The position numbers and the translations under genes were made by a program. Below are positions 1-61,919 of a stretch of 61,919 nucleotides of DNA, in pieces. The stretch is from Eubacterium sp. (lineage in GTDB: Bacteria > Bacillota > Clostridia > Peptostreptococcales > Anaerovoracaceae), in the NCBI GenBank assembly GCA_017511535.1, contig JAFWJS010000051.1:1-61919 (forward strand). The letters run 5' to 3'. Under the pieces are notes generated by a model that was not told the origin of the DNA, did no database searches, and saw only the letters and a list, made by a program, of their open reading frames with translations. How positions within the stretch are numbered: the first letter of the stretch is position 1; every line of letters starts with the position of its first letter.

Positions 1-134
1 GAGGGGATGGCTGACTGTTTTTGTGTCGGGTGTAGTAACCCAAAAACCGCCACGCCAGGCCAACTGCTCCCATCATTATACAAAAATAAGTGCAGTGATA
101 AGAATACACTTATCAACTACACTTCTATGGTACT

Positions 135-215
135 AAAAACCGCCCTATAAGTGATTCAGCTAATTAGGACGGTTCAACCGTTATCGAAAGGCCAACCGCT
201 TAAGCGATTCCTTCT
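135..215 (-). ncRNA. candidate antisense antitoxin RNA of a type I toxin-antitoxin cassette
   Basis: A short minus-strand transcript is predicted from a well-formed promoter (TTGCAA at 244-249, 16-nt spacer, TATAAT at 222-227). It would run about 80 nt and end in a hairpin whose arms are 165-172 and 141-148 (8 bp, one G-T wobble), followed by five T's (complement of 135-139). The plus strand carries the paired blocks AAAAACCGCC and GGCCAACCGC, which I recall as the usual 3' landmarks of holin-like type I toxin cassettes in gut Firmicutes. A second, degenerate set of the same blocks lies at 42-51 and 58-67. No toxin ORF is visible, so the toxin may lie beyond the left edge or be lost. The family assignment comes from memory of the pattern, not from a search. 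Confidence 0.45.
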
Positions 216-221
216 GGCTTT

Positions 222-249
222 ATTATATCACCGGTGTTTCACATTGCAA
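222..249 (-). promoter_or_regulatory. sigma-A-type promoter for the antisense RNA
   Basis: Read on the minus strand: TTGCAA, 16 nt, TATAAT. It points away from glgP, into the 135-215 hairpin region, where no protein gene exists. Confidence 0.5.
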
Positions 250-282
250 GAATGAAAAGTGGAATATATACAGCTTTTGGAG

Positions 283-288
283 TATAAT
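283..288 (+). promoter_or_regulatory. possible -10 box of the glycogen operon promoter
   Basis: A perfect TATAAT lies 39 nt ahead of the glgP start. The -35 partner at the right distance (TGGAAT) is weak, so the promoter may need an activator or may not be the main one. Confidence 0.3.
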
Positions 289-326
289 GTTATTCAGACA
301 TTTATACTTTAATGAAAGGGAACTAT

Positions 327-2744
327 ATGATTAGAACTAAAGAAGACTTTAAAGCAGAATTCAACAACCTCTCGAGATCGATGTTCGACAGCGAGCCCGG
401 GAAGCTTGACAATGAAGATAAATTCGAGGTGCTCGCTGAGCTGATCAAGCACGAGGCAGAGATAAGAGCAGAAGCGGCTTCGGCATTTGAGCCTCCTAAG
501 AATAAAAGAGTATATTACTTCTCCATGGAATTCCTCATCGGTAAGCTCATGGAGAATTACCTGATAAATCTGGGCATCAGGAAACAGGCTGAAGAAGGCC
601 TGAAAGATTTCGGAATAGATCTGAGCAGGCTGTTTGAGATGGAACCTGAGCCGGGTCTTGGAAACGGCGGTCTCGGAAGACTGGCCGCGTGCTTCATCGA
701 CTCAATGGCAGCGCTCGGAATCCGCGGAGACGGAATGGGACTACGCTACAGATTCGGACTTTTCAGACAGAAGATCGAGAGCGGATATCAGATCGAGCTT
801 CCGGACGCCTGGCTGGACGACGGATACATCTGGGAGCGTAAAAAGGCCATCAACTCTGTTATCGTAAGATTCGGCGGCCGTGTAGACAGAAGCTACAATA
901 ACGGCAAGATGGAATACAAGCACGTGGACTACACTGAAGTCAGAGCGGTCCCGTATGATGTTCCTATCATCGGTAACAACGGTAAGGCGCTGAACCGTCT
1001 TTATCTCTGGGACGCAAAGCCAGTTCACGACACCATCGACATGAAGGCGTTCAACGAGGGCGAATACGCCAAAGCCATGAAGGAGAAGAGCGAGATCGAG
1101 GCTATCACAAGTATCCTCTATCCTGATGATTCAAACGGCATCGGCAAAAAGCTCAGGCTCAGGCAGGAATATTTCCTCGTTGCAGCCGGCATGGGCAAGA
1201 TCATAAGAAAGTACAAGCTGGAGTTCGGCGATGAAGGCCTTGAGAAGCTGCCTGACCACGTTCAGATCCACATCAATGACACACATCCGACGATGTGCAT
1301 ACCTGAGCTCATGAGGATCCTCATGGACCAGGAAGGATTTGAGTGGAACGACGCGTGGGAGATCACGAAGAAGACGATCTCATTCACGAACCACACAGTG
1401 CTTCCTGAAGCGCTGGAAAAGTGGGACATCCCGTATTTCCAGGAGCTCCTCCCGAGGATCTACATGATCATCGAAGAGATCAACAAGAGATGGCAGGAAG
1501 AGCTGCAGAAGAAGACAGAGAACTGGTACGATGTCGCCCGTGAGACGGCTCCGCTGTGGGACAATCAGGTAAGAATGGCAAACCTGTCGGTCATCGGCAG
1601 CCATTCCGTAAACGGCGTTTCCGCGCTGCACAGCGATATCCTCGTCAAATCGGTATTCAACAAGTTCTATCAGCTTGAACCGGATAAGTTCAACAACAAG
1701 ACGAACGGCATCAGTCACAGACGTTTCATGATCCAGGCGAACCCGGAGCTTGCAGAGCTCATCAACAAAACCATCGGCACCGACTGGCAGAGTGATTTTG
1801 ATCAGATCAAAAAGCTCGAGGACTTTGCTGACGACAAAGACTTCCTGGCAGAGCTCGGCGAGGTCAAGAGGGCGAACAAGCTGAGACTTGCGGAATTCAT
1901 CAGAAAGAATATGGAGATCGAAGTCGACCCTGACTCAGTGTTCGACGTACAGGTAAAGAGGATGCACGCCTACAAGAGGCAGCTCCTGAACGGATTCAAG
2001 ATCCTGGATCTGTATAACAGACTCAAGCAGAATCACGATCTTCCGATAAACAACTATACATTCATCTTCGCGGGCAAGGCGGCGCAGGGATATGCGTTCG
2101 CAAAGGAAGTCATCAAATTCATCAACAGCCTCGCTGACGTGATCAATTCCGACCCTGACGTAAACGACAGGATCAAAGTCATCTTCATCGAGAACTTCTG
2201 CGTTTCCAACGCACAGCTCATCTACCCTGCGGCTGACATAAGCGAGCAGATCTCGACAGCAGGCAAAGAAGCGAGCGGCACCGGAAACATGAAATTCATG
2301 ATGAACGGAGCAGTCACACTCGGCACGATGGACGGAGCGAATGTTGAGATCAACAGGCTGGTAGGCGACGACAACATGAAGATCTTCGGATATACCTCAG
2401 ACGAGGTAGAGAACTTCTACATGCACGGCGGATACAGCGCGAATGCTGTAGCCGAAAACGACTCGAGACTTAAATACATGACAGAACAGCTCGTGAACGG
2501 ATTCTTCAGCAAATGCGATTACAATTTCTGGGGCATCTACGATGCTCTGCTTAGATACAACGACGAGTACTTCGTGCTCGGAGATTTTGATTCATATGTG
2601 AAGGCATGGGAAGACGTCGACAGGACATACTCCGACAGAGAGAAATGGCTCAGGATGTCGCTTGCGAACATCGCGAACTCTGCGTTCTTCTCGAGCGACA
2701 GGACGATAAGAGAGTACTCGGACGACATCTGGCACGCACTATAG
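327..2744 (+). CDS. glgP: glycogen/maltodextrin phosphorylase
   Basis: Glycogen phosphorylase (GT35) releases glucose-1-phosphate from the non-reducing ends of alpha-1,4-glucan in the cytoplasm, using pyridoxal phosphate. The protein is about 805 aa, normal for the family. The N-terminal half has the glycine-rich EPEPGLGNGGLGRLAA stretch, and the C-terminal half has EASGTGNMKFMMNG with the PLP-binding lysine. A longer start at 312 exists, but GAAAGGG at 314-320 is well spaced for the ATG at 327, so I use the latter. It is the first gene of a glycogen operon with glgC, glgD, glgA and a debranching/glucanotransferase fusion, so breakdown and synthesis genes are transcribed together. The glucose-1-phosphate it makes can feed the phosphoglucomutase encoded at 17563. 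Confidence 0.96.
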   Translation: MIRTKEDFKAEFNNLSRSMFDSEPGKLDNEDKFEVLAELIKHEAEIRAEAASAFEPPKNKRVYYFSMEFLIGKLMENYLINLGIRKQAEEGLKDFGIDLSRLFEMEPEPGLGNGGLGRLAACFIDSMAALGIRGDGMGLRYRFGLFRQKIESGYQIELPDAWLDDGYIWERKKAINSVIVRFGGRVDRSYNNGKMEYKHVDYTEVRAVPYDVPIIGNNGKALNRLYLWDAKPVHDTIDMKAFNEGEYAKAMKEKSEIEAITSILYPDDSNGIGKKLRLRQEYFLVAAGMGKIIRKYKLEFGDEGLEKLPDHVQIHINDTHPTMCIPELMRILMDQEGFEWNDAWEITKKTISFTNHTVLPEALEKWDIPYFQELLPRIYMIIEEINKRWQEELQKKTENWYDVARETAPLWDNQVRMANLSVIGSHSVNGVSALHSDILVKSVFNKFYQLEPDKFNNKTNGISHRRFMIQANPELAELINKTIGTDWQSDFDQIKKLEDFADDKDFLAELGEVKRANKLRLAEFIRKNMEIEVDPDSVFDVQVKRMHAYKRQLLNGFKILDLYNRLKQNHDLPINNYTFIFAGKAAQGYAFAKEVIKFINSLADVINSDPDVNDRIKVIFIENFCVSNAQLIYPAADISEQISTAGKEASGTGNMKFMMNGAVTLGTMDGANVEINRLVGDDNMKIFGYTSDEVENFYMHGGYSANAVAENDSRLKYMTEQLVNGFFSKCDYNFWGIYDALLRYNDEYFVLGDFDSYVKAWEDVDRTYSDREKWLRMSLANIANSAFFSSDRTIREYSDDIWHAL

Positions 2745-2782
2745 CCCATTTTCCCCAGCTTCAGCTGGTTTGGACAAATGGG
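2745..2782 (+). other. intercistronic hairpin between glgP and glgC
   Basis: CCCATTT (2745-2751) pairs with AAATGGG (2776-2782), with an inner CCAGC-TTCA-GCTGG stem at 2755-2768. There is no T-run, so it is more likely an mRNA-stability or processing element than a terminator. GCGAA repeated three times follows at about 2786-2801. Confidence 0.4.
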
Positions 2783-2879
2783 ACAGCGAAGCGAAGCGAA
2801 GGAGTGAACGCCAGTGAACAATAGCGTCTGTGCTATCAGGCGCTTCGGTAATATATATACTATCTAAGGAGGCATTTTG

Positions 2880-4010
2880 ATGAAGAAAAAGAAATGCATT
2901 GCGATGCTCCTCGCCGGCGGTCAGGGGACCAGGCTGGGGAAGCTTACTTCAAGCATCGCGAAGCCGGCAGTATCGTTTGGAGGGAAATACCGTATCATCG
3001 ATTTCGGCCTTTCAAACTGCACCAATTCCGGCATTGACACAGTTGGTATCCTGATCCAGTATAAGCCTCTTGTACTCAACCAGTACGTGGGGACAGGAGA
3101 GGCGTGGGACCTCGCGGTGTCGGACGGAGGAGTGCATATCCTGCCGCCGTATGCGGGAGAGAAAGGCGGCGAATGGTACGAAGGTACAGCCGACGCCATT
3201 TACCACAACATCGACTTTATCGATATGTATGAGCCGGAAAACGTACTCATTCTCTCAGGCGACCATATCTACAAGATGGACTACAACAAGATGCTTGAGG
3301 AGCACGAAGCGCATAACGCTGACCTTACGGTATCTGTTATCGAAGTGCCGTGGGAGGAAGCCAGCAGGTTCGGTATCATGACGGCTGACAAAGAGGACCG
3401 TATAACCAAGTTCTCCGAGAAGCCGAAAGAGCCTGACAGCAACCTTGCTTCGATGGGGATCTACATCTTCTCCTGGAAAGCATTCAGAGAAGCTTTGCTC
3501 GAGGATCATGATGACAGCAGATCGACTCATGACTTCGGTAACGACCTCATCCCGAAGATGCTCGCGAAGCAGCAGAAGATATTCGTATACAGGTTCAAGG
3601 GCTACTGGCGCGATGTAGGAACAGTGCAGAGCTACTACGACAGCCAGATGGACCTGATGGACAATATCGACAATATCAACGTGTTCACTGAGAACAACAA
3701 GGTGTTCTCCAACTCCAATATATATCCGCCTCAGTACATCGGTCCTGACGCAAACGTATCCAACTCGCTGATCAGCAATGGATGCAGAGTATACGGATCA
3801 GTACGTCATTCGATCCTTGGATCCGGCGCGGTAATAGCCGAGGGCGCTGTAGTAGAAGATTCAATAGTGCTTCCTAACGCTTTCGTCGGCCGTGACTGTC
3901 ACATCACCAGAGCGATCGTGAATGAAGGATCCACAGTGGAAGACAGAAACGATGTCGGGTCCAGAGACGGTGAAATAGAAGTATTCGGCGACGCCAAACT
4001 GTCAGTATAG
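2880..4010 (+). CDS. glgC: glucose-1-phosphate adenylyltransferase, catalytic subunit
   Basis: ADP-glucose pyrophosphorylase makes ADP-glucose from ATP and glucose-1-phosphate, the committed step of bacterial glycogen synthesis. The 376-aa protein begins with the nucleotidyltransferase signature [10 protein letters not shown] (residues about 12-21). It also has [10 protein letters not shown] in the middle of the sugar-nucleotide-binding fold and a C-terminal left-handed beta-helix region (hexapeptide-like repeats such as [14 protein letters not shown]). AAGGAGG at 2866-2872 sits 7 nt before the ATG at 2880; an upstream TTG would add only one residue. glgD follows after 13 nt, as is usual in Bacillota, where GlgC and GlgD form a heterotetramer. 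Confidence 0.96.
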
Positions 4011-4023
4011 GAAGGAGGACAAG

Positions 4024-5127
4024 ATGAAAACCATAGGACTTATTTCAGCCACATATACCGGAAACGGCTTCGGCGGACTGACTAAAGACAGAACTCTTGC
4101 CTCACTTCCATTCTGCGGAAGATACAGGCTCATTGACTTTGCTCTTTCCAACATGGTCAATTCAGGCATACAGACAGTCGGCGTAATCACGCCATACAAT
4201 TCGGGCTCGCTTATCGACCACATCGGAACAGGTAACCCGTGGGCTCTCGACAGAAAGAACGGAGGACTGTTCCTGATGCCGGGATCGATCTACGGCGTGC
4301 AGACAGGCGAGAGCAGATTCCTCATGCGCGACATACTGGAGAACAAGAGATTCCTGGAAAGGGACGATGCGGATTATGTGATCGTAACAGGAAGCAGCGA
4401 CGTGTACAACATGTCGTTCGAGCCGCTCATCAAAAAACATCATGAGTCGGGCAAGCCGGTCACAGCCGTATACATGAAGGTGCCAAGAGGCGAGAAGTAT
4501 AACGGATATTTCTTTGATCTTGACGATGAGGGAAATGTTACAGCCATCAAGAGCAAAGCCTCCGGCTGGGCCAATTACTTCATGGAATGTTTCATCATAG
4601 ACAGACAGTATATGCTTGACTTCCTTGGATGGTTCGGAGCGCTTGAATATATGGACATATTCCAGCTTATGAAGAAGAACCTCAATAATATCGAGATGGA
4701 TACCTACGAATTCAAAGGCTACCTCGGCAAGGTCGGCAATACACAGGACTACCTCAAGGTAAGCCAGGACATGTGTGTCCATGAGATCAGGAACGAAGTG
4801 TTCAACAACAAAGAGAGGATGATCTACACCAAGACGCAGGATGAGGCGCCTGCATTCTTCACTCCTGGGTCAGACGTCAGGAATTCCATCATTTCCACCG
4901 GCTGCCAGGTCGAGGGAACTGTAGAAAACAGTATCATCTTCAGAAATGTGAACATCGGCAAAGGCGCCGTAGTAAAGAACAGCATCATCATGATGCATGT
5001 GGATATCGGAGACGGCGCGATGCTCGATAACGTGGTGGCAGACAAGTACGTCCAGATCAGCGACAGAGTCAAGATCGAAGGCGACGAAGGCGAGCCTGTC
5101 ATCATCTATAAAGATATGAAGATCTAA
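4024..5127 (+). CDS. glgD: glucose-1-phosphate adenylyltransferase regulatory subunit GlgD
   Basis: GlgD is a GlgC paralogue that modulates GlgC activity in Bacillota. The 367-aa protein has the same two-domain plan: a nucleotidyltransferase fold (LPFCGRYRLIDFALSNMVNSG near residues 31-51) and a C-terminal beta-helix with hexapeptide repeats. The catalytic GGxGTRL loop of GlgC is replaced at its N-terminus by YTGNGFGGLTKDRTLAS, so it is probably non-catalytic or weakly catalytic. It has a strong GGAGG site and lies 13 nt after glgC, which fits co-translation and complex assembly. Confidence 0.93.
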   Translation: MKTIGLISATYTGNGFGGLTKDRTLASLPFCGRYRLIDFALSNMVNSGIQTVGVITPYNSGSLIDHIGTGNPWALDRKNGGLFLMPGSIYGVQTGESRFLMRDILENKRFLERDDADYVIVTGSSDVYNMSFEPLIKKHHESGKPVTAVYMKVPRGEKYNGYFFDLDDEGNVTAIKSKASGWANYFMECFIIDRQYMLDFLGWFGALEYMDIFQLMKKNLNNIEMDTYEFKGYLGKVGNTQDYLKVSQDMCVHEIRNEVFNNKERMIYTKTQDEAPAFFTPGSDVRNSIISTGCQVEGTVENSIIFRNVNIGKGAVVKNSIIMMHVDIGDGAMLDNVVADKYVQISDRVKIEGDEGEPVIIYKDMKI

Positions 5128-5166
5128 ACGCGAGGATGAGGACATTCCAGCAAAGGAGAAACAGTT

Positions 5167-6618
5167 ATGTCAAATAATGATAAAACCAAAGTCCTGTTTG
5201 CGGCTTTCGAATGTGCGCCGTTCCTGAAGACCGGCGGACTGGGCGACGTAGCGGGAGCGCTTCCGGCGGCTCTTAAGTCAGATGATACAGACTGCAGGGT
5301 GATCCTCCCTCTGCTGAGCCAGATCCCGGCTGAGTATAAGGAGAAGATGCAGTATGTGGAGAATTACTATGTGGATCTCGGCTGGAGAAGCCAGTACTGC
5401 GGACTTTTCACACTGCGTAAGGGCGGCGTGATGTATTATTTCCTGGATAATGAGTATTACTTCAAGAGAGCGGGGATATACGGTGAGTTCGACGACGGCG
5501 AGCGTGTGGCCTTCTTCTCAAAGGCAGTCCTTGAAACGGTAAGGCACATATGCGGAACTTTCGCGCCGGATATAATCCACGCGAATGACTGGCATACGGC
5601 TTTGATCCCTGTGTTCCTGAGAGAACAGTATAACGGAGATCCGCTGTATGACCACATCAAGACAGTCTTTACGATACATAACCTCAAATTCCAGGGACAG
5701 TATAATCCAATGATGACAGGAGAAGTGCTCGGTCTTGCGGGCACCCCGGCAGAGGGACAGATGTGCCACGACGACGCGGTCAACTTCCTGCAGGGAGCTG
5801 TGATCTACGCTGATGCGGTAACGACGGTAAGCCCGACATACGCAGACGAGATATGCGGACAGGGCTGCGGCGAGGGACTCGAGGGACTGTTCCAGTCGAG
5901 ACGCTACAAGCTCTCCGGTATCATCAACGGTATCGACAGAAAGTCGTATGACCCTGAGACTGACAAAGCCATCGCGGTCAATTATAACGCCGACACACTG
6001 GATAAGAAGGAAGAAAACAAGCTCGCTCTTCAGAGAGAGATGGGTCTGTTCGAGGATCCGGACTGTCCGGTATTCGCAATGGTCGGAAGACTTACAAAAC
6101 AGAAGGGAGCTAATCTTCTGACAGATCTGCTTCCGGAGTTCATGCACAGATATATGCAGGTGGTAGTGCTTGGTACGGGTGAAAGCGAATATGAACAGGC
6201 GCTCGGATCGTTCGCATATACCAGCGGAGGCAAGATCTCGGCGAGGATCGCCTTTGATGAAGGCCTTGCCAGAAGGATCTACGCAGGCGCGGACGTGTTC
6301 ATGATGCCTTCTGAGTTCGAACCTTGCGGGCTCGCCCAGATGATAGCGATGAGATACGGGACGCTTCCTCTGGTCAGAGAGACGGGCGGACTGAAGGATA
6401 CTGTCACAGGTTACTGGGATGCAGGTGAGCACGCGAACGGGTTCTCGTTCAAGAACTTTGATACCATAGGTCTCAGGAACTGCACGGACCTGGCGCTTGA
6501 TCTTTGGTTCAACCATAAGGACACATGGAGAAAGCTCCAGAGAAACGCTGTATCCATGGATTACAGCTGGGACGCGTCAGCAGAAGAATACCGTAACCTG
6601 TACAGATCACTACTTTAA
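5167..6618 (+). CDS. glgA: glycogen synthase (ADP-glucose)
   Basis: GT5 glycogen synthase adds glucose from ADP-glucose to the growing alpha-1,4-glucan chain. At 483 aa it is full length. The N-terminal ADP-glucose-binding motif KTGGLGDVAGALP is at about residues 20-32, and the C-terminal SEFEPCGLAQ carries the conserved glutamate of retaining GT-B transferases. The start is set by AAAGGAG shortly before the ATG. It lies 39 nt after glgD and 2 nt before the amylase/glucanotransferase fusion, so it belongs to the same operon. A branching enzyme (GlgB), which would normally act on its product, is not encoded in the window. Confidence 0.96.
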   Translation: MSNNDKTKVLFAAFECAPFLKTGGLGDVAGALPAALKSDDTDCRVILPLLSQIPAEYKEKMQYVENYYVDLGWRSQYCGLFTLRKGGVMYYFLDNEYYFKRAGIYGEFDDGERVAFFSKAVLETVRHICGTFAPDIIHANDWHTALIPVFLREQYNGDPLYDHIKTVFTIHNLKFQGQYNPMMTGEVLGLAGTPAEGQMCHDDAVNFLQGAVIYADAVTTVSPTYADEICGQGCGEGLEGLFQSRRYKLSGIINGIDRKSYDPETDKAIAVNYNADTLDKKEENKLALQREMGLFEDPDCPVFAMVGRLTKQKGANLLTDLLPEFMHRYMQVVVLGTGESEYEQALGSFAYTSGGKISARIAFDEGLARRIYAGADVFMMPSEFEPCGLAQMIAMRYGTLPLVRETGGLKDTVTGYWDAGEHANGFSFKNFDTIGLRNCTDLALDLWFNHKDTWRKLQRNAVSMDYSWDASAEEYRNLYRSLL

Positions 6619-6620
6619 GC

Positions 6621-9600
6621 ATGAATATATACCATAATTCTAGAGAAAAACAATACAGAACTCCGTTCGGCGCTGTCCGGACGGGTGAAGAGATCACGCT
6701 TTCTGTCGATGTCACTGGAAGTGACGCCGGGGAAGCGTTTCTTCAATTAAAGGAAGGCGACGAGGGGACGTACGCCAATATCCGCATGACAGAAATGCCT
6801 GCAGAGTTTTGCGGTGATGCGGCTCAGGAGGCTCCGGCGGAAGAGGTGACACACAGATACTCTGTTAAGATAACGGCGCCGGATACGCCGTGCCTACTCG
6901 GGTACCGCTTCAGGATAGTTCTCAGGCAGGATGAAAAGGTCAGTCCTGTATATTACTGCAACAATCAGGAAGCACTTGGCGGAGAGGGCCAGACGATCAG
7001 CACGAGCGGCGAGCTCATCCCATACCAGATCACGGTATACAGGAGATCTGAAGCTCCTGAATGGTATAAGAACGGGATAGTATATCAGATCTTTCCGGAC
7101 AGGTTCGCAAGAGACGACGGCTGGAAGGGGCGCTGTGAAGAGGCAAACAAGGTTGTTAACGACCGCCGCGCAGACATAAGGCGCGTCATCGAAGAAGACT
7201 GGGACAAGCCGGCAAAGTACGTACGTGACGACAGCGGCAGGGTCGTCGAATGGTCGTTCTACGGCGGCAGCTTCAAAGGCATAAAAAGCAGGCTCGGCTA
7301 TCTCAGGTCTCTTGGAGTCACTGCCATCTACCTGAATCCGATATTTGAGGCGACTTCGAACCACAGGTACGATACGGCGGATTATATGAGAGTCGATCCT
7401 GCGCTCGGGACTGAACAGGATTTCACCGACCTCGCAAAAGAGGCGAAAGAACAGGGGATCAGGCTGATACTTGACGGCGTCTTCAGCCACACTGGCGCGG
7501 ACAGCGTGTACTTCGACAGGTTCGGGAATTATCCTTCCGGCTCTGTGGAAAAGATCCCCGGAGCCTACGGTAATCTGGATTCTCCATACCGCAGCTGGTA
7601 CAAGTTCGACGATTCAGAAAAGTGCGGCTACAGGTCATGGTGGGGCGTAGACAACCTTCCGGAAGTGAACGAAGAGGATCCGGGATACAGATCATACATA
7701 CTCGGGAGTACAGCTTCCGATTCCGAAGGCGTAGTGCCTCACTGGCTTAAGCTAGGCGCGTCAGGCTGGCGTCTCGACGTAGCGGACGAACTTCCGGATT
7801 CCTTTATTAAATCAATCAGGACCGCAGTAAAAAACACTGACCCCGACGCTCTCCTGATAGGAGAAGTATGGGAAGACGCTTCTAATAAGATAAGCTACGG
7901 AGAAAGAAGACAGTATTTCGCGGGAGACGAGCTGGATGGGACGATGAACTATCCGTTCAGATCGATCCTGCTCGACTACATAAACTATTCGATAAGTTCA
8001 GGTAAAGCAGGAGACAGGCTGATGAGCCTTGCCGAGAATTATCCGGGAGAGAACTTCTATTCTGCTCTGAACTTGATAGGAAGCCATGACCGTGAGCGTA
8101 TCATGACCATGATGGCGGGTGAACAGGACAGAAGATCAGCCGGAAGCAAAGTGAGGATGCTCTCTGCGCTCCAGTATGCTCTTCCGGGAGTGCCGTGCAT
8201 ATATTATGGAGACGAAGCCGGCATGACAGGAGGAGCGGACCCTGAAAACAGAAGCTGCTACCCATGGGGACACGAGGATGAAGGACTGAGGTTCCACTAT
8301 CGTATGCTCGGATTGATATATGACGAGCACCCGGTGCTTAAAAGTGGAAGCTTCGAGATGCTTTCGGGAAGTGAAGGCCTTACCGTCAATGACCCGGACA
8401 GCCCTGCAACGGCTGATGATGTGCTCGCGTTCGTCAGAAAGAATGAGGCCGAGCGCATACTGGTGCTCGTCAACAGGAGCTATGGACCGGCCGAAGTCAG
8501 ATTTGACGGCTTCGACGGATTGAAATGCGGCTATGCGATCGATCTTCTTACCTCGGAAGAACTGCCTGTTGAAGATGGCATGCTCAACAAGGTACACATG
8601 GACAGTCTTTCAGTCAGATTGATCTGTATGCTGGACGAGCCGCCGGAAAAAGAAGAACTTGGGAGGAATGCAGGCGTTATCTGCCACCTGACATCACTGG
8701 GTGAGCAGCCGCTCGGGAAAAAGGCAAGGAATTTTGTCGACTTTCTGGCAGACGCCGGCTTCGGAGTATGGCAGGTCCTGCCGCTGAACCCTCCGGGACT
8801 CGGAGATTCTCCGTATGACAGTGCCTCTGCTTTTGCGGGCGATACAAGACTGATAAACAGAAATGAGATACCAGACGATGAGGACTTTGATGAGTTCTGC
8901 AGCGATAACGCATGGTGGCTCCGCGGGTACGTCGCATACACTCTTATCAGAAAAATGCAGGGTGGAAAGCCGTGGTACGACTGGCCGGATGAGTTCCGGC
9001 TGGCAGATCCGGAAGCGGCGTTCGCATATGTATATTCCGAGGATCGCGAGGAGGCGGACCGCCTGATGCACGACCAGTATCTGTTCTATGAGCAGTGGAC
9101 GTATCTGAAAGAGTATGCAAACAGCCGCGGAATACGCATCATGGGTGATATACCCATGTATATGGCGGCCGACAGTGCGGATGTCTGGGCGAACAGAAAT
9201 GAATTCCTGCTCGATGAGAACGGCAGGCTGAAAGTCCACGCCGGGGTGCCGCCTGACTATTTCAGTAAAGACGGCCAGGACTGGGGCAATCCTTTGTATG
9301 ACTGGGTGCGTATGAAGGAAAACGGCTACGACTGGTGGATGAAACGGCTCAGGCAGTGCGCGGAGAGGTTCGACATTCTCAGGATCGACCATTTCAGAGG
9401 ACTTTCGGAATATTATGCGATACCTGAAGGCGAGAAGCCTGCAAAAGGGATGTGGCAGCACAGCGCGGGACTTGATTTCATCAGGGCGGCGAAAAAGATG
9501 CTCGCTGACGAGAGGACCGGCATGAAACTCCTTGCTGAAGACCTGGGATTTCTCGATGCGGGCGTATATGATCTGCTTAAGCTGACAGGACTTCCGGGGA

Positions 9601-10013
9601 TGGATATATGGCAGTTCACAGCGGGGCAGATGATGGCAATGGAGCCGGATGTCGCGGCGAACCGCGCGTTCTATACCGGGACACATGATAACCAGACACT
9701 GTACGGCTTCGTTATGGAGCATGCAGAAGAGATCATCGGACATCCTGTCGGGCAGGAGGATGAAAAGGACGAGGTCGAGGCTGCGGCCCGGGAGATAATC
9801 AGTAAGATATATGAAAGTCCGACGCCGCTTGCGATGGTGCAGCTGCAGGATGTGTTCATGCTTGACGACAGCGCCCGGATGAATGTGCCGGGTGTGGCGG
9901 AAGGGAACTGGTCCTGGAGGATACCGGGCGACTCAGTTTGCGACGCTTTCCCAGACGCGGAAGACCGCGCAGCATGGTTCCGGGATCTTGCAAAAAAAAC
10001 AGACCGTCTGTGA
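6621..10013 (+). CDS. GH13 debranching/neopullulanase-type enzyme fused to GH77 4-alpha-glucanotransferase
   Basis: This is a 1130-aa two-enzyme fusion. Residues about 1-145 form a beta-sandwich N-domain like those of cyclomaltodextrinases and neopullulanases. Residues about 150-670 form a GH13 barrel with IVYQIFPDRFA, the nucleophile region GWRLDVADE, the acid/base LIGEVWED and the stabiliser region IGSHDRER. Residues about 680-1130 form a MalQ-type GH77 domain with WQVLPLNPPGLGDSPYDS, the nucleophile region ILRIDHFRG, LLAEDLG and GTHDNQT. All catalytic carboxylates appear intact. The pair would trim branches or linear dextrins and rearrange the maltooligosaccharides left by GlgP. I have seen similar fusions annotated as bifunctional debranching/glucanotransferase proteins. 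It is the last gene of the glg operon and faces the convergent reductase. Confidence 0.9.
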   Translation: MNIYHNSREKQYRTPFGAVRTGEEITLSVDVTGSDAGEAFLQLKEGDEGTYANIRMTEMPAEFCGDAAQEAPAEEVTHRYSVKITAPDTPCLLGYRFRIVLRQDEKVSPVYYCNNQEALGGEGQTISTSGELIPYQITVYRRSEAPEWYKNGIVYQIFPDRFARDDGWKGRCEEANKVVNDRRADIRRVIEEDWDKPAKYVRDDSGRVVEWSFYGGSFKGIKSRLGYLRSLGVTAIYLNPIFEATSNHRYDTADYMRVDPALGTEQDFTDLAKEAKEQGIRLILDGVFSHTGADSVYFDRFGNYPSGSVEKIPGAYGNLDSPYRSWYKFDDSEKCGYRSWWGVDNLPEVNEEDPGYRSYILGSTASDSEGVVPHWLKLGASGWRLDVADELPDSFIKSIRTAVKNTDPDALLIGEVWEDASNKISYGERRQYFAGDELDGTMNYPFRSILLDYINYSISSGKAGDRLMSLAENYPGENFYSALNLIGSHDRERIMTMMAGEQDRRSAGSKVRMLSALQYALPGVPCIYYGDEAGMTGGADPENRSCYPWGHEDEGLRFHYRMLGLIYDEHPVLKSGSFEMLSGSEGLTVNDPDSPATADDVLAFVRKNEAERILVLVNRSYGPAEVRFDGFDGLKCGYAIDLLTSEELPVEDGMLNKVHMDSLSVRLICMLDEPPEKEELGRNAGVICHLTSLGEQPLGKKARNFVDFLADAGFGVWQVLPLNPPGLGDSPYDSASAFAGDTRLINRNEIPDDEDFDEFCSDNAWWLRGYVAYTLIRKMQGGKPWYDWPDEFRLADPEAAFAYVYSEDREEADRLMHDQYLFYEQWTYLKEYANSRGIRIMGDIPMYMAADSADVWANRNEFLLDENGRLKVHAGVPPDYFSKDGQDWGNPLYDWVRMKENGYDWWMKRLRQCAERFDILRIDHFRGLSEYYAIPEGEKPAKGMWQHSAGLDFIRAAKKMLADERTGMKLLAEDLGFLDAGVYDLLKLTGLPGMDIWQFTAGQMMAMEPDVAANRAFYTGTHDNQTLYGFVMEHAEEIIGHPVGQEDEKDEVEAAAREIISKIYESPTPLAMVQLQDVFMLDDSARMNVPGVAEGNWSWRIPGDSVCDAFPDAEDRAAWFRDLAKKTDRL

Positions 10014-10928
10014 TCACCATGGGACGTCCTTAGGCGTGTGAGTCGAGAAACCGGTGATCGGCATGGAATCGATCATCTCCATGTCGTCCTCATCCAGCTC
10101 AAAATCAAATACCCTGGTATTTTCTATTATCCGCTCCTCATGCACAGACTTGGGGAGCGGTATTATTTCATGCTGGATCTCCCAGCGAAGGCATATCTGA
10201 GACGTCGACCTGCCGTATTTCTCAGCGAGTGAAACCAGCAGCGGGTCCTGCAGCACCTTGGCACGGCCGAGCGGGCTCCACGCCTCTACGACTATGCCGC
10301 GTTCCTTACAGTATGCCGGTACGTCGTCCGGGCAGTAGCCGGAGCCGGGGATATCCCCGCCTTCGCAGCCGTTCTGCATATAGCCGGGGTGGTATTCCAG
10401 CTGGTCGACCATAGGCGGGACTTCTGTGTCCATGAGAGGCTCCAGGTGCTCAGGCCAGAAATTCGATACGCCGATCGACCGTACCAGACCGTCCTTGTAC
10501 AGATCAGTAAACGCACGCCACGTGTCGAAGTTGATCTCTTTCCAGTCAGTGTAAGCGTGGTCGTCAGCCGGCCAGTGTATCAGGAGAAGGTCCAGATATT
10601 CCAGGCCCAGATCTGACAGACTCTTTTTGCATGACCGGACTGCGTCGTCGTACGCCTTATCGCTCGTCCACACCTTGCTCGTCACGAACAGATCCTCGCG
10701 GCTGAGTCCGTTTTCCTCCATCCCACGGGCGATGCCGCGTCCCGAGCCATCCTCGTTCTTGTAGAACGAAGCGCAGTCGATGTGGCGCATACCGGCGCCG
10801 ATGGCGGTCCGGACGCTTTCTTCCGCGTCGTTCCCGTCGACAGATTTATATGTTCCGAAGCCGATCCCGGGGATCTTCACCCCGTTCATCAAAGTCATCG
10901 TGTCTGACAGATCTGAGATCATTTCCAT
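10014..10928 (-). CDS. aldo/keto reductase
   Basis: A cytoplasmic NADPH-dependent oxidoreductase of the AKR superfamily, 304 aa. The catalytic tetrad is readable: Asp and Tyr in HIDCASFYKNE, Lys in FVTSKVW and His in LLIHWPADD. The C-terminal region has the usual cofactor-binding segment near IPLPKSVHEERI. An in-frame ATG two codons in (10922) is better spaced from GAGGG, so the protein may be two residues shorter. The substrate cannot be told from sequence. It ends directly against the glg operon in convergent orientation and stands alone otherwise. Confidence 0.92.
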   Translation of the reverse strand: MEMISDLSDTMTLMNGVKIPGIGFGTYKSVDGNDAEESVRTAIGAGMRHIDCASFYKNEDGSGRGIARGMEENGLSREDLFVTSKVWTSDKAYDDAVRSCKKSLSDLGLEYLDLLLIHWPADDHAYTDWKEINFDTWRAFTDLYKDGLVRSIGVSNFWPEHLEPLMDTEVPPMVDQLEYHPGYMQNGCEGGDIPGSGYCPDDVPAYCKERGIVVEAWSPLGRAKVLQDPLLVSLAEKYGRSTSQICLRWEIQHEIIPLPKSVHEERIIENTRVFDFELDEDDMEMIDSMPITGFSTHTPKDVPW

Positions 10929-10984
10929 ACCCTCACTTTCCTGCCTTTATTGTAACATCAAATCAGCGCAGCCGGTCAATGTAA

Positions 10985-11018
10985 ATAAAAAAGCAGCGCG
11001 CTGTTTATGCGCGCTGCC
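10985..11018 (-). terminator. rho-independent terminator of the ABC transporter operon
   Basis: GCAGCGCG (10993-11000) pairs with CGCGCTGC (11010-11017). On the minus strand it is followed by six T's. It lies just after the stop of the permease gene, between it and the reductase gene. Confidence 0.85.
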
Positions 11019-11040
11019 TGTATTTCGTTTTTGCCGGATG

Positions 11041-12858
11041 CTATTCTGAGGTTCCGTCGAACTTCGCCTCCTGTTTGGTGATCTCTTTCAGATATCCTTT
11101 CTTCTCGAGGAACCTGTGGACATGACTGTCTTTCTCTCCAAAGTCAAGGCTGGCGTTGAGACCTTCCATCTCTTCTGTCCATTCCCCGTGCATCTCGTGA
11201 GAAACATTGATCGCTCCGGATTTACTTTCGCTGAAATCACGCTCAGTGTCTCCCGCTTCGTCATCCTTTGCAAGATCTGAATAATACTTGAAGCCGTTTG
11301 TGCCGCTGTCTTTGAGATAAGCCATGAGAAGCGGTCTGATATCTTCGTCGGCGATGTTGACCTCGGCTTTCCCTGTGTATACCGATACAACATCAGCATT
11401 AAGGATCAGCCTGCGGATATAGACTTCGATCTTTGACTGGTATTCATCTCCGGAGCAGAGCTTCTCTGCCGCGTTCCTGACGTCGTCCACACTGCTGTTT
11501 ATATAGTATGAGCGCCTGAGCGTGGTTCCGTTTTTCAAAGTATAATCCACGCTGACGTTTATATAAGAACTTTCTCCGTAAGAACTTGTTTCCTCTCTGT
11601 TATCCAGAACGGCTTTGTGAAGGGCGATCACATCATCGACTGACTGGCTGTCTGACAGTGTGAGCTTACTGTCGAACGGAGCCACCGCGGCGATCTGCAC
11701 CCTTGAGACTTCCGAAGCGTCAGGGACCTTTTCCGTCTGCCCCGTCACATCAAAGCATGTAAGCGCTATGACGACGACCATGACTGCAGCCAGCGCGACG
11801 AGATTGACGGCGCTTCTCAGGTTGAAGATGCGTACTGAACTTTCCGCGATCATCCTGTATACGATGAAAGACGGTATACTGCCGATCAGGCCTCCGATGA
11901 GGAAAGGCGCGACAGGAAGCGGCGTGCTGTCGCCGGCCACGAGCTGTGCGCATATCAGTCCGATGCCTGAAACAGAGCAGAATGAGCAGTATATGACCAG
12001 AAGGTCGCTTACCAGAGGGAATACCGTCGCGCTCTGCTCACGCTCAAGCTTGATCTTCTTGTACAGCAGTCCGGTAAGTACTGTGATCACGATCGTCAGA
12101 GCTATGAATATGACTATCATCCAGTCGAATGTCAGCATGCCCTGTCGATCCGCCATATACCAGATGAACGGGTGAGACTTTGCGGCGAGCTGCATGAAGC
12201 CGGTGTCCTCTGTCCCGAGTATGAACGATTTTGCATATGTATCGATTATCACACATGTCGATGCCGTGATAAAGTTCAGCAGGTAAGCGAGCAGTATATG
12301 TATTATATTCTTACCGGCGATTATCCCCGCCAGGTTGGCTATGGCGAAGGTGAACAGTGATCCGATCGCTGTATCGATGAACCACTTGATGATGTTCACC
12401 GCCGAGAATATCCCGGCAGCCTCAGCCCCGGAATACGGCATGATATGTCCGAATATGAACATGAGTATACCTGTCAGCAGGAACGGCAGCAGAAGCAGGA
12501 TGCTTCCGGTGACCACAGTGCTCCTGAACAGTTTTCCGCGCGTAACAGGGAAAGAATGTATCCCCGCGGCGGACGCGCTGCCGTGAAGGTAGTCGAACAG
12601 CATCCCTGACAGCGATATCGCGTAGAGTACAGCGATGAACGGCACCGGCGAGAACGAGCTCTCCATGACTGAGACGTAATAATCTGATACGGACTCAAAG
12701 TCATTGAAGGTCAGGATCAGCGGGAGCATCGTCACGCTGAAGAGTGCCACGAACGCCACGAACGCGACTATGAGATCGCGGCGGTAAAGCGTTTTCACCC
12801 ACATGTCTGAAAGGCCGGTAAGCGATCCTTTGTTAGAAGACAAGTTTTCTGATTTCAT
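11041..12858 (-). CDS. ABC transporter permease (large, ABC-2-like)
   Basis: A 605-aa integral membrane protein. About six or seven hydrophobic segments lie in the first 290 residues, with further ones at about 295-395 (for example LVALAAVMVVVIALTCF). A soluble domain of about 200 residues closes the protein. The reading frame is open upstream to 12897, but GGAGGTGAAAACG directly precedes the ATG at 12858, so that is the start. It overlaps the end of the ATPase gene by 26 nt, so the two are translationally coupled. Together with the GntR/YtrA-type regulator they form the layout of ytr-like, cell-envelope-stress ABC operons. The cargo is unknown. Confidence 0.82.
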   Translation of the reverse strand: MKSENLSSNKGSLTGLSDMWVKTLYRRDLIVAFVAFVALFSVTMLPLILTFNDFESVSDYYVSVMESSFSPVPFIAVLYAISLSGMLFDYLHGSASAAGIHSFPVTRGKLFRSTVVTGSILLLLPFLLTGILMFIFGHIMPYSGAEAAGIFSAVNIIKWFIDTAIGSLFTFAIANLAGIIAGKNIIHILLAYLLNFITASTCVIIDTYAKSFILGTEDTGFMQLAAKSHPFIWYMADRQGMLTFDWMIVIFIALTIVITVLTGLLYKKIKLEREQSATVFPLVSDLLVIYCSFCSVSGIGLICAQLVAGDSTPLPVAPFLIGGLIGSIPSFIVYRMIAESSVRIFNLRSAVNLVALAAVMVVVIALTCFDVTGQTEKVPDASEVSRVQIAAVAPFDSKLTLSDSQSVDDVIALHKAVLDNREETSSYGESSYINVSVDYTLKNGTTLRRSYYINSSVDDVRNAAEKLCSGDEYQSKIEVYIRRLILNADVVSVYTGKAEVNIADEDIRPLLMAYLKDSGTNGFKYYSDLAKDDEAGDTERDFSESKSGAINVSHEMHGEWTEEMEGLNASLDFGEKDSHVHRFLEKKGYLKEITKQEAKFDGTSE

Positions 12859-13738
12859 CGTTTTCACCTCCCAGCTCATAAATGAATACCTCTTCAAGCG
12901 AAAGAGGAAGTATGTCGAACAGTACCGGTTCGCTTCTGTTTATTATCTGCCGCGCCTCTTCTATGTCATTGTCGATTATCATGAGATCGACTGTTCCGCG
13001 GCTTTCCCTGTGCAGTATATTCAGCCCCTCGTACGGATCAGAGCCTGTGGCAGCGCTGCTTCCGAACGATACCTGTATCTTATGCAGGCTCGTTTTGATC
13101 GTGTCGAGGTCGCGCTCAAGAACCATCTTTCCGTTCGATATTATCCCGATATGGTCGCAGATCTCTTCCATGTCCTTGAGATTGTGCGAAGAGACGAGCA
13201 CGGTCATTCCCCGGTCCGCAACGTCGTCGATCAAAAACTTCCATACGAGTTTTCTTACGATAGGGTCGAGTCCGTCTAGGGGCTCGTCAAGAAGCAGGTA
13301 GTCAGGCATTGCTGACATCACGAGCGTGAACATAGCCTGCTTTTTCATTCCTTTGGAGAAAGTGCTTATCCTTCTCTTTTCATCGAGCTTCAGGATCCTC
13401 GTCATCTCATGGAACCTTTCCGCGTTCCATCTCGGGTATGCTGATCTGTACATGGAGCTCATGTTCCTGAGAGTGTACCCTGAAGGGAAGTAGAGGTCGT
13501 CGTGGATGACCCCGATCCTGGATTTGAGACCTTCGTTCTCCCACACTTCTTCTCCGTCAAAATCTATATCGCCTTTATCCTGGCGCCATACGCCTGCCAG
13601 ATGTCTGATTATCGTTGTCTTGCCGGCGCCGTTTGTACCGACGAGGCCGTAGACTGAGCCGTCAGGAACATTCATATCCAGACCGTCCAGCGCCAGGCGG
13701 CCGTCAAACTTTTTTGACAGTCCTTTTACCTGTATCAT
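12833..13738 (-). CDS. ABC transporter ATP-binding protein
   Basis: The ATPase subunit for the downstream permease, 301 aa. It has Walker A (GTNGAGKTT, residues about 34-42), Walker B with its aspartate-glutamate pair (YLLLDEPLDGLDP) and an H-loop (LVSSHNLKDME). The signature motif is the variant FSKGMKKQ rather than LSGGQ, which is common in ABC-2 exporters of this regulator-linked type. A C-terminal extension of about 80 residues follows. It is the second gene of a three-gene operon, 18 nt after the regulator. Confidence 0.93.
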   Translation of the reverse strand: MIQVKGLSKKFDGRLALDGLDMNVPDGSVYGLVGTNGAGKTTIIRHLAGVWRQDKGDIDFDGEEVWENEGLKSRIGVIHDDLYFPSGYTLRNMSSMYRSAYPRWNAERFHEMTRILKLDEKRRISTFSKGMKKQAMFTLVMSAMPDYLLLDEPLDGLDPIVRKLVWKFLIDDVADRGMTVLVSSHNLKDMEEICDHIGIISNGKMVLERDLDTIKTSLHKIQVSFGSSAATGSDPYEGLNILHRESRGTVDLMIIDNDIEEARQIINRSEPVLFDILPLSLEEVFIYELGGENDEIRKLVF

Positions 13739-13756
13739 ATCTGTCTCTCCTTTCTG

Positions 13757-14152
13757 CTACAGTTTCTTCTTTGCCGAATCAAGCGACTCCATCACGGTCC
13801 CCTGCACCAGGCTGGCTGCATCCTCTGGACTGTAGCCGAGCATCAACAGGCCGCGGAAAGAATCGCCGACGTTATTCAGGAGCGCCTTCACTTTCTCCGG
13901 ATCACGCTTTATCTCCGATTTCCCGCTCACGAACGAGCCCTTGCCGGATACTGTATATATGTATCCTTCCCGCTCCAGCTCTTTATATGCTTTCTGCACG
14001 GTGTTAGGGTTGATCATAAGCTGTTCGGACAGTTCGCGGACCGACGGCACCTTGTCGTTTTCTTTCATTACATTGGTCATGATGAGTTCTTTCAGATTGT
14101 CCATCACCTGCTCATACATGGCCTTGTGACTTCTTTCATCAAGCCGGAACAC
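13757..14152 (-). CDS. GntR-family transcriptional regulator, YtrA subfamily
   Basis: A 131-aa DNA-binding protein with an N-terminal winged helix (PSVRELSEQLMINPNTVQKAYKELEREGYIY, given here as two adjacent motifs: the helix-turn-helix and the recognition helix region, residues about 35-66). It has only a short helical C-terminal tail instead of a ligand domain, the hallmark of the YtrA subfamily. Translation starts at GTG (14150-14152) behind AAGGAGG. It is the first gene of its operon and precedes an ABC transporter, the usual arrangement. A perfect 9-bp inverted repeat inside its own promoter suggests autorepression. Confidence 0.93.
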   Translation of the reverse strand: MFRLDERSHKAMYEQVMDNLKELIMTNVMKENDKVPSVRELSEQLMINPNTVQKAYKELEREGYIYTVSGKGSFVSGKSEIKRDPEKVKALLNNVGDSFRGLLMLGYSPEDAASLVQGTVMESLDSAKKKL

Positions 14153-14188
14153 GAAATTTTCCTCCTTAATACTCTTTTGAACAAAATC

Positions 14189-14212
14189 CTTATTAATACA
14201 CTGCTTAATAAG
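14189..14212. promoter_or_regulatory. second inverted repeat in the GntR operon leader
   Basis: CTTATTAA (14189-14196) mirrors TTAATAAG (14205-14212) across 8 nt. It lies in the transcribed leader, between the promoter and the regulator's start, and could be an auxiliary operator or an RNA hairpin. Confidence 0.35.
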
Positions 14213-14228
14213 AGCTCTTTGCGTGTTA

Positions 14229-14258
14229 AGTGTACTACGGCAAATAGTACACTGTCAA
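14229..14258 (-). promoter_or_regulatory. promoter with embedded operator for the GntR-ABC operon
   Basis: On the minus strand, TTGACA (14253-14258) and TACACT (14229-14234) are separated by 18 nt. The perfect inverted repeat AGTGTACTA / TAGTACACT (14229-14237 and 14245-14253, 7-nt centre) covers the spacer and the -10 box. A bound dimer would block RNA polymerase. This is a direct sequence observation; its use by the adjacent regulator is inferred. Confidence 0.75.
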
Positions 14259-14289
14259 CAGTTCTTTGGAAAAATTCAGATTCAGGGTA

Positions 14290-14328
14290 AAAAAAGCGGA
14301 TGCGTTACTGTTGCGCACCCGCTTTTTT
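14290..14328 (-). terminator. rho-independent terminator after the aquaporin gene
   Basis: A GCGG-TGCG stem pairs with CGCA-CCGC and is flanked by A- and T-runs on both sides, so it could work in both directions. It follows the aquaporin stop by about 30 nt. Confidence 0.8.
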
Positions 14329-14360
14329 GAAAGGGAAAAAGTTAGAAATTGTTATTTGCA

Positions 14361-15344
14361 CTATTCAACTGTCGCGTCGGCGTCAGCTTCTTCTATTATC
14401 GCTGCCTCCGCTTCTGCGACTGATTCCGGGACCGGCTCGATAAGCATGTCTTCTATTGGATCATATCCTGACGTCTGCTTTTCCTCAGCCTTTTCTTCCG
14501 GTCCTTCATCATCAGGATCTTCAGCTTCGTCAGACGCTTCTTCCGCATCTTCTGCCTGGTCTGCTTCTTCTGCCTCAGCTGTATCTTCTTCAGCCTCTTC
14601 GTTTTCTGCTGTAAGCTCTTCCTCAGGCTCGGCCTGCGTCATACCGGGCGCGAGCACGAACGTGAAGAACAGAGACGCAAGGGTGCCGCCGATCAGTGGA
14701 GCTATGATGAATACAGGAAGCTGTTTCAGCGCGTCGCCGCCGGCAAGCAGTGCCGGCCCGAAGCTCCTTGCCGGATTCACAGATGTCCCTGTGAACGGTA
14801 TCCCGAGTATATGTACCAGAGTAAGCGTGAGTCCGATCACAAGTCCGGCCACGCTGCTGTATTCTTCTTTTGATGTGACGCACATGATCACCAGTACGAA
14901 GACGAACGTCAGAATGATCTCGACCGCAAGAGCCGTCGCAGCGTTGATGCCGAGCGCGCTCGAATTGCCGTATCCGTTCTGGCCCAGCGAAACTCTGGTA
15001 TTGATGATGGCGCTCAGCAGAAGCGCTCCCGTAAAGCCGCCTGCGAACTGGGCGACCAGATAGCCGGCAAGATCCTTTGCGTTCATGCGCTTCGCGATGA
15101 ACATGGCGACAGATACCGCCGGGTTGATATGGCACCCCGAAACATTGCCGATAGAGTAAGCCATCGCGACTATTACGAGTCCGAAGCTGACAGCGATCGT
15201 GAGCGTTGTGAACGCGAGAGGAACGCTGAGCCCCTGTATCGTATACAGCGCGTTCGCCGCGACTGCCGAGCCGCATCCGAACAGCACCAGTACAAGTGTG
15301 CCGGTGAATTCCGCGATGTACTTTCTGAAGTCGTTCATTTTCAT
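14361..15344 (-). CDS. aquaporin (AqpZ-type MIP channel) with long acidic C-terminal tail
   Basis: A plasma-membrane water channel of about 327 aa. The first 230 residues show six transmembrane segments and two NPA boxes (HINPAVS and SVNPARSF). The histidine in LVHILGIPF and the loop-E arginine match the water-selective filter of AqpZ rather than a glycerol facilitator. The last roughly 95 residues are rich in Glu, Asp and Ala, with no recognisable fold; ordinary AqpZ stops near 230 aa. The frame is open to 15359, but that ATG overlaps GGAGG, which is ideally placed for the ATG at 15344. It stands alone between terminators and a convergent or unrelated neighbour. Confidence 0.9.
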   Translation of the reverse strand: MKMNDFRKYIAEFTGTLVLVLFGCGSAVAANALYTIQGLSVPLAFTTLTIAVSFGLVIVAMAYSIGNVSGCHINPAVSVAMFIAKRMNAKDLAGYLVAQFAGGFTGALLLSAIINTRVSLGQNGYGNSSALGINAATALAVEIILTFVFVLVIMCVTSKEEYSSVAGLVIGLTLTLVHILGIPFTGTSVNPARSFGPALLAGGDALKQLPVFIIAPLIGGTLASLFFTFVLAPGMTQAEPEEELTAENEEAEEDTAEAEEADQAEDAEEASDEAEDPDDEGPEEKAEEKQTSGYDPIEDMLIEPVPESVAEAEAAIIEEADADATVE

Positions 15345-15376
15345 GTCTGTGACCTCCATGTTATTGTTTAGCAGAT

Positions 15377-16606
15377 CTATGCGTCCTCTTCGGAATCTTC
15401 AGTTTCTTCTTTGATCTTGGTTATATTGACTTTGCCGCCGTTATTGGATGAGATCCAGCCGATCCAGGACTTTCCTCTGTTCAGCTCATACTCTTCCTCG
15501 GTCTTCTCGATCTTGTAGTCCTTTACGGCCTCAGGGTCTTTGCCTTCTTCCTCGGCAGCCTTCTTGTCCGCGGCGAGTTCCGCTTCCGTCTTCGGGACCT
15601 TGTTTTTGATCACCTTGTAGAGGTACAGGGTCTTGTCATTCTCGCCGAGTCTCTTCCACTTGAGCTTCTCCCATGTGCCGTTGCTGATGAACCACGCGTC
15701 GCCGCCCGTGAGCTTGTAGTTGCAGTATGTGACTCCGTGGCCCTGATATATCGCGTTGGTTATGTATTCAGTTTCGCTGGCAAGAACGAGCAGATTGTCA
15801 CGCTCCGTATTGTTCATGAAGCTGTCGGTCCTGTATACGTTCTTTTCCTTGTCATATGTCCAGTGTGTGGAGCCTGAGATCCTGGAGAATTCAACAGTTA
15901 CTTCGCCGCATGTCTTGTCGCTTACCGGACCGTTCTCCTCACGCCATTTCAGCTTGGTGTATGGCTTTGGCTTTATCCTGAAGCCGGCTTCCTTGATAGC
16001 GGCAGGTATGTTTTTGCCGTATGCTCTTCCCGTGTGCTCCAGCGATTTTCCGGTCGACGTATCGCGGCCGAATGCTTCTGACTTGTCAGGGAAATCCATC
16101 GCATTGATATGGTCGGTCTTCAGCCTTCTGAAATATGTGTTGGCTCCGGTGTATCCGCCTTCCGTATGGCTCATGCCCCAGTGGATGAAGTATGAGTCGA
16201 ACATCTTGGAGAATCTGATGTACGGCGGACGCGCGCTTCTGAGCGGTCCGATCACGTCCGGAAGCTTCTTGTAGTCAGCGTAAAGCCAGAGCATCCTGGA
16301 GATGCCGCCTTCGACCTCGCCCTCAAGAATGATGTCCGGGGAATACTTCTCATCGTCCATACCTATCTGCGGTCTCGCGTCCGGATGGTTCTCCACGACG
16401 AATCCGCAGATTCTTCTGTTCAGAGCTTTTTCGTCAAAATCAAAAGAGCCGGTCAGCGGATTCACTATCGGTTCCGGTTCGGGCTCTTCTACTTTCTCAG
16501 CCGGCTTACCCTGTTTCTTCTCAGTCTTCTTGCATCCGACAGCGGATACGCCTAGAACAACGATCAGAAGCATAATAATACCAGCGGTTATTCTTCTGTT
16601 CAGCAT
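15377..16606 (-). CDS. DUF3048 (YerB-like) lipoprotein
   Basis: A 409-aa membrane-anchored lipoprotein. The N-terminus has a hydrophobic signal segment (residues about 8-22) and the lipobox SAVGC, after which a charged Lys/Glu/Pro linker begins. The mature part matches my memory of the two-part DUF3048 family of Bacillota: NRRICGFVVENHPDARPQ near the start, GPLRSARPPY in the middle and YCNYKLTGGDAWFISNGTWE near the end. The function of this family is not established; extracytoplasmic location is clear. The C-terminus is charged (EETEDSEEDA), similar to several other acidic tails in the window. Confidence 0.85.
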   Translation of the reverse strand: MLNRRITAGIIMLLIVVLGVSAVGCKKTEKKQGKPAEKVEEPEPEPIVNPLTGSFDFDEKALNRRICGFVVENHPDARPQIGMDDEKYSPDIILEGEVEGGISRMLWLYADYKKLPDVIGPLRSARPPYIRFSKMFDSYFIHWGMSHTEGGYTGANTYFRRLKTDHINAMDFPDKSEAFGRDTSTGKSLEHTGRAYGKNIPAAIKEAGFRIKPKPYTKLKWREENGPVSDKTCGEVTVEFSRISGSTHWTYDKEKNVYRTDSFMNNTERDNLLVLASETEYITNAIYQGHGVTYCNYKLTGGDAWFISNGTWEKLKWKRLGENDKTLYLYKVIKNKVPKTEAELAADKKAAEEEGKDPEAVKDYKIEKTEEEYELNRGKSWIGWISSNNGGKVNITKIKEETEDSEEDA

Positions 16607-16768
16607 AATACTCTAACCCCCTAAATCTCGAACGGTATATGAAAGCCGGTCCCGCAGATTGCCCCCTGATGCGGAACACGGCACATGCCGTCAATAATCA
16701 ATACCCTAATGAAATATTAACATATTTTCACGTTTCTGCAACATTATCGGCTTTACGAAATCCTTAAT

Positions 16769-16796
16769 TTGTATTAAAATATCAATGTAGTATAGA
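16769..16796 (+). promoter_or_regulatory. promoter of the GNAT acetyltransferase gene
   Basis: TTGTAT (16769-16774), 16 nt, TATAGA (16791-16796), with a ribosome site AGGAG directly following. It is close to the start, implying a short leader. Confidence 0.5.
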
Positions 16797-16812
16797 TTAG
16801 GAGAATTATGGG

Positions 16813-17442
16813 ATGGTCACATATCATCAGGTAACTGAAGATGATTTTGATGAGCTGGCGCTGCTGATCTCCAATCAGTGGGCGACGCCCGAGATAAGGA
16901 ACGATCCGATCGCGATGAAGCACAGCGGTCTGATGTCCCTCTACTATTTTATGGTGCACCATACCTATACGTGCGTTGCCGAGGACGACGGCAGGGTCAT
17001 CGGTCTTCTGATCTGTACCAATCTGGCTGAGAGGCCGATCGACATGAAGTATGTGAAGCTTCTGATCGGAGAGGTCGCTTTCATGATCTGCAATCCTGAG
17101 ACCAGAGACGACGGTCTTGCGTGGGGAGAATACACGCAGGTCGCGCAGGCGCTCGAGGAGAGAGTCGTGAAAGGCATCGACGCGGAGCTTGAGCTCTTCC
17201 TTGTCGCTCCTGAGTATCAGGGACAGGGGATAGGAAAGCGCATGTTCAGGAGCATGATCGAGTTCTATAAGAAAACAGGCACAGATAACTTCTTCCTGCA
17301 CACCGATACCGCCTGTACATACCAGTTCTACGAGAGCATGGGAATGAAGAGGATCGGGGCGCAGAAGTCCGATATCAGGAGCGCTGATATAGACGGAATA
17401 GAGATGTATATATATGCCGCCGATGTCGACGACATAAAATAA
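16813..17442 (+). CDS. GNAT-family N-acetyltransferase
   Basis: A 209-aa acetyl-CoA-dependent acyltransferase of unknown substrate. The acetyl-CoA-binding motif A is clear at PEYQGQGIGKRMFRSM (residues about 136-151), with the following strand and YESMGMKRIG motif B typical of the fold. The N-terminal half (residues 1-110) is longer than in minimal GNATs. It is monocistronic: promoter at 16769 and terminator at 17460. The start at 16813 is preceded by AGGAG at a suitable distance; another ATG five bases upstream is out of frame. Confidence 0.88.
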   Translation: MVTYHQVTEDDFDELALLISNQWATPEIRNDPIAMKHSGLMSLYYFMVHHTYTCVAEDDGRVIGLLICTNLAERPIDMKYVKLLIGEVAFMICNPETRDDGLAWGEYTQVAQALEERVVKGIDAELELFLVAPEYQGQGIGKRMFRSMIEFYKKTGTDNFFLHTDTACTYQFYESMGMKRIGAQKSDIRSADIDGIEMYIYAADVDDIK

Positions 17443-17459
17443 ATAAAAGAATATCTTAT

Positions 17460-17483
17460 GCCGGCCCGCGAGCCGGCTTTTTA
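17460..17483 (+). terminator. rho-independent terminator after the GNAT gene
   Basis: GCCGGC pairs with GCCGGC around a CCGCGA loop and is followed by five T's. Confidence 0.9.
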
Positions 17484-17491
17484 AAATGCTA

Positions 17492-17528
17492 AGGTGGGGA
17501 CGTTTCCCACCTTCGCGAAAATGCGAAG
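17492..17528. repeat. double hairpin upstream of phosphoglucomutase
   Basis: AGGTGGG (17492-17498) pairs with CCCACCT (17506-17512), followed by CTTCGC (17511-17516) with GCGAAG (17523-17528). The GGGGACG wording resembles the hairpin between guaB and guaA (55298-55347), so both may be copies of a small dispersed intergenic element. Confidence 0.4.
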
Positions 17529-17562
17529 GAAGGGACAGTTCTTATTTTATGGAAAGGTAGGA

Positions 17563-19239
17563 ATGGCGATGTTTGACGATTACATGGACAGGTACAACGA
17601 ATGGTTCACGAGCGGATTTGTTGAAGAGGACAACATCTTTGAGGAACTGGAGGGTATCAGGAACGATGAGCAGGAGATTAAGGACCGCTTTTGCGAGACG
17701 CTGGATTTCGGAACTGCCGGCCTGCGCGGAATAATGAGAGCCGGATTGAACGGTATGAATGTGTATACGGTCAGGCTCGCCACTCAGGCGCTTGCCGATG
17801 TCATCAATGAGTCCGGTGAGGATCAGGGCGCAGGCGTTTCCATCGCTTTTGATTCCAGGATCAACAGTAAGGTCTTTGCCCGCGAGGCTGCAATGGTGCT
17901 TGCGGCAAACGGGATCCATGTGAATATTTTTGATGACCTGAGACCGACGCCGGAGCTTTCCTTCACGATCAGAGAGACAGGATCGCTTGCAGGGATCAAC
18001 ATCACCGCGAGCCACAACCCTAAAGAATATAACGGATACAAGGTATACTGGTCGGACGGCGCGCAGCTCACGCCTGAGAAAGCCGCCAAGATCAAGGAGA
18101 AGATGGACACTCTCCATATTTTCAACGATGTGAAGATGCTGAACTACGGTCAGGCGTGCAGAGCCGGATTCATCCATGCGATCGGCCAGGAGATCGACGA
18201 TAAATACATGAGCAAAGTCCTTGCTGAGTCTCTCGGAAAGAAATACGTTGAAGAGGCCGGAGACGACGTTACTATCGTATACACTCCGCTTCACGGCGCA
18301 GACTACAAGATGGTACCGAAAGCGCTGAGAGAGCTCGGTATAATGAACGTGGTGCCAGTTGAGGAGCAGATGGAACCGGACGGGAATTTCCCGACGGTAA
18401 AGCTTCCGAATCCGGGAGAGCCGGGAGCGTTCGAGCTTGGCCTGGAAGTCGCTGAAGATGAAGACGCAGATATCATAATCGGTACAGACCCTGACGGAGA
18501 CCGCATGGGATTCATGGCGAAAGACGGGGATAAGTATGTGTTGCTGAACGGAAACCAGATCGCGTGCCTTCTTCTCGACTATATCATCGGAGCAAGGAAG
18601 GAGAACGGCACGCTGGCGAAGAACAGCGCAGTCGTGAGAAGCCTTGTTTCAACGCCTCTCGCAGACAGGATCTGCGAGGCAGCTGGAGTCACTGTATTCG
18701 AAGTACCTACAGGATTCAAGTACATAGGCGAGAAGATGGAACAGTTCAAGCAGGCGGGCGACTATACTTTCCTGTTCGGATTCGAAGAGAGCAACGGGTA
18801 TCTGGTAGGCGACTATGCGCGCGACAAGGACGGCGTCGTCGCCGCTATGCTCGCGGCTGAGATGACTGTGTTCTACAAGTCGAAAGGCATGTCAGTGATC
18901 GATGCCCTTAACGATATCTACAAAAAGTACGGATACTATAAGGAAAAGACGATCTCGGTCGATTATAAGAATCTTCACGAGGCGGAGCCGGTTATCGCGA
19001 ATCTGAGAGAGAATCCTCCTAAGGAGATCCTCCTCAAGGTCGAGAGCGTCAAGGACTTCCTTGAGACAGACGGCGTCAACGTACTCAAATATAATCTGGC
19101 AGACGGCTGCACACTCGTCGTAAGACCTTCGGGAACAGAACCGAAGATCAAAGTCTACTCGCTCGTTAAGGCGGATAGTGATGCGGCAGCGGCGGAGCTC
19201 GCGGAGAAGCTTGCAGATGCAGGGAAAGCACTACTGTAA
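17563..19239 (+). CDS. phosphoglucomutase / alpha-phosphohexomutase
   Basis: This enzyme interconverts glucose-1-phosphate and glucose-6-phosphate, linking the glycogen genes at 327-10013 to glycolysis; Pgi is encoded next. It is about 558 aa with four-domain phosphohexomutase landmarks: the phosphoserine loop TASHNPKEYNG (residues about 146-156), the metal-binding loop DPDGDRMG, the sugar-binding loop GFEESNGYLVGDY and the C-terminal phosphate site RPSGTEPKIK. The open frame reaches 17494 through a GTG, but that would run through the hairpins. The ATG at 17563, behind GGAAAGG, is the likely start; an ATG two codons later is also possible. Confidence 0.93.
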   Translation: MAMFDDYMDRYNEWFTSGFVEEDNIFEELEGIRNDEQEIKDRFCETLDFGTAGLRGIMRAGLNGMNVYTVRLATQALADVINESGEDQGAGVSIAFDSRINSKVFAREAAMVLAANGIHVNIFDDLRPTPELSFTIRETGSLAGINITASHNPKEYNGYKVYWSDGAQLTPEKAAKIKEKMDTLHIFNDVKMLNYGQACRAGFIHAIGQEIDDKYMSKVLAESLGKKYVEEAGDDVTIVYTPLHGADYKMVPKALRELGIMNVVPVEEQMEPDGNFPTVKLPNPGEPGAFELGLEVAEDEDADIIIGTDPDGDRMGFMAKDGDKYVLLNGNQIACLLLDYIIGARKENGTLAKNSAVVRSLVSTPLADRICEAAGVTVFEVPTGFKYIGEKMEQFKQAGDYTFLFGFEESNGYLVGDYARDKDGVVAAMLAAEMTVFYKSKGMSVIDALNDIYKKYGYYKEKTISVDYKNLHEAEPVIANLRENPPKEILLKVESVKDFLETDGVNVLKYNLADGCTLVVRPSGTEPKIKVYSLVKADSDAAAAELAEKLADAGKALL

Positions 19240-19255
19240 TTGAAGGAGAGACATA

Positions 19256-20500
19256 ATGAGTATAAAAGTTGAATCAGCAAACATTACGATAGATGAAGAA
19301 TATCTGAAAGAAGAACGTGAGAGAGCGAAACACGCATATCAGGAACTTCTTTCGGGCGATATCGATATGACCGGATGGGTGACTCTTCCGGATGAGATCA
19401 CAGACGAGAAATTCGACGCTCTGAACAAAGCCGCGGACAAGATCAGGTCCGACAGCGACTACCTGATCGTTGTAGGTATCGGCGGCTCGTTTCTGGGTGC
19501 CTGCACAGTGATAGACATGCTCGATAAAGGACGCGGAGCGAAGGTGCTCTTCGCCGGACACGGTTTTGATCCCGTGGAGCTTTCCGAGACACTGAAGGAA
19601 GCTGAGAGCGGCGACTATTCAGTATGCGTGATCTCCAAGTCAGGCGGGACGGCCGAGATAATCTCGACGTTCGGCATCATCAGAGAGCGCATGCTTGAGC
19701 GCTACGGCCGTGAAGAGACAGCAAAGAGGACATACGTTATCACAGGAGCCGACGGATTCCTTTCCGACCTCGCGAAAGAGGAGGGCATGGTGACGTTCGG
19801 TATCCCTGACAATATCGGCGGAAGATACTCTGTATTTACAGACGGCGGACTTCTTCCGATCGCGGCGGCAGGCATCGATATCAAAGCCCTCGTCGGCGCT
19901 GCGGCAAAAGCAAAGGCTGAGGATTTCAACGCTGAAGACAGCTTTGACTACGCTGTCATGAGACAGCTTCTCGCTGAAGGAACGGCAGCGGCAGACAAGA
20001 CTCCGAAAGCTGCTGAGATATATGAATTCTGCGACAGAAAGCTCGTGATGTTCGGTGAGTGGCTGAAGCAGCTCTTCGGCGAGAGCGAAGGAAAAGAAGG
20101 AAAGGGCATCGTACCGATGTCGCTCCTGTTCAGCCGCGACCTTCATTCAATGGGTCAGTTTCTGCAGCAGGGCAGCCCGATATTTTATGAGACCATGATT
20201 AGACAGGACGCGGACTTTGATGTGGACTTCACAGTTCCTGACGATGTGCCGCAGCCTTTCGCCGGCATGAAGATGTCAAAGATAGAAAGAGGCATGGAGA
20301 CAGGCGTAACAAAAGCACATATCGACGCCGGAACGCCTGTGATCACGATCCACTTCAACAAGCTGGATGAAGAGTCGGTCGGTGAGCTTCTGTACTGGTT
20401 CAAGGTGCAGTGCGCCGTGTCGGTACTGCTTCTCGGAGTCGATCCGTTCAACCAGCCGGGAGTTGTGGCTTACAAGAGCGAGATGAGAAAGGCTCTGTAG
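19256..20500 (+). CDS. pgi: glucose-6-phosphate isomerase
   Basis: Phosphoglucose isomerase converts glucose-6-phosphate to fructose-6-phosphate in the cytoplasm. At 414 aa it is of the short bacterial type. Signature parts are the sugar-phosphate-binding VVGIGGSFLGA (residues about 72-82) and ISKSGGTAEIISTFG (about 125-139), plus the conserved C-terminal stretch around FFNQPGVVAYK-like residues (here DPFNQPGVVAYK). It starts 16 nt after pgm behind GGAGAG, so the two form one operon that also reaches the DUF554 gene 7 nt later. Confidence 0.95.
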   Translation: MSIKVESANITIDEEYLKEERERAKHAYQELLSGDIDMTGWVTLPDEITDEKFDALNKAADKIRSDSDYLIVVGIGGSFLGACTVIDMLDKGRGAKVLFAGHGFDPVELSETLKEAESGDYSVCVISKSGGTAEIISTFGIIRERMLERYGREETAKRTYVITGADGFLSDLAKEEGMVTFGIPDNIGGRYSVFTDGGLLPIAAAGIDIKALVGAAAKAKAEDFNAEDSFDYAVMRQLLAEGTAAADKTPKAAEIYEFCDRKLVMFGEWLKQLFGESEGKEGKGIVPMSLLFSRDLHSMGQFLQQGSPIFYETMIRQDADFDVDFTVPDDVPQPFAGMKMSKIERGMETGVTKAHIDAGTPVITIHFNKLDEESVGELLYWFKVQCAVSVLLLGVDPFNQPGVVAYKSEMRKAL

Positions 20501-20507
20501 CAGATAT

Positions 20508-21245
20508 ATGATAGGTACAGGAACACTTATAAATGTAGCAGCAATAGTCGCCGGTGGCCTTGTAGGCAAGGTCATCGGTGGATTTTTTAATGAGAAACAG
20601 CAGGAAACGCTTAGCAAAGCCTGCGGCGTCAGCGTGCTCTTTATCGCGCTGGCAGGAGCAATGGAAGGCATGCTCAGCATAAGCGGTGAAGCGGGATCAG
20701 CCACGCTCGCGGCGGGACGTTCGATGTTCGTTGTCGTGAGTCTCTGCGTCGGCGCTGTGATCGGCGAGCTGATCAATATCGAAGGAGGCTTCGAGAAGTT
20801 CGGAGCCTGGCTGAAGGTGAAGAGCGGCAACTCGAAAGAGCGCATGTTCATCGACGCGTTCGTCACAGCGTCCATCACAGTATGCACGGGCGCTATGATA
20901 GTTGTGGGCGCGCTGAAAGACGGGATCTCGGGAGACCCTTCGATACTGATCCTGAAGTCAGTGCTGGACTTCATAATAATCGTGGTCATGACTTCATCCA
21001 TGGGAAAAGGGTGTGCGTTCTCAGCCGTACCGGTACTTGTGTTTGAAGGAGGGCTGACGCTTTTCGCGAAGCTGATCTCGCCTGTGCTCACGCAGGGTGC
21101 CATAACGAACATTTCACTGATCGGCTCGGTACTGATCTTCTGTGTAGGCGTCAACCTGGTATGGGGCAAACAGATGCGGGTAGCTAATATGCTTCCGGCT
21201 ATCGTAGTAGCGGTGATAATAGATTATCTGCCGTTCACGGTGTAG
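20508..21245 (+). CDS. DUF554 membrane protein (YdfK-like)
   Basis: A 245-aa integral membrane protein of the DUF554 family, whose function is not known. It is made mostly of hydrophobic helices separated by short polar loops. The N-terminal GTLINVAAIVAGGLVGKVIG is the most typical part, and a conserved acidic helix segment follows (VIGELINIEGGFEKFG). It starts 7 nt after the pgi stop without a clear ribosome site, suggesting coupling to pgi. The link to sugar phosphate metabolism is positional only. Confidence 0.85.
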   Translation: MIGTGTLINVAAIVAGGLVGKVIGGFFNEKQQETLSKACGVSVLFIALAGAMEGMLSISGEAGSATLAAGRSMFVVVSLCVGAVIGELINIEGGFEKFGAWLKVKSGNSKERMFIDAFVTASITVCTGAMIVVGALKDGISGDPSILILKSVLDFIIIVVMTSSMGKGCAFSAVPVLVFEGGLTLFAKLISPVLTQGAITNISLIGSVLIFCVGVNLVWGKQMRVANMLPAIVVAVIIDYLPFTV

Positions 21246-21271
21246 AACACTGCAAAAATATGAACATCAAC

Positions 21272-21306
21272 AGCTGCGGGAGGAGGAAGCTTCTGCAGCT
21301 TTTTTG
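21272..21306 (+). terminator. rho-independent terminator after the pgm-pgi-DUF554 operon
   Basis: AGCTGC (21272-21277) pairs with GCAGCT (21295-21300), with a T-run at 21300-21305. The loop is large and purine-rich. Confidence 0.7.
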
Positions 21307-21452
21307 TTGTGCTTACCGTGGAGGAACAGCAAAGGACAAGGTGAAGGCATACTTATCTGAATAATAGTCAGAATATTCTAAAAATAAAGCTCTTATATGA
21401 TTGATTATTGATATAAGAAGGAATATGATAGGCTTAGAAAGAGGTGATCAAT

Positions 21453-22400
21453 ATGAAAAACACATTACATATAGCTTTGACTGCAGTCATGGGCCTGATA
21501 GCAGTCATGATAATGACAGTCATAATAGGAACATGTGAAGCACATGCGATAGATGTTTACCCGGCTTATGAAGATGGTAAGATAGAATTTATAGATTATA
21601 ACTCCGAAGATTACGTAAATTTCAATTATGTTGTACATGATGCAGAAAACATGGATATCAAAAGCAGTGATGAGGCAGTGCTGACAACATATTACGGCGA
21701 TGATTTCGACCAGATGGGCAGTCATTTTTCCAGCAGCTCCTGGTATGGCATACCTGTTAGCCCCGGCACATGCACAGTTACCGTTACAAATAAAAACGAT
21801 ACCAGTGATACGTGGACGGCGACTGTCACTGTGGGAACGGAATATTTCCAGAGTGTGCTGGATAATGCTCCTGATTATGGCCCGGTAGCGCCATACCCTG
21901 ACAATGAATACTACTATACAAATACAGTGGGATATGGAGATAAAAAACTTATAGTCCGTGCTCCTTACGGCGCTATTGCATATCTTTATGTTGATGACCA
22001 GTTTATTGCTGCGGAGGTAGCGGGAGCAAGCAGCCGTATAGATTTCAGTGCGGACTTCCTGAAGAAGCTGAAGACTCCGGTAAAAGTCGCGATCAACTGG
22101 GCCGATGCATCCAAGTCGTACACGATCAAGATCGCCAGCAGATCCAAGGTATTTGCGATCAGAATAAAGAAAAACAGCAGGACCGCAAAATATACAGTCA
22201 GGAAGGTCCATAAAGGAGATTATCTGAAGATCAAGGTAGGAAAGAAAGTCGTGAAGACCGTAAAGTTCAAGAGCAATATATCAGAGAAGACCCTTAAGTG
22301 GACGAACAAGACGAAGATGAAGAAGGGCACGAAAGTGACTTACACACTGTATAATACATTCAAGCAGAAACTCGCAGGCGCGACACGTAAAGTCGGCTAG
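21453..22400 (+). CDS. secreted protein of unknown function
   Basis: A 315-aa exported protein. It has a signal peptide (hydrophobic residues about 6-25) with a likely cleavage after EAHA, just before IDVYPAYEDG. The next roughly 110 residues look beta-rich and Ig-like (SSDEAVLTTYYGDD through CTVTVTNKNDTSDTWTATV). The last 100 residues are very lysine-rich (KIRIKKNSRTAKYTV-like segments and VGKKVVKTVKF), which could bind cell-wall polymers or nucleic acid. GAGGTGAT before the ATG at 21453 decides the start over an in-frame GTG at 21444. It is monocistronic with its own terminator. I do not recognise a named family. Confidence 0.75.
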   Translation: MKNTLHIALTAVMGLIAVMIMTVIIGTCEAHAIDVYPAYEDGKIEFIDYNSEDYVNFNYVVHDAENMDIKSSDEAVLTTYYGDDFDQMGSHFSSSSWYGIPVSPGTCTVTVTNKNDTSDTWTATVTVGTEYFQSVLDNAPDYGPVAPYPDNEYYYTNTVGYGDKKLIVRAPYGAIAYLYVDDQFIAAEVAGASSRIDFSADFLKKLKTPVKVAINWADASKSYTIKIASRSKVFAIRIKKNSRTAKYTVRKVHKGDYLKIKVGKKVVKTVKFKSNISEKTLKWTNKTKMKKGTKVTYTLYNTFKQKLAGATRKVG

Positions 22401-22424
22401 TACCGCAGAGTAAAATGTATCATT

Positions 22425-22452
22425 AAACGGCATCCCGGCGGTGCCGTTTTTT
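22425..22452 (+). terminator. rho-independent terminator after the secreted-protein gene
   Basis: AAACGGCA (22425-22432) pairs with TGCCGTTT (22442-22449) and continues into a six-T run. Confidence 0.85.
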
Positions 22453-22539
22453 GATGCTGTATTGCATCGGAAGCCGCAAAAATATATAATAGTGATATTA
22501 GTAAGCCCCGTCTCATTTGCGGGGAGGAAGGAAAAGAAA

Positions 22540-23094
22540 ATGTCAGAATCAAAAGGAAAGTATTACATCACCACACCAATCTATTACCCGAGCGATAACC
22601 TGCACATAGGCCATACCTACTGCACAGTCATGGCTGACGCCATGGCAAGGTTCAAGAGACTGCAGGGATACGACGTCAGATTCCAGACGGGAACTGACGA
22701 ACACGGACAGAAGATCCAGCAGATCGCTGAGAAGCAGGGAGTCACCCCTCAGCAGTATGTGGACAAGATCGTATCCGGCGTCAAGCAGCTCTGGAAGACC
22801 ATGGAGATCTCATATGACGACTTCATCAGGACCACCGAGGAACGTCACGTTAAGCGCGTTCAGGAGATCTTCATGAAGATGAATGAGAAAGGTGACATAT
22901 ATAAAGGAAAGTATGAAGGCTGGTACTGCACTCCGTGCGAGTCATACTGGACAGAGAAACAGCTGGTAGACGGATGCTGCCCTGACTGCGGAAGACCGGT
23001 ACAGAAGACGAGCGAGGACGCTTACTTCTTCAGACTGTCCAAATATCAGGACAGACTTCTTGACCTGTTCGAGAATCATCCTGATTTCCTGTAG
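22540..23094 (+). pseudogene. metG: methionyl-tRNA synthetase, 5' fragment (ends at an in-frame TAG)
   Basis: This is the N-terminal part of MetRS, which charges tRNA-Met and is essential. It has 184 residues with YYITTPIYYPSDNLHIGHTY, containing the HIGH box, and a zinc-knuckle domain with CTPCESYW and CCPDCGRP. The frame stops at TAG (23092-23094) after NHPDFL. Homology resumes at once in the same frame (PETRRNEMIGCVKQGLEDL), so the stop most likely replaces a glutamine codon (CAG). A second lesion, loss of one G in the GGG at 23177-23179, shifts the frame about 85 nt later. Adding back one base to 22540-24476 gives exactly 646 codons. The start is fixed by GGGGAGGAAGG at 22520-22530. Confidence 0.85.
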
Positions 23095-23123
23095 CCTGAG
23101 ACCAGAAGAAACGAGATGATCGG

Positions 23124-24476
23124 ATGCGTGAAACAGGGACTCGAAGATCTCTGCATCTCGCGTACGTCATTCGACTGGGCATCCAGGTGCCTATCGACCA
23201 TGACCACGTCATCTACGTATGGCTCGACGCGCTGACGAACTATATCACGACCCTGGGATATCCTGACGCAGAAAGACCTGACTACGACAAATACTGGCCT
23301 GCCGACGTCCATCTCGTGGGCAAGGAGATCGTCAGATTCCACACGATCATCTGGCCGGCGATGCTCATGTCGATCGAAGAGCCGCTGCCAAAGCAGGTGC
23401 TCGGTCACGGCTGGCTCCTGATCGACGGAGGCAAGATGAGTAAATCCAAGGGCAACGTGGTAGACCCTGTCGTGCTCATCGACAGATACGGAGTCGACGC
23501 GCTTAAATACTTCCTGCTCCGTGAGTACACATTCGGGCAGGACGGAGTATACACCAACGAAGTGATGCTCAACCGTATCAACTATGATCTCGCGAATGAC
23601 TTAGGAAACCTCGTTTCCAGAAGCATCACGATGATCCAGAAGTACTGCGGAGGTATAGTCCCTCAGGCGACAACGCAGGATGACTTTGATAAGGATCTCA
23701 GAGAGATCGCGCTGGCCGTTGCTCCAAAGGTCGAAGCACACATGGAGAAGTTCCAGTTCAATCTGGCGCTCGAGGACATCTGGGTACTCGTAAGAAGAGC
23801 GAACAAGTACATCGATGAGAAGATGCCTTGGGCTCTGGCGAAGGATGAGAGTAAGAAAGCTGAGCTGGACACATGCATGCATGAGCTCGCTGAAGCTATC
23901 AGGATCATATCAGTTCTGATCCTTCCGTTCATGCACTCAACATCCGAGAAGATGAGAGATCAGCTCGGCATCGGTGACAAGAAGGCTGTATGGGAAGACG
24001 CTTTCGTATTCGATATGCTTGACGGCGAAGAAGTCCACAGAGGCGACGTACTGTTCCCGAGACTCGACGTTGAGAAAGAACTGAAAGAGCTTGACGAGCT
24101 CAAGAAAAAGCAGATGGAAGCTGCAGGTGCGGCAGAGAACAAGCCGCTCGAGCTCAAACCGGAGATCGAGTTCGATGACTTCGATAAGATAGACCTGAGA
24201 GTCGGAAAGATCATCAAGGCTGAGAAACATCCGAAGGCTGACAAGCTCCTCGTGTTCCAGGTGAAGATGGGGACAGAGACGAGACAGGTCATCTCCGGCG
24301 TATCACAGTATTTCAAGCCGGAAGAGATGGTAGGAAAGAAAGTCATCGTAGTCGCGAACCTCAAGCCAAGGAACCTCCGCGGGATGGAGTCGAAGGGAAT
24401 GCTTCTCTTCGCGGACAACGGCGAGAAGCTCGGCATCGTCACGACCGACGCAGAAGACGGAAACAGCGTGAACTGA
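23124..24476 (+). pseudogene. metG: methionyl-tRNA synthetase, 3' fragment (shifted frame)
   Basis: This is the rest of MetRS, in a frame displaced by one base from the 5' fragment. True homology begins at about 23178 (GIQVPIDHDHVIYVWLDAL); the first 18 codons of the open frame are out-of-frame reading of the linker. It contains the second catalytic motif KMSKSKGNV, the anticodon-binding helical domain, and a C-terminal EMAPII/Trbp111-like tRNA-binding domain (DKIDLRVGKIIKAEKHPKADK). Apart from the two lesions the gene shows no decay, so it is either a very recent loss with a second MetRS elsewhere, or a sequencing or assembly error. tatD begins 1 nt after its stop, as in many Bacillota. Confidence 0.85.
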
Positions 24477-24477
24477 A

Positions 24478-25341
24478 ATGCTTTTTGACGCACACACACA
24501 TCTGAACGAAGAGAGATATACAGAAGAAGAAAGAGCGGAGCTCGCCAGTGAGATAGCGGCGAGCCCCGTTGACTTTATAATGGATGCCGGGAGCTGCTTC
24601 AGCGACACGGAGCAGGCGGTCAGGGATGCTGAAACGTATCCGTGGTGCTACGCGTCTGCGGGGATCCACCCTGAAGAGGTCGGAGACCTGACGGAAGCTG
24701 ATATGGAGCGTCTCAAGAAGCTTGCGGTGCGTGATAAGGTACGCGCGATAGGCGAGATCGGTCTGGACTATTATTATGACGACGGCGTTCCGCGCGAAGT
24801 ACAGCGCATGTGGTTCAGAAGACAGATACAGCTTGCCAACGAACTCAAGATGCCGATCATGATACACTCGAGGGACGCGGACCTGGATACACTCACGATC
24901 CTTAAGGAGGAGGGCGCGTTTTCAGACGAACGCAGGAGCTGGTTCCCGAAGAGGCCGGGGCCTTTGAAAGAAGATGGCACAAGAGACATGCTTCCCGACG
25001 CGAGAGTCCTCATGCACTGCTTCTCATACAGCGCAGAGACTGCGGCTGAGTATGTGAAGCTCGGAGCGACGATCTCGATCTGCGGCCCTGTGACGTTCAA
25101 GTCAAACAAAAAGACACGCCGTGTAGTCGAAAGCGTGCCGATAGAATTCCTTACGGTCGAAACTGATGCGCCGTACCTTGCGCCGGAGCCGATGCGCGGC
25201 CGTCCAAACAAATCGGTATATGTCGAATACACATGCCGCAAGGTCGCGGAGATCAAAGGTATCTCATACGAGGAAGCAGCAGAGATAACGAAGAGAAACG
25301 CGATGCGTTTCTACGATGTCAAGGAGGACGGTCCTTTTTGA
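24478..25341 (+). CDS. TatD-family metal-dependent deoxyribonuclease
   Basis: A 287-aa TIM-barrel hydrolase of the TatD/YcfH family, with 3'-5' exonuclease and quality-control roles in the cytoplasm. Metal ligands are visible in order: His-x-His in FDAHTHLNE (residues 3-11), Glu in IGEIGLDYYY, His in IMIHSRDA, His in LMHCFS and Asp in VETDAPYLAPEP. A stretch of about 25 residues rich in Pro and charged residues (FPKRPGPLKEDG) sits before the LMHCFS strand and is longer than in short family members. It follows metG by 1 nt, the usual metG-tatD order. Confidence 0.92.
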   Translation: MLFDAHTHLNEERYTEEERAELASEIAASPVDFIMDAGSCFSDTEQAVRDAETYPWCYASAGIHPEEVGDLTEADMERLKKLAVRDKVRAIGEIGLDYYYDDGVPREVQRMWFRRQIQLANELKMPIMIHSRDADLDTLTILKEEGAFSDERRSWFPKRPGPLKEDGTRDMLPDARVLMHCFSYSAETAAEYVKLGATISICGPVTFKSNKKTRRVVESVPIEFLTVETDAPYLAPEPMRGRPNKSVYVEYTCRKVAEIKGISYEEAAEITKRNAMRFYDVKEDGPF

Positions 25342-25364
25342 CAAAATCAATAAAGGAGTACGAA

Positions 25365-26936
25365 ATGCAGTTTTCTGTTTCAGATAAACATGACAGGATA
25401 ATAGAACAGATAAAGAAGACGATAATTGATAATGACCTTATTCCTCAGGGAGCACACGTTGTGCTCGGCCTTTCGGGAGGTCCTGATTCGGTATGCCTGT
25501 TTCACGTGCTCGGCATGCTCGCGGAGGAGATGGACCTGAAGCTCCATGCTGTACATGTGAATCATCAGCTCAGAGGCGACGCAGCAGACCAGGATCAGGA
25601 ATTTGTTGAGAAACTTTGTATCAACGCGGGCGTGCCGCTTGACGTGACGGTCTTTGACTGCGCAGGACTCGCGAAGGACATGGGGATAACAACAGAAGAA
25701 GCCGGCAGGATAAAAAGATACAAAGCCTTTGATGACGCGGCGGACAGGATCGTGAGAGACGAGCCGGATGCAGACGTGAGGATAGCGGTCGCACACAATT
25801 ACGACGATCAGGCAGAGACGATAATGTTCAGGCTCATGCGTGGAACAGGCCCGGACGGCCTCGCGGGAATGGAATATATCAGAGAAGATGAGCGCGGGCA
25901 CTGCCTTATCAGGCCGCTTCTGGACTGCAGGAAGAAAGATATCGTAAGGTTCCTGATGAAGGAGAAGATAGACGCGAGACTGGACAAGACGAATGAAGAG
26001 GCAGTCTATTCCAGAAACGCGATAAGGCTTGATATTTTCCCGTTCCTTGAGAAATACAGCCCGAATTTCCGGGACGCTCTGGTCAGGCTGGGTAACGTCG
26101 CGCGGGAAGACAAGGCGCTCATGAAGAGCTTTGCCGAGCAGGTCATGGATTACGCGGTGACAGAGACAGGAGACGGATACATACAGTTTGACAGGAAGAA
26201 GCTTGCCGGGATCGCTTTACCGGTGAGACGCAGGGTGCTTTCGCTCTCAGCTTCCCGTCTGGGGCTTACCGAAGATCTCACTCAGGCACACTTCACGGCG
26301 GCGGACGACGTGCTGCTTGACGGCGGGCCTTCTTCAGGGATCGATCTTCCGCACGGATACCGGGTGTCGAATATCTATGAAAGCATCCGGATATCGGCCC
26401 CTGACGAGACGGGGATGGCGGCCCCTCCGGGGAAGGTCATGATAATATCAAAAGCCGCCTTTGACGCGATGCTGCCGCGTGAGCAGGAAGAAGGATCCGA
26501 AAACGGCGAAGGAGAAAAGGCAGATGAAAAGGGCCTTCTTAAAAAAGGCAGGTACGCGGCTTTTGATGCTGACGCACTGGAGCTGAAGTTCGGCAAAGGC
26601 TCTGCGGACAACGCAAGATGGCGCCGGCGCGAATCCGGAGAGTACATGGAGATAAGCGCGTCCAGAAGAGCAGCGGCGGATAAGGCAGAAGCAAAAAAGG
26701 TCGCGCTCAAGCTAGGGATGACGTCGGGCGAGCAGGATAAGCCGCTGACCAAGAAGCTGCAGGACATACTGGTCGATGACAAGATACCTAAAGACGACAG
26801 AGAGAAGATCTACTTCGCGGCGCTTGGAAGCGAGATACTGTACATACCGGAGCAGCAGTATTACCCGCGGGCGAGATGGTCGACAGGCTACAGAGTGACT
26901 CAGGGCACGAGGAGAGTGCTTGTATTCACCTTGTAA
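25365..26936 (+). CDS. tilS: tRNA(Ile)-lysidine synthase
   Basis: TilS modifies C34 of the CAU-anticodon tRNA-Ile to lysidine, changing it to an isoleucine-AUA reader. The 523-aa protein has the PP-loop SGGPDSVCL (residues about 32-40) and the following HVNHQLRG motif that binds ATP and lysine. The C-terminal third carries the substrate-binding domain (LTKKLQDILVDDKIP). A charged insert of about 30 residues (EEGSENGEGEKADEKG) separates the domains. The frame is open to 25233 inside tatD, but AAAGGAG fits the ATG at 25365. ftsH follows, as in Bacillus-type chromosomes, where hpt would sit between them; it is absent here. Confidence 0.93.
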   Translation: MQFSVSDKHDRIIEQIKKTIIDNDLIPQGAHVVLGLSGGPDSVCLFHVLGMLAEEMDLKLHAVHVNHQLRGDAADQDQEFVEKLCINAGVPLDVTVFDCAGLAKDMGITTEEAGRIKRYKAFDDAADRIVRDEPDADVRIAVAHNYDDQAETIMFRLMRGTGPDGLAGMEYIREDERGHCLIRPLLDCRKKDIVRFLMKEKIDARLDKTNEEAVYSRNAIRLDIFPFLEKYSPNFRDALVRLGNVAREDKALMKSFAEQVMDYAVTETGDGYIQFDRKKLAGIALPVRRRVLSLSASRLGLTEDLTQAHFTAADDVLLDGGPSSGIDLPHGYRVSNIYESIRISAPDETGMAAPPGKVMIISKAAFDAMLPREQEEGSENGEGEKADEKGLLKKGRYAAFDADALELKFGKGSADNARWRRRESGEYMEISASRRAAADKAEAKKVALKLGMTSGEQDKPLTKKLQDILVDDKIPKDDREKIYFAALGSEILYIPEQQYYPRARWSTGYRVTQGTRRVLVFTL

Positions 26937-26961
26937 ATTGACATTCAGGCGTTTCGTTTTG

Positions 26962-26990
26962 TTGAAGTATTATTGGGTATATGATAGAAT
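26962..26990 (+). promoter_or_regulatory. promoter of ftsH
   Basis: TTGAAG (26962-26967), 17 nt, TAGAAT (26985-26990). It gives a leader of about 55 nt. Confidence 0.65.
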
Positions 26991-27049
26991 AATAAAGTTC
27001 ATTTAAATATGAAATCATACAATATATACTTTCAGAAAGGGTAAAAGAA

Positions 27050-29173
27050 TTGAAGAGATTTACCAGAAGTTTAATCATCTATATCGTAATATTCGCGGCA
27101 GTTCTGGGAGTCGCGATGGTCTACCGCTCGATGAGCGGAGTGGACACGAGGAGGATCGCCTTCTCGACAATGACTGAGTATCTGGAGGCCGGAAAGATCA
27201 AAGAGATCAACATAACCGGGACCAAGATAACAGGCAAGCTTTCCAAGACAGAATATGTATATTCTTACGCCAGCAACATCGTTGATATACAGTATCTGAA
27301 CGATAACTACGTATACAAGCAGATGAAGAAAGGCAAGCTTAAATACGAAACAGATCCACCGAAATCATACGGCGCTCTTCTGTCGCTGCTGCCTACTCTC
27401 ATAATGGTGGTCGCCCTCGGATTCCTGTTCTACATAATGATGAATCAGGGAGGCAACGGGAAAGCGTTCCAGTTCGGGCGAAGCAAAGCCAGGCTGTATC
27501 AGGGTGAAGGTGTGAAGATCACCTTTGCTGATGTGGCGGGGCTGAAAGAAGAAAAAGAAGAGCTCGAGGAAATAGTCGATTTCCTGAAAGATCCGAGGAA
27601 ATACCAGGATGTCGGCGCGAGGATACCTAAGGGCATACTGCTCGTAGGTCCTCCGGGAACAGGTAAGACATATGTTTCCAGAGCGGTCGCGGGAGAAGCG
27701 GGAGTCCCGTTCTACACGATCAGCGGTTCTGACTTCGTAGAGATGTTCGTCGGAGTCGGAGCGTCCAGAGTAAGAGACCTGTTCGACCAGGCGAAGAAAA
27801 ATGCTCCGTGTATAGTGTTCATCGATGAGATCGACGCGGTAGGACGTACGAGAGGCGCCGGGCTCGGCGGCGGAAACGACGAGCGTGAGCAGACTCTGAA
27901 CCAGCTCCTCGTCGAGATGGATGGATTCGGAGAGAATTCCGGCATAATCATCCTTGCGGCTACCAACAGGCCAGACGTACTGGACACAGCGCTGCTGAGA
28001 CCGGGACGTTTCGACAGGCAGATCGTTATCGGAATCCCTGACATCAAGGGCAGAGAAGAGATAATAAAAGTACACGCGAAGAACAAGCCTCTGGCGGACG
28101 AGGTGTCGCCTGAGATCATTGCGAGACGTACTCCGGGATTCACGCCGGCAGATCTGGAGAACCTGCTGAACGAGGCAGCTCTCATAACGGCGAGAAGAAA
28201 CGGCCGCTACATCAGGATGGCGGAGATAGAAGAAGCTACTACCAAGGTGATGGCGGGACCTGAGAAGAAGAGCCGTGTGATAAGCGACGCTGAGAAGAAG
28301 CTCACAGCATATCATGAAGCCGGCCACGCGATAGTCATGAGGTCCATCCCGGGATCAGATCCTGTGCATCAGGTAACGATCGTCCCGAGAGGAGCGGCAG
28401 GCGGATTCACAATGTCGCTGCCGACTGAGGATAAATACTTCGAGACGAAGGGCGACATGTTCAATCAGATCGTTCATCTGCTTGGCGGAAGATGCGCTGA
28501 AGCCCTTACTCTCGACGATATAAGCACCGGAGCAAGCAACGATATCCAGCGCGCGACTGATATAGCGAGAAGCATGGTGACCAAGTACGGCTTCAGCGAG
28601 AAGCTGGGACCTGTGAACTACAGCGGAGCTGAGGAAGTGTTCCTCGGAAGAGATTTCTCCAAAGAGAAAAACTTCTCAGACGGCGTACAGCTTGAGATCG
28701 ATGAAGAAGTAAGAGCGATCATCAATAAGGCATATGCTGAATGTGAGAAGATCCTGAAAGAGAATATGGACAAACTTGAGACAGTCGCCCAGGCTCTGAT
28801 CAAGGTCGAGACCATCGACGGCGATCAGTTCGAGAGGCTGTATACTGGAGAGATAGACGCTGACGGCATCGAGCGCGAGATAAACGAGAAAGAAAAGAAG
28901 ATACACGAGATCAATCTGAAAGAAGCCGAAGAATCCGAGAAGATTCGCAAGGAAGAAGAGGAGAGATTCTATAACGGCGATACAATGGATGAAAACATCA
29001 TCATCGAGGGAGGCATGATACCGCCTGCCCCATCGGCACCGAAAACGCCGGAGAAGGTTGAGCCGGAAACGCCGGAGACAGACGGGAAAGATAGACCGGT
29101 ATCAGTAAGACCGGAGCCGGAGCCTGAAGAAGCAGAAGACTCCGGATCTCAGGATGAGGATGCAGAAAAGTGA
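27050..29173 (+). CDS. ftsH: ATP-dependent zinc metalloprotease FtsH
   Basis: FtsH is a hexameric membrane-bound AAA+ protease that degrades unneeded or damaged membrane and cytoplasmic proteins. The 707-aa protein has transmembrane segments at about residues 6-26 and 103-125, Walker A GPPGTGKT, Walker [12 protein letters not shown], the arginine finger region RPGRFDRQ and the zinc site HEAGHA. Translation starts at TTG (27050) behind AGAAAGGGT. The last roughly 85 residues form an acidic Glu/Pro-rich tail with no fold. coaX follows after 33 nt, so ftsH, coaX and dusB are probably co-transcribed. Confidence 0.96.
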
Positions 29174-29206
29174 TCATACCGTTCAGATCTGACTTGGAGG
29201 TAGAAT

Positions 29207-30043
29207 ATGCTGCTCGCTTTTGACATTGGAAACAGCAACACCGTGCTCGGAGTATTCAGAGACGGAGAACTGCTGACGAACTGGAGGATCGAAACAGATT
29301 CTCATAAGAGCGCCGATGAATACGGCATGCTCGTGTCACAGCTGTTCGCGTACGACAAACTTGACATGGACGATGTGGATGACATCATCATATCCACAGT
29401 AGTGCCGTCGGTCCTGTATACGCTGGAGCACATGTCGATGAAATATTTCGGGTGCAGACCGATCGTGGTGGAGTCAGGAGTCAAGACAGGACTTGTGATC
29501 AAATATGACAATCCGAAGCAGGTCGGCGCTGACCGTATCGTTAACGCGGTCGCGGCTGTCAATAAATTCGGGGGACCGCTGATCATCATCGACTTCGGTA
29601 CAGCTACTACATTCTGCGCGGTGACAGATAAAGCAGAGTACCTTGGAGGAACGATCGCCCCGGGACTCAAGATCTCATCGGAGGCGCTGTTTGAGAAGAC
29701 GGCTAAGTTGCCTAAGGTAGAGCTCGACGAGCCGGGACACACGATCTGCAGGAATACGATCGAAAGCATGCAGTCGGGTCTGATCTACGGCCATATGGGG
29801 CTGGTGGAATTCATGGTACGCGAGATGAAGAAAGAGCTCGCGGAGATCTGCGGAGCCGACAAAAAGATACAGGTAGTCGCGACCGGCGGACTTGCCTCCA
29901 TGATAGCGGGCGGAGTCGACTGTATAGACATTGTCGACAAGATGCTTACGCTTGAAGGTCTGGAAGTGATATATAAGAAGAACAGAAAGCCATGCAGGCA
30001 TACGCAGAAAGACCTGGAATGGAACAGTGAAGAGATAGGATAG
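29207..30043 (+). CDS. coaX: type III pantothenate kinase
   Basis: CoaX phosphorylates pantothenate in the first step of coenzyme A synthesis. Unlike type I enzymes it is not inhibited by CoA and needs a monovalent cation. The 278-aa protein has the ASKHA-fold phosphate loops DIGNSNTVLGVF (residues 5-16) and DFGTATTFCAV, with GADRIVNAV between them. The ribosome site GGAGG sits 5 nt before the ATG. It lies between ftsH and dusB; tilS-ftsH-coaX-dusB order is common in Bacillota. Confidence 0.94.
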   Translation: MLLAFDIGNSNTVLGVFRDGELLTNWRIETDSHKSADEYGMLVSQLFAYDKLDMDDVDDIIISTVVPSVLYTLEHMSMKYFGCRPIVVESGVKTGLVIKYDNPKQVGADRIVNAVAAVNKFGGPLIIIDFGTATTFCAVTDKAEYLGGTIAPGLKISSEALFEKTAKLPKVELDEPGHTICRNTIESMQSGLIYGHMGLVEFMVREMKKELAEICGADKKIQVVATGGLASMIAGGVDCIDIVDKMLTLEGLEVIYKKNRKPCRHTQKDLEWNSEEIG

Positions 30044-30060
30044 CTTTCCGGCTGAACGAT

Positions 30061-31041
30061 ATGAACAAAGCACTTCCCCCTGTCGGAGGGGTACAACTTG
30101 ATGGTCCGTTCATTCTGGGACCTATGGCGGGAATAACAGACGCTCCCATGCGCCGCATAGCAAGGCGGCTGGGGGCGTCGCTTTGCTATACAGAGATGAT
30201 CAGCTGCAAAGGCCTCTGGTACAACGACGAAAAGACATGGCGGCTTTTGTACATGTACGAGGATGAAGGCCCGACGGCCGTCCAGCTGTTCGGACACGAA
30301 CCCGAGATAATGGCCGCGGCGTGTGAGAAGATAGAGAAGCTGGACAATGCGGTCGTCGATATCAACATGGGATGCCCCGTGCCCAAGGTGTTCAAAAACG
30401 GCGACGGATCGGCTTTGAGCAGGGATCCCGACCTTGCGGGACGCGTCGTCGAAGCGTGTGTGAATGCCACATCAAAGCCCGTAACGGTCAAGATAAGACT
30501 GGGGATCGACGATGGACATATCAACTGTGTGGATATGGCAAAGACCCTGGAACAGGCAGGAGCCGCAGCCGTTGCGTTACATGCGAGAACAAGAGAACAG
30601 TTCTATACGGGTGAAGCTGACTGGTCCTGGATACGCAGAGTAAAAGAAGCAATAAAAATACCTGTGATCGGGAACGGTGACGTGAGTTCTGCCGACGACG
30701 CTCTCCGTATGATGAGAGAGACCGGCTGCGACTATGTGATGACTGCGCGCGCAGCGCTGGGAGACCCGTGGATCTTCAGAGAGATGAACGCGGCATGGAA
30801 GGGCGAGGCTCTTCCGGACAGGCCGTCTGACGAAGAGCGGGGTGAGATGATACTTGCTCAGCTTGAAGATATGTGTGAAGTAAAGGGCGAATACGCTGCG
30901 GTCCGTGAAATGCGAAAGATCGCAGGCTGGTATATCAAAGGCAGGCCGGGAAGCGCCGCGGTGCGCGGCATGATTAACCAGATAGATACCAGAGAAGATA
31001 TGGAGAAACTTATCAGATCGTGTTTCTGGGGGGAACAATGA
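30061..31041 (+). CDS. dusB: tRNA-dihydrouridine synthase
   Basis: This FMN-dependent enzyme reduces uridines to dihydrouridine in tRNA D-loops. The 326-aa TIM barrel starts with LGPMAGITDAPMRRIARRLG, contains the active-site cysteine in DINMGCPVPK, and has the flavin-phosphate loop IGNGDVSSADDALRMM. The C-terminal helical tRNA-binding domain (VREMRKIAGWYIKG) is present. No strong ribosome site is seen, so translation may depend on coupling. The final bases overlap the next gene as ATGA. Confidence 0.93.
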   Translation: MNKALPPVGGVQLDGPFILGPMAGITDAPMRRIARRLGASLCYTEMISCKGLWYNDEKTWRLLYMYEDEGPTAVQLFGHEPEIMAAACEKIEKLDNAVVDINMGCPVPKVFKNGDGSALSRDPDLAGRVVEACVNATSKPVTVKIRLGIDDGHINCVDMAKTLEQAGAAAVALHARTREQFYTGEADWSWIRRVKEAIKIPVIGNGDVSSADDALRMMRETGCDYVMTARAALGDPWIFREMNAAWKGEALPDRPSDEERGEMILAQLEDMCEVKGEYAAVREMRKIAGWYIKGRPGSAAVRGMINQIDTREDMEKLIRSCFWGEQ

Positions 31042-31805
31042 ACGATTACGAGTGTGCGGCGGTGATACTTACCGCGGTGGATATAGAGGCCAGGAGCGTC
31101 AGGCACATTTACAGTGACTGGCACAAGGTACACGTCAGAGGAGACAGCCAGGACTACTATGAAGCGTTCTTCAAGCGTGAAGATGAAGAGTATAAAGTGG
31201 TCACGTGCCAGCAGGAGGTCATGGGTATGACAGCTGCAACAATGCTGGCTTCAAAGGCGGTCGCTGCGTTCCATCCTAGATACCTCATCATGAGCGGCAT
31301 AGCTGCCGGCATAGGGGAAGAAGCTACACAGCTGTATGGAGACGTGATCGTCCCGGATATGATCTGGGACTATACGACGGGGAAATATGTCGGCTCAGAC
31401 GAGTCGGAGATACGGTTCGGGGACATAGGGTTCCTGCCAAGGCCGGTGATGGTCAGGACTGATAAAGAAGTCATGGACATCGTGAGAAGCACGATGAACA
31501 GAGATGACAATGAGTTCCACGTCCACGTCGGTCCGATGGCGTGCGGCAGCTATGTGGTAGCCAACTCAAAAGTAGTCGACAAGACGATAAAGGCTCTGTT
31601 CCCGCACACTGCGGGTCTGGATATGGAATCTTACAGCGTGCTCTACGTTGCGGAACACGTGAAGGAGCCGAGACCTAAGGCGCTGGTCGTCAAGAGCATA
31701 TGCGACTATGCCGACAGCTCCAAGTCAGATCAGTATCAGCGCTTCGCCGCATATACGAGCAGCGGATATGTGAAGTATCTGCTCGAGAAATGCCTGCCGC
31801 TGTGA
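31038..31805 (+). CDS. purine/nucleoside phosphorylase-superfamily protein (MTA/SAH nucleosidase-like)
   Basis: A 255-aa member of the PNP/UDP-phosphorylase superfamily. It has the glycine-rich MSGIAAGIGEE loop, the ribose-binding GLDMESYSVLYV (Met-Glu pair) and the base-activating aspartate in VKSICDYADSS, all as in MTA/SAH nucleosidases. It is divergent from MtnN and slightly longer, with inserts near residues 90-140, so the substrate is uncertain; stand-alone relatives of effector nucleosidase domains look alike. GGGGGGAAC precedes the ATG at 31038, which overlaps the dusB stop by 4 nt, so the two are translationally coupled. Confidence 0.78.
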   Translation: MNDYECAAVILTAVDIEARSVRHIYSDWHKVHVRGDSQDYYEAFFKREDEEYKVVTCQQEVMGMTAATMLASKAVAAFHPRYLIMSGIAAGIGEEATQLYGDVIVPDMIWDYTTGKYVGSDESEIRFGDIGFLPRPVMVRTDKEVMDIVRSTMNRDDNEFHVHVGPMACGSYVVANSKVVDKTIKALFPHTAGLDMESYSVLYVAEHVKEPRPKALVVKSICDYADSSKSDQYQRFAAYTSSGYVKYLLEKCLPL

Positions 31806-31911
31806 CGGCGGTCAGGATGAGAGCGCACACTGAGTATTACTCTGCTGCGCCGCCGGACACAGCACTGCGCCGGTGAAAGATAATGCTGTTAATGGGCAGT
31901 TTTAAAGGGTA

Positions 31912-31917
31912 TAATAA
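31912..31917 (+). promoter_or_regulatory. possible -10 box ahead of the NifU-like gene
   Basis: A perfect TATAAT 41 nt before the ATG at 31958, within a 150-nt gap. The corresponding -35 region (TGTTAA) is weak. Confidence 0.4.
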
Positions 31918-31969
31918 GTAATACAGAATATAAAACAGCCGGAAAGGCTTTTGATAAATGGAGGAAGAT

Positions 31970-32272
31970 ATGGAAGATATCAAAGAGAAAGAAGATATGG
32001 GCGGATATGTCGATCAGGACATAGACGATGAAGCGTACATGGCTTCACTGAAGGAAAGAGTAGACCTCGCGCTCGACGAGATCAGAAACATACTTGCGAT
32101 GGACGGCGGCGGGATCGACCTCGTGGAGATCACAGACGACATGACGGCAAAGGTAAGGCTTATGGGCCACTGCGCAGGATGCATGGGCGCCCGCATGACG
32201 ATGAGCGGGATAGTCGAGTCGATCCTTCAGGACGAGGTCCCTGAGATCAAAGCAGTAGAGGCGATCGAATAG
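31970..32272 (+). CDS. NifU C-terminal-domain Fe-S cluster scaffold protein
   Basis: A protein of about 100 aa with the single Nfu domain, which holds a [4Fe-4S] cluster between subunits and passes it to targets. The diagnostic motif is GHCAGCMGARMT (CxxC), preceded by ALDEIRNILAMDGGGIDLVE. The first 20 residues are acidic. Two starts are possible: the ATG at 31958 and the ATG at 31970; GGAGG at 31960-31964 is correctly spaced only for the second. It is distinct from the IscU-type scaffold at 49540, so the window encodes two steps of Fe-S assembly. Confidence 0.88.
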   Translation: MEDIKEKEDMGGYVDQDIDDEAYMASLKERVDLALDEIRNILAMDGGGIDLVEITDDMTAKVRLMGHCAGCMGARMTMSGIVESILQDEVPEIKAVEAIE

Positions 32273-32323
32273 CCGCGGGACATGACGGCGGAAAAGAACG
32301 GCAGGCAGGACGAGGCAGACAAA

Positions 32324-33796
32324 ATGAACGGTGAAATAAAAGAATATCTGCAAAAAAACAAAGATGAGGCGATTCAGACCCTGAAAAGCCTCATTTCCAT
32401 AAACAGCGTACAGAGCGACCCGGTCACGACTGCGGACGGAGAAGTGTACCCGTTCGGGCAGGGCGTAGAGGACGCATTCAGTCATCTGCTGAAAGTCGCA
32501 GAAGACAGCGGATTTGACGTATGCGACGTCGACCATTACGGCGGACATATCGAGTGGAAGGGCGTGAAGCCTTCTGAAGACGGCGGCACCAGGCCGGCGG
32601 ACGAGACGCTCGGTATCCTGGCGCACCTGGATACTGTGCCTGTAGGCGACGGATGGGAGCACGGACCATTCTCCGGTGATATAGAAGACGGATACATCTG
32701 GGGACGCGGCTCCATAGACGATAAAGGCCCTCTTACGGCTAATTTCTATGCCATGAAAGCGCTGAAGGAAGCAGGGTATGTGCCCGCGAAGAACATCAGG
32801 CTCATCATCGGACTTGATGAAGAGACGAACTGGATCGGCATGGACCATTACTTCAGCAAAGAGCCAAGGCCTGACTTCGGGTACAGTCCCGATGCTGATT
32901 TTCCTGTGCTTAACGGTGAGAAGGGTATCATGTCTTTCAAGATCGCTGCCAAGCTCGGGCGTACGACGGTAAAGGGTCTGGAGCTCAGAAAACTGTCAGG
33001 CGGGACCGCGGTGAACATGGTGCCTGCGCAGGCGAGAGCCGTGGTGAACGACCCGGACCTGAAGGTATATGATAAGATCCGCGAGATGGCAGAACAGTAC
33101 GAGATGACTACAGGCCATTCTCTCGGCATCCACAGGATGGGCAAGTCGCTGGAGATAACAGCCAAAGGAAAGTCTGCTCACGGATCGATGCCGGAACAGG
33201 GCATAAACGCCATATCCGTGCTTATTGGATTCCTCGGGCAGCTCAACTTCATCAATGAAGACATCTGTGGGTTCTTTGACTTCTATAACGCCTGCATAGG
33301 CATGGCCACGGACGGATCGAAGATCGGATGCGCCATGGCGGACGAACAGTCGGGCGCGCTGTCGATGAACGCAGGGCTCGTTGATTATGACGGAAAAGCT
33401 GTAAGCGTGACCTGCGATGTAAGATATCCGGTCACGCATTCATCGGATGAGGTCTACAGCCTTATGATGCCTGCGATCGACAAATACGGTCTGGGTGTTC
33501 TCAAAGGTGAAGACAGAGCTCCGATATATTTTGACACAGACAGCCCTCTGATCAGGACTTTCATGGATTGCTACAGTGATTCCACAGGCGATACTGAGAG
33601 CAGGCCGCTCGTGATCGGGGGAGGAACATATGCGAGGACATGTGAGAACGTAGTTGCGTTCGGAGCTATGTTCCCGGGAGATCCGCAGCTCGAGCACCAG
33701 CCGAATGAGAGATTTTCGCTTGAGCGCTTCAGCCAGATAATGGACATTTACGCGGATGCCATTTACAGGCTGACGCAGCCTGATTTCTCGATCTGA
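32324..33796 (+). CDS. PepV-like M20 dipeptidase
   Basis: A zinc dipeptidase of the M20 family, about 490 aa, likely acting on cytoplasmic dipeptides. Metal-site pieces are in order: His-x-Asp in LAHLDTVPVGDGWEHGP, the bridging Asp in GRGSIDDKGP, Glu-Glu in GLDEETNWIG, Asp in YSPDADFP and a C-terminal His in PQLEHQPNE. The lid domain sits between residues about 190 and 385. An earlier ATG at 32282 would add 14 charged residues; the ATG at 32324, with a GAGG at a fair distance, fits the usual N-terminus of PepV. It precedes the t6A gene set by 16 nt and may be co-transcribed. Confidence 0.9.
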   Translation: MNGEIKEYLQKNKDEAIQTLKSLISINSVQSDPVTTADGEVYPFGQGVEDAFSHLLKVAEDSGFDVCDVDHYGGHIEWKGVKPSEDGGTRPADETLGILAHLDTVPVGDGWEHGPFSGDIEDGYIWGRGSIDDKGPLTANFYAMKALKEAGYVPAKNIRLIIGLDEETNWIGMDHYFSKEPRPDFGYSPDADFPVLNGEKGIMSFKIAAKLGRTTVKGLELRKLSGGTAVNMVPAQARAVVNDPDLKVYDKIREMAEQYEMTTGHSLGIHRMGKSLEITAKGKSAHGSMPEQGINAISVLIGFLGQLNFINEDICGFFDFYNACIGMATDGSKIGCAMADEQSGALSMNAGLVDYDGKAVSVTCDVRYPVTHSSDEVYSLMMPAIDKYGLGVLKGEDRAPIYFDTDSPLIRTFMDCYSDSTGDTESRPLVIGGGTYARTCENVVAFGAMFPGDPQLEHQPNERFSLERFSQIMDIYADAIYRLTQPDFSI

Positions 33797-33812
33797 AGGG
33801 AGTGCGGTTCTT

Positions 33813-34265
33813 TTGCGTGAGGTACTGATCAGAAATGAAGAGGAGACGCGTGATTTCGGACTTGCGCTCGCCGATCAGCTGGAACCGGACGACGTGCTGG
33901 CGCTGATCGGTGATCTTGGCGTGGGCAAGACTTCTCTGACAAAGTATATCGCAGAAGGCCTTGGCGTTACTGAGAATGTTACGAGCCCTACTTTTACGAT
34001 CGTGGCAGAGCATCATTCGGGCCGTATGCCTCTGTACCACTTCGACGTATACAGGCTGGAAAGCGGTTCTGACATGCTGGATATAGGCGCAGATGAGTAT
34101 TTTGACGGCGGCGGAGTGTCAGTGATCGAGTGGGCGGACAAGGTCGCCGAGATACTGCCGGACAGGACAAAATGCATATTCATGGAATATGTAAAGCCTG
34201 ACGGCGCAGATGAAGATGACGGGAATATTTACGGAGAGGAGCGCCTGTACAGATGTACATTCTAG
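33813..34265 (+). CDS. tsaE: tRNA t6A biosynthesis ATPase TsaE
   Basis: TsaE is the P-loop ATPase that drives turnover of the TsaB-TsaD complex during threonylcarbamoyl transfer to A37 of ANN-reading tRNAs. The 150-aa protein has Walker A IGDLGVGKTSLTK (residues about 33-45), the TSPTFTIV switch region and the DVYRLES motif. Translation starts at TTG (33813) behind AAGGGAG at a rather long distance. A short acidic insert (GADEDDGN) lies near the end. It overlaps tsaB by 13 nt, opening a tsaE-tsaB-rimI-tsaD operon. Confidence 0.94.
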   Translation: MREVLIRNEEETRDFGLALADQLEPDDVLALIGDLGVGKTSLTKYIAEGLGVTENVTSPTFTIVAEHHSGRMPLYHFDVYRLESGSDMLDIGADEYFDGGGVSVIEWADKVAEILPDRTKCIFMEYVKPDGADEDDGNIYGEERLYRCTF

Positions 34266-35068
34266 CTATAGAGACAACAGGTCCGGTGGGGTCGGTCGCG
34301 GTTACGGCTGTTCCCGGGGTAAGCGCTGCTGCTGTTTCCGGGGAGTGCCCGGCAGAGCGCGGCAGCCGCATACCTGTTGAGGTCACGACCAGGACGATGA
34401 GTCATCTGAAGAACCTGATCCCTATGACAGAGAAGCTCCTTGCTGAAGAGGGAATAGATAAGAAAGATATCGCTGCTGTAGCAGCGTCTGCCGGGCCGGG
34501 CTCATTTACCGGCATAAGGATCGGTGTCAGCACGGCAAGAGCGCTGTCGCAGGCGTGGGACGTCCCATGTATGAGCGTTCCTTCGCTGGAACAGTTCAAA
34601 CCTGTATATATGGAGCGCGCGGGGTATGATACAGGAGATGATCCGGTATGCGTGATCTTCAACGCCAGGCGCGGGCAGGTCTACGGCGCCTGTTTCAGTG
34701 CAGATGGAACTGCTCTGATCGAACCTGGCCCTTACATGCTTGCTGATATGCTGACTCGTATCGAGACCCTGAGGATCAGGCCTGTGTTCTACGGCGACGG
34801 CGTCGATGCTTATTTCGATAAAGAAGAATTCTCTGAAAGAGTGAGCGGGTACCGGACAGCTCATCCGGAGCAGCGTTATCAGACTGCGGTCCTTACCGCG
34901 GCGTATGCTGAAAAACTGTGGTCAGAAGGGAAAGGACTGCAGGGGTACGGCGAGCTGCTTCCGGATTACATGCGTGAGAGCGAGGCCGAACAGAGACTGA
35001 AAGACGGATCGCTAGAAAAGATGAGAAAGGCTAAGCTTGAGAGGCTTATGAAGATGGCCGGGAAATGA
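34253..35068 (+). CDS. tsaB: tRNA t6A biosynthesis protein TsaB
   Basis: TsaB is the non-catalytic ASKHA-fold partner of TsaD in t6A synthesis. The 271-aa protein has ILAIETTGPVGSVAV at its N-terminus and the conserved SAGPGSFTGIRIGVSTARAL block (residues about 80-99). The C-terminus is rich in basic helices (KMRKAKLERLMKM). It starts inside tsaE and ends 4 nt inside rimI (ATGA overlap), so the operon is tightly coupled. Loss would be expected to be lethal or severe. Confidence 0.94.
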   Translation: MYILAIETTGPVGSVAVTAVPGVSAAAVSGECPAERGSRIPVEVTTRTMSHLKNLIPMTEKLLAEEGIDKKDIAAVAASAGPGSFTGIRIGVSTARALSQAWDVPCMSVPSLEQFKPVYMERAGYDTGDDPVCVIFNARRGQVYGACFSADGTALIEPGPYMLADMLTRIETLRIRPVFYGDGVDAYFDKEEFSERVSGYRTAHPEQRYQTAVLTAAYAEKLWSEGKGLQGYGELLPDYMRESEAEQRLKDGSLEKMRKAKLERLMKMAGK

Positions 35069-35556
35069 ACGACTTTTTATTTGAAGACGAATATATAGAT
35101 GATGAGATACTTATCAGGGAAGCAGATATATCCGACGCTGCGGATATTGCTGAAGTCGAGGTGCAGTGCTTCCCTAAGCCATGGTCTGAAGATGTGATCA
35201 GGTATGACCTGTCAGAGAATGGCAAAGCAAGATATTATGTGGCGGTAGACGGCGGACACGTCGTCGGCTACATGTCCGTATGGGTTCTTGACTATGAGGG
35301 GTTCATAAATAATGTGGCGGTGATACCGTCATATAGAAGAAGACATATTGCGAGCATGCTCATTGAAACGATGCTTGAGGCGACAGAAGCTGAGGGCATC
35401 GTGAGCCATACGCTTGAAGTGCGGAAGTCCAACAAAGCCGCGAGGCGGCTCTATGAGCTTTTCGATTTCAAAGAGACAGCTGTACGCTCGCATTACTACA
35501 GTGATAACGGAGAAGACGCGATAATAATGTGGCGCATGGGCGCACTGAGTGAGTGA
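35065..35556 (+). CDS. rimI: ribosomal-protein-alanine N-acetyltransferase RimI
   Basis: A GNAT enzyme, 163 aa, that in the model case acetylates the N-terminal alanine of ribosomal protein S18; it commonly travels with tsaB and tsaD. The acetyl-CoA loop reads VIPSYRRRHIASMLIETML. The position that is normally glycine in the RRxGxG/A loop is histidine here, which could weaken cofactor binding. Other parts (LEVRKSNKAARRLYELFDF) are standard. A 15-residue acidic N-terminal extension (FLFEDEYIDDE) precedes the domain. It overlaps tsaB by 4 nt. Confidence 0.88.
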   Translation: MNDFLFEDEYIDDEILIREADISDAADIAEVEVQCFPKPWSEDVIRYDLSENGKARYYVAVDGGHVVGYMSVWVLDYEGFINNVAVIPSYRRRHIASMLIETMLEATEAEGIVSHTLEVRKSNKAARRLYELFDFKETAVRSHYYSDNGEDAIIMWRMGALSE

Positions 35557-35560
35557 GCGC

Positions 35561-35663
35561 GGCCTGCTGTTCGGCAGGTCACGCAGTGGCGGTCCGCGGT
35601 TTGGGACGATCAGGCAGAGGCCTGCGATTCGGGAATGATTCTGCGGCGGCCCGCAGTTCGGGG
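35561..35663 (+). repeat. four degenerate tandem repeats, about 29 bp each
   Basis: Related units begin at 35561, 35591, 35619 and 35648 (spacing 30, 28, 29). Each starts like GGCCTGCnnTTCGGG, with about two to four differences between copies. They fill the gap between rimI and tsaD. No protein frame or terminator is apparent in them. Confidence 0.6.
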
Positions 35664-35677
35664 AAAAACGACAAATT

Positions 35678-36700
35678 ATGAAAGATGGAAAATTTCTGAC
35701 ACTTGGAATAGAATCCAGCTGTGATGAGACAGCTGTAAGCGTGGTGGCTGACGGGCGCACCATGCTTTCGAATACGATCTCTTCACAGATAGCGATCCAT
35801 ACGCTGTATGACGGAGTAGTGCCGGAGATAGCATCAAGACACCATCTCGAAAACATAAACAGCGTGATAGGTGAATCGCTTACCGAAGCAGGGATCACAC
35901 TGGATGACCTGGATCTTATCGGAGTCACTAACGGCCCCGGCCTTATCGGAGCCGTGGTGATCGGGGTAGCCACAGCGAAAGCGATAGCATTCGCGAAGGA
36001 TATCCCGATCGTGGGCGTGAACCACATGCACGGGCACGTAAGCGCAAACTATATCCAGTATCCTGATCTTGAGCCTCCGTTCATTTCGCTCGTCGTGTCC
36101 GGAGGGCATACTCAGATCATCAAAGTCACTGATTATAATAAGTGTGAAATGATAGGCTCCACCCGCGACGATGCCGCGGGAGAGGCATTCGATAAGGTAG
36201 CCAGAGTAATAGGACTCGGCTACCCGGGCGGACCTAAAGTAGACAGGGCCGCCCGCGGCGGCGACCCGCGTGCGGTGGACTTCAAGCGGGTCTGGCTTGA
36301 AAAAGACAGTTATGATTTCAGTTTCAGCGGCCTTAAGACACAGGCGCTGAATTACATAAATCAGGAACGGATGCAAGGACGTGAGATATCTGTTCCTGAT
36401 ATCGCTGCTTCTTATCAGGCGGCGATAATGGATGTGATAATACAGAAGTCTGTCCGTGCCGCGTTGGAATTCGGCGGCGAAGCCCCGAAGCTTGTCGTGG
36501 CAGGCGGCGTCGCGGCCAACTCAGCCCTCCGCGAGGGCCTCGCTTCGGCCGCGTCCGCGCACGGGATCAGGCTGTACATTCCGGATCCCGTGCTCTGCAC
36601 CGATAATGGAGCCATGATCGGTGCCGCCGCCTACTACAGATACAGGGCCGAAGGCCCTGACGACCTGACGCTGGATGCGTACGCGGATCTCGAGATGTAG
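35678..36700 (+). CDS. tsaD: tRNA t6A threonylcarbamoyltransferase TsaD
   Basis: TsaD is the catalytic subunit that transfers threonylcarbamoyl from its AMP adduct to A37 of tRNA. The 340-aa protein has the nucleotide loop ESSCDETAVSV (residues about 9-19), the iron-binding HMHGHVSA (His-x3-His) and LVVSGGHTQI, plus the C-terminal CTDNGAMIGAAAYYRY. Full length and intact. The ribosome site is weak (GGGGAAAAACGAC) and it is separated from rimI by 121 nt of tandem repeat, unlike the overlapping genes before it, so its expression may be set differently. Confidence 0.95.
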   Translation: MKDGKFLTLGIESSCDETAVSVVADGRTMLSNTISSQIAIHTLYDGVVPEIASRHHLENINSVIGESLTEAGITLDDLDLIGVTNGPGLIGAVVIGVATAKAIAFAKDIPIVGVNHMHGHVSANYIQYPDLEPPFISLVVSGGHTQIIKVTDYNKCEMIGSTRDDAAGEAFDKVARVIGLGYPGGPKVDRAARGGDPRAVDFKRVWLEKDSYDFSFSGLKTQALNYINQERMQGREISVPDIAASYQAAIMDVIIQKSVRAALEFGGEAPKLVVAGGVAANSALREGLASAASAHGIRLYIPDPVLCTDNGAMIGAAAYYRYRAEGPDDLTLDAYADLEM

Positions 36701-36754
36701 AGATCGCCGGACGGCGACCCTATATGGCTTTGATACATCATACAGGAGGAACGG

Positions 36755-38812
36755 ATGCCGATATTATCGGTCACTGATATAAGTAAATCATATGGCGTGA
36801 CGCCGATCCTGGAGAACGTGTCGTTTCATGTAGAAGCGGGCGAGAAGATCGGCGTGATCGGAGTTAACGGCGCGGGTAAGACCACGCTTCTGAACATACT
36901 GGCGGGAAAGGAGAGATCCGATTCCGGCAGCGTTTTCATGTCCAATAACGTGACGCTGGGATATCTGGAGCAGCAGGATCACTTTGATGACGGAAATACT
37001 ATTCTTGACGAGACGAAGAGAATATACAGCCGCTTTGAGCGGATGGAAAGCGAACTTTCGGAGCTTTCGCAGCGGATAGCGGCGGCTGCGGAGGAAGCTG
37101 GATCCGGCGCCGGGTATGACGCGCTGCTGAAGCGGTATGGGGATCTTCAGGACAGGTACCGCGAGCAGGGAGGATACACGTACAAGAGCGAGATGCGCGG
37201 AATCTTGTCCAGCATGGCTTTTGACGAGAAATATTTTGATAAGAAGATAGGCACATTGTCCGGCGGGGAGAGAACGAGGCTCGCGCTTGCGTGTCTTCTG
37301 ATGGAGAAGCCGGATATACTTCTTCTGGACGAGCCGACCAACCACCTTGATATCGGGATGCTTAAGTGGCTTGAGCAGTTCCTCAGGTCCTACAGGGGCG
37401 CTGTTCTGATCGTGTCACACGACAGATATTTTCTGGACCAGATGGCGCAGAGGATTTTTGAGATAGAGCATAACAGGATGAAATGCTACGTCGGTAATTA
37501 TACGGATTTTGCCGAGAAGAAGAGGCAGATCCGCGAAGCGGACCTGAGAGCGTACAACAAGCAGCAGGATGAGATCAGGCGGCAGGAAGACATCATAAGA
37601 AAATTCAAAGAGCGGGGCACTGAACATCTGGCTAAGCGCGCCGCATCAAGAGAGAAAGTACTTGAGGCGATGGACCTTATAGAGAAGCCGGATGCCGCGC
37701 CGGGTACGCTGAGGATCCAGTTCCATCAGAAATACAAGAGCGGAAACGACATTTTCATCGCGGATGAGCTGGAAATGAGTTTTTACGACCGCACGCAGCA
37801 TGCAGGGAAAAGCGGCGCTGAAGAAAGCGCAGGAAACATAATTAGCCGGAGCCTTTACAGGCATCAGCTGTTCAGCGGAGTCTCATTTGACATAAAGAGA
37901 GGCGAGCGTATATGTATCGTCGGCCAGAACGGGATCGGGAAAACGACGCTTCTCAGGATACTAAGCGGCGAACTGGAAAAGACAGGCGGCTATCTTAAGC
38001 GCGGTGTCAACCTCGATATAGGCTACTATGACCAGAGACAGGAGAGACTCGACCCGGACAATACCGTGATAGACGAGATATATGACACGTTCAGGCTGTA
38101 TAAGGAAAGCGAGATCCGGGCGTTCCTCGGAAGGTTCATGTTCAAGGGCGACAGCGTGTTCACAAAGGTCGGAGATCTTTCGGGCGGAGAGAAAGCGAGG
38201 CTCGCGCTTCTTAAGCTCATGATGTCAGGATCGAACGTACTTCTTCTGGACGAGCCGACGAACCATCTGGACATCGACTCCAAGGAAGTTTTCGAGGATG
38301 CGCTGCTTGCGTTCCCGGGAACGGTGATCGCGGTCTCACACGACCGTTATTTCCTCAACAAGATCGCGACGAAGATCTACGAGATGGAAGCAGGCGGCAT
38401 AACGAAGTATGAAGGCGGCTACGATTATTATGAAGAAAAGAAAGCTCAGGTGACTTCTGCGTCAGACTACATCAAAACGCTCCGCGACGGTCAGGCAGGT
38501 GGGAACGCCTGGACTGCCGGAGATGCGTCAGGTGCCCCGGGGGAAGGTCCAGCCGTTCCTGAAATGACGAGCGCTGAAGAACGTCAGCTGAAGAAGCAGC
38601 GCGATACAGAAGCTAAGCGGCTCAGGCGTCAGAAAGAACAGCTTGAGAAGAACATAGAGAAGAAAGAAGCTGAGATAGAGCAGATCCAGCAGGAAATGTG
38701 CAGGCCGGAGATCATATCAGACCACAATAAGCTGAACGACCTCAGCGCCAGGCTGGATGAGGCGAAAACAGAGCTTGATTCCATGTATGATTCATGGATG
38801 GAGCTGCAGTAG
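36755..38812 (+). CDS. ABC-F family ATPase (ribosome-associated)
   Basis: A soluble 685-aa protein with two ABC cassettes and no membrane segment. ABC-F proteins bind the ribosomal E site and relieve stalling or antibiotic block. Cassette 1 has GVNGAGKTT and LSGGERTRLALA, cassette 2 has GQNGIGKTT and LSGGEKARLALL, each with LLLDEPTNHLD. A linker of about 80 residues lies between them. The C-terminal 110 residues form a charged coiled coil (EERQLKKQRDTEAKRLRRQK and onward), as in YdiF/Uup-type members. AGGAGG precedes the ATG. The exact subgroup cannot be fixed by eye. Confidence 0.92.
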   Translation: MPILSVTDISKSYGVTPILENVSFHVEAGEKIGVIGVNGAGKTTLLNILAGKERSDSGSVFMSNNVTLGYLEQQDHFDDGNTILDETKRIYSRFERMESELSELSQRIAAAAEEAGSGAGYDALLKRYGDLQDRYREQGGYTYKSEMRGILSSMAFDEKYFDKKIGTLSGGERTRLALACLLMEKPDILLLDEPTNHLDIGMLKWLEQFLRSYRGAVLIVSHDRYFLDQMAQRIFEIEHNRMKCYVGNYTDFAEKKRQIREADLRAYNKQQDEIRRQEDIIRKFKERGTEHLAKRAASREKVLEAMDLIEKPDAAPGTLRIQFHQKYKSGNDIFIADELEMSFYDRTQHAGKSGAEESAGNIISRSLYRHQLFSGVSFDIKRGERICIVGQNGIGKTTLLRILSGELEKTGGYLKRGVNLDIGYYDQRQERLDPDNTVIDEIYDTFRLYKESEIRAFLGRFMFKGDSVFTKVGDLSGGEKARLALLKLMMSGSNVLLLDEPTNHLDIDSKEVFEDALLAFPGTVIAVSHDRYFLNKIATKIYEMEAGGITKYEGGYDYYEEKKAQVTSASDYIKTLRDGQAGGNAWTAGDASGAPGEGPAVPEMTSAEERQLKKQRDTEAKRLRRQKEQLEKNIEKKEAEIEQIQQEMCRPEIISDHNKLNDLSARLDEAKTELDSMYDSWMELQ

Positions 38813-38854
38813 CGGAAGGCGCGGTTTCATTCGCAGCCGGGAGCTTTTTTATGC

Positions 38855-38883
38855 TTGCAAAGCACAGGGCTTCTTATTATAAT
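38855..38883 (+). promoter_or_regulatory. promoter of acpP
   Basis: TTGCAA (38855-38860), 17 nt, TATAAT (38878-38883). Close to consensus and consistent with high expression of acyl carrier protein. Confidence 0.75.
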
Positions 38884-38919
38884 ATGTTTATGTTTTGAAT
38901 CATGCTAAGGAGGAAAGCT

Positions 38920-39147
38920 ATGACTTTTGATACTATTAGAGACATTATCGTGGAACAGCTGAGTGTTGACGCTTCCATGGTCACAGAAGAGACCAATCTT
39001 ATGAAGGATCTTGAGGCTGATTCACTTGACGCAGTCGAGATCATTATGGCGATCGAGGAACAGTTCGGTATCGAGATACCTGATGACGAGGCGGAGAAGT
39101 TCCAGACGGTGGAAGATCTGGTCGAATATGTCGATCAGCATAAATAA
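38920..39147 (+). CDS. acpP: acyl carrier protein
   Basis: The 75-aa carrier holds growing fatty-acid chains on a phosphopantetheine arm. The modification site is the serine of [16 protein letters not shown] (near residue 36), and the protein is acidic, as usual. The frame is open to 38902, but AAGGAGG is well placed for the ATG at 38920. It is a single-gene unit with its own promoter and terminator, not inside a fab cluster. CoA made through CoaX (29207) would supply the prosthetic group. Confidence 0.95.
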
Positions 39148-39162
39148 ATAGTATGTATCTTA

Positions 39163-39187
39163 CCCCGCCTGATGAGGCGGGGTTTTT
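39163..39187 (+). terminator. rho-independent terminator of acpP
   Basis: CCCCGCC pairs with GGCGGGG around a TGATGA loop, followed by five T's. Confidence 0.95.
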
Positions 39188-39240
39188 ATGTTTATGGCGG
39201 CGCCGCAGATGACTGCGGGATCAATGCCGCGGCAGGTAAA

Positions 39241-39942
39241 ATGAGAGATAAAAGTGATAAGATATCGAACGCCGTTATCAGAAGACTGCCCAGATACAGG
39301 CGGTATCTGATCGAGCTGGACAAGAAGGGAGTAGACAAGATCTCTTCCAAGGAGTTCAGCGAGCTGATCGGATATACGGCGTCGCAGATCAGACAGGATC
39401 TGAACAATTTCGGAGGATTCGGACAGCAGGGATACGGATACAGCGTCAACGGGCTGCTCCGTGAGATAAGCCGTATTCTCGGTCTTGATAAGGAATATAT
39501 GATGGTCATCGCCGGCGCCGGGAACCTCGGCCAGGCGATCACCAAATACGCGCTGTCACTCCCGCAGGGATTCAAACTTGACGCGATCTTCGAGATCGAC
39601 CCGAACAGGATCGGTCAGAAAATGGAAGGTATCGAGATACTGGATTACGAGAAGATCGTAGACTATGTTGAAGAAAATGATATCGATATAGGCATCATTT
39701 GCGTCAATCCTGAGCACGCGCAGGAAGTTGCGGACAGGATGTGTTTTGCCGGCGTGAAGGGGATATGGAACTTCTCGACGGTAGACATAGAGGTGCCGGG
39801 ATATGTGGCGCTTGAGAACGTACAGCTGTCGGACAATCTCCACTCGCTGGCGTATCACATGAACGACCTGAGCCACAGAGAAGCGGCTGCCAAAGAGGCA
39901 AAAGCAAAAGAAGAAGTAATGGCATCGCGCCTGGATAAATAG
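39241..39942 (+). CDS. rex: redox-sensing transcriptional repressor Rex
   Basis: Rex senses the NADH/NAD+ ratio and represses fermentation and respiration genes when NAD+ is high. The 233-aa protein has an N-terminal winged helix (SSKEFSELIGYTASQIRQDL, residues about 34-53) and the characteristic FGGFGQQGYGY. A Rossmann domain follows (VIAGAGNLGQAI), then a C-terminal domain-swap helix. The frame is open further up, to 39172, but that would run through the acpP terminator. The ATG at 39241 behind GGCAGG is the likely start. Its C-terminus has an added Ala/Lys/Glu tail. I saw no clear Rex box in the window. Confidence 0.95.
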   Translation: MRDKSDKISNAVIRRLPRYRRYLIELDKKGVDKISSKEFSELIGYTASQIRQDLNNFGGFGQQGYGYSVNGLLREISRILGLDKEYMMVIAGAGNLGQAITKYALSLPQGFKLDAIFEIDPNRIGQKMEGIEILDYEKIVDYVEENDIDIGIICVNPEHAQEVADRMCFAGVKGIWNFSTVDIEVPGYVALENVQLSDNLHSLAYHMNDLSHREAAAKEAKAKEEVMASRLDK

Positions 39943-39960
39943 GAAAAGCAGATAAAGAAA

Positions 39961-39997
39961 AACCGCTCCAGCAAGATGCATGGAGCGGTTGCTTTTT
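39961..39997. terminator. bidirectional terminator between rex and ferredoxin
   Basis: AACCGCTCCA (39961-39970) pairs with TGGAGCGGTT (39981-39990). T-runs flank it on both strands, serving convergent rex and the ferredoxin gene. A further stem (AGCTGAC with GTCAGCT, 40010-40029) lies on the ferredoxin side. Confidence 0.9.
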
Positions 39998-40041
39998 TAA
40001 TAAAGCAGCAGCTGACCGTACAGTCAGCTCTCTTCCGGATC

Positions 40042-41134
<1,093 letters not shown>

Positions 41135-41148
<14 letters not shown>

Positions 41149-42130
41149 AGTAATTACAGGCCGGCGGAAGCAGAAGGATCCGGTGGAGCAGAGACAGATG
41201 AATGACATAACCGCAGAAGACAGATATTATACAGCAGAAGGGATCGTGGATTTTGATCCGGTCCACATTTTCGAGTGCGGGCAGTGCTTCAGATGGGAAC
41301 AGTGTGAAGACGGATCATATAACGGCATAGCAGAAGGACGTATCGTTAATATACGATATGACGCCGGAAACGGCGGATTCGGTGGTTCCGGCAGTCCGAA
41401 CGCCGGCTCCGGCGAATGCAGCAGCGGTTCTGACACAAGAAAGCGCGGCGGCAGCCTCACGATAACCCCGTGTACGGAAGAAGAATTCAATGAAATATGG
41501 TACGATTACTTTGATCTCGGGCGGGACTACGGCGCCATAAAGGAATGCCTGTCAGAAAACGATGAGATCATGAAGAAAGCAGTATCGTACGGCTATGGGA
41601 TCCGCATATTGAAGCAGGACCTCTGGGAAACGATAGTGTCATTCATAATATCACAGAATAACAACATCCCGAGGATAAAAGGCTGCATCGAAAGGCTCTG
41701 CGAGAATTTCGGGGAGCCTGTCGAACAGGGGGCTTACCTTCTGGACAGGAAGACGTATGATATACCGTCGCCTGAGAAACTAGCTTCGCTTTCTGAAGAG
41801 GACCTGGCTCCGGTCAGGCTTGGATACAGGGCGAGATATCTGATCGAGACCGCCAGGACAGTGTGCGAGAAGGGACTTCCGGGCGATTTTGAAGATCTCT
41901 CGGCGCTCTGCGGCGTCGGCCCTAAAGTCGCGAACTGTATCTCTCTTTTCGGCATGCAGGATCACGCGAGCTTCCCGATCGACGTCTGGGTGATGAAGGT
42001 GATGCACGACCTTTACGGTCTTCCTGAGAAGGACAAAAAAGCTATGGCGCAGTTCGCCAGAGAAAAGTTCGGGGACCTCGGAGGATTCGCGCAGCAGTAC
42101 CTGTTCTATTACATGCGCGATCGCAGCTGA
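41135..42130 (+). CDS. 8-oxoguanine DNA glycosylase, OGG1-like
   Basis: A base-excision repair glycosylase/lyase of up to 331 aa that removes 8-oxoguanine. The HhH-GPD region CGVGPKVANCISLFGMQ carries the catalytic lysine, and FPIDVWVMKVM has the catalytic aspartate; the N-terminal domain (FECGQCFRWEQ) is OGG-type rather than MutY or Nth. The N-terminal domain contains a Gly/Ser-rich low-complexity insert of about 30 residues (residues about 77-105). Translation may start at 41135 (overlapping the ATPase gene) or at the ATG at 41198; the homologous part begins only after the latter. It fits an anaerobe's defence against oxidative damage. Confidence 0.9.
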
Positions 42131-42209
42131 TCATATGCGAGGCTGCAGCAGAACAGCAGACAGCAAAGTCGGGTAAGGTTATTATCAGAAAATTCGTGAA
42201 AAACGCCTG

Positions 42210-42215
42210 TATAAT
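42210..42215 (+). promoter_or_regulatory. -10 box ahead of the PTS IIC gene
   Basis: TATAAT 34 nt before the start, preceded by TG. No good -35 box at the usual distance was found. Confidence 0.4.
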
Positions 42216-42248
42216 ACATCGGCATATATATAAAGAAGGGATTATAAA

Positions 42249-43322
42249 ATGACAGAGAACCAGAACGGAATCAAATCATTTCTTAAAAAGAAGGACGTAC
42301 AGATAAGCGCGAAGCGATATGGGATCGACGCGCTTGGGGCTATGGCGCAGGGACTTTTCGCGTCGCTCCTCATAGGAACGATAATCAGCACGATAGGACA
42401 GCAGTTCGGGATCGATCTGTTCGTGAAGATCGCGGATTATACCAAGGTCGCTACAGGGCCGGCGATGGCGATCGCTATCGGCTATGCTTTGAACGCGCCT
42501 GCTTTCGTACTGTTCAGTCTTGCTACCGTGGGTGCGGCGGCAAATGAGCTTGGCGGAGCAGGAGGACCTCTAGCCGTCTATTTTGTGGCGATCATCGCGG
42601 CGGAGCTTGGAAAGCTCGTATCGAAAGAAACAAAGATAGATATCCTGGTCACTCCGGCGGTCACGATCATCAGCGGTATGCTTGTTTCCGTATGGTGCGC
42701 GCCGACGATCGGCGCTGCGGCCTCCTCACTGGGGAAAGCCATCATGTGGGCTACCAACCAGCAGCCGTTCATCATGGGTATAGTCGTGTCTGTACTTGTG
42801 GGAATGGCGCTGACGCTTCCGATATCTTCAGCAGCGATCTGTGCTGCTTTGTCGCTCACCGGACTCGCGGGCGGCGCGGCTGTCGCAGGATGCTGCGCGA
42901 ACATGATAGGATTTGCGGTGATGAGTTTCCGTGAGAACCGCTGGGGCGGACTTGTCTCGCAGGGCATCGGGACATCTATGCTGCAAATGCCTAACATAGT
43001 GAAAAACCCTCTTATCTGGGTCCCGCCTGTCATCGCGTCAGCAATAACGGGACCGCTTGCGACGTGCGTGTTCAGGATGGAAATGAACGGCGCGGCTATA
43101 GCGTCCGGTATGGGCACCTGCGGGCTGGTCGGACAGATCGGCGTGTATTCCGGCTGGGCCGCCGACGTTGCTTCAGGCGCGAAAGCCGCGATAACCCCGA
43201 TGGACTGGGCCGGCCTCATACTCATAAGCTTCGTACTGCCGGCAGTGATATCCCTTGTCGTTTGCGAGGTCATGAGAAAGGCAGGTATGATCCGCGAAGG
43301 CGATCTGAAGCTGGACTTGTAA
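42249..43322 (+). CDS. PTS-type IIC membrane permease (PTS_EIIC_2 family), orphan
   Basis: A 357-aa integral membrane protein with about nine or ten hydrophobic segments. The glycine- and alanine-rich stretches (GYALNAPAFVLFSLATVG, IASGMGTCGLVGQIGVY) match the PTS EIIC_2 family as I recall it. No EIIA or EIIB domain is fused or encoded nearby, so it either borrows those or works as a non-PTS transporter. The cargo cannot be told. It is flanked by a -10 box and stands alone, with an unrelated convergent gene after it. Confidence 0.78.
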   Translation: MTENQNGIKSFLKKKDVQISAKRYGIDALGAMAQGLFASLLIGTIISTIGQQFGIDLFVKIADYTKVATGPAMAIAIGYALNAPAFVLFSLATVGAAANELGGAGGPLAVYFVAIIAAELGKLVSKETKIDILVTPAVTIISGMLVSVWCAPTIGAAASSLGKAIMWATNQQPFIMGIVVSVLVGMALTLPISSAAICAALSLTGLAGGAAVAGCCANMIGFAVMSFRENRWGGLVSQGIGTSMLQMPNIVKNPLIWVPPVIASAITGPLATCVFRMEMNGAAIASGMGTCGLVGQIGVYSGWAADVASGAKAAITPMDWAGLILISFVLPAVISLVVCEVMRKAGMIREGDLKLDL

Positions 43323-43443
43323 AGTGAAGCCCTGGCTGCGATCATAGATTGCGGTTGGAAGCTGCTGTTGAAAAAATATCTCGTCATTAAGAAAGAACCG
43401 GTCCCAGACATTAAAACCAAACCGGAACTTGCTCCCTTGTACT

Positions 43444-44331
43444 TTATCTGAAGATCTGCCTTTTGACTATTTCAAGGGCTTCAAGAATTGCAAGCTCATT
43501 AGTGTGATGATATGCGTTATCACTTGTCACGATCAGATTGTCGCCCAGTACAAAACCACAATCCAGGAATTCCTGGATCTTACGTTTATTTCTCTCGGCA
43601 TATTCTTCTTCATCCCATTCACCGAAATGCTCAACCAGGATCGTCCTTCCGTTGAAGCATTTAAACTGAAAATCGGGGTACAGCTTATGCCATTGCTTAC
43701 TGATCCCCTGCAATATTAGTTCAGGTTCGACCCTTACAGGAAGTCCTTCGAACAGAATATTATCGTACCACATACACTCGCCCTTTGAGCGCATTGGCGT
43801 TCCATCCCTCGCAATATTAGGCTCTTCCGGAAGTGGGTACGGGTTTCTTTTGTATTTCTGGTCAGCCCACTCTGCGAGATCCCGGAATCTCTCATCATTA
43901 CGGATATCGTCTGGCAGATGATCGGGTATATGGATCGCATAACCATCTGTTCGTTCCTGCATTTCAGACGGGGTGCTCCTGTAAGTTTCCGGCAGCAGTT
44001 CCTGCACTGCCTCATTTGTCCAATCACTGAACCTTGAAAGGAACAGCTCGATAGCCTTTATGTTATTCCTGAATATTCTCAGTTGTTCGAGCAGAAACCG
44101 CCGGCGTTTATATGCTGAGACTTTTTCGCTGTCTCCTTTACCAAGCGGGAGCAGTACTTTTTTGCCATCTATATATTCCTGCTCATAATAGTCGGTGCGC
44201 CTGCCGGACCTTTTTCTGACTACAAGAGTTCTATTCGGCAGTTTTTTGTATCTCTCGAGTTGCTGCTCTGTTTCATTTATATAGTCATCAAAAACGAGAA
44301 GCTGTCGTTTCATGAGATCCATCAAAAACAT
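43444..44331 (-). CDS. uncharacterised protein with a PD-(D/E)XK nuclease-like C-terminal domain
   Basis: About 295 aa. The N-terminal 110 residues are charged and helical (coiled-coil-like). The C-terminal half has a nuclease-like pattern: GTPMRSKGECMWYDNILFE with the helix-1 glutamate, then YPDFQFKCF and ILVEHFGEWDEEEYAERNKRK. These correspond to Glu, Asp and Glu-x-aromatic-Gly positions seen in PD-(D/E)XK proteins. I infer a nuclease fold; a defence or mobile-element role is possible but unproven. The start at 44331 is decided by AAAGGAG; the frame is open to 44352. It has its own promoter (44404-44432) and sits alone between a transporter gene and groES. Confidence 0.65.
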   Translation of the reverse strand: MFLMDLMKRQLLVFDDYINETEQQLERYKKLPNRTLVVRKRSGRRTDYYEQEYIDGKKVLLPLGKGDSEKVSAYKRRRFLLEQLRIFRNNIKAIELFLSRFSDWTNEAVQELLPETYRSTPSEMQERTDGYAIHIPDHLPDDIRNDERFRDLAEWADQKYKRNPYPLPEEPNIARDGTPMRSKGECMWYDNILFEGLPVRVEPELILQGISKQWHKLYPDFQFKCFNGRTILVEHFGEWDEEEYAERNKRKIQEFLDCGFVLGDNLIVTSDNAYHHTNELAILEALEIVKRQIFR

Positions 44332-44344
44332 GATCTGCTCCTTT

Positions 44345-44387
44345 TGCTGCATTCATCAAAGCCACATGCTGCATTCATCAAAGCCAC
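44345..44387 (-). repeat. 21-bp direct repeat, period 22
   Basis: TGCTGCATTCATCAAAGCCAC occurs twice without change, at 44345-44365 and 44367-44387, separated by one base. It spans the end of the leader of the nuclease-like gene. Confidence 0.9.
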
Positions 44388-44403
44388 CGGTCCGCGTGCC
44401 ATT

Positions 44404-44432
44404 AAATTATCGCCTTTACCATATAGTGTCAA
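44404..44432 (-). promoter_or_regulatory. promoter of the nuclease-like gene
   Basis: On the minus strand, TTGACA (44427-44432), 17 nt, TAATTT (44404-44409). It lies 73 nt upstream of the start. Confidence 0.6.
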
Positions 44433-44526
44433 TAAGTAGAGTGAAGAAAAACGTTAGCGGAGAATAGAAAGTCTTTTACCGTATTCGGAGCGCCGGTGCT
44501 GGACTTCACGGCCAAAAGAATCTTCA

Positions 44527-44565
44527 TCAACAACAAGAAACACAGAATTCAACAGCAAGAAACAC
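44527..44565 (+). repeat. 17-bp near-exact direct repeat, period 22
   Basis: Copies begin at 44527 and 44549 and differ at one position (TCAACA followed by A or G, then CAAGAAACAC). The rest of the 44433-44576 gap shows no gene I can support. Confidence 0.6.
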
Positions 44566-44576
44566 GCAAAAAGCGG

Positions 44577-44604
44577 TTGACATATACGGCATCCGTGATA
44601 GAAT
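44577..44604 (+). promoter_or_regulatory. groESL promoter
   Basis: TTGACA (44577-44582), 16 nt, TAGAAT (44599-44604). It stands just before the CIRCE element, so the repressor would act at the transcription start. Confidence 0.8.
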
Positions 44605-44615
44605 ATAAATGATGG

Positions 44616-44642
44616 TTGGCACTCGAACTCAATGAGTGCTAA
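44616..44642 (+). promoter_or_regulatory. CIRCE operator (HrcA-binding)
   Basis: The arms TTGGCACTC and GAGTGCTAA are separated by 9 nt, matching the CIRCE consensus with one change in the left arm (A to G). It is the classic HrcA site; hrcA itself is not in the window. Confidence 0.95.
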
Positions 44643-44755
44643 CAAGAACAAAGCTGGTAATCTGTGCATAGGCGGGAGAGTGACGTGCTCCTGCCGGTAT
44701 GTCTGGCGGGTTGCCGGATATGATGCACATATTTCTGATAGTAGGAGGTAATGAA

Positions 44756-45034
44756 ATGAGTGTAGGAATCAGACCACTTGGAAACAGAGTACTGATCAAG
44801 AAGATCGAAGTTGAAGAGACTACAGACGCAGGCTTCATCCTGACAAACGCAAACAAGAAGGCTCCGCAGAAAGCTGAGATCGTTGCTGTCGGCAACGGAA
44901 CAAAGGACGAACCTATGGAGCTCAAGGCTGGCGAAACAGTCATCTTCTCACAGTTCGGCGGCACAGATATAGAAGTCGAAGGCGAGACATATACTTTGAT
45001 GAATCAGTCAGACATCCTGGCGGTTATTGAATAG
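44756..45034 (+). CDS. groES: co-chaperonin GroES
   Basis: The 92-aa heptameric lid of the GroEL chaperonin. Typical parts are IRPLGNRVLIKKIEVEE at the N-terminus, the mobile-loop region with TTDAGFILTNANKKAP, and ETVIFSQFGG. The open frame runs from 44699, but AGGAGG is placed for the ATG at 44756. It is the first gene after the CIRCE-controlled promoter, with groEL 19 nt later. Codon use across groESL is strongly biased toward preferred codons, consistent with high expression. Confidence 0.97.
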   Translation: MSVGIRPLGNRVLIKKIEVEETTDAGFILTNANKKAPQKAEIVAVGNGTKDEPMELKAGETVIFSQFGGTDIEVEGETYTLMNQSDILAVIE

Positions 45035-45041
45035 CATATAG

Positions 45042-46706
<1,665 letters not shown>

Positions 46707-46765
46707 AGAGAGCCGGGCAGAGAAACCGGTGCGGATCAGATAAGCGTCCGCAGAAAAGTAAAAAT

Positions 46766-46803
46766 AAAGAACGCAGACGATCGTTCGTCTGCGTTCTTTT
46801 GTT
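46766..46803. terminator. strong bidirectional terminator after groEL
   Basis: A perfect 15-bp stem (46766-46780 with 46785-46799) with a 4-nt loop and flanking A and T runs. It separates groEL from the convergent Rrf2 gene. Confidence 0.95.
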
Positions 46804-46849
46804 TTCTGATAACTGTTGATAACTACATCATTTTGCCGGCCGGAGACCG

Positions 46850-47245
46850 TCATATCAGGTCGCTCAGCTTCTTGCTGTGAAAGAAATCTCTCGTAAGCTC
46901 GTCGTACTCCTTCCACATCGGAAGGGTCTTGCAGTCAGCCGACCTCGGGCATTCGGCGGCGTCTTTTGACAGGCAGGCTACTGCAGCGAGAGGCCCCTCG
47001 GTCGCGTCAAGTATCTCCTGAACGGTGTACTCTTCAGGTTTTCTGCACAGCTTATATCCGCCGCTCTTACCGCGGATACCCGTGATCATGTCGTTAGTGA
47101 CAAGGTCTTTCACGATTATTTCAAGATACTTTTTCGATATACCCTGTCTTTCTGCCACATCCTTCAGCGCTATGTAATGACCATCCGTATTCTCAGCCAG
47201 ATCAATCATGACACGGAGCGCATATCTTCCTTTTGTTGAGATCAT
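46850..47245 (-). CDS. Rrf2-family regulator, IscR-like
   Basis: A 131-aa winged-helix regulator. The N-terminus STKGRYALRVMIDLAE and the recognition helix region ISKKYLEIIVKDLV are typical of Rrf2 proteins. Three cysteines in CLSKDAAECPRSADC (spacing C-x7-C-x5-C, residues about 91-105) are placed like the [2Fe-2S] ligands of IscR, where spacing is C-x5-C-x5-C. So it probably senses Fe-S status, though a CymR-like cysteine role is possible. It is divergent from the iscS/iscU operon, and palindromes on three promoters (47299, 47419, 50102) fit as its operators. Confidence 0.9.
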   Translation of the reverse strand: MISTKGRYALRVMIDLAENTDGHYIALKDVAERQGISKKYLEIIVKDLVTNDMITGIRGKSGGYKLCRKPEEYTVQEILDATEGPLAAVACLSKDAAECPRSADCKTLPMWKEYDELTRDFFHSKKLSDLI

Positions 47246-47298
47246 TTTATCACTTCCTGACTTTCTGCTTTCATGATACCCCTCAACATTTTCTGTAA

Positions 47299-47318
47299 TC
47301 CCTATTATATAGCAAGGT
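47299..47318 (-). promoter_or_regulatory. degenerate Rrf2 box on the regulator's own promoter
   Basis: Read on the minus strand, ACCTTGCTATATAATAGGGA shares ACCT and AATAGG with the two better boxes and contains the TATAAT -10 box. TTGTAT lies 18 nt further up as the -35. It suggests weaker, autoregulatory binding. Confidence 0.5.
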
Positions 47319-47418
47319 AATTACAATATACAACTACGATTTTCCGGGGATATCGTTTTCGTGCCGGGAAAATTCAGTTCCGGTCAGACTGAAGAAGAAG
47401 CTGCCTGCATGAATATAA

Positions 47419-47452
47419 ACCTATTGACACAATAGGTAAATAAGGATAATAT
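47419..47452 (+). promoter_or_regulatory. promoter with Rrf2 box for the GATase-iscS-iscU operon
   Basis: TTGACA (47424-47429), 17 nt, TAATAT (47447-47452). A palindrome ACCTATT-GACAC-AATAGGT (47419-47437) covers the -35 box exactly. The same half-sites recur at 50102, so repression by a common dimeric regulator is likely. Confidence 0.8.
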
Positions 47453-47497
47453 ATAACTGTCAGTTTCAGTCAGCGTTTACTTAACCGGTACCCGGAG

Positions 47498-48286
47498 ATG
47501 TGTGAGCTTTTTGGTTTTTCAAGTGAAGAGAAGATCAGGCCTGTTTTGATGCTGAAGGAGTTCTTCTCACATGGGAAAGACAATCCACACGGCTGGGGCG
47601 CAGCGGTCTTCGGCGAAGGCAGGGCAGAGATCGTGAAAGAGCCTTTGTCTGCGGCAGCAAGCAGAAAGGCTGAGAATTTTGCGGAAAATGTACCGGCTGC
47701 GGATCTGTTCATGGCGCATATCAGACTCGCGACCAAAGGTCAGATCACGATGGACAACACACATCCATTCGTCATGAAAGACGATTCGGGGTGCGAATGG
47801 GTGCTCTCACATAACGGGACCATATTCGGGAGCGACGCGCTTTCCGGATATGTGCACAGGCAGGCCGGAGAAACTGACAGCGAAAGGATCCTGATGTATC
47901 TCATTGACAGGCTGGACCGTGTCACAGCGAAGGCGAAAACCGCGAACCGCCTTACTGCGGACGAGAAGATCAGTGTCATAGAGGAAGTCATAAAAGAGAT
48001 CACGCCGGATAACAAGGTGAATATCCTGATAAGCGACGGGACTTCGCTTTACGCGCATACGAATTACAGGGGGAGCATGAACGTGATGGAAATAAGCGGT
48101 CTTGCAGCAGTTTCATCAAAGCCCCTTTCCGGAGCGCCGGCAGAAAACTGGGAAGAGCTTCCGCTGAACACCCTGATGGTGTATGAAAAAGGACGGCTGA
48201 TATACAGAGGCATACCGCACGGAAACGAGTACTTTGAGGATGAAGAGAGGACAAGAGCACTGTTCCTGGATTACGCAAATATGTAG
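47498..48286 (+). CDS. class II glutamine amidotransferase (YafJ-like)
   Basis: A 262-aa Ntn-type glutamine amidotransferase domain standing alone. Cys2 (MCELFGF) is the N-terminal nucleophile, which fixes the start at 47498. Other parts of the active site are HGWGAAVF, AHIRLATKG and the glutamine-binding LSHNGTIF. The partner that would receive ammonia is not known. GGAG directly abuts the ATG with no spacer, an unusual arrangement that should give low translation. It is the first gene after an Rrf2-boxed promoter, ahead of iscS, an unusual place for this family and a hint of a link to Fe-S or sulfur metabolism. Confidence 0.85.
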   Translation: MCELFGFSSEEKIRPVLMLKEFFSHGKDNPHGWGAAVFGEGRAEIVKEPLSAAASRKAENFAENVPAADLFMAHIRLATKGQITMDNTHPFVMKDDSGCEWVLSHNGTIFGSDALSGYVHRQAGETDSERILMYLIDRLDRVTAKAKTANRLTADEKISVIEEVIKEITPDNKVNILISDGTSLYAHTNYRGSMNVMEISGLAAVSSKPLSGAPAENWEELPLNTLMVYEKGRLIYRGIPHGNEYFEDEERTRALFLDYANM

Positions 48287-48338
48287 CTTTCAGGGGACAG
48301 TTGAATATACATTGTATCAGATAAAGGAAGGAGAACAG

Positions 48339-49526
48339 ATGAACATTTACGCAGACAATGCGGCGACGACCAGGATGAGCCGGACCGCGATCGACGCCAT
48401 GCTTCCGTGTATGGAAGAGATCTTCGGGAATCCGTCGACGCTGTACAGAACAGGGCAGCGAGCGAAAGAGGTAATAGAGCAGGCGAGAGAAGATATCGCA
48501 GCCGTGATCAACGCTTCACCTAAGGAGATAACATTCACTTCCGGAGGCAGCGAGGCAGATAACCAGGCCATAAGATCAGCGGCAGAGCTGGGCAGGAAAA
48601 ACGGAAAGATGCACATCATTTCAACTGCTTTTGAGCACCATGCCGTGCTGCATACACTTAAGAGGCTGGAAGAAGAGGGCTTTGATGTGACGCTTCTCGA
48701 TGTGCATGAGAGCGGGGTCATAAAGCCTGAAGAGGTAGACGCGGCGATACGAGATGACACATGCCTGGTCACCATAATGACAGCGAACAACGAGATAGGC
48801 ACGATCCAGCCGATAAGAGAGATCGGCGGGGTATGCAGAAAACGCGGCGTGATCTTCCATACCGACGCGGTGCAGGCAGTCGGCCACATTCCTATCGATG
48901 TAGAAAAAGACAATATCGATATGCTTTCGGCGTCCGGACACAAGTTCCACGGGCCGAAAGGGTCAGGCTTCCTGTATGCCAGAAAAGGCATCAGGCTCAC
49001 GAACCTCATCGAGGGCGGAGCGCAGGAACGCGGGAAGCGTGCCGGCACTGAGAATGTGCCTGCTATCGCAGGTATGGCGGCTGCACTGAAGGAGGAAGCC
49101 GCCGCGATGGAAGAGAACAGGAAGAAGTTGACCGCGATGCGTGACAGACTTATAAAGGGGCTTCTTGAGATACCACATTCAGCTTTGAACGGCGATCAGA
49201 CAAACAGACTTCCGGGGAATGCGAACTTCTGCTTCGAGGGAGTGGAAGGAGAATCCATACTTCTGCTTCTGGACGAGAAAGGCATCCAGGCTTCGTCCGG
49301 AAGCGCGTGTACGTCAGGGTCGCTCGATCCGAGTCATGTTCTCCTCGCTATAGGACGTGTGCATGACGTGGCTCACGGGTCGCTCAGGCTCACCCTTGGA
49401 GAAGATATCACAGAGGAACAGGTGGACTATATCATAGAGTCAGTGAAAGACGTGATCGGATACCTGAGAAGTTTCTCTCCGGTATGGAAAGAGCTCGTAG
49501 CAGGTCAGCGTCAGTTCATATTATAG
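48339..49526 (+). CDS. iscS: cysteine desulfurase (NifS/IscS)
   Basis: A PLP enzyme of 395 aa that removes sulfur from cysteine as a persulfide for Fe-S clusters and thiolated tRNA. The PLP lysine lies in SASGHKFHGPKG (residues about 198-209), and the catalytic cysteine in SSGSACTSGSLDPSHVL (near residue 325). YADNAATTRMS at the N-terminus is typical. The frame is open to 48234, inside the upstream gene, but GGAAGGAG sits before the ATG at 48339. iscU follows 13 nt later. The C-terminal tail is long enough to dock IscU. Confidence 0.95.
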   Translation: MNIYADNAATTRMSRTAIDAMLPCMEEIFGNPSTLYRTGQRAKEVIEQAREDIAAVINASPKEITFTSGGSEADNQAIRSAAELGRKNGKMHIISTAFEHHAVLHTLKRLEEEGFDVTLLDVHESGVIKPEEVDAAIRDDTCLVTIMTANNEIGTIQPIREIGGVCRKRGVIFHTDAVQAVGHIPIDVEKDNIDMLSASGHKFHGPKGSGFLYARKGIRLTNLIEGGAQERGKRAGTENVPAIAGMAAALKEEAAAMEENRKKLTAMRDRLIKGLLEIPHSALNGDQTNRLPGNANFCFEGVEGESILLLLDEKGIQASSGSACTSGSLDPSHVLLAIGRVHDVAHGSLRLTLGEDITEEQVDYIIESVKDVIGYLRSFSPVWKELVAGQRQFIL

Positions 49527-49539
49527 AAAGGAGCAGGAA

Positions 49540-50040
49540 ATGTCATTATACAGTGAGAAGGTCATGGACCATTTCCTTCACCCGCGTAATCTCGGGTCGA
49601 TAGAAGACGCGAATGGTATCGGTGAAGTGGGAAACGTCAAGTGCGGCGACATAATGAAGATGTATCTGAAGATAGAGGATGATGTCATCAAAGACGTTAA
49701 ATTCGAGACGTTCGGATGCGGCAGTGCGATAGCGTCGAGCTCGATGGCGACGGAACTCATTAAGGGAAAGCCGGTCGAAGAGGCGATGGAACTCACGAAC
49801 AAAGCAGTCGCTGAGGCGCTCGACGGACTTCCTGATTACAAGATGCACTGCTCAGTGCTCGCGGAAGAAGCAATCAAGGCGGCGCTTGACAATTACAAGA
49901 ACGGAGTTCAGCTGGATCCGACAAGTATCATGGAGACAGAGCCTTCAGAAGCTTCCGGAAACGCTGAGCCTGAAGAGAAAGAAGCAGAAGACAAGGCAGA
50001 GAAAGAAGATTCTGCAGAAGGCCGCATCGCCCTCAACTGA
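49540..50040 (+). CDS. iscU: Fe-S cluster scaffold IscU/NifU-N
   Basis: The scaffold on which IscS-derived sulfur and iron are assembled. The 166-aa protein has the three cluster cysteines: VGNVKCGD, FETFGCGSAI and YKMHCSVLAEEAI, with the conserved Asp after the first. The last 40 residues form an acidic Glu/Ala tail (EPEEKEAEDKAEKEDSAEG) not present in standard IscU. iscS and iscU are adjacent and translated from good ribosome sites. Later steps may use the Nfu protein at 31970. Confidence 0.94.
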   Translation: MSLYSEKVMDHFLHPRNLGSIEDANGIGEVGNVKCGDIMKMYLKIEDDVIKDVKFETFGCGSAIASSSMATELIKGKPVEEAMELTNKAVAEALDGLPDYKMHCSVLAEEAIKAALDNYKNGVQLDPTSIMETEPSEASGNAEPEEKEAEDKAEKEDSAEGRIALN

Positions 50041-50101
50041 TATGAGCATATATAAACATTACTTATAGCTAAAGATAAAAAATAAAAATAGCATATAACT
50101 A

Positions 50102-50141
50102 ATATAACCTATTGACACGATAGGTTATATGATGATATCTT
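50102..50141 (+). promoter_or_regulatory. promoter with extended Rrf2 box upstream of the sulfhydrylase
   Basis: A perfect palindrome with 11-bp arms (50102-50112 and 50120-50130, centre TGACACG) overlaps the -35 TTGACA (50112-50117). TATCTT (50136-50141, 18 nt spacing) is the likely -10. The core ACCTATTGACAC matches the box at 47419. Confidence 0.75.
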
Positions 50142-50171
50142 TAAACTGCAAAGAGAAAGGAGGCGCGGAAG

Positions 50172-50315
50172 ATGATAAGAAGATCAAGCGGAAAACGATT
50201 CTGTAAGATGTGTATGCGAATGCTGATCTCCCGGACATGGAAACAGGCCGGGGCGTCAGGATCTGATTATCCGCGCCTTGCCGATACACGATGTCGGACC
50301 AGTCTAAGCAGATAA
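50172..50315 (+). CDS. candidate 47-aa leader peptide
   Basis: A small ORF with a strong site (AAAGGAGG, 8 nt, ATG). The predicted peptide is basic with three cysteines (CKMC near residue 11, another near 41). Its frame covers the 5' arm of the long-range stem at 50228. It could be a leader peptide whose translation affects folding, or simply chance in a structured RNA. No homology is known to me. Confidence 0.35.
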   Translation: MIRRSSGKRFCKMCMRMLISRTWKQAGASGSDYPRLADTRCRTSLSR

Positions 50316-50385
50316 AGGCTGTATGTCATAGAGTGTGAATCATATGTCCGGGAGCTTACAGATCGGCGCCCGGATTTTTACGGGC
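50228..50385 (+). promoter_or_regulatory. candidate riboswitch/attenuator in the O-acetylhomoserine sulfhydrylase leader
   Basis: The 11-bp arm at 50228-50238 can pair perfectly with 50344-50354, closing a junction with at least two inner hairpins (GGAT-loop-ATCC near 50259-50272; CCGATA-CACGA-TGTCGG near 50281-50297). The 3' arm of the closing stem (50348-50355) can pair instead with GCGCCCGG (50366-50373), followed by ATTTTT: a terminator. The two pairings exclude each other, the classic switch layout. No known aptamer (S-box, T-box, cobalamin) fits what I recall. Transcription would begin near 50150. Confidence 0.55.
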
Positions 50386-50429
50386 AAAACGAATGAATGA
50401 CTCAGGTACATATGAAAAGGAGAAATAAA

Positions 50430-51713
50430 ATGAGTAATTACAGATTCGAGACATTACAGCTTCACGTAGGACAGGAGCAGGCAGACCCTGCTACAGATTC
50501 AAGAGCAGTTCCTATCTATCAGACGACGGCGTACGTATTCCATAACAGCCAGCATGCGGCAGACAGGTTCGGCCTTGCTGATCCGGGAAATATCTATGGA
50601 AGACTTACGAATTCCACACAGGGAGTCCTTGAAGAAAGAGTCGCGGCGCTTGAGGGGGGTTCAGCGGCACTTGCTGTAGCGTCAGGAGCGGCAGCGATAG
50701 CGTATACCGTCCAGGCTCTTGCGGCAAACGGAGGGCATATAGTCGCGCAGAAGACTATATACGGCGGGACATTCAATCTGCTTGAGCATACGCTTCCGCA
50801 GTACGGTATCAAAACGACATTTGTCGACGCACACGATCTGGATGAGATCGAAGGCGCTATAAAAGAGGATACCAGAGCGGTATTTCTGGAGACTCTCGGA
50901 AACCCTAACAGCGATATACCTGATATCGACGCAGTCGCTGACATCGCGCACAGGCATGGACTTCCGCTCGTGATAGACAATACGTTCGGTACGCCGTACC
51001 TTATCCGTCCTATCGAGCACGGAACTGATATAGTGGTCCATTCAGCGACAAAATTCCTTGGCGGACATGGTACTACTCTGGGCGGTATAATCGTGGAATC
51101 GGGCAAGTTCGACTGGAAGGCGAGCGGAAGATATCCTCAGATCGCTGACCCTAACCCGAGCTATCACGGAGTATCGTTTGCGGACGCAGTTGGGCCGGCG
51201 GCTTTCGTCACATACATAAGAGCGATCCTCCTCAGAGACACAGGCGCGGCGATATCGCCGTTCAACGCGTTCCTTCTGCTTCAGGGCATAGAGACACTGT
51301 CTCTCAGGGTCGAGCGTCACGCAGAGAATACCGGGAAAGTCGTAGAGTTCCTGAACAGTCATCCTCTGGTCGAGAAGGTCAATCATCCGTCGCTTCCGGA
51401 CCATCCGGACCACGCGCTGTATGAGAAGTACTTCCCGAACGGCGGCGGGTCTATATTCACTTTCAACATCAAAGGCGGCCGTGAGGAAGCTTGGAAGTTC
51501 ATTGACAATCTGAAGATATTCTCTCTTCTCGCTAATGTGGCAGATGTCAAGAGTCTGGTGATACATCCTGCGTCAACGACGCACTCACAGCTCACGGATG
51601 AGGAGCTGGCGGATCAGGGGATCGGTCAGAATACGATCCGTCTGTCGATAGGAACAGAGAACATAGACGATATAATCGAGGATCTGGAGAACGGATTCGC
51701 GGCAATACAGTAA
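50430..51713 (+). CDS. O-acetylhomoserine aminocarboxypropyltransferase (sulfhydrylase)
   Basis: A PLP enzyme of the Cys/Met metabolism family, 427 aa, that makes homocysteine from O-acetylhomoserine and sulfide. It opens with FETLQLHVGQEQADP and carries the PLP lysine in VHSATKFLGGHGTT. TNSTQGVLEERVAALEGG and IHPASTTHSQL are standard. AAAAGGAG before the ATG at 50430 sets the start; the frame runs to 50397. Sulfide use and the Rrf2 box make it part of the sulfur-responsive set. It may be co-transcribed with the binding lipoprotein 41 nt later. Confidence 0.93.
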   Translation: MSNYRFETLQLHVGQEQADPATDSRAVPIYQTTAYVFHNSQHAADRFGLADPGNIYGRLTNSTQGVLEERVAALEGGSAALAVASGAAAIAYTVQALAANGGHIVAQKTIYGGTFNLLEHTLPQYGIKTTFVDAHDLDEIEGAIKEDTRAVFLETLGNPNSDIPDIDAVADIAHRHGLPLVIDNTFGTPYLIRPIEHGTDIVVHSATKFLGGHGTTLGGIIVESGKFDWKASGRYPQIADPNPSYHGVSFADAVGPAAFVTYIRAILLRDTGAAISPFNAFLLLQGIETLSLRVERHAENTGKVVEFLNSHPLVEKVNHPSLPDHPDHALYEKYFPNGGGSIFTFNIKGGREEAWKFIDNLKIFSLLANVADVKSLVIHPASTTHSQLTDEELADQGIGQNTIRLSIGTENIDDIIEDLENGFAAIQ

Positions 51714-51754
51714 ACGGCAGGAACGACATCCCGCCACATAAAAGGAGGAATAAA

Positions 51755-52621
51755 ATGAAAAACAATATCCTGAAATATACAGCGGTTATCGCAATACTGA
51801 TCCTGACCATAGGAACTGCAGCGGCTCTGACATCATGCAAAGGCGGAGAAGAGAGCGGATCCGGCGGCAAAACAGTATACCGTACACTGGATGAGATAAA
51901 AGAGTCAGGCGAGATCAACCTCGGCGTCTTCTCCGACAAAAGTCCGTTCGGTTTTGTTGATGAGAACGGACAGTATCAGGGGTATGACATATATCTGGCT
52001 GAGAGACTGGGTAAGGACCTCGGTGTGAAGATCAACTATGTATCAACTGAGGCAGCCAACAGAGTCGAGTATCTGGAGACAGGCAAAGTCGACATCATAC
52101 TTGCGAACTTCACGGTAACAGACGAGAGGGCTGAGAAAGTCGACTTCGCTCTGCCGTATATGAACGTTTCGCTCGGCGTAGTATCTCCGGACAGCCGTAT
52201 AATAGCAGACGTGTCTGACATTAAAGACGACGATGAAGTCATCGTTATATCGGGAACAACTGCGGAAACTTATTTTACAGAGAATCTCCCGGACGTGAAA
52301 CTTCAGAAGTACGATACATACGCGAACGCCAAGAACGCTCTGGAAAACGGTACAGCCGCAGCCTGGGCAAATGATAACACAGAAGTCATCGCGTTCGCTA
52401 ATGAGAACAAAGGATATACGGTCGGTATCACAGAGCTTGGAAGCAAGGATACGATCGCGCCGGCAGTGAGCAAAGGAAACGAGACTCTGCTCAACTGGCT
52501 TAACGAAGAACTGACGGCGCTGGGATCTGAAAACTTCTTCCATGCCGCGTATGAAGAGACGCTTCTCGATACTTACGGAAAAGATTACGAAGAGGAGCTG
52601 GTCGTAGAACCGGGCAAATGA
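51755..52621 (+). CDS. amino-acid ABC transporter substrate-binding lipoprotein
   Basis: An exported family-3 solute-binding protein, 288 aa. It has a signal segment (residues about 8-26) with lipobox ALTSC, a Gly/Ser linker, then the bilobed binding fold: INLGVFSDKSPFGFVDENGQ, YQGYDIYLAERLGKDLG and the hinge VDIILANFTVTDERAEKVDF. Its position directly after the sulfhydrylase suggests cystine or a related sulfur amino acid. No permease or ATPase genes follow, so its partners are elsewhere. It has a strong ribosome site (AAAGGAGG) and a terminator after it. Confidence 0.9.
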   Translation: MKNNILKYTAVIAILILTIGTAAALTSCKGGEESGSGGKTVYRTLDEIKESGEINLGVFSDKSPFGFVDENGQYQGYDIYLAERLGKDLGVKINYVSTEAANRVEYLETGKVDIILANFTVTDERAEKVDFALPYMNVSLGVVSPDSRIIADVSDIKDDDEVIVISGTTAETYFTENLPDVKLQKYDTYANAKNALENGTAAAWANDNTEVIAFANENKGYTVGITELGSKDTIAPAVSKGNETLLNWLNEELTALGSENFFHAAYEETLLDTYGKDYEEELVVEPGK

Positions 52622-52685
52622 TCCTGAGCCGTAACAGACCCGAGGTCAGGTACGGAAACAGTTTTTCCTTCTAATTATATATAAG

Positions 52686-52729
52686 CAGGATGCAGACAGA
52701 GATCATTTATGTCTGCATCCTGTTTTTTT
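52686..52729 (+). terminator. rho-independent terminator after the binding lipoprotein gene
   Basis: A 13-bp stem (CAGGATGCAGACA with TGTCTGCATCCTG) and seven T's. Confidence 0.97.
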
Positions 52730-52810
52730 AAAGGGAAAGCCTGCTGATACACAGAACTGCCAGAGGTGATATAATGCATATATAAACAATGGACAAAAGG
52801 GTGGCCAGCA

Positions 52811-53677
52811 TTGCTGAAAAAAAACTTGACATCTAAATTATACTTCCGGCTGATCCCGCTGCAGCTGTTCATGCTGGTGATCGCTGCGGTGAACGGTTTC
52901 ATATCAGGACCGTTCACGGGATTCTTCATAAAGGATACGGGACAGCCTGTGTATCAGATGACTGTCGACGCGTTCAGGATGCTTCCGTTCGCCATGCCGT
53001 TCTCAGTATTCGTATTGAGCTTCGTGACTTACGGCCAGACGTCGGGGAAACAGGCGATAGTCCACCTGGAGACGCTGCTGGACGGCGTTGTCTGCGTAGC
53101 AGGATTCACCGCTCTTCTTATCGGGCCTATGGGAATGAAAGGCTTCTATCTGGCTAACATACTGAACGGCGTGGTCACAGTCGCAGTTTTCTTTATATAT
53201 TCCTGCCTGAAAAGAAAATCTTTCCCGAAGAATATGGAAGACCTTATGGTGATACCGCCTGGCTTCGGATTTCCTCCGGAGGACCGTATCGATATCACGA
53301 TAAACGATATGGACGGCGTGCTCAGGACAGCGGACAGGATCCAGCGGTTCCTTCTTGACAGAGGCACAGATCGCAGGAGGGCGTATTACGGGGCGCTATG
53401 CATGGAGGAGATGGCAGGCAACATAGTCAAATATGGCTTTAATGAAGACAGCAGGCCTCACACCATTGATATCAGGGCGGCAGTAAAGGGCGATACTATG
53501 ATCCTCAGGATCAAAGACGACTGTAAGGCATTTGATCCAACGGAAAGAGAGAAGCTGGCGCCGGATGACGACGTACTTAAGGATATCGGGATCCGTATGG
53601 TGTACAGAATAGCTGACGACGTGAGCTACAATCATACTCTTGGACTGAACGTACTCACGATCAGGATAAAAATATAA
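52811..53677 (+). CDS. short MATE-like membrane part fused to a HATPase_c regulatory kinase domain
   Basis: A 288-aa protein with about four hydrophobic segments in residues 10-130, then a HATPase_c domain of the anti-sigma-factor/serine kinase (RsbW) type (ALCMEEMAGNIVKYGF, then LRIKDDCKAFDP and GIRMVYRIADDVSY). I recall larger Bacillota proteins in which a full MATE transporter precedes this same kinase domain. Here the membrane part resembles the first helix joined to the last few, as if the middle were deleted in frame. It starts at TTG (52811) behind AAAGGGTGG. The function is unknown; a signalling or anti-sigma role is inferred. Confidence 0.65.
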   Translation: MLKKNLTSKLYFRLIPLQLFMLVIAAVNGFISGPFTGFFIKDTGQPVYQMTVDAFRMLPFAMPFSVFVLSFVTYGQTSGKQAIVHLETLLDGVVCVAGFTALLIGPMGMKGFYLANILNGVVTVAVFFIYSCLKRKSFPKNMEDLMVIPPGFGFPPEDRIDITINDMDGVLRTADRIQRFLLDRGTDRRRAYYGALCMEEMAGNIVKYGFNEDSRPHTIDIRAAVKGDTMILRIKDDCKAFDPTEREKLAPDDDVLKDIGIRMVYRIADDVSYNHTLGLNVLTIRIKI

Positions 53678-53705
53678 AGTGATACCGCTCATATGGTAAT
53701 TACTG

Positions 53706-53734
53706 TTGATTTTTGGCACGCCGTGCGTTAAAAT
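53706..53734 (+). promoter_or_regulatory. guaB promoter with a palindrome in the spacer
   Basis: TTGATT (53706-53711), 17 nt, TAAAAT (53729-53734). GCACG-C-CGTGC (53716-53726) forms a perfect inverted repeat inside the spacer, a possible operator. Confidence 0.6.
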
Positions 53735-53776
53735 AGGTCAAATACAAATTGCAGCAGATAAATAAAGGAGGAGAAA

Positions 53777-55288
53777 ATGGCCCATTTCTTTAAAGAACCT
53801 TCAAGGACATTCAGCGAGTATCTTCTTGTGCCGGGATATACGTCGGAAGACTGCATTCCTGACAAAGTATCGCTGAAAACACCGATAACGAAATTCAGGA
53901 AAGGTGAAGAACCTGAGCTCACAGCAAATATCCCACTGGTCTCCGCGGTGATGCAGGCTGTTTCTGATGACAAGATGGCAGTTGCTCTCGCGAAGGAAGG
54001 TGGGATTTCGTTTATTTACGGATCACAGACCATCGAAGACGAAGCCGCGATGGTACGCCGCGTGAAAGACTATAAGGCGGGTTTTGTCAGAAGCGACAGT
54101 AACCTTCGCCCGGATCAGACGCTGCAGGACGTCCTGAACATCAAGGCCGAGAAGGGCCATTCGACTATAGCCATCACAGAAGACGGCACAGCGGAGAGCA
54201 GGCTGGTCGGAATGGTGACGAGCCGTGACTACAGAGTCAGCCGTATGGATCCGTCGACGAAGATAAGTGAATTCATGACGCCGTTCGACAAGCTGATCTA
54301 CGGCGAAGACGGTATCTCACTTTCCGAGGCGAACGATATCCTCTGGGAGAACAAGCTGAATGCGCTCCCGATCATTGACAAAGATCAGAGACTGGCTTAC
54401 TTCGTATTCAGGAAAGACTACGACAGCCATAAGAGTCATCCGAACGAGCTGCTTGACGAAAACAAGAGATATGTGGTCGGAGCAGGCGTGAATTCAAGAG
54501 ATTACAAGGAACGTATACCTGCACTCGTGGAAGCCGGCGCTGACGTGCTCTGCATAGATTCATCCGAGGGATATTCCGTCTGGCAGGCAAACACACTGGC
54601 ATGGGTCAGGGAAAAGTACGGCGATTCAGTAAAGATCGGCGCCGGAAACGTAGTAGATAAAGATGGATTCAATTTCCTTGCCGAGGCGGGAGCTGACTTC
54701 ATCAAGATCGGCATCGGCGGAGGCTCTATCTGTATCACCAGAGAGCAAAAGGGCATCGGCCGCGGCCAGGCATCCGCGGTCATCGACGTGGCAGAAGCAA
54801 GAGACGAGTACTTCGAGAAGACAGGCATATATATTCCGATCTGCTCTGACGGCGGCATCGTATACGATTATCATATGACGCTTGCGCTCGCTATGGGAGC
54901 TGACTTCCTGATGCTCGGAAGATATTTCGCGAGATTCGATGAATCACCGTCCAACAAGCTGAATATAAACGGAAACTACGTCAAGGAATACTGGGGTGAA
55001 GGTTCCAACAGGGCCAGGAACTGGCAGCGCTATGACCTCGGCGGAGACGGCGGAAAGATGAAGTTTGAAGAGGGCGTGGACTCATATGTTCCATACGCCG
55101 GCCCGCTCCATGACAACGTGGAAGTGTCGCTCAACAAGGTCAAGTCGACTATGTGTAACTGCGGTGCGACAAACATCCCGGATCTGCAGAAGAACGCCAA
55201 GCTCACGCTTGTATCCGCGACATCGATCGTGGAAGGCGGAGCGCACGACGTAATACTGCGTGATTCGTCACAGAACGCAATAAGGTAA
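53777..55288 (+). CDS. guaB: inosine-5'-monophosphate dehydrogenase
   Basis: IMPDH oxidises IMP to XMP, the first step to GMP. The 503-aa protein has the catalytic cysteine loop [20 protein letters not shown] (residues about 314-333) and two CBS motifs in an insert (residues about 95-215, for example [11 protein letters not shown] and [12 protein letters not shown]). The flap region [11 protein letters not shown] is near the C-terminus. The sequence is somewhat divergent, resembling a clade seen in some Clostridia. guaA follows, so the pair converts IMP to GMP. Confidence 0.94.
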
Positions 55289-55297
55289 TGTGTAATA

Positions 55298-55347
55298 GGG
55301 GACGGTTCCGAAAAACACAGTTAAATGTGTTTCCCGAAACCGTCCCC
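55298..55347. repeat. hairpin element between guaB and guaA
   Basis: GGGGACGGTT (55298-55307) pairs with AACCGTCCCC (55338-55347). AAACACA and TGTGTTT extend the stem inside, after a few mismatches. The GGGGACGGTT wording resembles common intergenic repeats of Clostridia and the element at 17492. It could end or attenuate guaB transcription, but there is no T-run. Confidence 0.6.
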
Positions 55348-55367
55348 AAAAACACAGAGAGGGGAAA

Positions 55368-56909
55368 ATGAAGCAGGAATTGATTATCGTCCTTGATTTC
55401 GGGGGCCAGTACAATCAGCTGATCGCAAGGCGCGTCCGCGACATGAACGTGTACTGCGAGGTATTGTCGTACAAAACTCCGCTGGAGGAGCTTGTTGCGA
55501 GGAAGCCTAAGGGCATCATTCTTACAGGCGGGCCGAACAGCGTTTACGACCCGGAGTCGCCGCACTATGATAAAGCGCTTTTTGATACTGATATTCCCGT
55601 ACTAGGGATCTGCTATGGCTCTCAGTTAATGGCGTATACGCTTGGCGGCAGAGTGGAGTCTGCTAAAGTAAGCGAGTACGGTAAGACGGAAATAGACGTA
55701 GATAAGACCGGCAGACTTCTCAAAGATGTGCAGGAGAGGACGATCGGCTGGATGAGCCATACCGATTATATTGCGGAGCCGCCGGAAGGCTTCAGGATCA
55801 CAGCAAGTACCCCGGTATGCCCTGTGGCTGCGATGGAGGACGCCGAGCATGCTCACTATGCGGTGCAGTTCCATCCTGAAGTAACTCATACAGTAGAGGG
55901 CAATAAGATGCTCCGTTCGTTCGTATACGACGTATGCGGATGCACAGGCGACTGGAAGATGGACGACTTCGTCGAGAAGACGATCGAGGACATACGCGCT
56001 AAGGTCGGAGGCGGCAAAGCGCTCTGCGCTCTTTCAGGCGGAGTCGATTCATCAGTTGCAGCTGTACTCATGTCAAAAGCCATAGGTAAGCAGCTCACGT
56101 GCGTCTTTGTTGACCACGGTCTTCTGAGAAAGAACGAAGCCGACGAAGTAGATAAGGTATTCGGACCTGAAGGGCCATACGATCTGAACTTTGTGCATGT
56201 CGACGCACATGAGAGGTTCTATGAGAAGCTTGCGGGCGTGACGGAGCCTGAGAAAAAGAGAAAGATAATCGGTGAAGAGTTCATCCGAGTGTTCGAGGAA
56301 GAAGCGAAGAAGATCGGCGCTGTTGATTATCTTGTGCAGGGCACGATCTATCCGGACGTTATAGAGAGCGGTCTCGGCAAGTCGGCTACGATCAAATCAC
56401 ATCACAACGTCGGCGGACTTCCGGACTACGTGGATTTCAAAGGAATAATCGAGCCACTCAGAATGCTGTTCAAGGATGAAGTCAGACGCGCTGGGCTTGA
56501 GCTCGGGATCCCTGAGAACCTCGTGTTCCGGCAGCCGTTCCCCGGACCCGGACTTGGCATAAGGATAATCGGCGACATCACGCCAGAGAAGGTCAGGATG
56601 GTACAGGATGCGGACTTGATCTACAGAGAAGAGATCGCGAAGGCGGGACTCGATAAGGATATAAATCAGTACTTTGCAGCGCTGACTAACGTAAGGTCGG
56701 TCGGAGTCATGGGCGACTTCAGGACGTACGACTATGCGATCGCGCTCAGAGCTGTTAAGACATCAGACTTCATGACAGCAGGGTCAGCAGAGATCCCGTG
56801 GGATGTGCTGAAGAAGATAACGACAAGGATCGTTAACGAGGTGGACAACGTGAACAGAGTGTTCTACGATATCACATCAAAACCCCCGGGGACAATAGAA
56901 TTCGAATGA
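55368..56909 (+). CDS. guaA: GMP synthase (glutamine-hydrolysing)
   Basis: GuaA aminates XMP to GMP. The 513-aa protein has a class I amidotransferase domain ([14 protein letters not shown], the nucleophile in [11 protein letters not shown], the His-x-Glu in [10 protein letters not shown]) and the ATP-pyrophosphatase PP-loop [12 protein letters not shown], then the dimerisation domain ending in KPPGTIEFE. It is intact up to its stop, even though this 3' end is a recurrent integration site for genomic islands (established knowledge). The ribosome site GAGAGGGG precedes the ATG. Confidence 0.97.
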
Positions 56910-56986
56910 CACTCTTCAAGAAAAGAATGGCTTGATTTCAACGGTTACAGGCCACGCAAAATGCGTGATGACAACCAAATGACAAC
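56880..56986. other. candidate attachment-site region at the 3' end of guaA
   Basis: The last codons of guaA are followed by a hairpin (CACGCA-AAA-TGCGTG, 56953-56967) and a direct repeat of ATGACAAC (56968-56975 and 56979-56986, period 11). Such short phased repeats near att sites are typical of tyrosine-recombinase arm sites. No integrase gene is in the window, and no copy of the guaA 3' end was seen at the right edge, so this is inferred from hotspot knowledge and the composition shift. Confidence 0.4.
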
Positions 56987-57000
56987 AATTTTCTAAAAAA

Positions 57001-57158
57001 CTCATCTAATAAGAGCGAAAAATACGTTCTTCATAGAGTTTCAGTATATTAGCAATAGAGGTGTATCTCAGCCCATAAATGAGAGTTTTATTAGTGAGCG
57101 TTTCGCTGCTCATGAATGCGAGTGTAACGGGCGAGGGCAGGCTAATTGTCCTTGCCCG
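57001..57158 (+). other. structured noncoding stretch ahead of the STAND gene
   Basis: Three stems are visible. CTCATCTAATAA (57001-57012) mirrors TTATTAGTGAG (57088-57098) with one bulge. GAGC at 57096 mirrors GCTC around TTTCGCT. A 12-bp stem (57128-57139 with 57147-57158, two G-T wobbles) follows. No gene is present. It may be an island ncRNA or an mRNA leader. Confidence 0.4.
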
Positions 57159-57197
57159 TTCTACAACTAATGTTTTTACAAAAGAAGGTTGTTTAAA

Positions 57198-58952
57198 ATG
57201 AGCAATGTAAATCTTATACAGAGCAAGATTTTGCAATTAGAAGGCGGTGCTTTTCAGTCACTTTTTGACGAGTATCTTTATAAAAGATATAGATTCAAAA
57301 ATATTCAAACATTAGGAGTACAGACAGGAACGAACAAGCCTACAAAAGGAACACCTGACTCATATGTACTAACAGATGATGGTAAATACATTTTGATAAA
57401 TTACGGTAGTGTTAGTTCTCAGCCCGCTGAAAAGATAAAGGCTGATATTTTATCTTGTTTTGATACTTCGAAGTTAATTTTAGATAAAGCGAAAATTAAA
57501 AAAATTATTTGCGGACACCGTTCTACGAATATTCATATTGAACAATTTGATAGCATTAGAGAATCAATAGAAGGGGTTGAGATTGAACTAATTGGAATAG
57601 ATACACTTTCTCATGACTTAGCGTTGAATTATCCACATATTGCCAAGGAGCATCTAGGTATAGCAATAGACACTAATCAATTCTTTGATATTGAAGATTT
57701 CGTAAAAGCGTATGATGCAAATGGTACAAATGCACCGATTGATTGTGATTTTTTATATCGTAAAAATGAGTTGGATTTAACTTGCAACAGTATAAACAAT
57801 AATACAGTTACAGTCTTAACTGGACCATCTGGAATAGGGAAAACCAGATTGGCATTAGAAGTGTGTAGAAAACAAGAAGATGAAGGATTGAAGGTTTATT
57901 GTGTCCATAGTAATGGGAATTTGTTATATGGAGATATTAGATATTATGTTGATAACCCTGGGGAATACTTAATCTTTTTGGATGATGCAAATGTAATTGC
58001 AAGTCTAGATAATGTTCTACAAACTCTTTTAACGCTACCTGATGAATTTGATGTCAAAGTGCTTATTACAGTAAGAGATTACGCAAAGGATGGTGTAATC
58101 ACTGCTATATCAAATTATGCAAAACCTGAGATAATACAAATTGATCGACTTAAGGATGAAGAAATAAAAGATATTTTGAAGCAGGATTTAGGCATTCTAA
58201 ACCCAGATTATCTAAACAAAATATCCGAAATTGCCAAAGGTAATGCTCGGCTTGCATATTTAGCAGGAAGTAGATCTATTGATGAAGGATATCAAGCATT
58301 ACGGAACACGGAAGATATTTTTAGACATTATTATGGCCGTGTAATAAAGGACGCAACGTTAAATGAAGATGATATTATGATGCTTTTCTTAATCACGGTG
58401 GCGGGTCCTGTGAGGAGAAATAGAAATCAGTTATACAGTAATATGAAAAGGCAATACGCTCCTAAAATTGATGAGTATGAAGCGTTTGCAAAATTATATA
58501 AACTAGAGTTAATCGACTGGGTTGAAGCTGAGATAACTAAGATTTCAGATCAAAGTTTCGGAAATTTCATTTTGTATTATGTATTGTATGAAAAGCATTG
58601 GGCAAGTGTAGAGAGCTTAATAGCAATTGCCTTTCCTAAATATAAAAACAAAGTAGTGTATGTTTTAAATACTATTATCGAGATTTTTAATTCCAGCGAT
58701 GTAGTTAAATTTGTAGAGGATTCTATTATTGCTGCATGGAATAATGCACCAAAAGAACAAGAGATGGATTATCTAGAATCTTTTTATCAAGTTGACGCAG
58801 ATAAAGCTTTGGATATTATAAAAAAGCATATAGAGCAAGAAACGAATGTGGAGTTTGATTTGCATGGTTTTGATATTGATGCAAAGAAAAATTATCATAA
58901 TATTGCAACTAAAGAAATTGAAATCCTTGGCGGATATAAATATACTGAATAA
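57198..58952 (+). CDS. STAND-type NTPase with nuclease-like N-domain, 5' part (ends at in-frame TAA)
   Basis: The first 584 residues of a protein that would span 57198-60893 (about 1230 aa). Residues about 1-140 look like a PD-(D/E)XK-type effector domain (LEGGAFQSLFDEYLYK, KGTPDSYVLTDDGKYILINYGS). The position usually held by Glu in the second half of that motif reads Asn here, so activity is doubtful. Residues about 200-450 form the NTPase: Walker A TGPSGIGKT, Walker B EYLIFLDDAN and a sensor VLITVRDYA. Helical repeats follow. TAA at 58950-58952 (after YKYTE) splits it; the frame stays open beyond. AT-rich composition marks acquired DNA. Avs-like antiviral defence is inferred from layout. 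Confidence 0.6.
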   Translation: MSNVNLIQSKILQLEGGAFQSLFDEYLYKRYRFKNIQTLGVQTGTNKPTKGTPDSYVLTDDGKYILINYGSVSSQPAEKIKADILSCFDTSKLILDKAKIKKIICGHRSTNIHIEQFDSIRESIEGVEIELIGIDTLSHDLALNYPHIAKEHLGIAIDTNQFFDIEDFVKAYDANGTNAPIDCDFLYRKNELDLTCNSINNNTVTVLTGPSGIGKTRLALEVCRKQEDEGLKVYCVHSNGNLLYGDIRYYVDNPGEYLIFLDDANVIASLDNVLQTLLTLPDEFDVKVLITVRDYAKDGVITAISNYAKPEIIQIDRLKDEEIKDILKQDLGILNPDYLNKISEIAKGNARLAYLAGSRSIDEGYQALRNTEDIFRHYYGRVIKDATLNEDDIMMLFLITVAGPVRRNRNQLYSNMKRQYAPKIDEYEAFAKLYKLELIDWVEAEITKISDQSFGNFILYYVLYEKHWASVESLIAIAFPKYKNKVVYVLNTIIEIFNSSDVVKFVEDSIIAAWNNAPKEQEMDYLESFYQVDADKALDIIKKHIEQETNVEFDLHGFDIDAKKNYHNIATKEIEILGGYKYTE

Positions 58953-58976
58953 TTTGAAGATGCGATTGACCTAATT

Positions 58977-60893
58977 ATGTTGTTTTTCAAAAAAAGGCCT
59001 GATTTAATAATGGATTTCTATTTTGTCATTAGTGGAAGCCTGCTGTATGACAAGTATTCATGGAAAAATAAGTTTAGTAATGAAATAGATTTGATGGATA
59101 AGTTATGGGGAGCCACACAAGAGGGCAGCAACTATAACAACAGTATTTTGTATATTCATATTGCTGAATATGCATTGAGTACAGAATTTTCTTACACAGA
59201 AAAGGGCAACAATAAGTCGATTAATTTCGTAACAATGAAAATCAATTTCACTAAAGAAATTGCATCGCTACGTAGCAAAATATGGATGGCACTGGGAAGT
59301 CTTAGAAGAAACGTTGAATACCGCGACGAAGTTAATAAGTTATTATCGGAAGTTCATTTAAGCGGCCTAGATGAAGAAAATTCAAAACTATACTTACAGT
59401 CAGATTTTGATAACATATATGCGAATGTGATTACTAAAGGGGATACTAATTTTTCAGATGCCATAATAGTTGGTAAATATAAGGAGAATGCTGAACGGTT
59501 TCGTATGCCTATTGATGAGAGATACTTGATTTCAGAGAACAACCATGATTATAGAATTTATAAAGTATTATCACAAGAGCATTTTCTTGGTGAAATACCT
59601 GAAGATGACATGAAAATCCGCAGGAAGAGTATTGCGGAGGAAATAGATAAATATACGCTTAATGACTATAGAAAACTATTCAAAACATGTAGACTATTAG
59701 AAAAGAATGTATCTGAAAGAGAGCATTATTCATTAAGCACTGGGCTTGACATAGTATTTGAGATTCTAGAAGATGATGTTGATTTATATGTTAAAGTAAT
59801 AACTGAGTATTTTAATGAAGATGCCCCATTTATGCCTAATAGCTACCCGCAAGTTAAATATTTGTTGGCACATCTTGGTTATGAGAAGACACTCGAATTA
59901 ATAAGAAATCGAACATTTCAGAAAAGAGATGGATGGTTATCTGTGATTTGGGAATGTATTGATGAGGGTGATATTAATGATAAGATTGTTAAAGATTACA
60001 GCTTATTCATCAAACAAAACCTGAACAAGGAGAACCCGATAATACCATCTGCAAAAATGTTAAAGCTGTATGGCGATAGAGATATTGAATTAAAGGGCGA
60101 GGTTATCAAGACAATTATTGAAAAGCCTGAACTATCGGCTTCTTTTCTAGGTAATACATATCGAGATGACAATATCGAAGTATTGCTGTCTGTTTTCAAA
60201 GACGATTATGACGAAATATCACAAATATATATAAATGCCATTAAGTCAAACAACCTTGTGGATTACGGCGGTAAATTATTTATCAAGATATTTGAAAAAA
60301 GATCAGAAATATGGAAAGAGTACATTGATTGGGTAAAAAGTAATATCTATCGAGACGGATATGAACAAATAGTAATTGGATTAGTTTGGAAAACCCAGAA
60401 ATGGAAAGAGTGTATAGATTACGCATTTGATATTCTTATAAAAGATGATAAGGCATTTTTTTTAGAGCAACCTTCTAAGCTGTTGTTCAGTAAAACGAAA
60501 GACGAAAATCTTAATATGAGAAAAAAGCAATGGCTCCTTGATTATTTACATAAAAGTCACAATGACATTGACAGGTGTGCAATCATAATTTATGTAGTTA
60601 TAAATGTAATGCCAGATTGGAAACTCGATTTTATTCTTGAGTTCTTGAAAGAAAATAAAAATATCGAGGACTTTAAAAGGATTCAGTTGTTTCCTATGTC
60701 TAGTTCCTGGTCGGGGAGTGAAATTCCATTGATTATTGACAAAATTCGTTTTGTTGAAACGCTAAAAGAACAGCTTAAAGGCGTCGATTATATTGAACAT
60801 AGAAGACATCTTGAAGAAGTGCGAAGGGGTCTAGAGAGTTACAAAAAACATATTGAAATAGAGGAATACATTGGAAATGCTGACTATGTGTAA
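58977..60893 (+). CDS. STAND-type NTPase, 3' part (helical repeat sensor region)
   Basis: 638 residues in the same frame as the upstream part and separated from it by one TAA; the first in-frame ATG is at 58977, without a ribosome site. It is all-helical with repeat-like units (for example RKKQWLLDYLHKSHNDIDRC near residue 520), as expected of the C-terminal sensing region of STAND proteins. The bases between the stop and this ATG (FEDAIDLI) continue the same helical pattern. So it is more likely the remainder of one gene than a separate protein. No further stops occur in 1.9 kb, which suggests a recent mutation, a sequencing error or deliberate recoding. Confidence 0.55.
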   Translation: MLFFKKRPDLIMDFYFVISGSLLYDKYSWKNKFSNEIDLMDKLWGATQEGSNYNNSILYIHIAEYALSTEFSYTEKGNNKSINFVTMKINFTKEIASLRSKIWMALGSLRRNVEYRDEVNKLLSEVHLSGLDEENSKLYLQSDFDNIYANVITKGDTNFSDAIIVGKYKENAERFRMPIDERYLISENNHDYRIYKVLSQEHFLGEIPEDDMKIRRKSIAEEIDKYTLNDYRKLFKTCRLLEKNVSEREHYSLSTGLDIVFEILEDDVDLYVKVITEYFNEDAPFMPNSYPQVKYLLAHLGYEKTLELIRNRTFQKRDGWLSVIWECIDEGDINDKIVKDYSLFIKQNLNKENPIIPSAKMLKLYGDRDIELKGEVIKTIIEKPELSASFLGNTYRDDNIEVLLSVFKDDYDEISQIYINAIKSNNLVDYGGKLFIKIFEKRSEIWKEYIDWVKSNIYRDGYEQIVIGLVWKTQKWKECIDYAFDILIKDDKAFFLEQPSKLLFSKTKDENLNMRKKQWLLDYLHKSHNDIDRCAIIIYVVINVMPDWKLDFILEFLKENKNIEDFKRIQLFPMSSSWSGSEIPLIIDKIRFVETLKEQLKGVDYIEHRRHLEEVRRGLESYKKHIEIEEYIGNADYV

Positions 60894-60921
60894 AAAACGC
60901 CGCGTTTTAGCGGCGTTTTTC
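60892..60921. terminator. bidirectional terminator between the STAND gene and the toxin-antitoxin pair
   Basis: AACGCCGC pairs with GCGGCGTT around GTTTTA, flanked by A and T runs. It serves both the plus-strand STAND gene and the minus-strand toxin gene. Confidence 0.9.
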
Positions 60922-60928
60922 GTACATG

Positions 60929-61207
60929 TCATTCATCAAACAGATCTGAATGGGTTCCTGTCCTAGATGCTGTTAGTATCAATTCTGTATTGCTTACAGC
61001 ATATATCAGGAGCCAGTCCGGTTGAATGTGGCATTCTCTGAAACCTATATAATTTCCGGTCAAGGCATGATCTTTATATTGATCTGAAAGTGGTTCTTCG
61101 CACAACAAGATATTAAGAACGCCTTTCAACAGATCTAGATCATAGCCTCTCTTCTTGATGCGCTTATAATCTTTTCGGAATTTTGTAGTAGTAACTAACG
61201 TAAGCAT
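60929..61207 (-). CDS. type II toxin, YafQ/RelE-like mRNA interferase
   Basis: A 92-aa RelE-superfamily toxin that would cleave ribosome-bound mRNA. Landmarks are TTKFRKDYKRIKKRGYDLDLL at the N-terminus (two adjacent helices), the LTGNYIGFRECHIQPDWLLIY core strand region and the C-terminal RTGTHSDLF with the likely catalytic histidine. The ATG at 61207 overlaps the antitoxin stop by one base (TGATG), so the pair is coupled. It lies in the AT-rich island, where such pairs often stabilise mobile DNA. Confidence 0.9.
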   Translation of the reverse strand: MLTLVTTTKFRKDYKRIKKRGYDLDLLKGVLNILLCEEPLSDQYKDHALTGNYIGFRECHIQPDWLLIYAVSNTELILTASRTGTHSDLFDE

Positions 61208-61494
61208 CAATTTTCCTCTTTATCAAGTTCATCAAATAGATCTTTAGCATTAGAGTAACGTTTTGCCTTTTTCTTACCCGACATAATTTCTCTTGCTTCT
61301 GCCATTGCCTCTTCTGTTTCGTGATTATATCTCGGCTGTTTTACTGAAAAAGGAAAGCCACCCTCTATTATTGACATGTTCAGGAAAACGTTAATAGCAT
61401 CTGATAGAGACAGCCCAAAATTGGAGTATATAGCTTCAGCGCCACTTTTTGTCTGCGGCTCAGTACGAACATTGATGTTTGCAGTTCTAGCCAT
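61207..61494 (-). CDS. type II antitoxin, RelB/DinJ family
   Basis: A 95-aa antitoxin with an N-terminal ribbon-helix-helix (TANINVRTEPQTKSGAEAIY and then LSLSDAINVFL) that binds its own operator, and a flexible charged C-terminus (ARE, KKKAKRYSNAKDLFDELD) that would wrap the YafQ-like toxin. The frame is open to 61596, but AGGGAGG precedes the ATG at 61494. It comes before the toxin in the operon, the standard order. A palindrome inside its promoter fits autoregulation. Confidence 0.9.
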   Translation of the reverse strand: MARTANINVRTEPQTKSGAEAIYSNFGLSLSDAINVFLNMSIIEGGFPFSVKQPRYNHETEEAMAEAREIMSGKKKAKRYSNAKDLFDELDKEEN

Positions 61495-61521
61495 ATTCAA
61501 TACCTCCCTTCTTTCATATAC

Positions 61522-61550
61522 AGTGTAACGCAAATGCGATACAATAGCAA
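61522..61550 (-). promoter_or_regulatory. promoter and operator of the toxin-antitoxin operon
   Basis: On the minus strand: TTGCTA (61545-61550), 17 nt, TACACT (61522-61527). The inverted repeat GTAxCGC / GCGxTAC (61525-61542) covers the spacer and part of the -10. Confidence 0.6.
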
Positions 61551-61698
61551 GCATATGTTTTACGGTATTTAATCTATCTAATAGTCCCCAAAACACTTTG
61601 GTATATTAGTTATTTGTATAACGGCAGCAGTTTACGCTGTCACATAGAAATGGTAGACTATTTAGTATTAATAAAGTGTGTTCAACAGGTTGGCAGAA

Positions 61699-61919
61699 AT
61701 GAAAAATACTAAAAAAGCAATTATATGCCTTGCGGTTCTCATTATCATTACCGCTGCTTTTGTCATCATCCGCATGCAGCCGGAGAAACTGTCACCACCG
61801 GTAACAGAAGAAATCGATTACGCAGAGATCGCGTTTGATGATGCTTTCATCAAAGCCGAGCTGGAGCATGTCGAGAAGAAAGACAACGGCTACACGTATG
61901 ATGAAGACATGGGCGGAAA
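61699..61919 (+). CDS. membrane-anchored protein of unknown function, truncated by the window end
   Basis: The reading frame is open from the ATG at 61699 to the last base, giving the first 73 codons. Residues about 6-25 (AIICLAVLIIITAAFVIIR) form an N-terminal signal anchor, and the following part is polar and acidic. The ribosome site is weak (AGG about 9 nt upstream). G+C content rises again here, so this is probably core chromosome beyond the island. No family is recognisable from this piece. Confidence 0.55.
   Translation, partial: MKNTKKAIICLAVLIIITAAFVIIRMQPEKLSPPVTEEIDYAEIAFDDAFIKAELEHVEKKDNGYTYDEDMGG

What the first reader, a model, noticed from the sequence alone, without database searches (positions are those of the whole stretch)
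50142..50429. Candidate undescribed riboswitch or attenuator ahead of the O-acetylhomoserine sulfhydrylase
Seen: a perfect 11-bp stem (50228-50238 with 50344-50354) closes a junction with inner hairpins. Its 3' arm can instead pair with 50366-50373 to make a GC-rich stem followed by ATTTTT. Two exclusive pairings with a terminator are the hallmark of transcriptional switches. Known: homocysteine and cysteine genes in Bacillota are often controlled by S-box or T-box RNAs. I find neither the S-box core nor the T-box AGGGTGGnACCGCG. Inference: a different ligand-sensing RNA, stacked on an Rrf2-controlled promoter.
Basis: partly seen in the sequence, partly recalled or inferred. Interest (0 to 1): 0.75.

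Follow-up and report, generated by a model that had tools for sequence, protein, structure and literature searches.

The report
Cysteine leader-peptide switch before metY
The RNA ahead of this sulfur-metabolism gene holds a tiny cysteine-containing reading frame and two competing RNA folds, so a ribosome that runs short of cysteine probably switches the gene on; similar leaders sit before other cysteine and methionine genes in related bacteria.

Summary
The stem is real: 11 perfect base pairs at 50228-50238/50344-50354; 3 of 300 shuffles do as well. The alternative terminator is there too. The riboswitch reading is not supported: the leader encodes a Shine-Dalgarno-led peptide (50172-50315...FCKMCMRMLISRT...), and the stem's 5' arm lies inside this ORF.

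Of 94 metY loci (window included), 35 carry a matching peptide, mostly MCCRMxxSRA. A covariance model finds relatives in other families of the class and three genomes outside it, ahead of metY, cysK-like, cystathionine-type and metF-like genes and ABC transporters.

74 of 75 leaders have a Cys codon within five codons before a CGA-ATG or CTG-A(T/C)G. That frame starts at a good ribosome site in 61 of 75; the other two in 1 and 0. The antiterminator covaries in two alignments; a U-tailed hairpin follows in 33 of 34.

Best reading: a cysteine leader-peptide transcription attenuator on a promoter with a conserved dyad. A third pairing, the leader's SD with the inner hairpin's 3' strand, co-varies and may make OFF the default. 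No expression data exist here.

The parts
50107..50125 (+). ACCTATTGACACGATAGGT: conserved dyad (Rrf2-operator type, label recalled) that contains the -35 box TTGACA (50112-50117); -10-like TATCTT ends at 50141
   Evidence: within 3 mismatches upstream of 66 of 75 leaders
50159..50163 (+). Shine-Dalgarno GGAGG of the leader ORF; 50160-50169 is complementary to 50270-50279
50172..50315 (+). leader-peptide ORF, 47 codons: MIRRSSGKRFCKMCMRMLISRTWKQAGASGSDYPRLADTRCRTSLSR
   Evidence: nearest relative L002 encodes MTIERITTTDLMCMRMLISRTWKTTGAPGSDYPRLADTRC
50202..50222 (+). regulatory codons: Cys TGT 50202-50204, Cys TGT 50211-50213, Met ATG 50214-50216, then CGA-ATG 50217-50222
   Evidence: Cys codon within the 5 codons before CGA/CTG in 74 of 75 leaders
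50228..50238 (+). a: 5' arm of the antiterminator stem P1, inside the ORF
50250..50255 (+). P3 5' strand (GGGGCG); this region (a', 50246-50255) can also pair with a
50274..50279 (+). P3 3' strand (CGCCTT); 50270-50279 is also complementary to the leader's own SD region
50344..50354 (+). b: 3' arm of P1, most of which is also the 5' arm of the terminator
50346..50379 (+). intrinsic terminator: b paired with c (50366-50373), then the U tract
   Evidence: such a hairpin at or near b in 33 of 34 leaders of A1 (L047 none; L054 weak and mostly outside b)
50193..50391 (+). whole covariance-model match (101.5 bits, E 1.2e-21; the window is in the training set)
50430..51713 (+). regulated gene: O-acetylhomoserine sulfhydrylase (metY)
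   Evidence: TIGR01326, 627.5 bits against a cutoff of 495.1
51755..52621 (+). next gene: family-3 ABC solute-binding protein, perhaps the same regulon (in L075 a 65% identical gene, cut by the locus end, has its own copy of the leader)
46850..47245 (-). Rrf2-family regulator, candidate binder of the dyads
   Evidence: below the cutoffs of both IscR and CymR
47419..47437 (+). second perfect copy of the dyad, upstream of rrf2

Best explanation
A cysteine-responsive leader-peptide transcription attenuator. Shown by sequence and computation: (1) an SD-led ORF, commonly near 40 codons, with Cys codons about 14 codons in; (2) a P1/P2/P3 antiterminator whose 5' arm lies in the ORF, 11 nt after the codon that precedes CGA, about the reach of a ribosome held there (in the window the last Cys codon is one codon further up, 14 nt from P1); (3) a terminator that shares the 3' arm of P1; (4) a stop codon that lies between the two arms in all 34 leaders of A1; (5) co-variation of the leader's SD with the 3' strand of P3. 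Inferred: when Cys-tRNA(Cys) is scarce the ribosome stalls on the Cys codons, a ribosome queued behind it covers the SD, P1-P3 forms, b is sequestered and RNA polymerase reads through into metY (ON). When cysteine is plentiful the ribosome runs to the stop codon, breaks P1-P3, and b pairs with c to terminate (OFF). With no ribosome the SD pairs with P3's 3' strand, a pairs with a', and the window's terminator is again favoured (default OFF). A Rrf2-type regulator probably controls initiation above this.
For: Peptide core in 35 of 94 metY loci. Frame control: frame 0 61/75, +1 1/75, +2 0/75 (9 of 84 loci dropped for lack of the anchor; A1 32/34, others 29/41). Cys at codon -1 in 61/75 and at -2 in 61/75, at least one within five codons in 74/75 (A1 33/34, others 41/41); the number of Cys codons varies in whole codons and TGC replaces TGT. 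Covariation: A1, 34 leaders, 91.4% of cells paired, 13 of 20 pairs with double changes, 0/500 shuffles on all five measures; A4, 48 further leaders, 81.7%, 16 of 20, 0/500 on four measures and 107/500 on the fifth. U-tailed hairpins at or near b in 33 of 34 and 48 of 50. Ribosome-state ensembles: antiterminator favoured in 15/34 free, 23/34 stalled, 29/34 stalled plus queued, 12/34 at the stop codon; window 0.2/7.5, 4.0/4.6, 9.8/0.1 and 2.8/5.6 expected a:b/b:c pairs. Stop codon 17-53 nt before b in 34 of 34. Downstream genes are mostly sulfur amino acid genes. SD:P3-3' pairing beats permutation, 0/2000 and after thinning 0/5000, while two control segments do not.
Against: No expression, ribosome-profiling or term-seq data. 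RNAalifold on A1 by itself finds only P1, with 3 of 10 pairs doubly changed; P2 and P3 were named by eye. P2 is poor in the window (2 of 4 pairs), and P2/P3 are 67-70% paired in A4. The shuffle controls do not keep relatedness. The ensembles are equilibrium models that allow pairing across the ribosome: in 5 of 34 leaders the terminator stays favoured even when stalled plus queued, in 12 of 34 the antiterminator stays favoured at the stop codon, and with an initiating ribosome added at the stop state the window itself goes to a:b (9.9). The minimum-energy fold of 50142-50400 has neither P1 nor the terminator, and the simple terminator scan missed the terminator. A1 was picked with a peptide pattern that fixes the RM-to-SR spacing and favours C/W/M/F/Y before it, and A4 with a model holding sequence, structure and terminator, so spacing and part of the enrichment are by construction. 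The near-invariant CGA-ATG is not explained by Cys sensing. The window has Met, not Cys, at position -1, and Met codons flank the Cys codons, so methionine may be co-sensed. 51 of 94 metY loci showed neither leader pattern.
Confidence: 0.88

Rival explanations
1. An undescribed riboswitch that binds SAM, cysteine, homocysteine or OAH directly, with the ORF a coincidence.
For: Strongly conserved nucleotides (CGAATG, CTCCCGGGC/GCCCGGGAG) and a multi-stem fold with a terminator; no Rfam class matches.
Against: An SD-led open frame exists in the coding frame only (61/75 against 1/75 and 0/75); the number of Cys codons changes by whole codons; outside the codon region, the P1 strands and the terminator no stretch is as well conserved (by eye).
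Confidence: 0.05
2. A leader peptide that senses methionine, or both sulfur amino acids, rather than cysteine alone.
For: ATG at codon +1 in 73 of 75, at -3 in 52 of 75 and at -4 in 37 of 75; several controlled genes belong to methionine metabolism (metY, metF-like, NlpA-type lipoproteins).
Against: Cys, not Met, fills positions -1 and -2 in 61 of 75 each; cysK-like genes carry the element (11 of 53 model loci); one run has four Cys codons in a row (L166).
Confidence: 0.15
3. A cysteine-dependent arrest peptide (TnaC-like), in which the nascent chain RMxxSRA and not tRNA scarcity stops the ribosome.
For: R/L-M and S-R-A are conserved at peptide level, CGA is almost fixed, and CGAATG also occurs beside Cys codons in unrelated-looking leaders.
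Against: Residues before the Cys run and after SRA vary widely; in L052 the RNA segment is kept but the frame shifts (by eye); SRA is explained by the RNA stem.
Confidence: 0.08

Closest known systems
Classical leader-peptide transcription attenuators (trp, his, leu, phe operons of Proteobacteria; recalled)
   Same: Short SD-led ORF with codons for the pathway's amino acid, alternative antiterminator and intrinsic terminator, ribosome position as the switch.
   Different: Cysteine codons; Clostridia and relatives; the antiterminator arm lies inside the ORF just after the regulatory codons; one conserved RNA architecture is re-used ahead of several sulfur genes.
Polycysteine sORFs of mycobacteria and other Actinobacteria (Seliverstov 2005, PMC1262725, passages read; Canestrari 2020, only its citation seen)
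   Same: Runs of Cys codons in a short ORF ahead of cysteine genes.
   Different: PMC1262725 reports no conserved terminator hairpins in Mycobacterium and Cys runs near the stop codon; here there is an intrinsic terminator, CGA-to-stop is most often 78 nt (22 of 75), translation is SD-led. Three of these peptides, the window's included, have no Pfam or NCBIfam match above cutoff.
Histidine leader peptides of Bacillus hisS*/hisZ (Naville and Gautheret 2010, PMC2965389, section 10 and passages read)
   Same: Leader-peptide attenuation in a Gram-positive lineage where T-boxes are the usual device.
   Different: Amino acid, genes, lineage and RNA architecture.
S-box (SAM) and T-box leaders
   Same: Control of Met/Cys genes in Bacillota by premature termination (recalled).
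   Different: No S-box or T-box match in the window or in 20 relatives' loci; the sensor is an ORF.

Membership tests
Leader-peptide transcription attenuator | Short translated ORF with a ribosome-binding site | tested here: met
   SD of at least 5/6 and open in frame in 61 of 75; other frames 1 and 0. Translation itself not shown.
Leader-peptide transcription attenuator | Codons for the amino acid made or used by the controlled genes | tested here: met
   Cys codon before CGA/CTG in 74 of 75; downstream genes metY, cysK-like, metF-like, cystathionine-type enzymes, ABC transporters
Leader-peptide transcription attenuator | Mutually exclusive antiterminator and intrinsic terminator | tested here: met
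   (the window's terminator has one internal mismatch and is not listed by the simple scan)
Leader-peptide transcription attenuator | Ribosome position decides which fold forms | tested here: inconclusive
   Modelled only: antiterminator favoured in 29 of 34 when stalled plus queued, 12 of 34 at the stop codon
Leader-peptide transcription attenuator | Premature termination relieved by starvation for the amino acid | not testable with these tools
   needs RNA from cells
S-box / SAM riboswitches | Match to the Rfam model | tested here: not met
T-box leader | Match to the Rfam T-box model | tested here: not met
Actinobacterial polycysteine sORF | Cys run near the stop codon, no conserved terminator | tested here: not met
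   Cys codons lie early (start to CGA 45 nt in 34 of 61; CGA to stop 78 nt in 22 of 75) and a terminator is present
Rrf2-controlled promoter | Operator bound by the regulator | not testable with these tools
   A conserved dyad over the -35 box is seen; binding not tested

The most novel reading that the evidence does not exclude
A re-used class of cysteine attenuators in Clostridia and beyond with a built-in single-ribosome logic: the 3' strand of the inner hairpin is the anti-Shine-Dalgarno of the leader itself, so without a ribosome the leader closes and terminates, and only a ribosome stalled on Cys codons with a second one queued at the start codon (about 15 codons behind) opens the gene. 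The near-invariant CGA-AUG codon pair, also seen beside Cys codons in unrelated-looking leaders, would be a programmed translation element of its own.
Probability: 0.4. Interest if true: 0.75.

Novelty: new variant of a known kind. Interest (0 to 1): 0.6.

Why it matters
In Bacillota the familiar RNA sensors for sulfur amino acids are S-box and T-box leaders (recalled); a conserved cysteine leader-peptide attenuator is a different solution. It predicts a cysteine/methionine regulon (metY, cysK, metF, cystathionine-type enzymes, NlpA-type and amino acid ABC transporters) in rumen and gut Lachnospiraceae and relatives, many known only from metagenomes, gives a ready covariance model for annotation, and offers a testable case of an attenuator whose 5' arm is its own coding sequence and whose SD is gated by the same hairpin.

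Tried and rejected
Known RNA class: Rfam at gathering score on the window and on 40 relatives' loci gave no sulfur-related hit; the only two hits were a purine riboswitch and a tRNA. A permissive scan of the leader gave four weak hits.

Pairing of CGAAUG with CAUUUG upstream of b: looked at by eye and rejected, because the CAUUUG side is not conserved (A1) and the pairing would cross P1.

The first passes showed no leader in six relatives (L002, L003, L006, L009, L010, L012) that I had read on the wrong strand; after correction L002 and L003 have it, the other four do not match the pattern.

P2 as an essential stem: kept only as a family feature, since the window has 2 of its 4 pairs.

Model hits L156 (24.7 bits; inside a longer ORF) and L142 (28.2 bits, ahead of a short-chain dehydrogenase-like protein, name recalled) are probably false; L138 has no identified downstream gene.

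Class of the Rrf2 protein: IscR and CymR models both match below their cutoffs, so it is left unassigned.

Literature: nine searches listed no description of this Clostridia leader; the library holds open-licence papers only, and I judged most entries by title and abstract start.

Full report
OBSERVATION. The stem CTCCCGGACAT/ATGTCCGGGAG is at 50228-50238/50344-50354 exactly as reported. It is the longest perfect stem in the stretch, and 3 of 300 dinucleotide shuffles have one as long. Its 3' arm can pair instead with 50366-50373, giving a hairpin 50346-50375 (10 pairs around one mismatch) followed by Us; the simple terminator scan does not list it. Folding of 50221-50385 is better than all 200 shuffles (z -3.9) and contains the stem. 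The minimum-energy fold of 50142-50400 contains neither stem nor terminator; it pairs the SD region with 50270-50279 and has a GCCCG/CGGGC hairpin that needs bases after the U tract. Rfam has no match at gathering score in the window, and four far-below-threshold matches in the leader at E up to 10.

WHAT WAS MISSED. The leader contains an ORF at 50172-50315 with a full Shine-Dalgarno: MIRRSSGKRFCKMCMRMLISRTWKQAGASGSDYPRLADTRCRTSLSR. The stem's 5' arm encodes part of ISRTW.

RELATIVES. I used 94 metY loci: the closest metY locus of 14 of the 17 genus genomes (the window's own among them; the other three genomes had only matches of 44-46% identity) and 80 from genome contigs (capped at 80). A small ORF matching [CWMFY].{0,4}[RL][MI]..S[RQ] lies within 600 bases upstream in 35 of 94. 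Many read M-C-C-R-M-x-x-S-R-A-x-x-M-A-G-A. The nearest relative, L002, reads MTIERITTTDLMCMRMLISRTWKTTGAPGSDYPRLADTRC. Eight of 94 have a different short leader (N[FY]R.GR); the remaining 51 showed neither pattern. The covariance model later scored the 59 loci without the first pattern and found three more at E up to 0.1: L062 and L097 (41.4 and 30.9 bits, ahead of metY) and L075 (86.1 bits, ahead of another gene).

STRUCTURE. A1 aligns 34 of the 35 leaders; L088 was dropped because its segment is identical to that of L051. RNAalifold alone predicts P1 only, with 3 of 10 pairs doubly changed. I named P2 and P3 by eye. For P1 (10 bp), P2 (4 bp) and P3 (6 bp) together 91.4% of cells are paired, 13 of 20 pairs show changes on both sides, and 0 of 500 shuffles reach any of the five measures; sliding the partner by 1 to 3 columns gives 29-53% paired. 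P1 itself is nearly invariant (5 of 10 pairs never vary; 3 change on both sides). A covariance model from A1 was run on the window's genome (1 copy) and on draws from family (18 of 247 genomes), order (25 of 393), class (14 of 391) and phylum (5 of 398) (the window's genome is in each, and the draws overlap). In the class draw hits lie in families labelled f37, f40, f53, f68 and f69, plus the probably false L156 in f80. The phylum draw adds three genomes of two families outside the class, with the leaders MTELNRSNACCCRMLFSRAFNVAWRFAMQ, MYGVNNTCKTAAWVCRMCNSRACDYGQLHSSSLSCG and MTGFSKLCCCCRMTFSRAFNMARRFDIA, each ahead of a metY-like ORF (by eye). A4 aligns by MAFFT 48 of the 53 model loci L111-L163 (L111, L112 and L129 left out as repeats of A1 genomes; L142 and L156 left out as weak): 81.7% of cells paired, 16 of 20 pairs with double changes, 0 of 500 shuffles on four measures and 107 of 500 on the fifth, the number of pair types. 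These loci were chosen with a model that contained the structure, so A4 is not a blind test, and the shuffles do not keep relatedness. A U-tailed hairpin at or near b was found in 33 of 34 leaders of A1 (L047 none; L054 weak and mostly outside b) and in 48 of 50 others.

TRANSLATION. Frame control on 75 leaders (34 of A1 plus 41 of 50 others; 9 lacked the anchor): an SD of at least 5/6 with a frame open through the start of P1 is found in 61 in the Cys frame (A1 32 of 34, others 29 of 41), 1 in +1 and 0 in +2. For A1 an open frame, but not its SD, was part of the selection. In 61 of 75 the codon just before CGA/CTG is Cys, in 61 of 75 the one before that; 74 of 75 have at least one Cys among the five. 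The exception, L047 (FY for CC), has no terminator either. The run is lengthened or shortened by whole codons. From the codon before CGA to P1 is 11 nt in the anchored leaders, because the patterns used require it; this is about the reach of a ribosome beyond its A site (recalled). In the window that codon is Met and the last Cys codon ends 14 nt before P1. The start codon is 45 nt before CGA in 34 of 61, and the stop codon lies 17-53 nt before b in 34 of 34.

HOW IT WORKS. With everything upstream of P1 removed, the minimum-energy fold has at least 8 of 10 P1 pairs in 26 of 34; with the ribosome at the stop codon and only downstream RNA free, b has 5 or more pairs downstream in 31 of 34. A stricter ensemble test, which masks only ribosome-covered bases and ends the RNA near the U tract, gives antiterminator over terminator in 15 of 34 (free RNA), 23 (stalled), 29 (stalled with a second ribosome at the start codon), 12 (at stop) and 14 (at stop plus initiating). 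For the window the expected a:b / b:c pairs are 0.2/7.5, 4.0/4.6, 9.8/0.1, 2.8/5.6 and 9.9/0.0; the last figure is against the simple model. These are equilibrium calculations, not kinetics.

A THIRD PAIRING. In the free window RNA the leader's own SD region (50160-50169) pairs with 50270-50279, which holds the 3' strand of P3, and a pairs with a'. Across 61 leaders with a good SD, the SD binds its own P3 3' strand better than those of others (mean -12.47 against -10.15 kcal/mol, sd 0.29; 0 of 2000 permutations), while the P3 5' strand (361 of 2000) and a downstream segment (1521 of 2000) show nothing. After thinning to 41 leaders the result stands (0 of 5000; controls 938 and 2440 of 5000). 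In free RNA this pairing reaches 4 or more expected pairs in 12 of 34, so it is a feature of part of the family. It would make OFF the default in the window and limit leader translation to the first ribosome; a comparable masking of the trp leader's ribosome site is recalled, not looked up.

PROMOTER. The -35 box sits in ACCTATTGACNNRRTAGGT. The window has two perfect copies, 50107-50125 and 47419-47437, the latter next to the rrf2 gene; with both strands and up to 3 mismatches there are 5 matches at 3 places, which 0 of 100 shuffles reach. The motif lies within 3 mismatches upstream of 66 of 75 leaders. The Rrf2 protein matches IscR and CymR models below both cutoffs.

REGULON. Downstream of the 53 model loci L111-L163 (window included), grouped by BLASTP: 28 Cys/Met-metabolism PLP enzymes (22 of metY length and 6 of about 385 aa), 11 cysK-like (L144 a fragment), 6 NlpA-type lipoproteins, 2 permease-like, 2 ABC ATPases, 1 metF-like, and 3 unclear or probably false (L138, L142, L156). 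Families were checked for representatives: cysK (TIGR01139, L123) and metF (TIGR00676, L126) above cutoff, L118 an ABC ATPase, none of the 25 models shown above its cutoff; L157 Cys_Met_Meta_PP, L147 NlpA lipoprotein and L155 ABC_tran above cutoff, L145 permease model below its cutoff. In L075 a copy precedes a solute-binding protein 65% identical to the first part of the window's 51755-52621.

KNOWN OR NOT. Cys-codon sORFs are described for Actinobacteria (PMC1262725, passages read; Canestrari 2020 seen only as a citation in PMC13236596 and PMC9094748), and PMC1262725 found no conserved terminator hairpins in Mycobacterium. PMC2965389 (section 10 and passages read) reports histidine leader peptides in bacilli as, to its authors' knowledge, the first outside Proteobacteria and Actinobacteria apart from ermC; its one mention of cysteine is in a reference title. 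Nine searches of the held library listed nothing on this element. I therefore call it a new variant of a known kind: it works like a classical attenuator, but sensor, lineage, architecture and gene set differ.

Noticed in passing
L005, L007, L036, L046, L060, L086, L090, L102 (upstream of metY): A second short-leader family, N[FY]R[FN]GRM, in some members followed by Cys codons or a stop, in 8 of 94 metY loci; 7 of the 8 have CGAATG there. Possibly another Cys or arrest leader.
   Followed up: partly
window 50217-50222 and the leaders: CGAATG (Arg-CGA, Met-ATG) in 61 of 75 leaders (CTGATG in 12, CTGACG in 2); it recurs beside Cys codons in leaders the model does not match, such as L084, L096, L058 and L080. 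No pairing partner was found by eye.
   Followed up: partly
window 47419-47437: Second perfect copy of the dyad between rrf2 and the next gene, suggesting autoregulation.
   Followed up: no
L075 4513-4708: A copy of the element ahead of an amino acid ABC solute-binding protein 65% identical to the window's 51755-52621, while that locus's metY has none.
   Followed up: partly
L123, L125, L127, L128, L132, L137, L139, L140, L143: In 9 of 10 anchored cysK-like leaders the CGA codon is replaced by CTG; L144 keeps CGAATG. CTG also occurs in five metY leaders (L004, L109, L130, L131, L133).
   Followed up: partly
window 50290-50330 against L002: The window's leader lacks the TRC-stop end of its nearest relative, reads seven codons further, and has a longer loop before b (segments of 198 and 171 nt).
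   Followed up: no
L084, L097, L107, L062, L096: Other small ORFs rich in Cys codons ahead of metY, 10 Cys in L084; the model matches only L062 and L097, weakly.
   Followed up: no
L004, L051, L070, L081, L103 just after the U tract, and window 50381-50385: A CCGGG-like or CGGGC stretch beyond the U tract could pair with c in read-through RNA (by eye).
   Followed up: no
L043 1507-1608 (-): A purine riboswitch (71.3 bits) in the metY neighbourhood of a relative, presumably for another gene.
   Followed up: no
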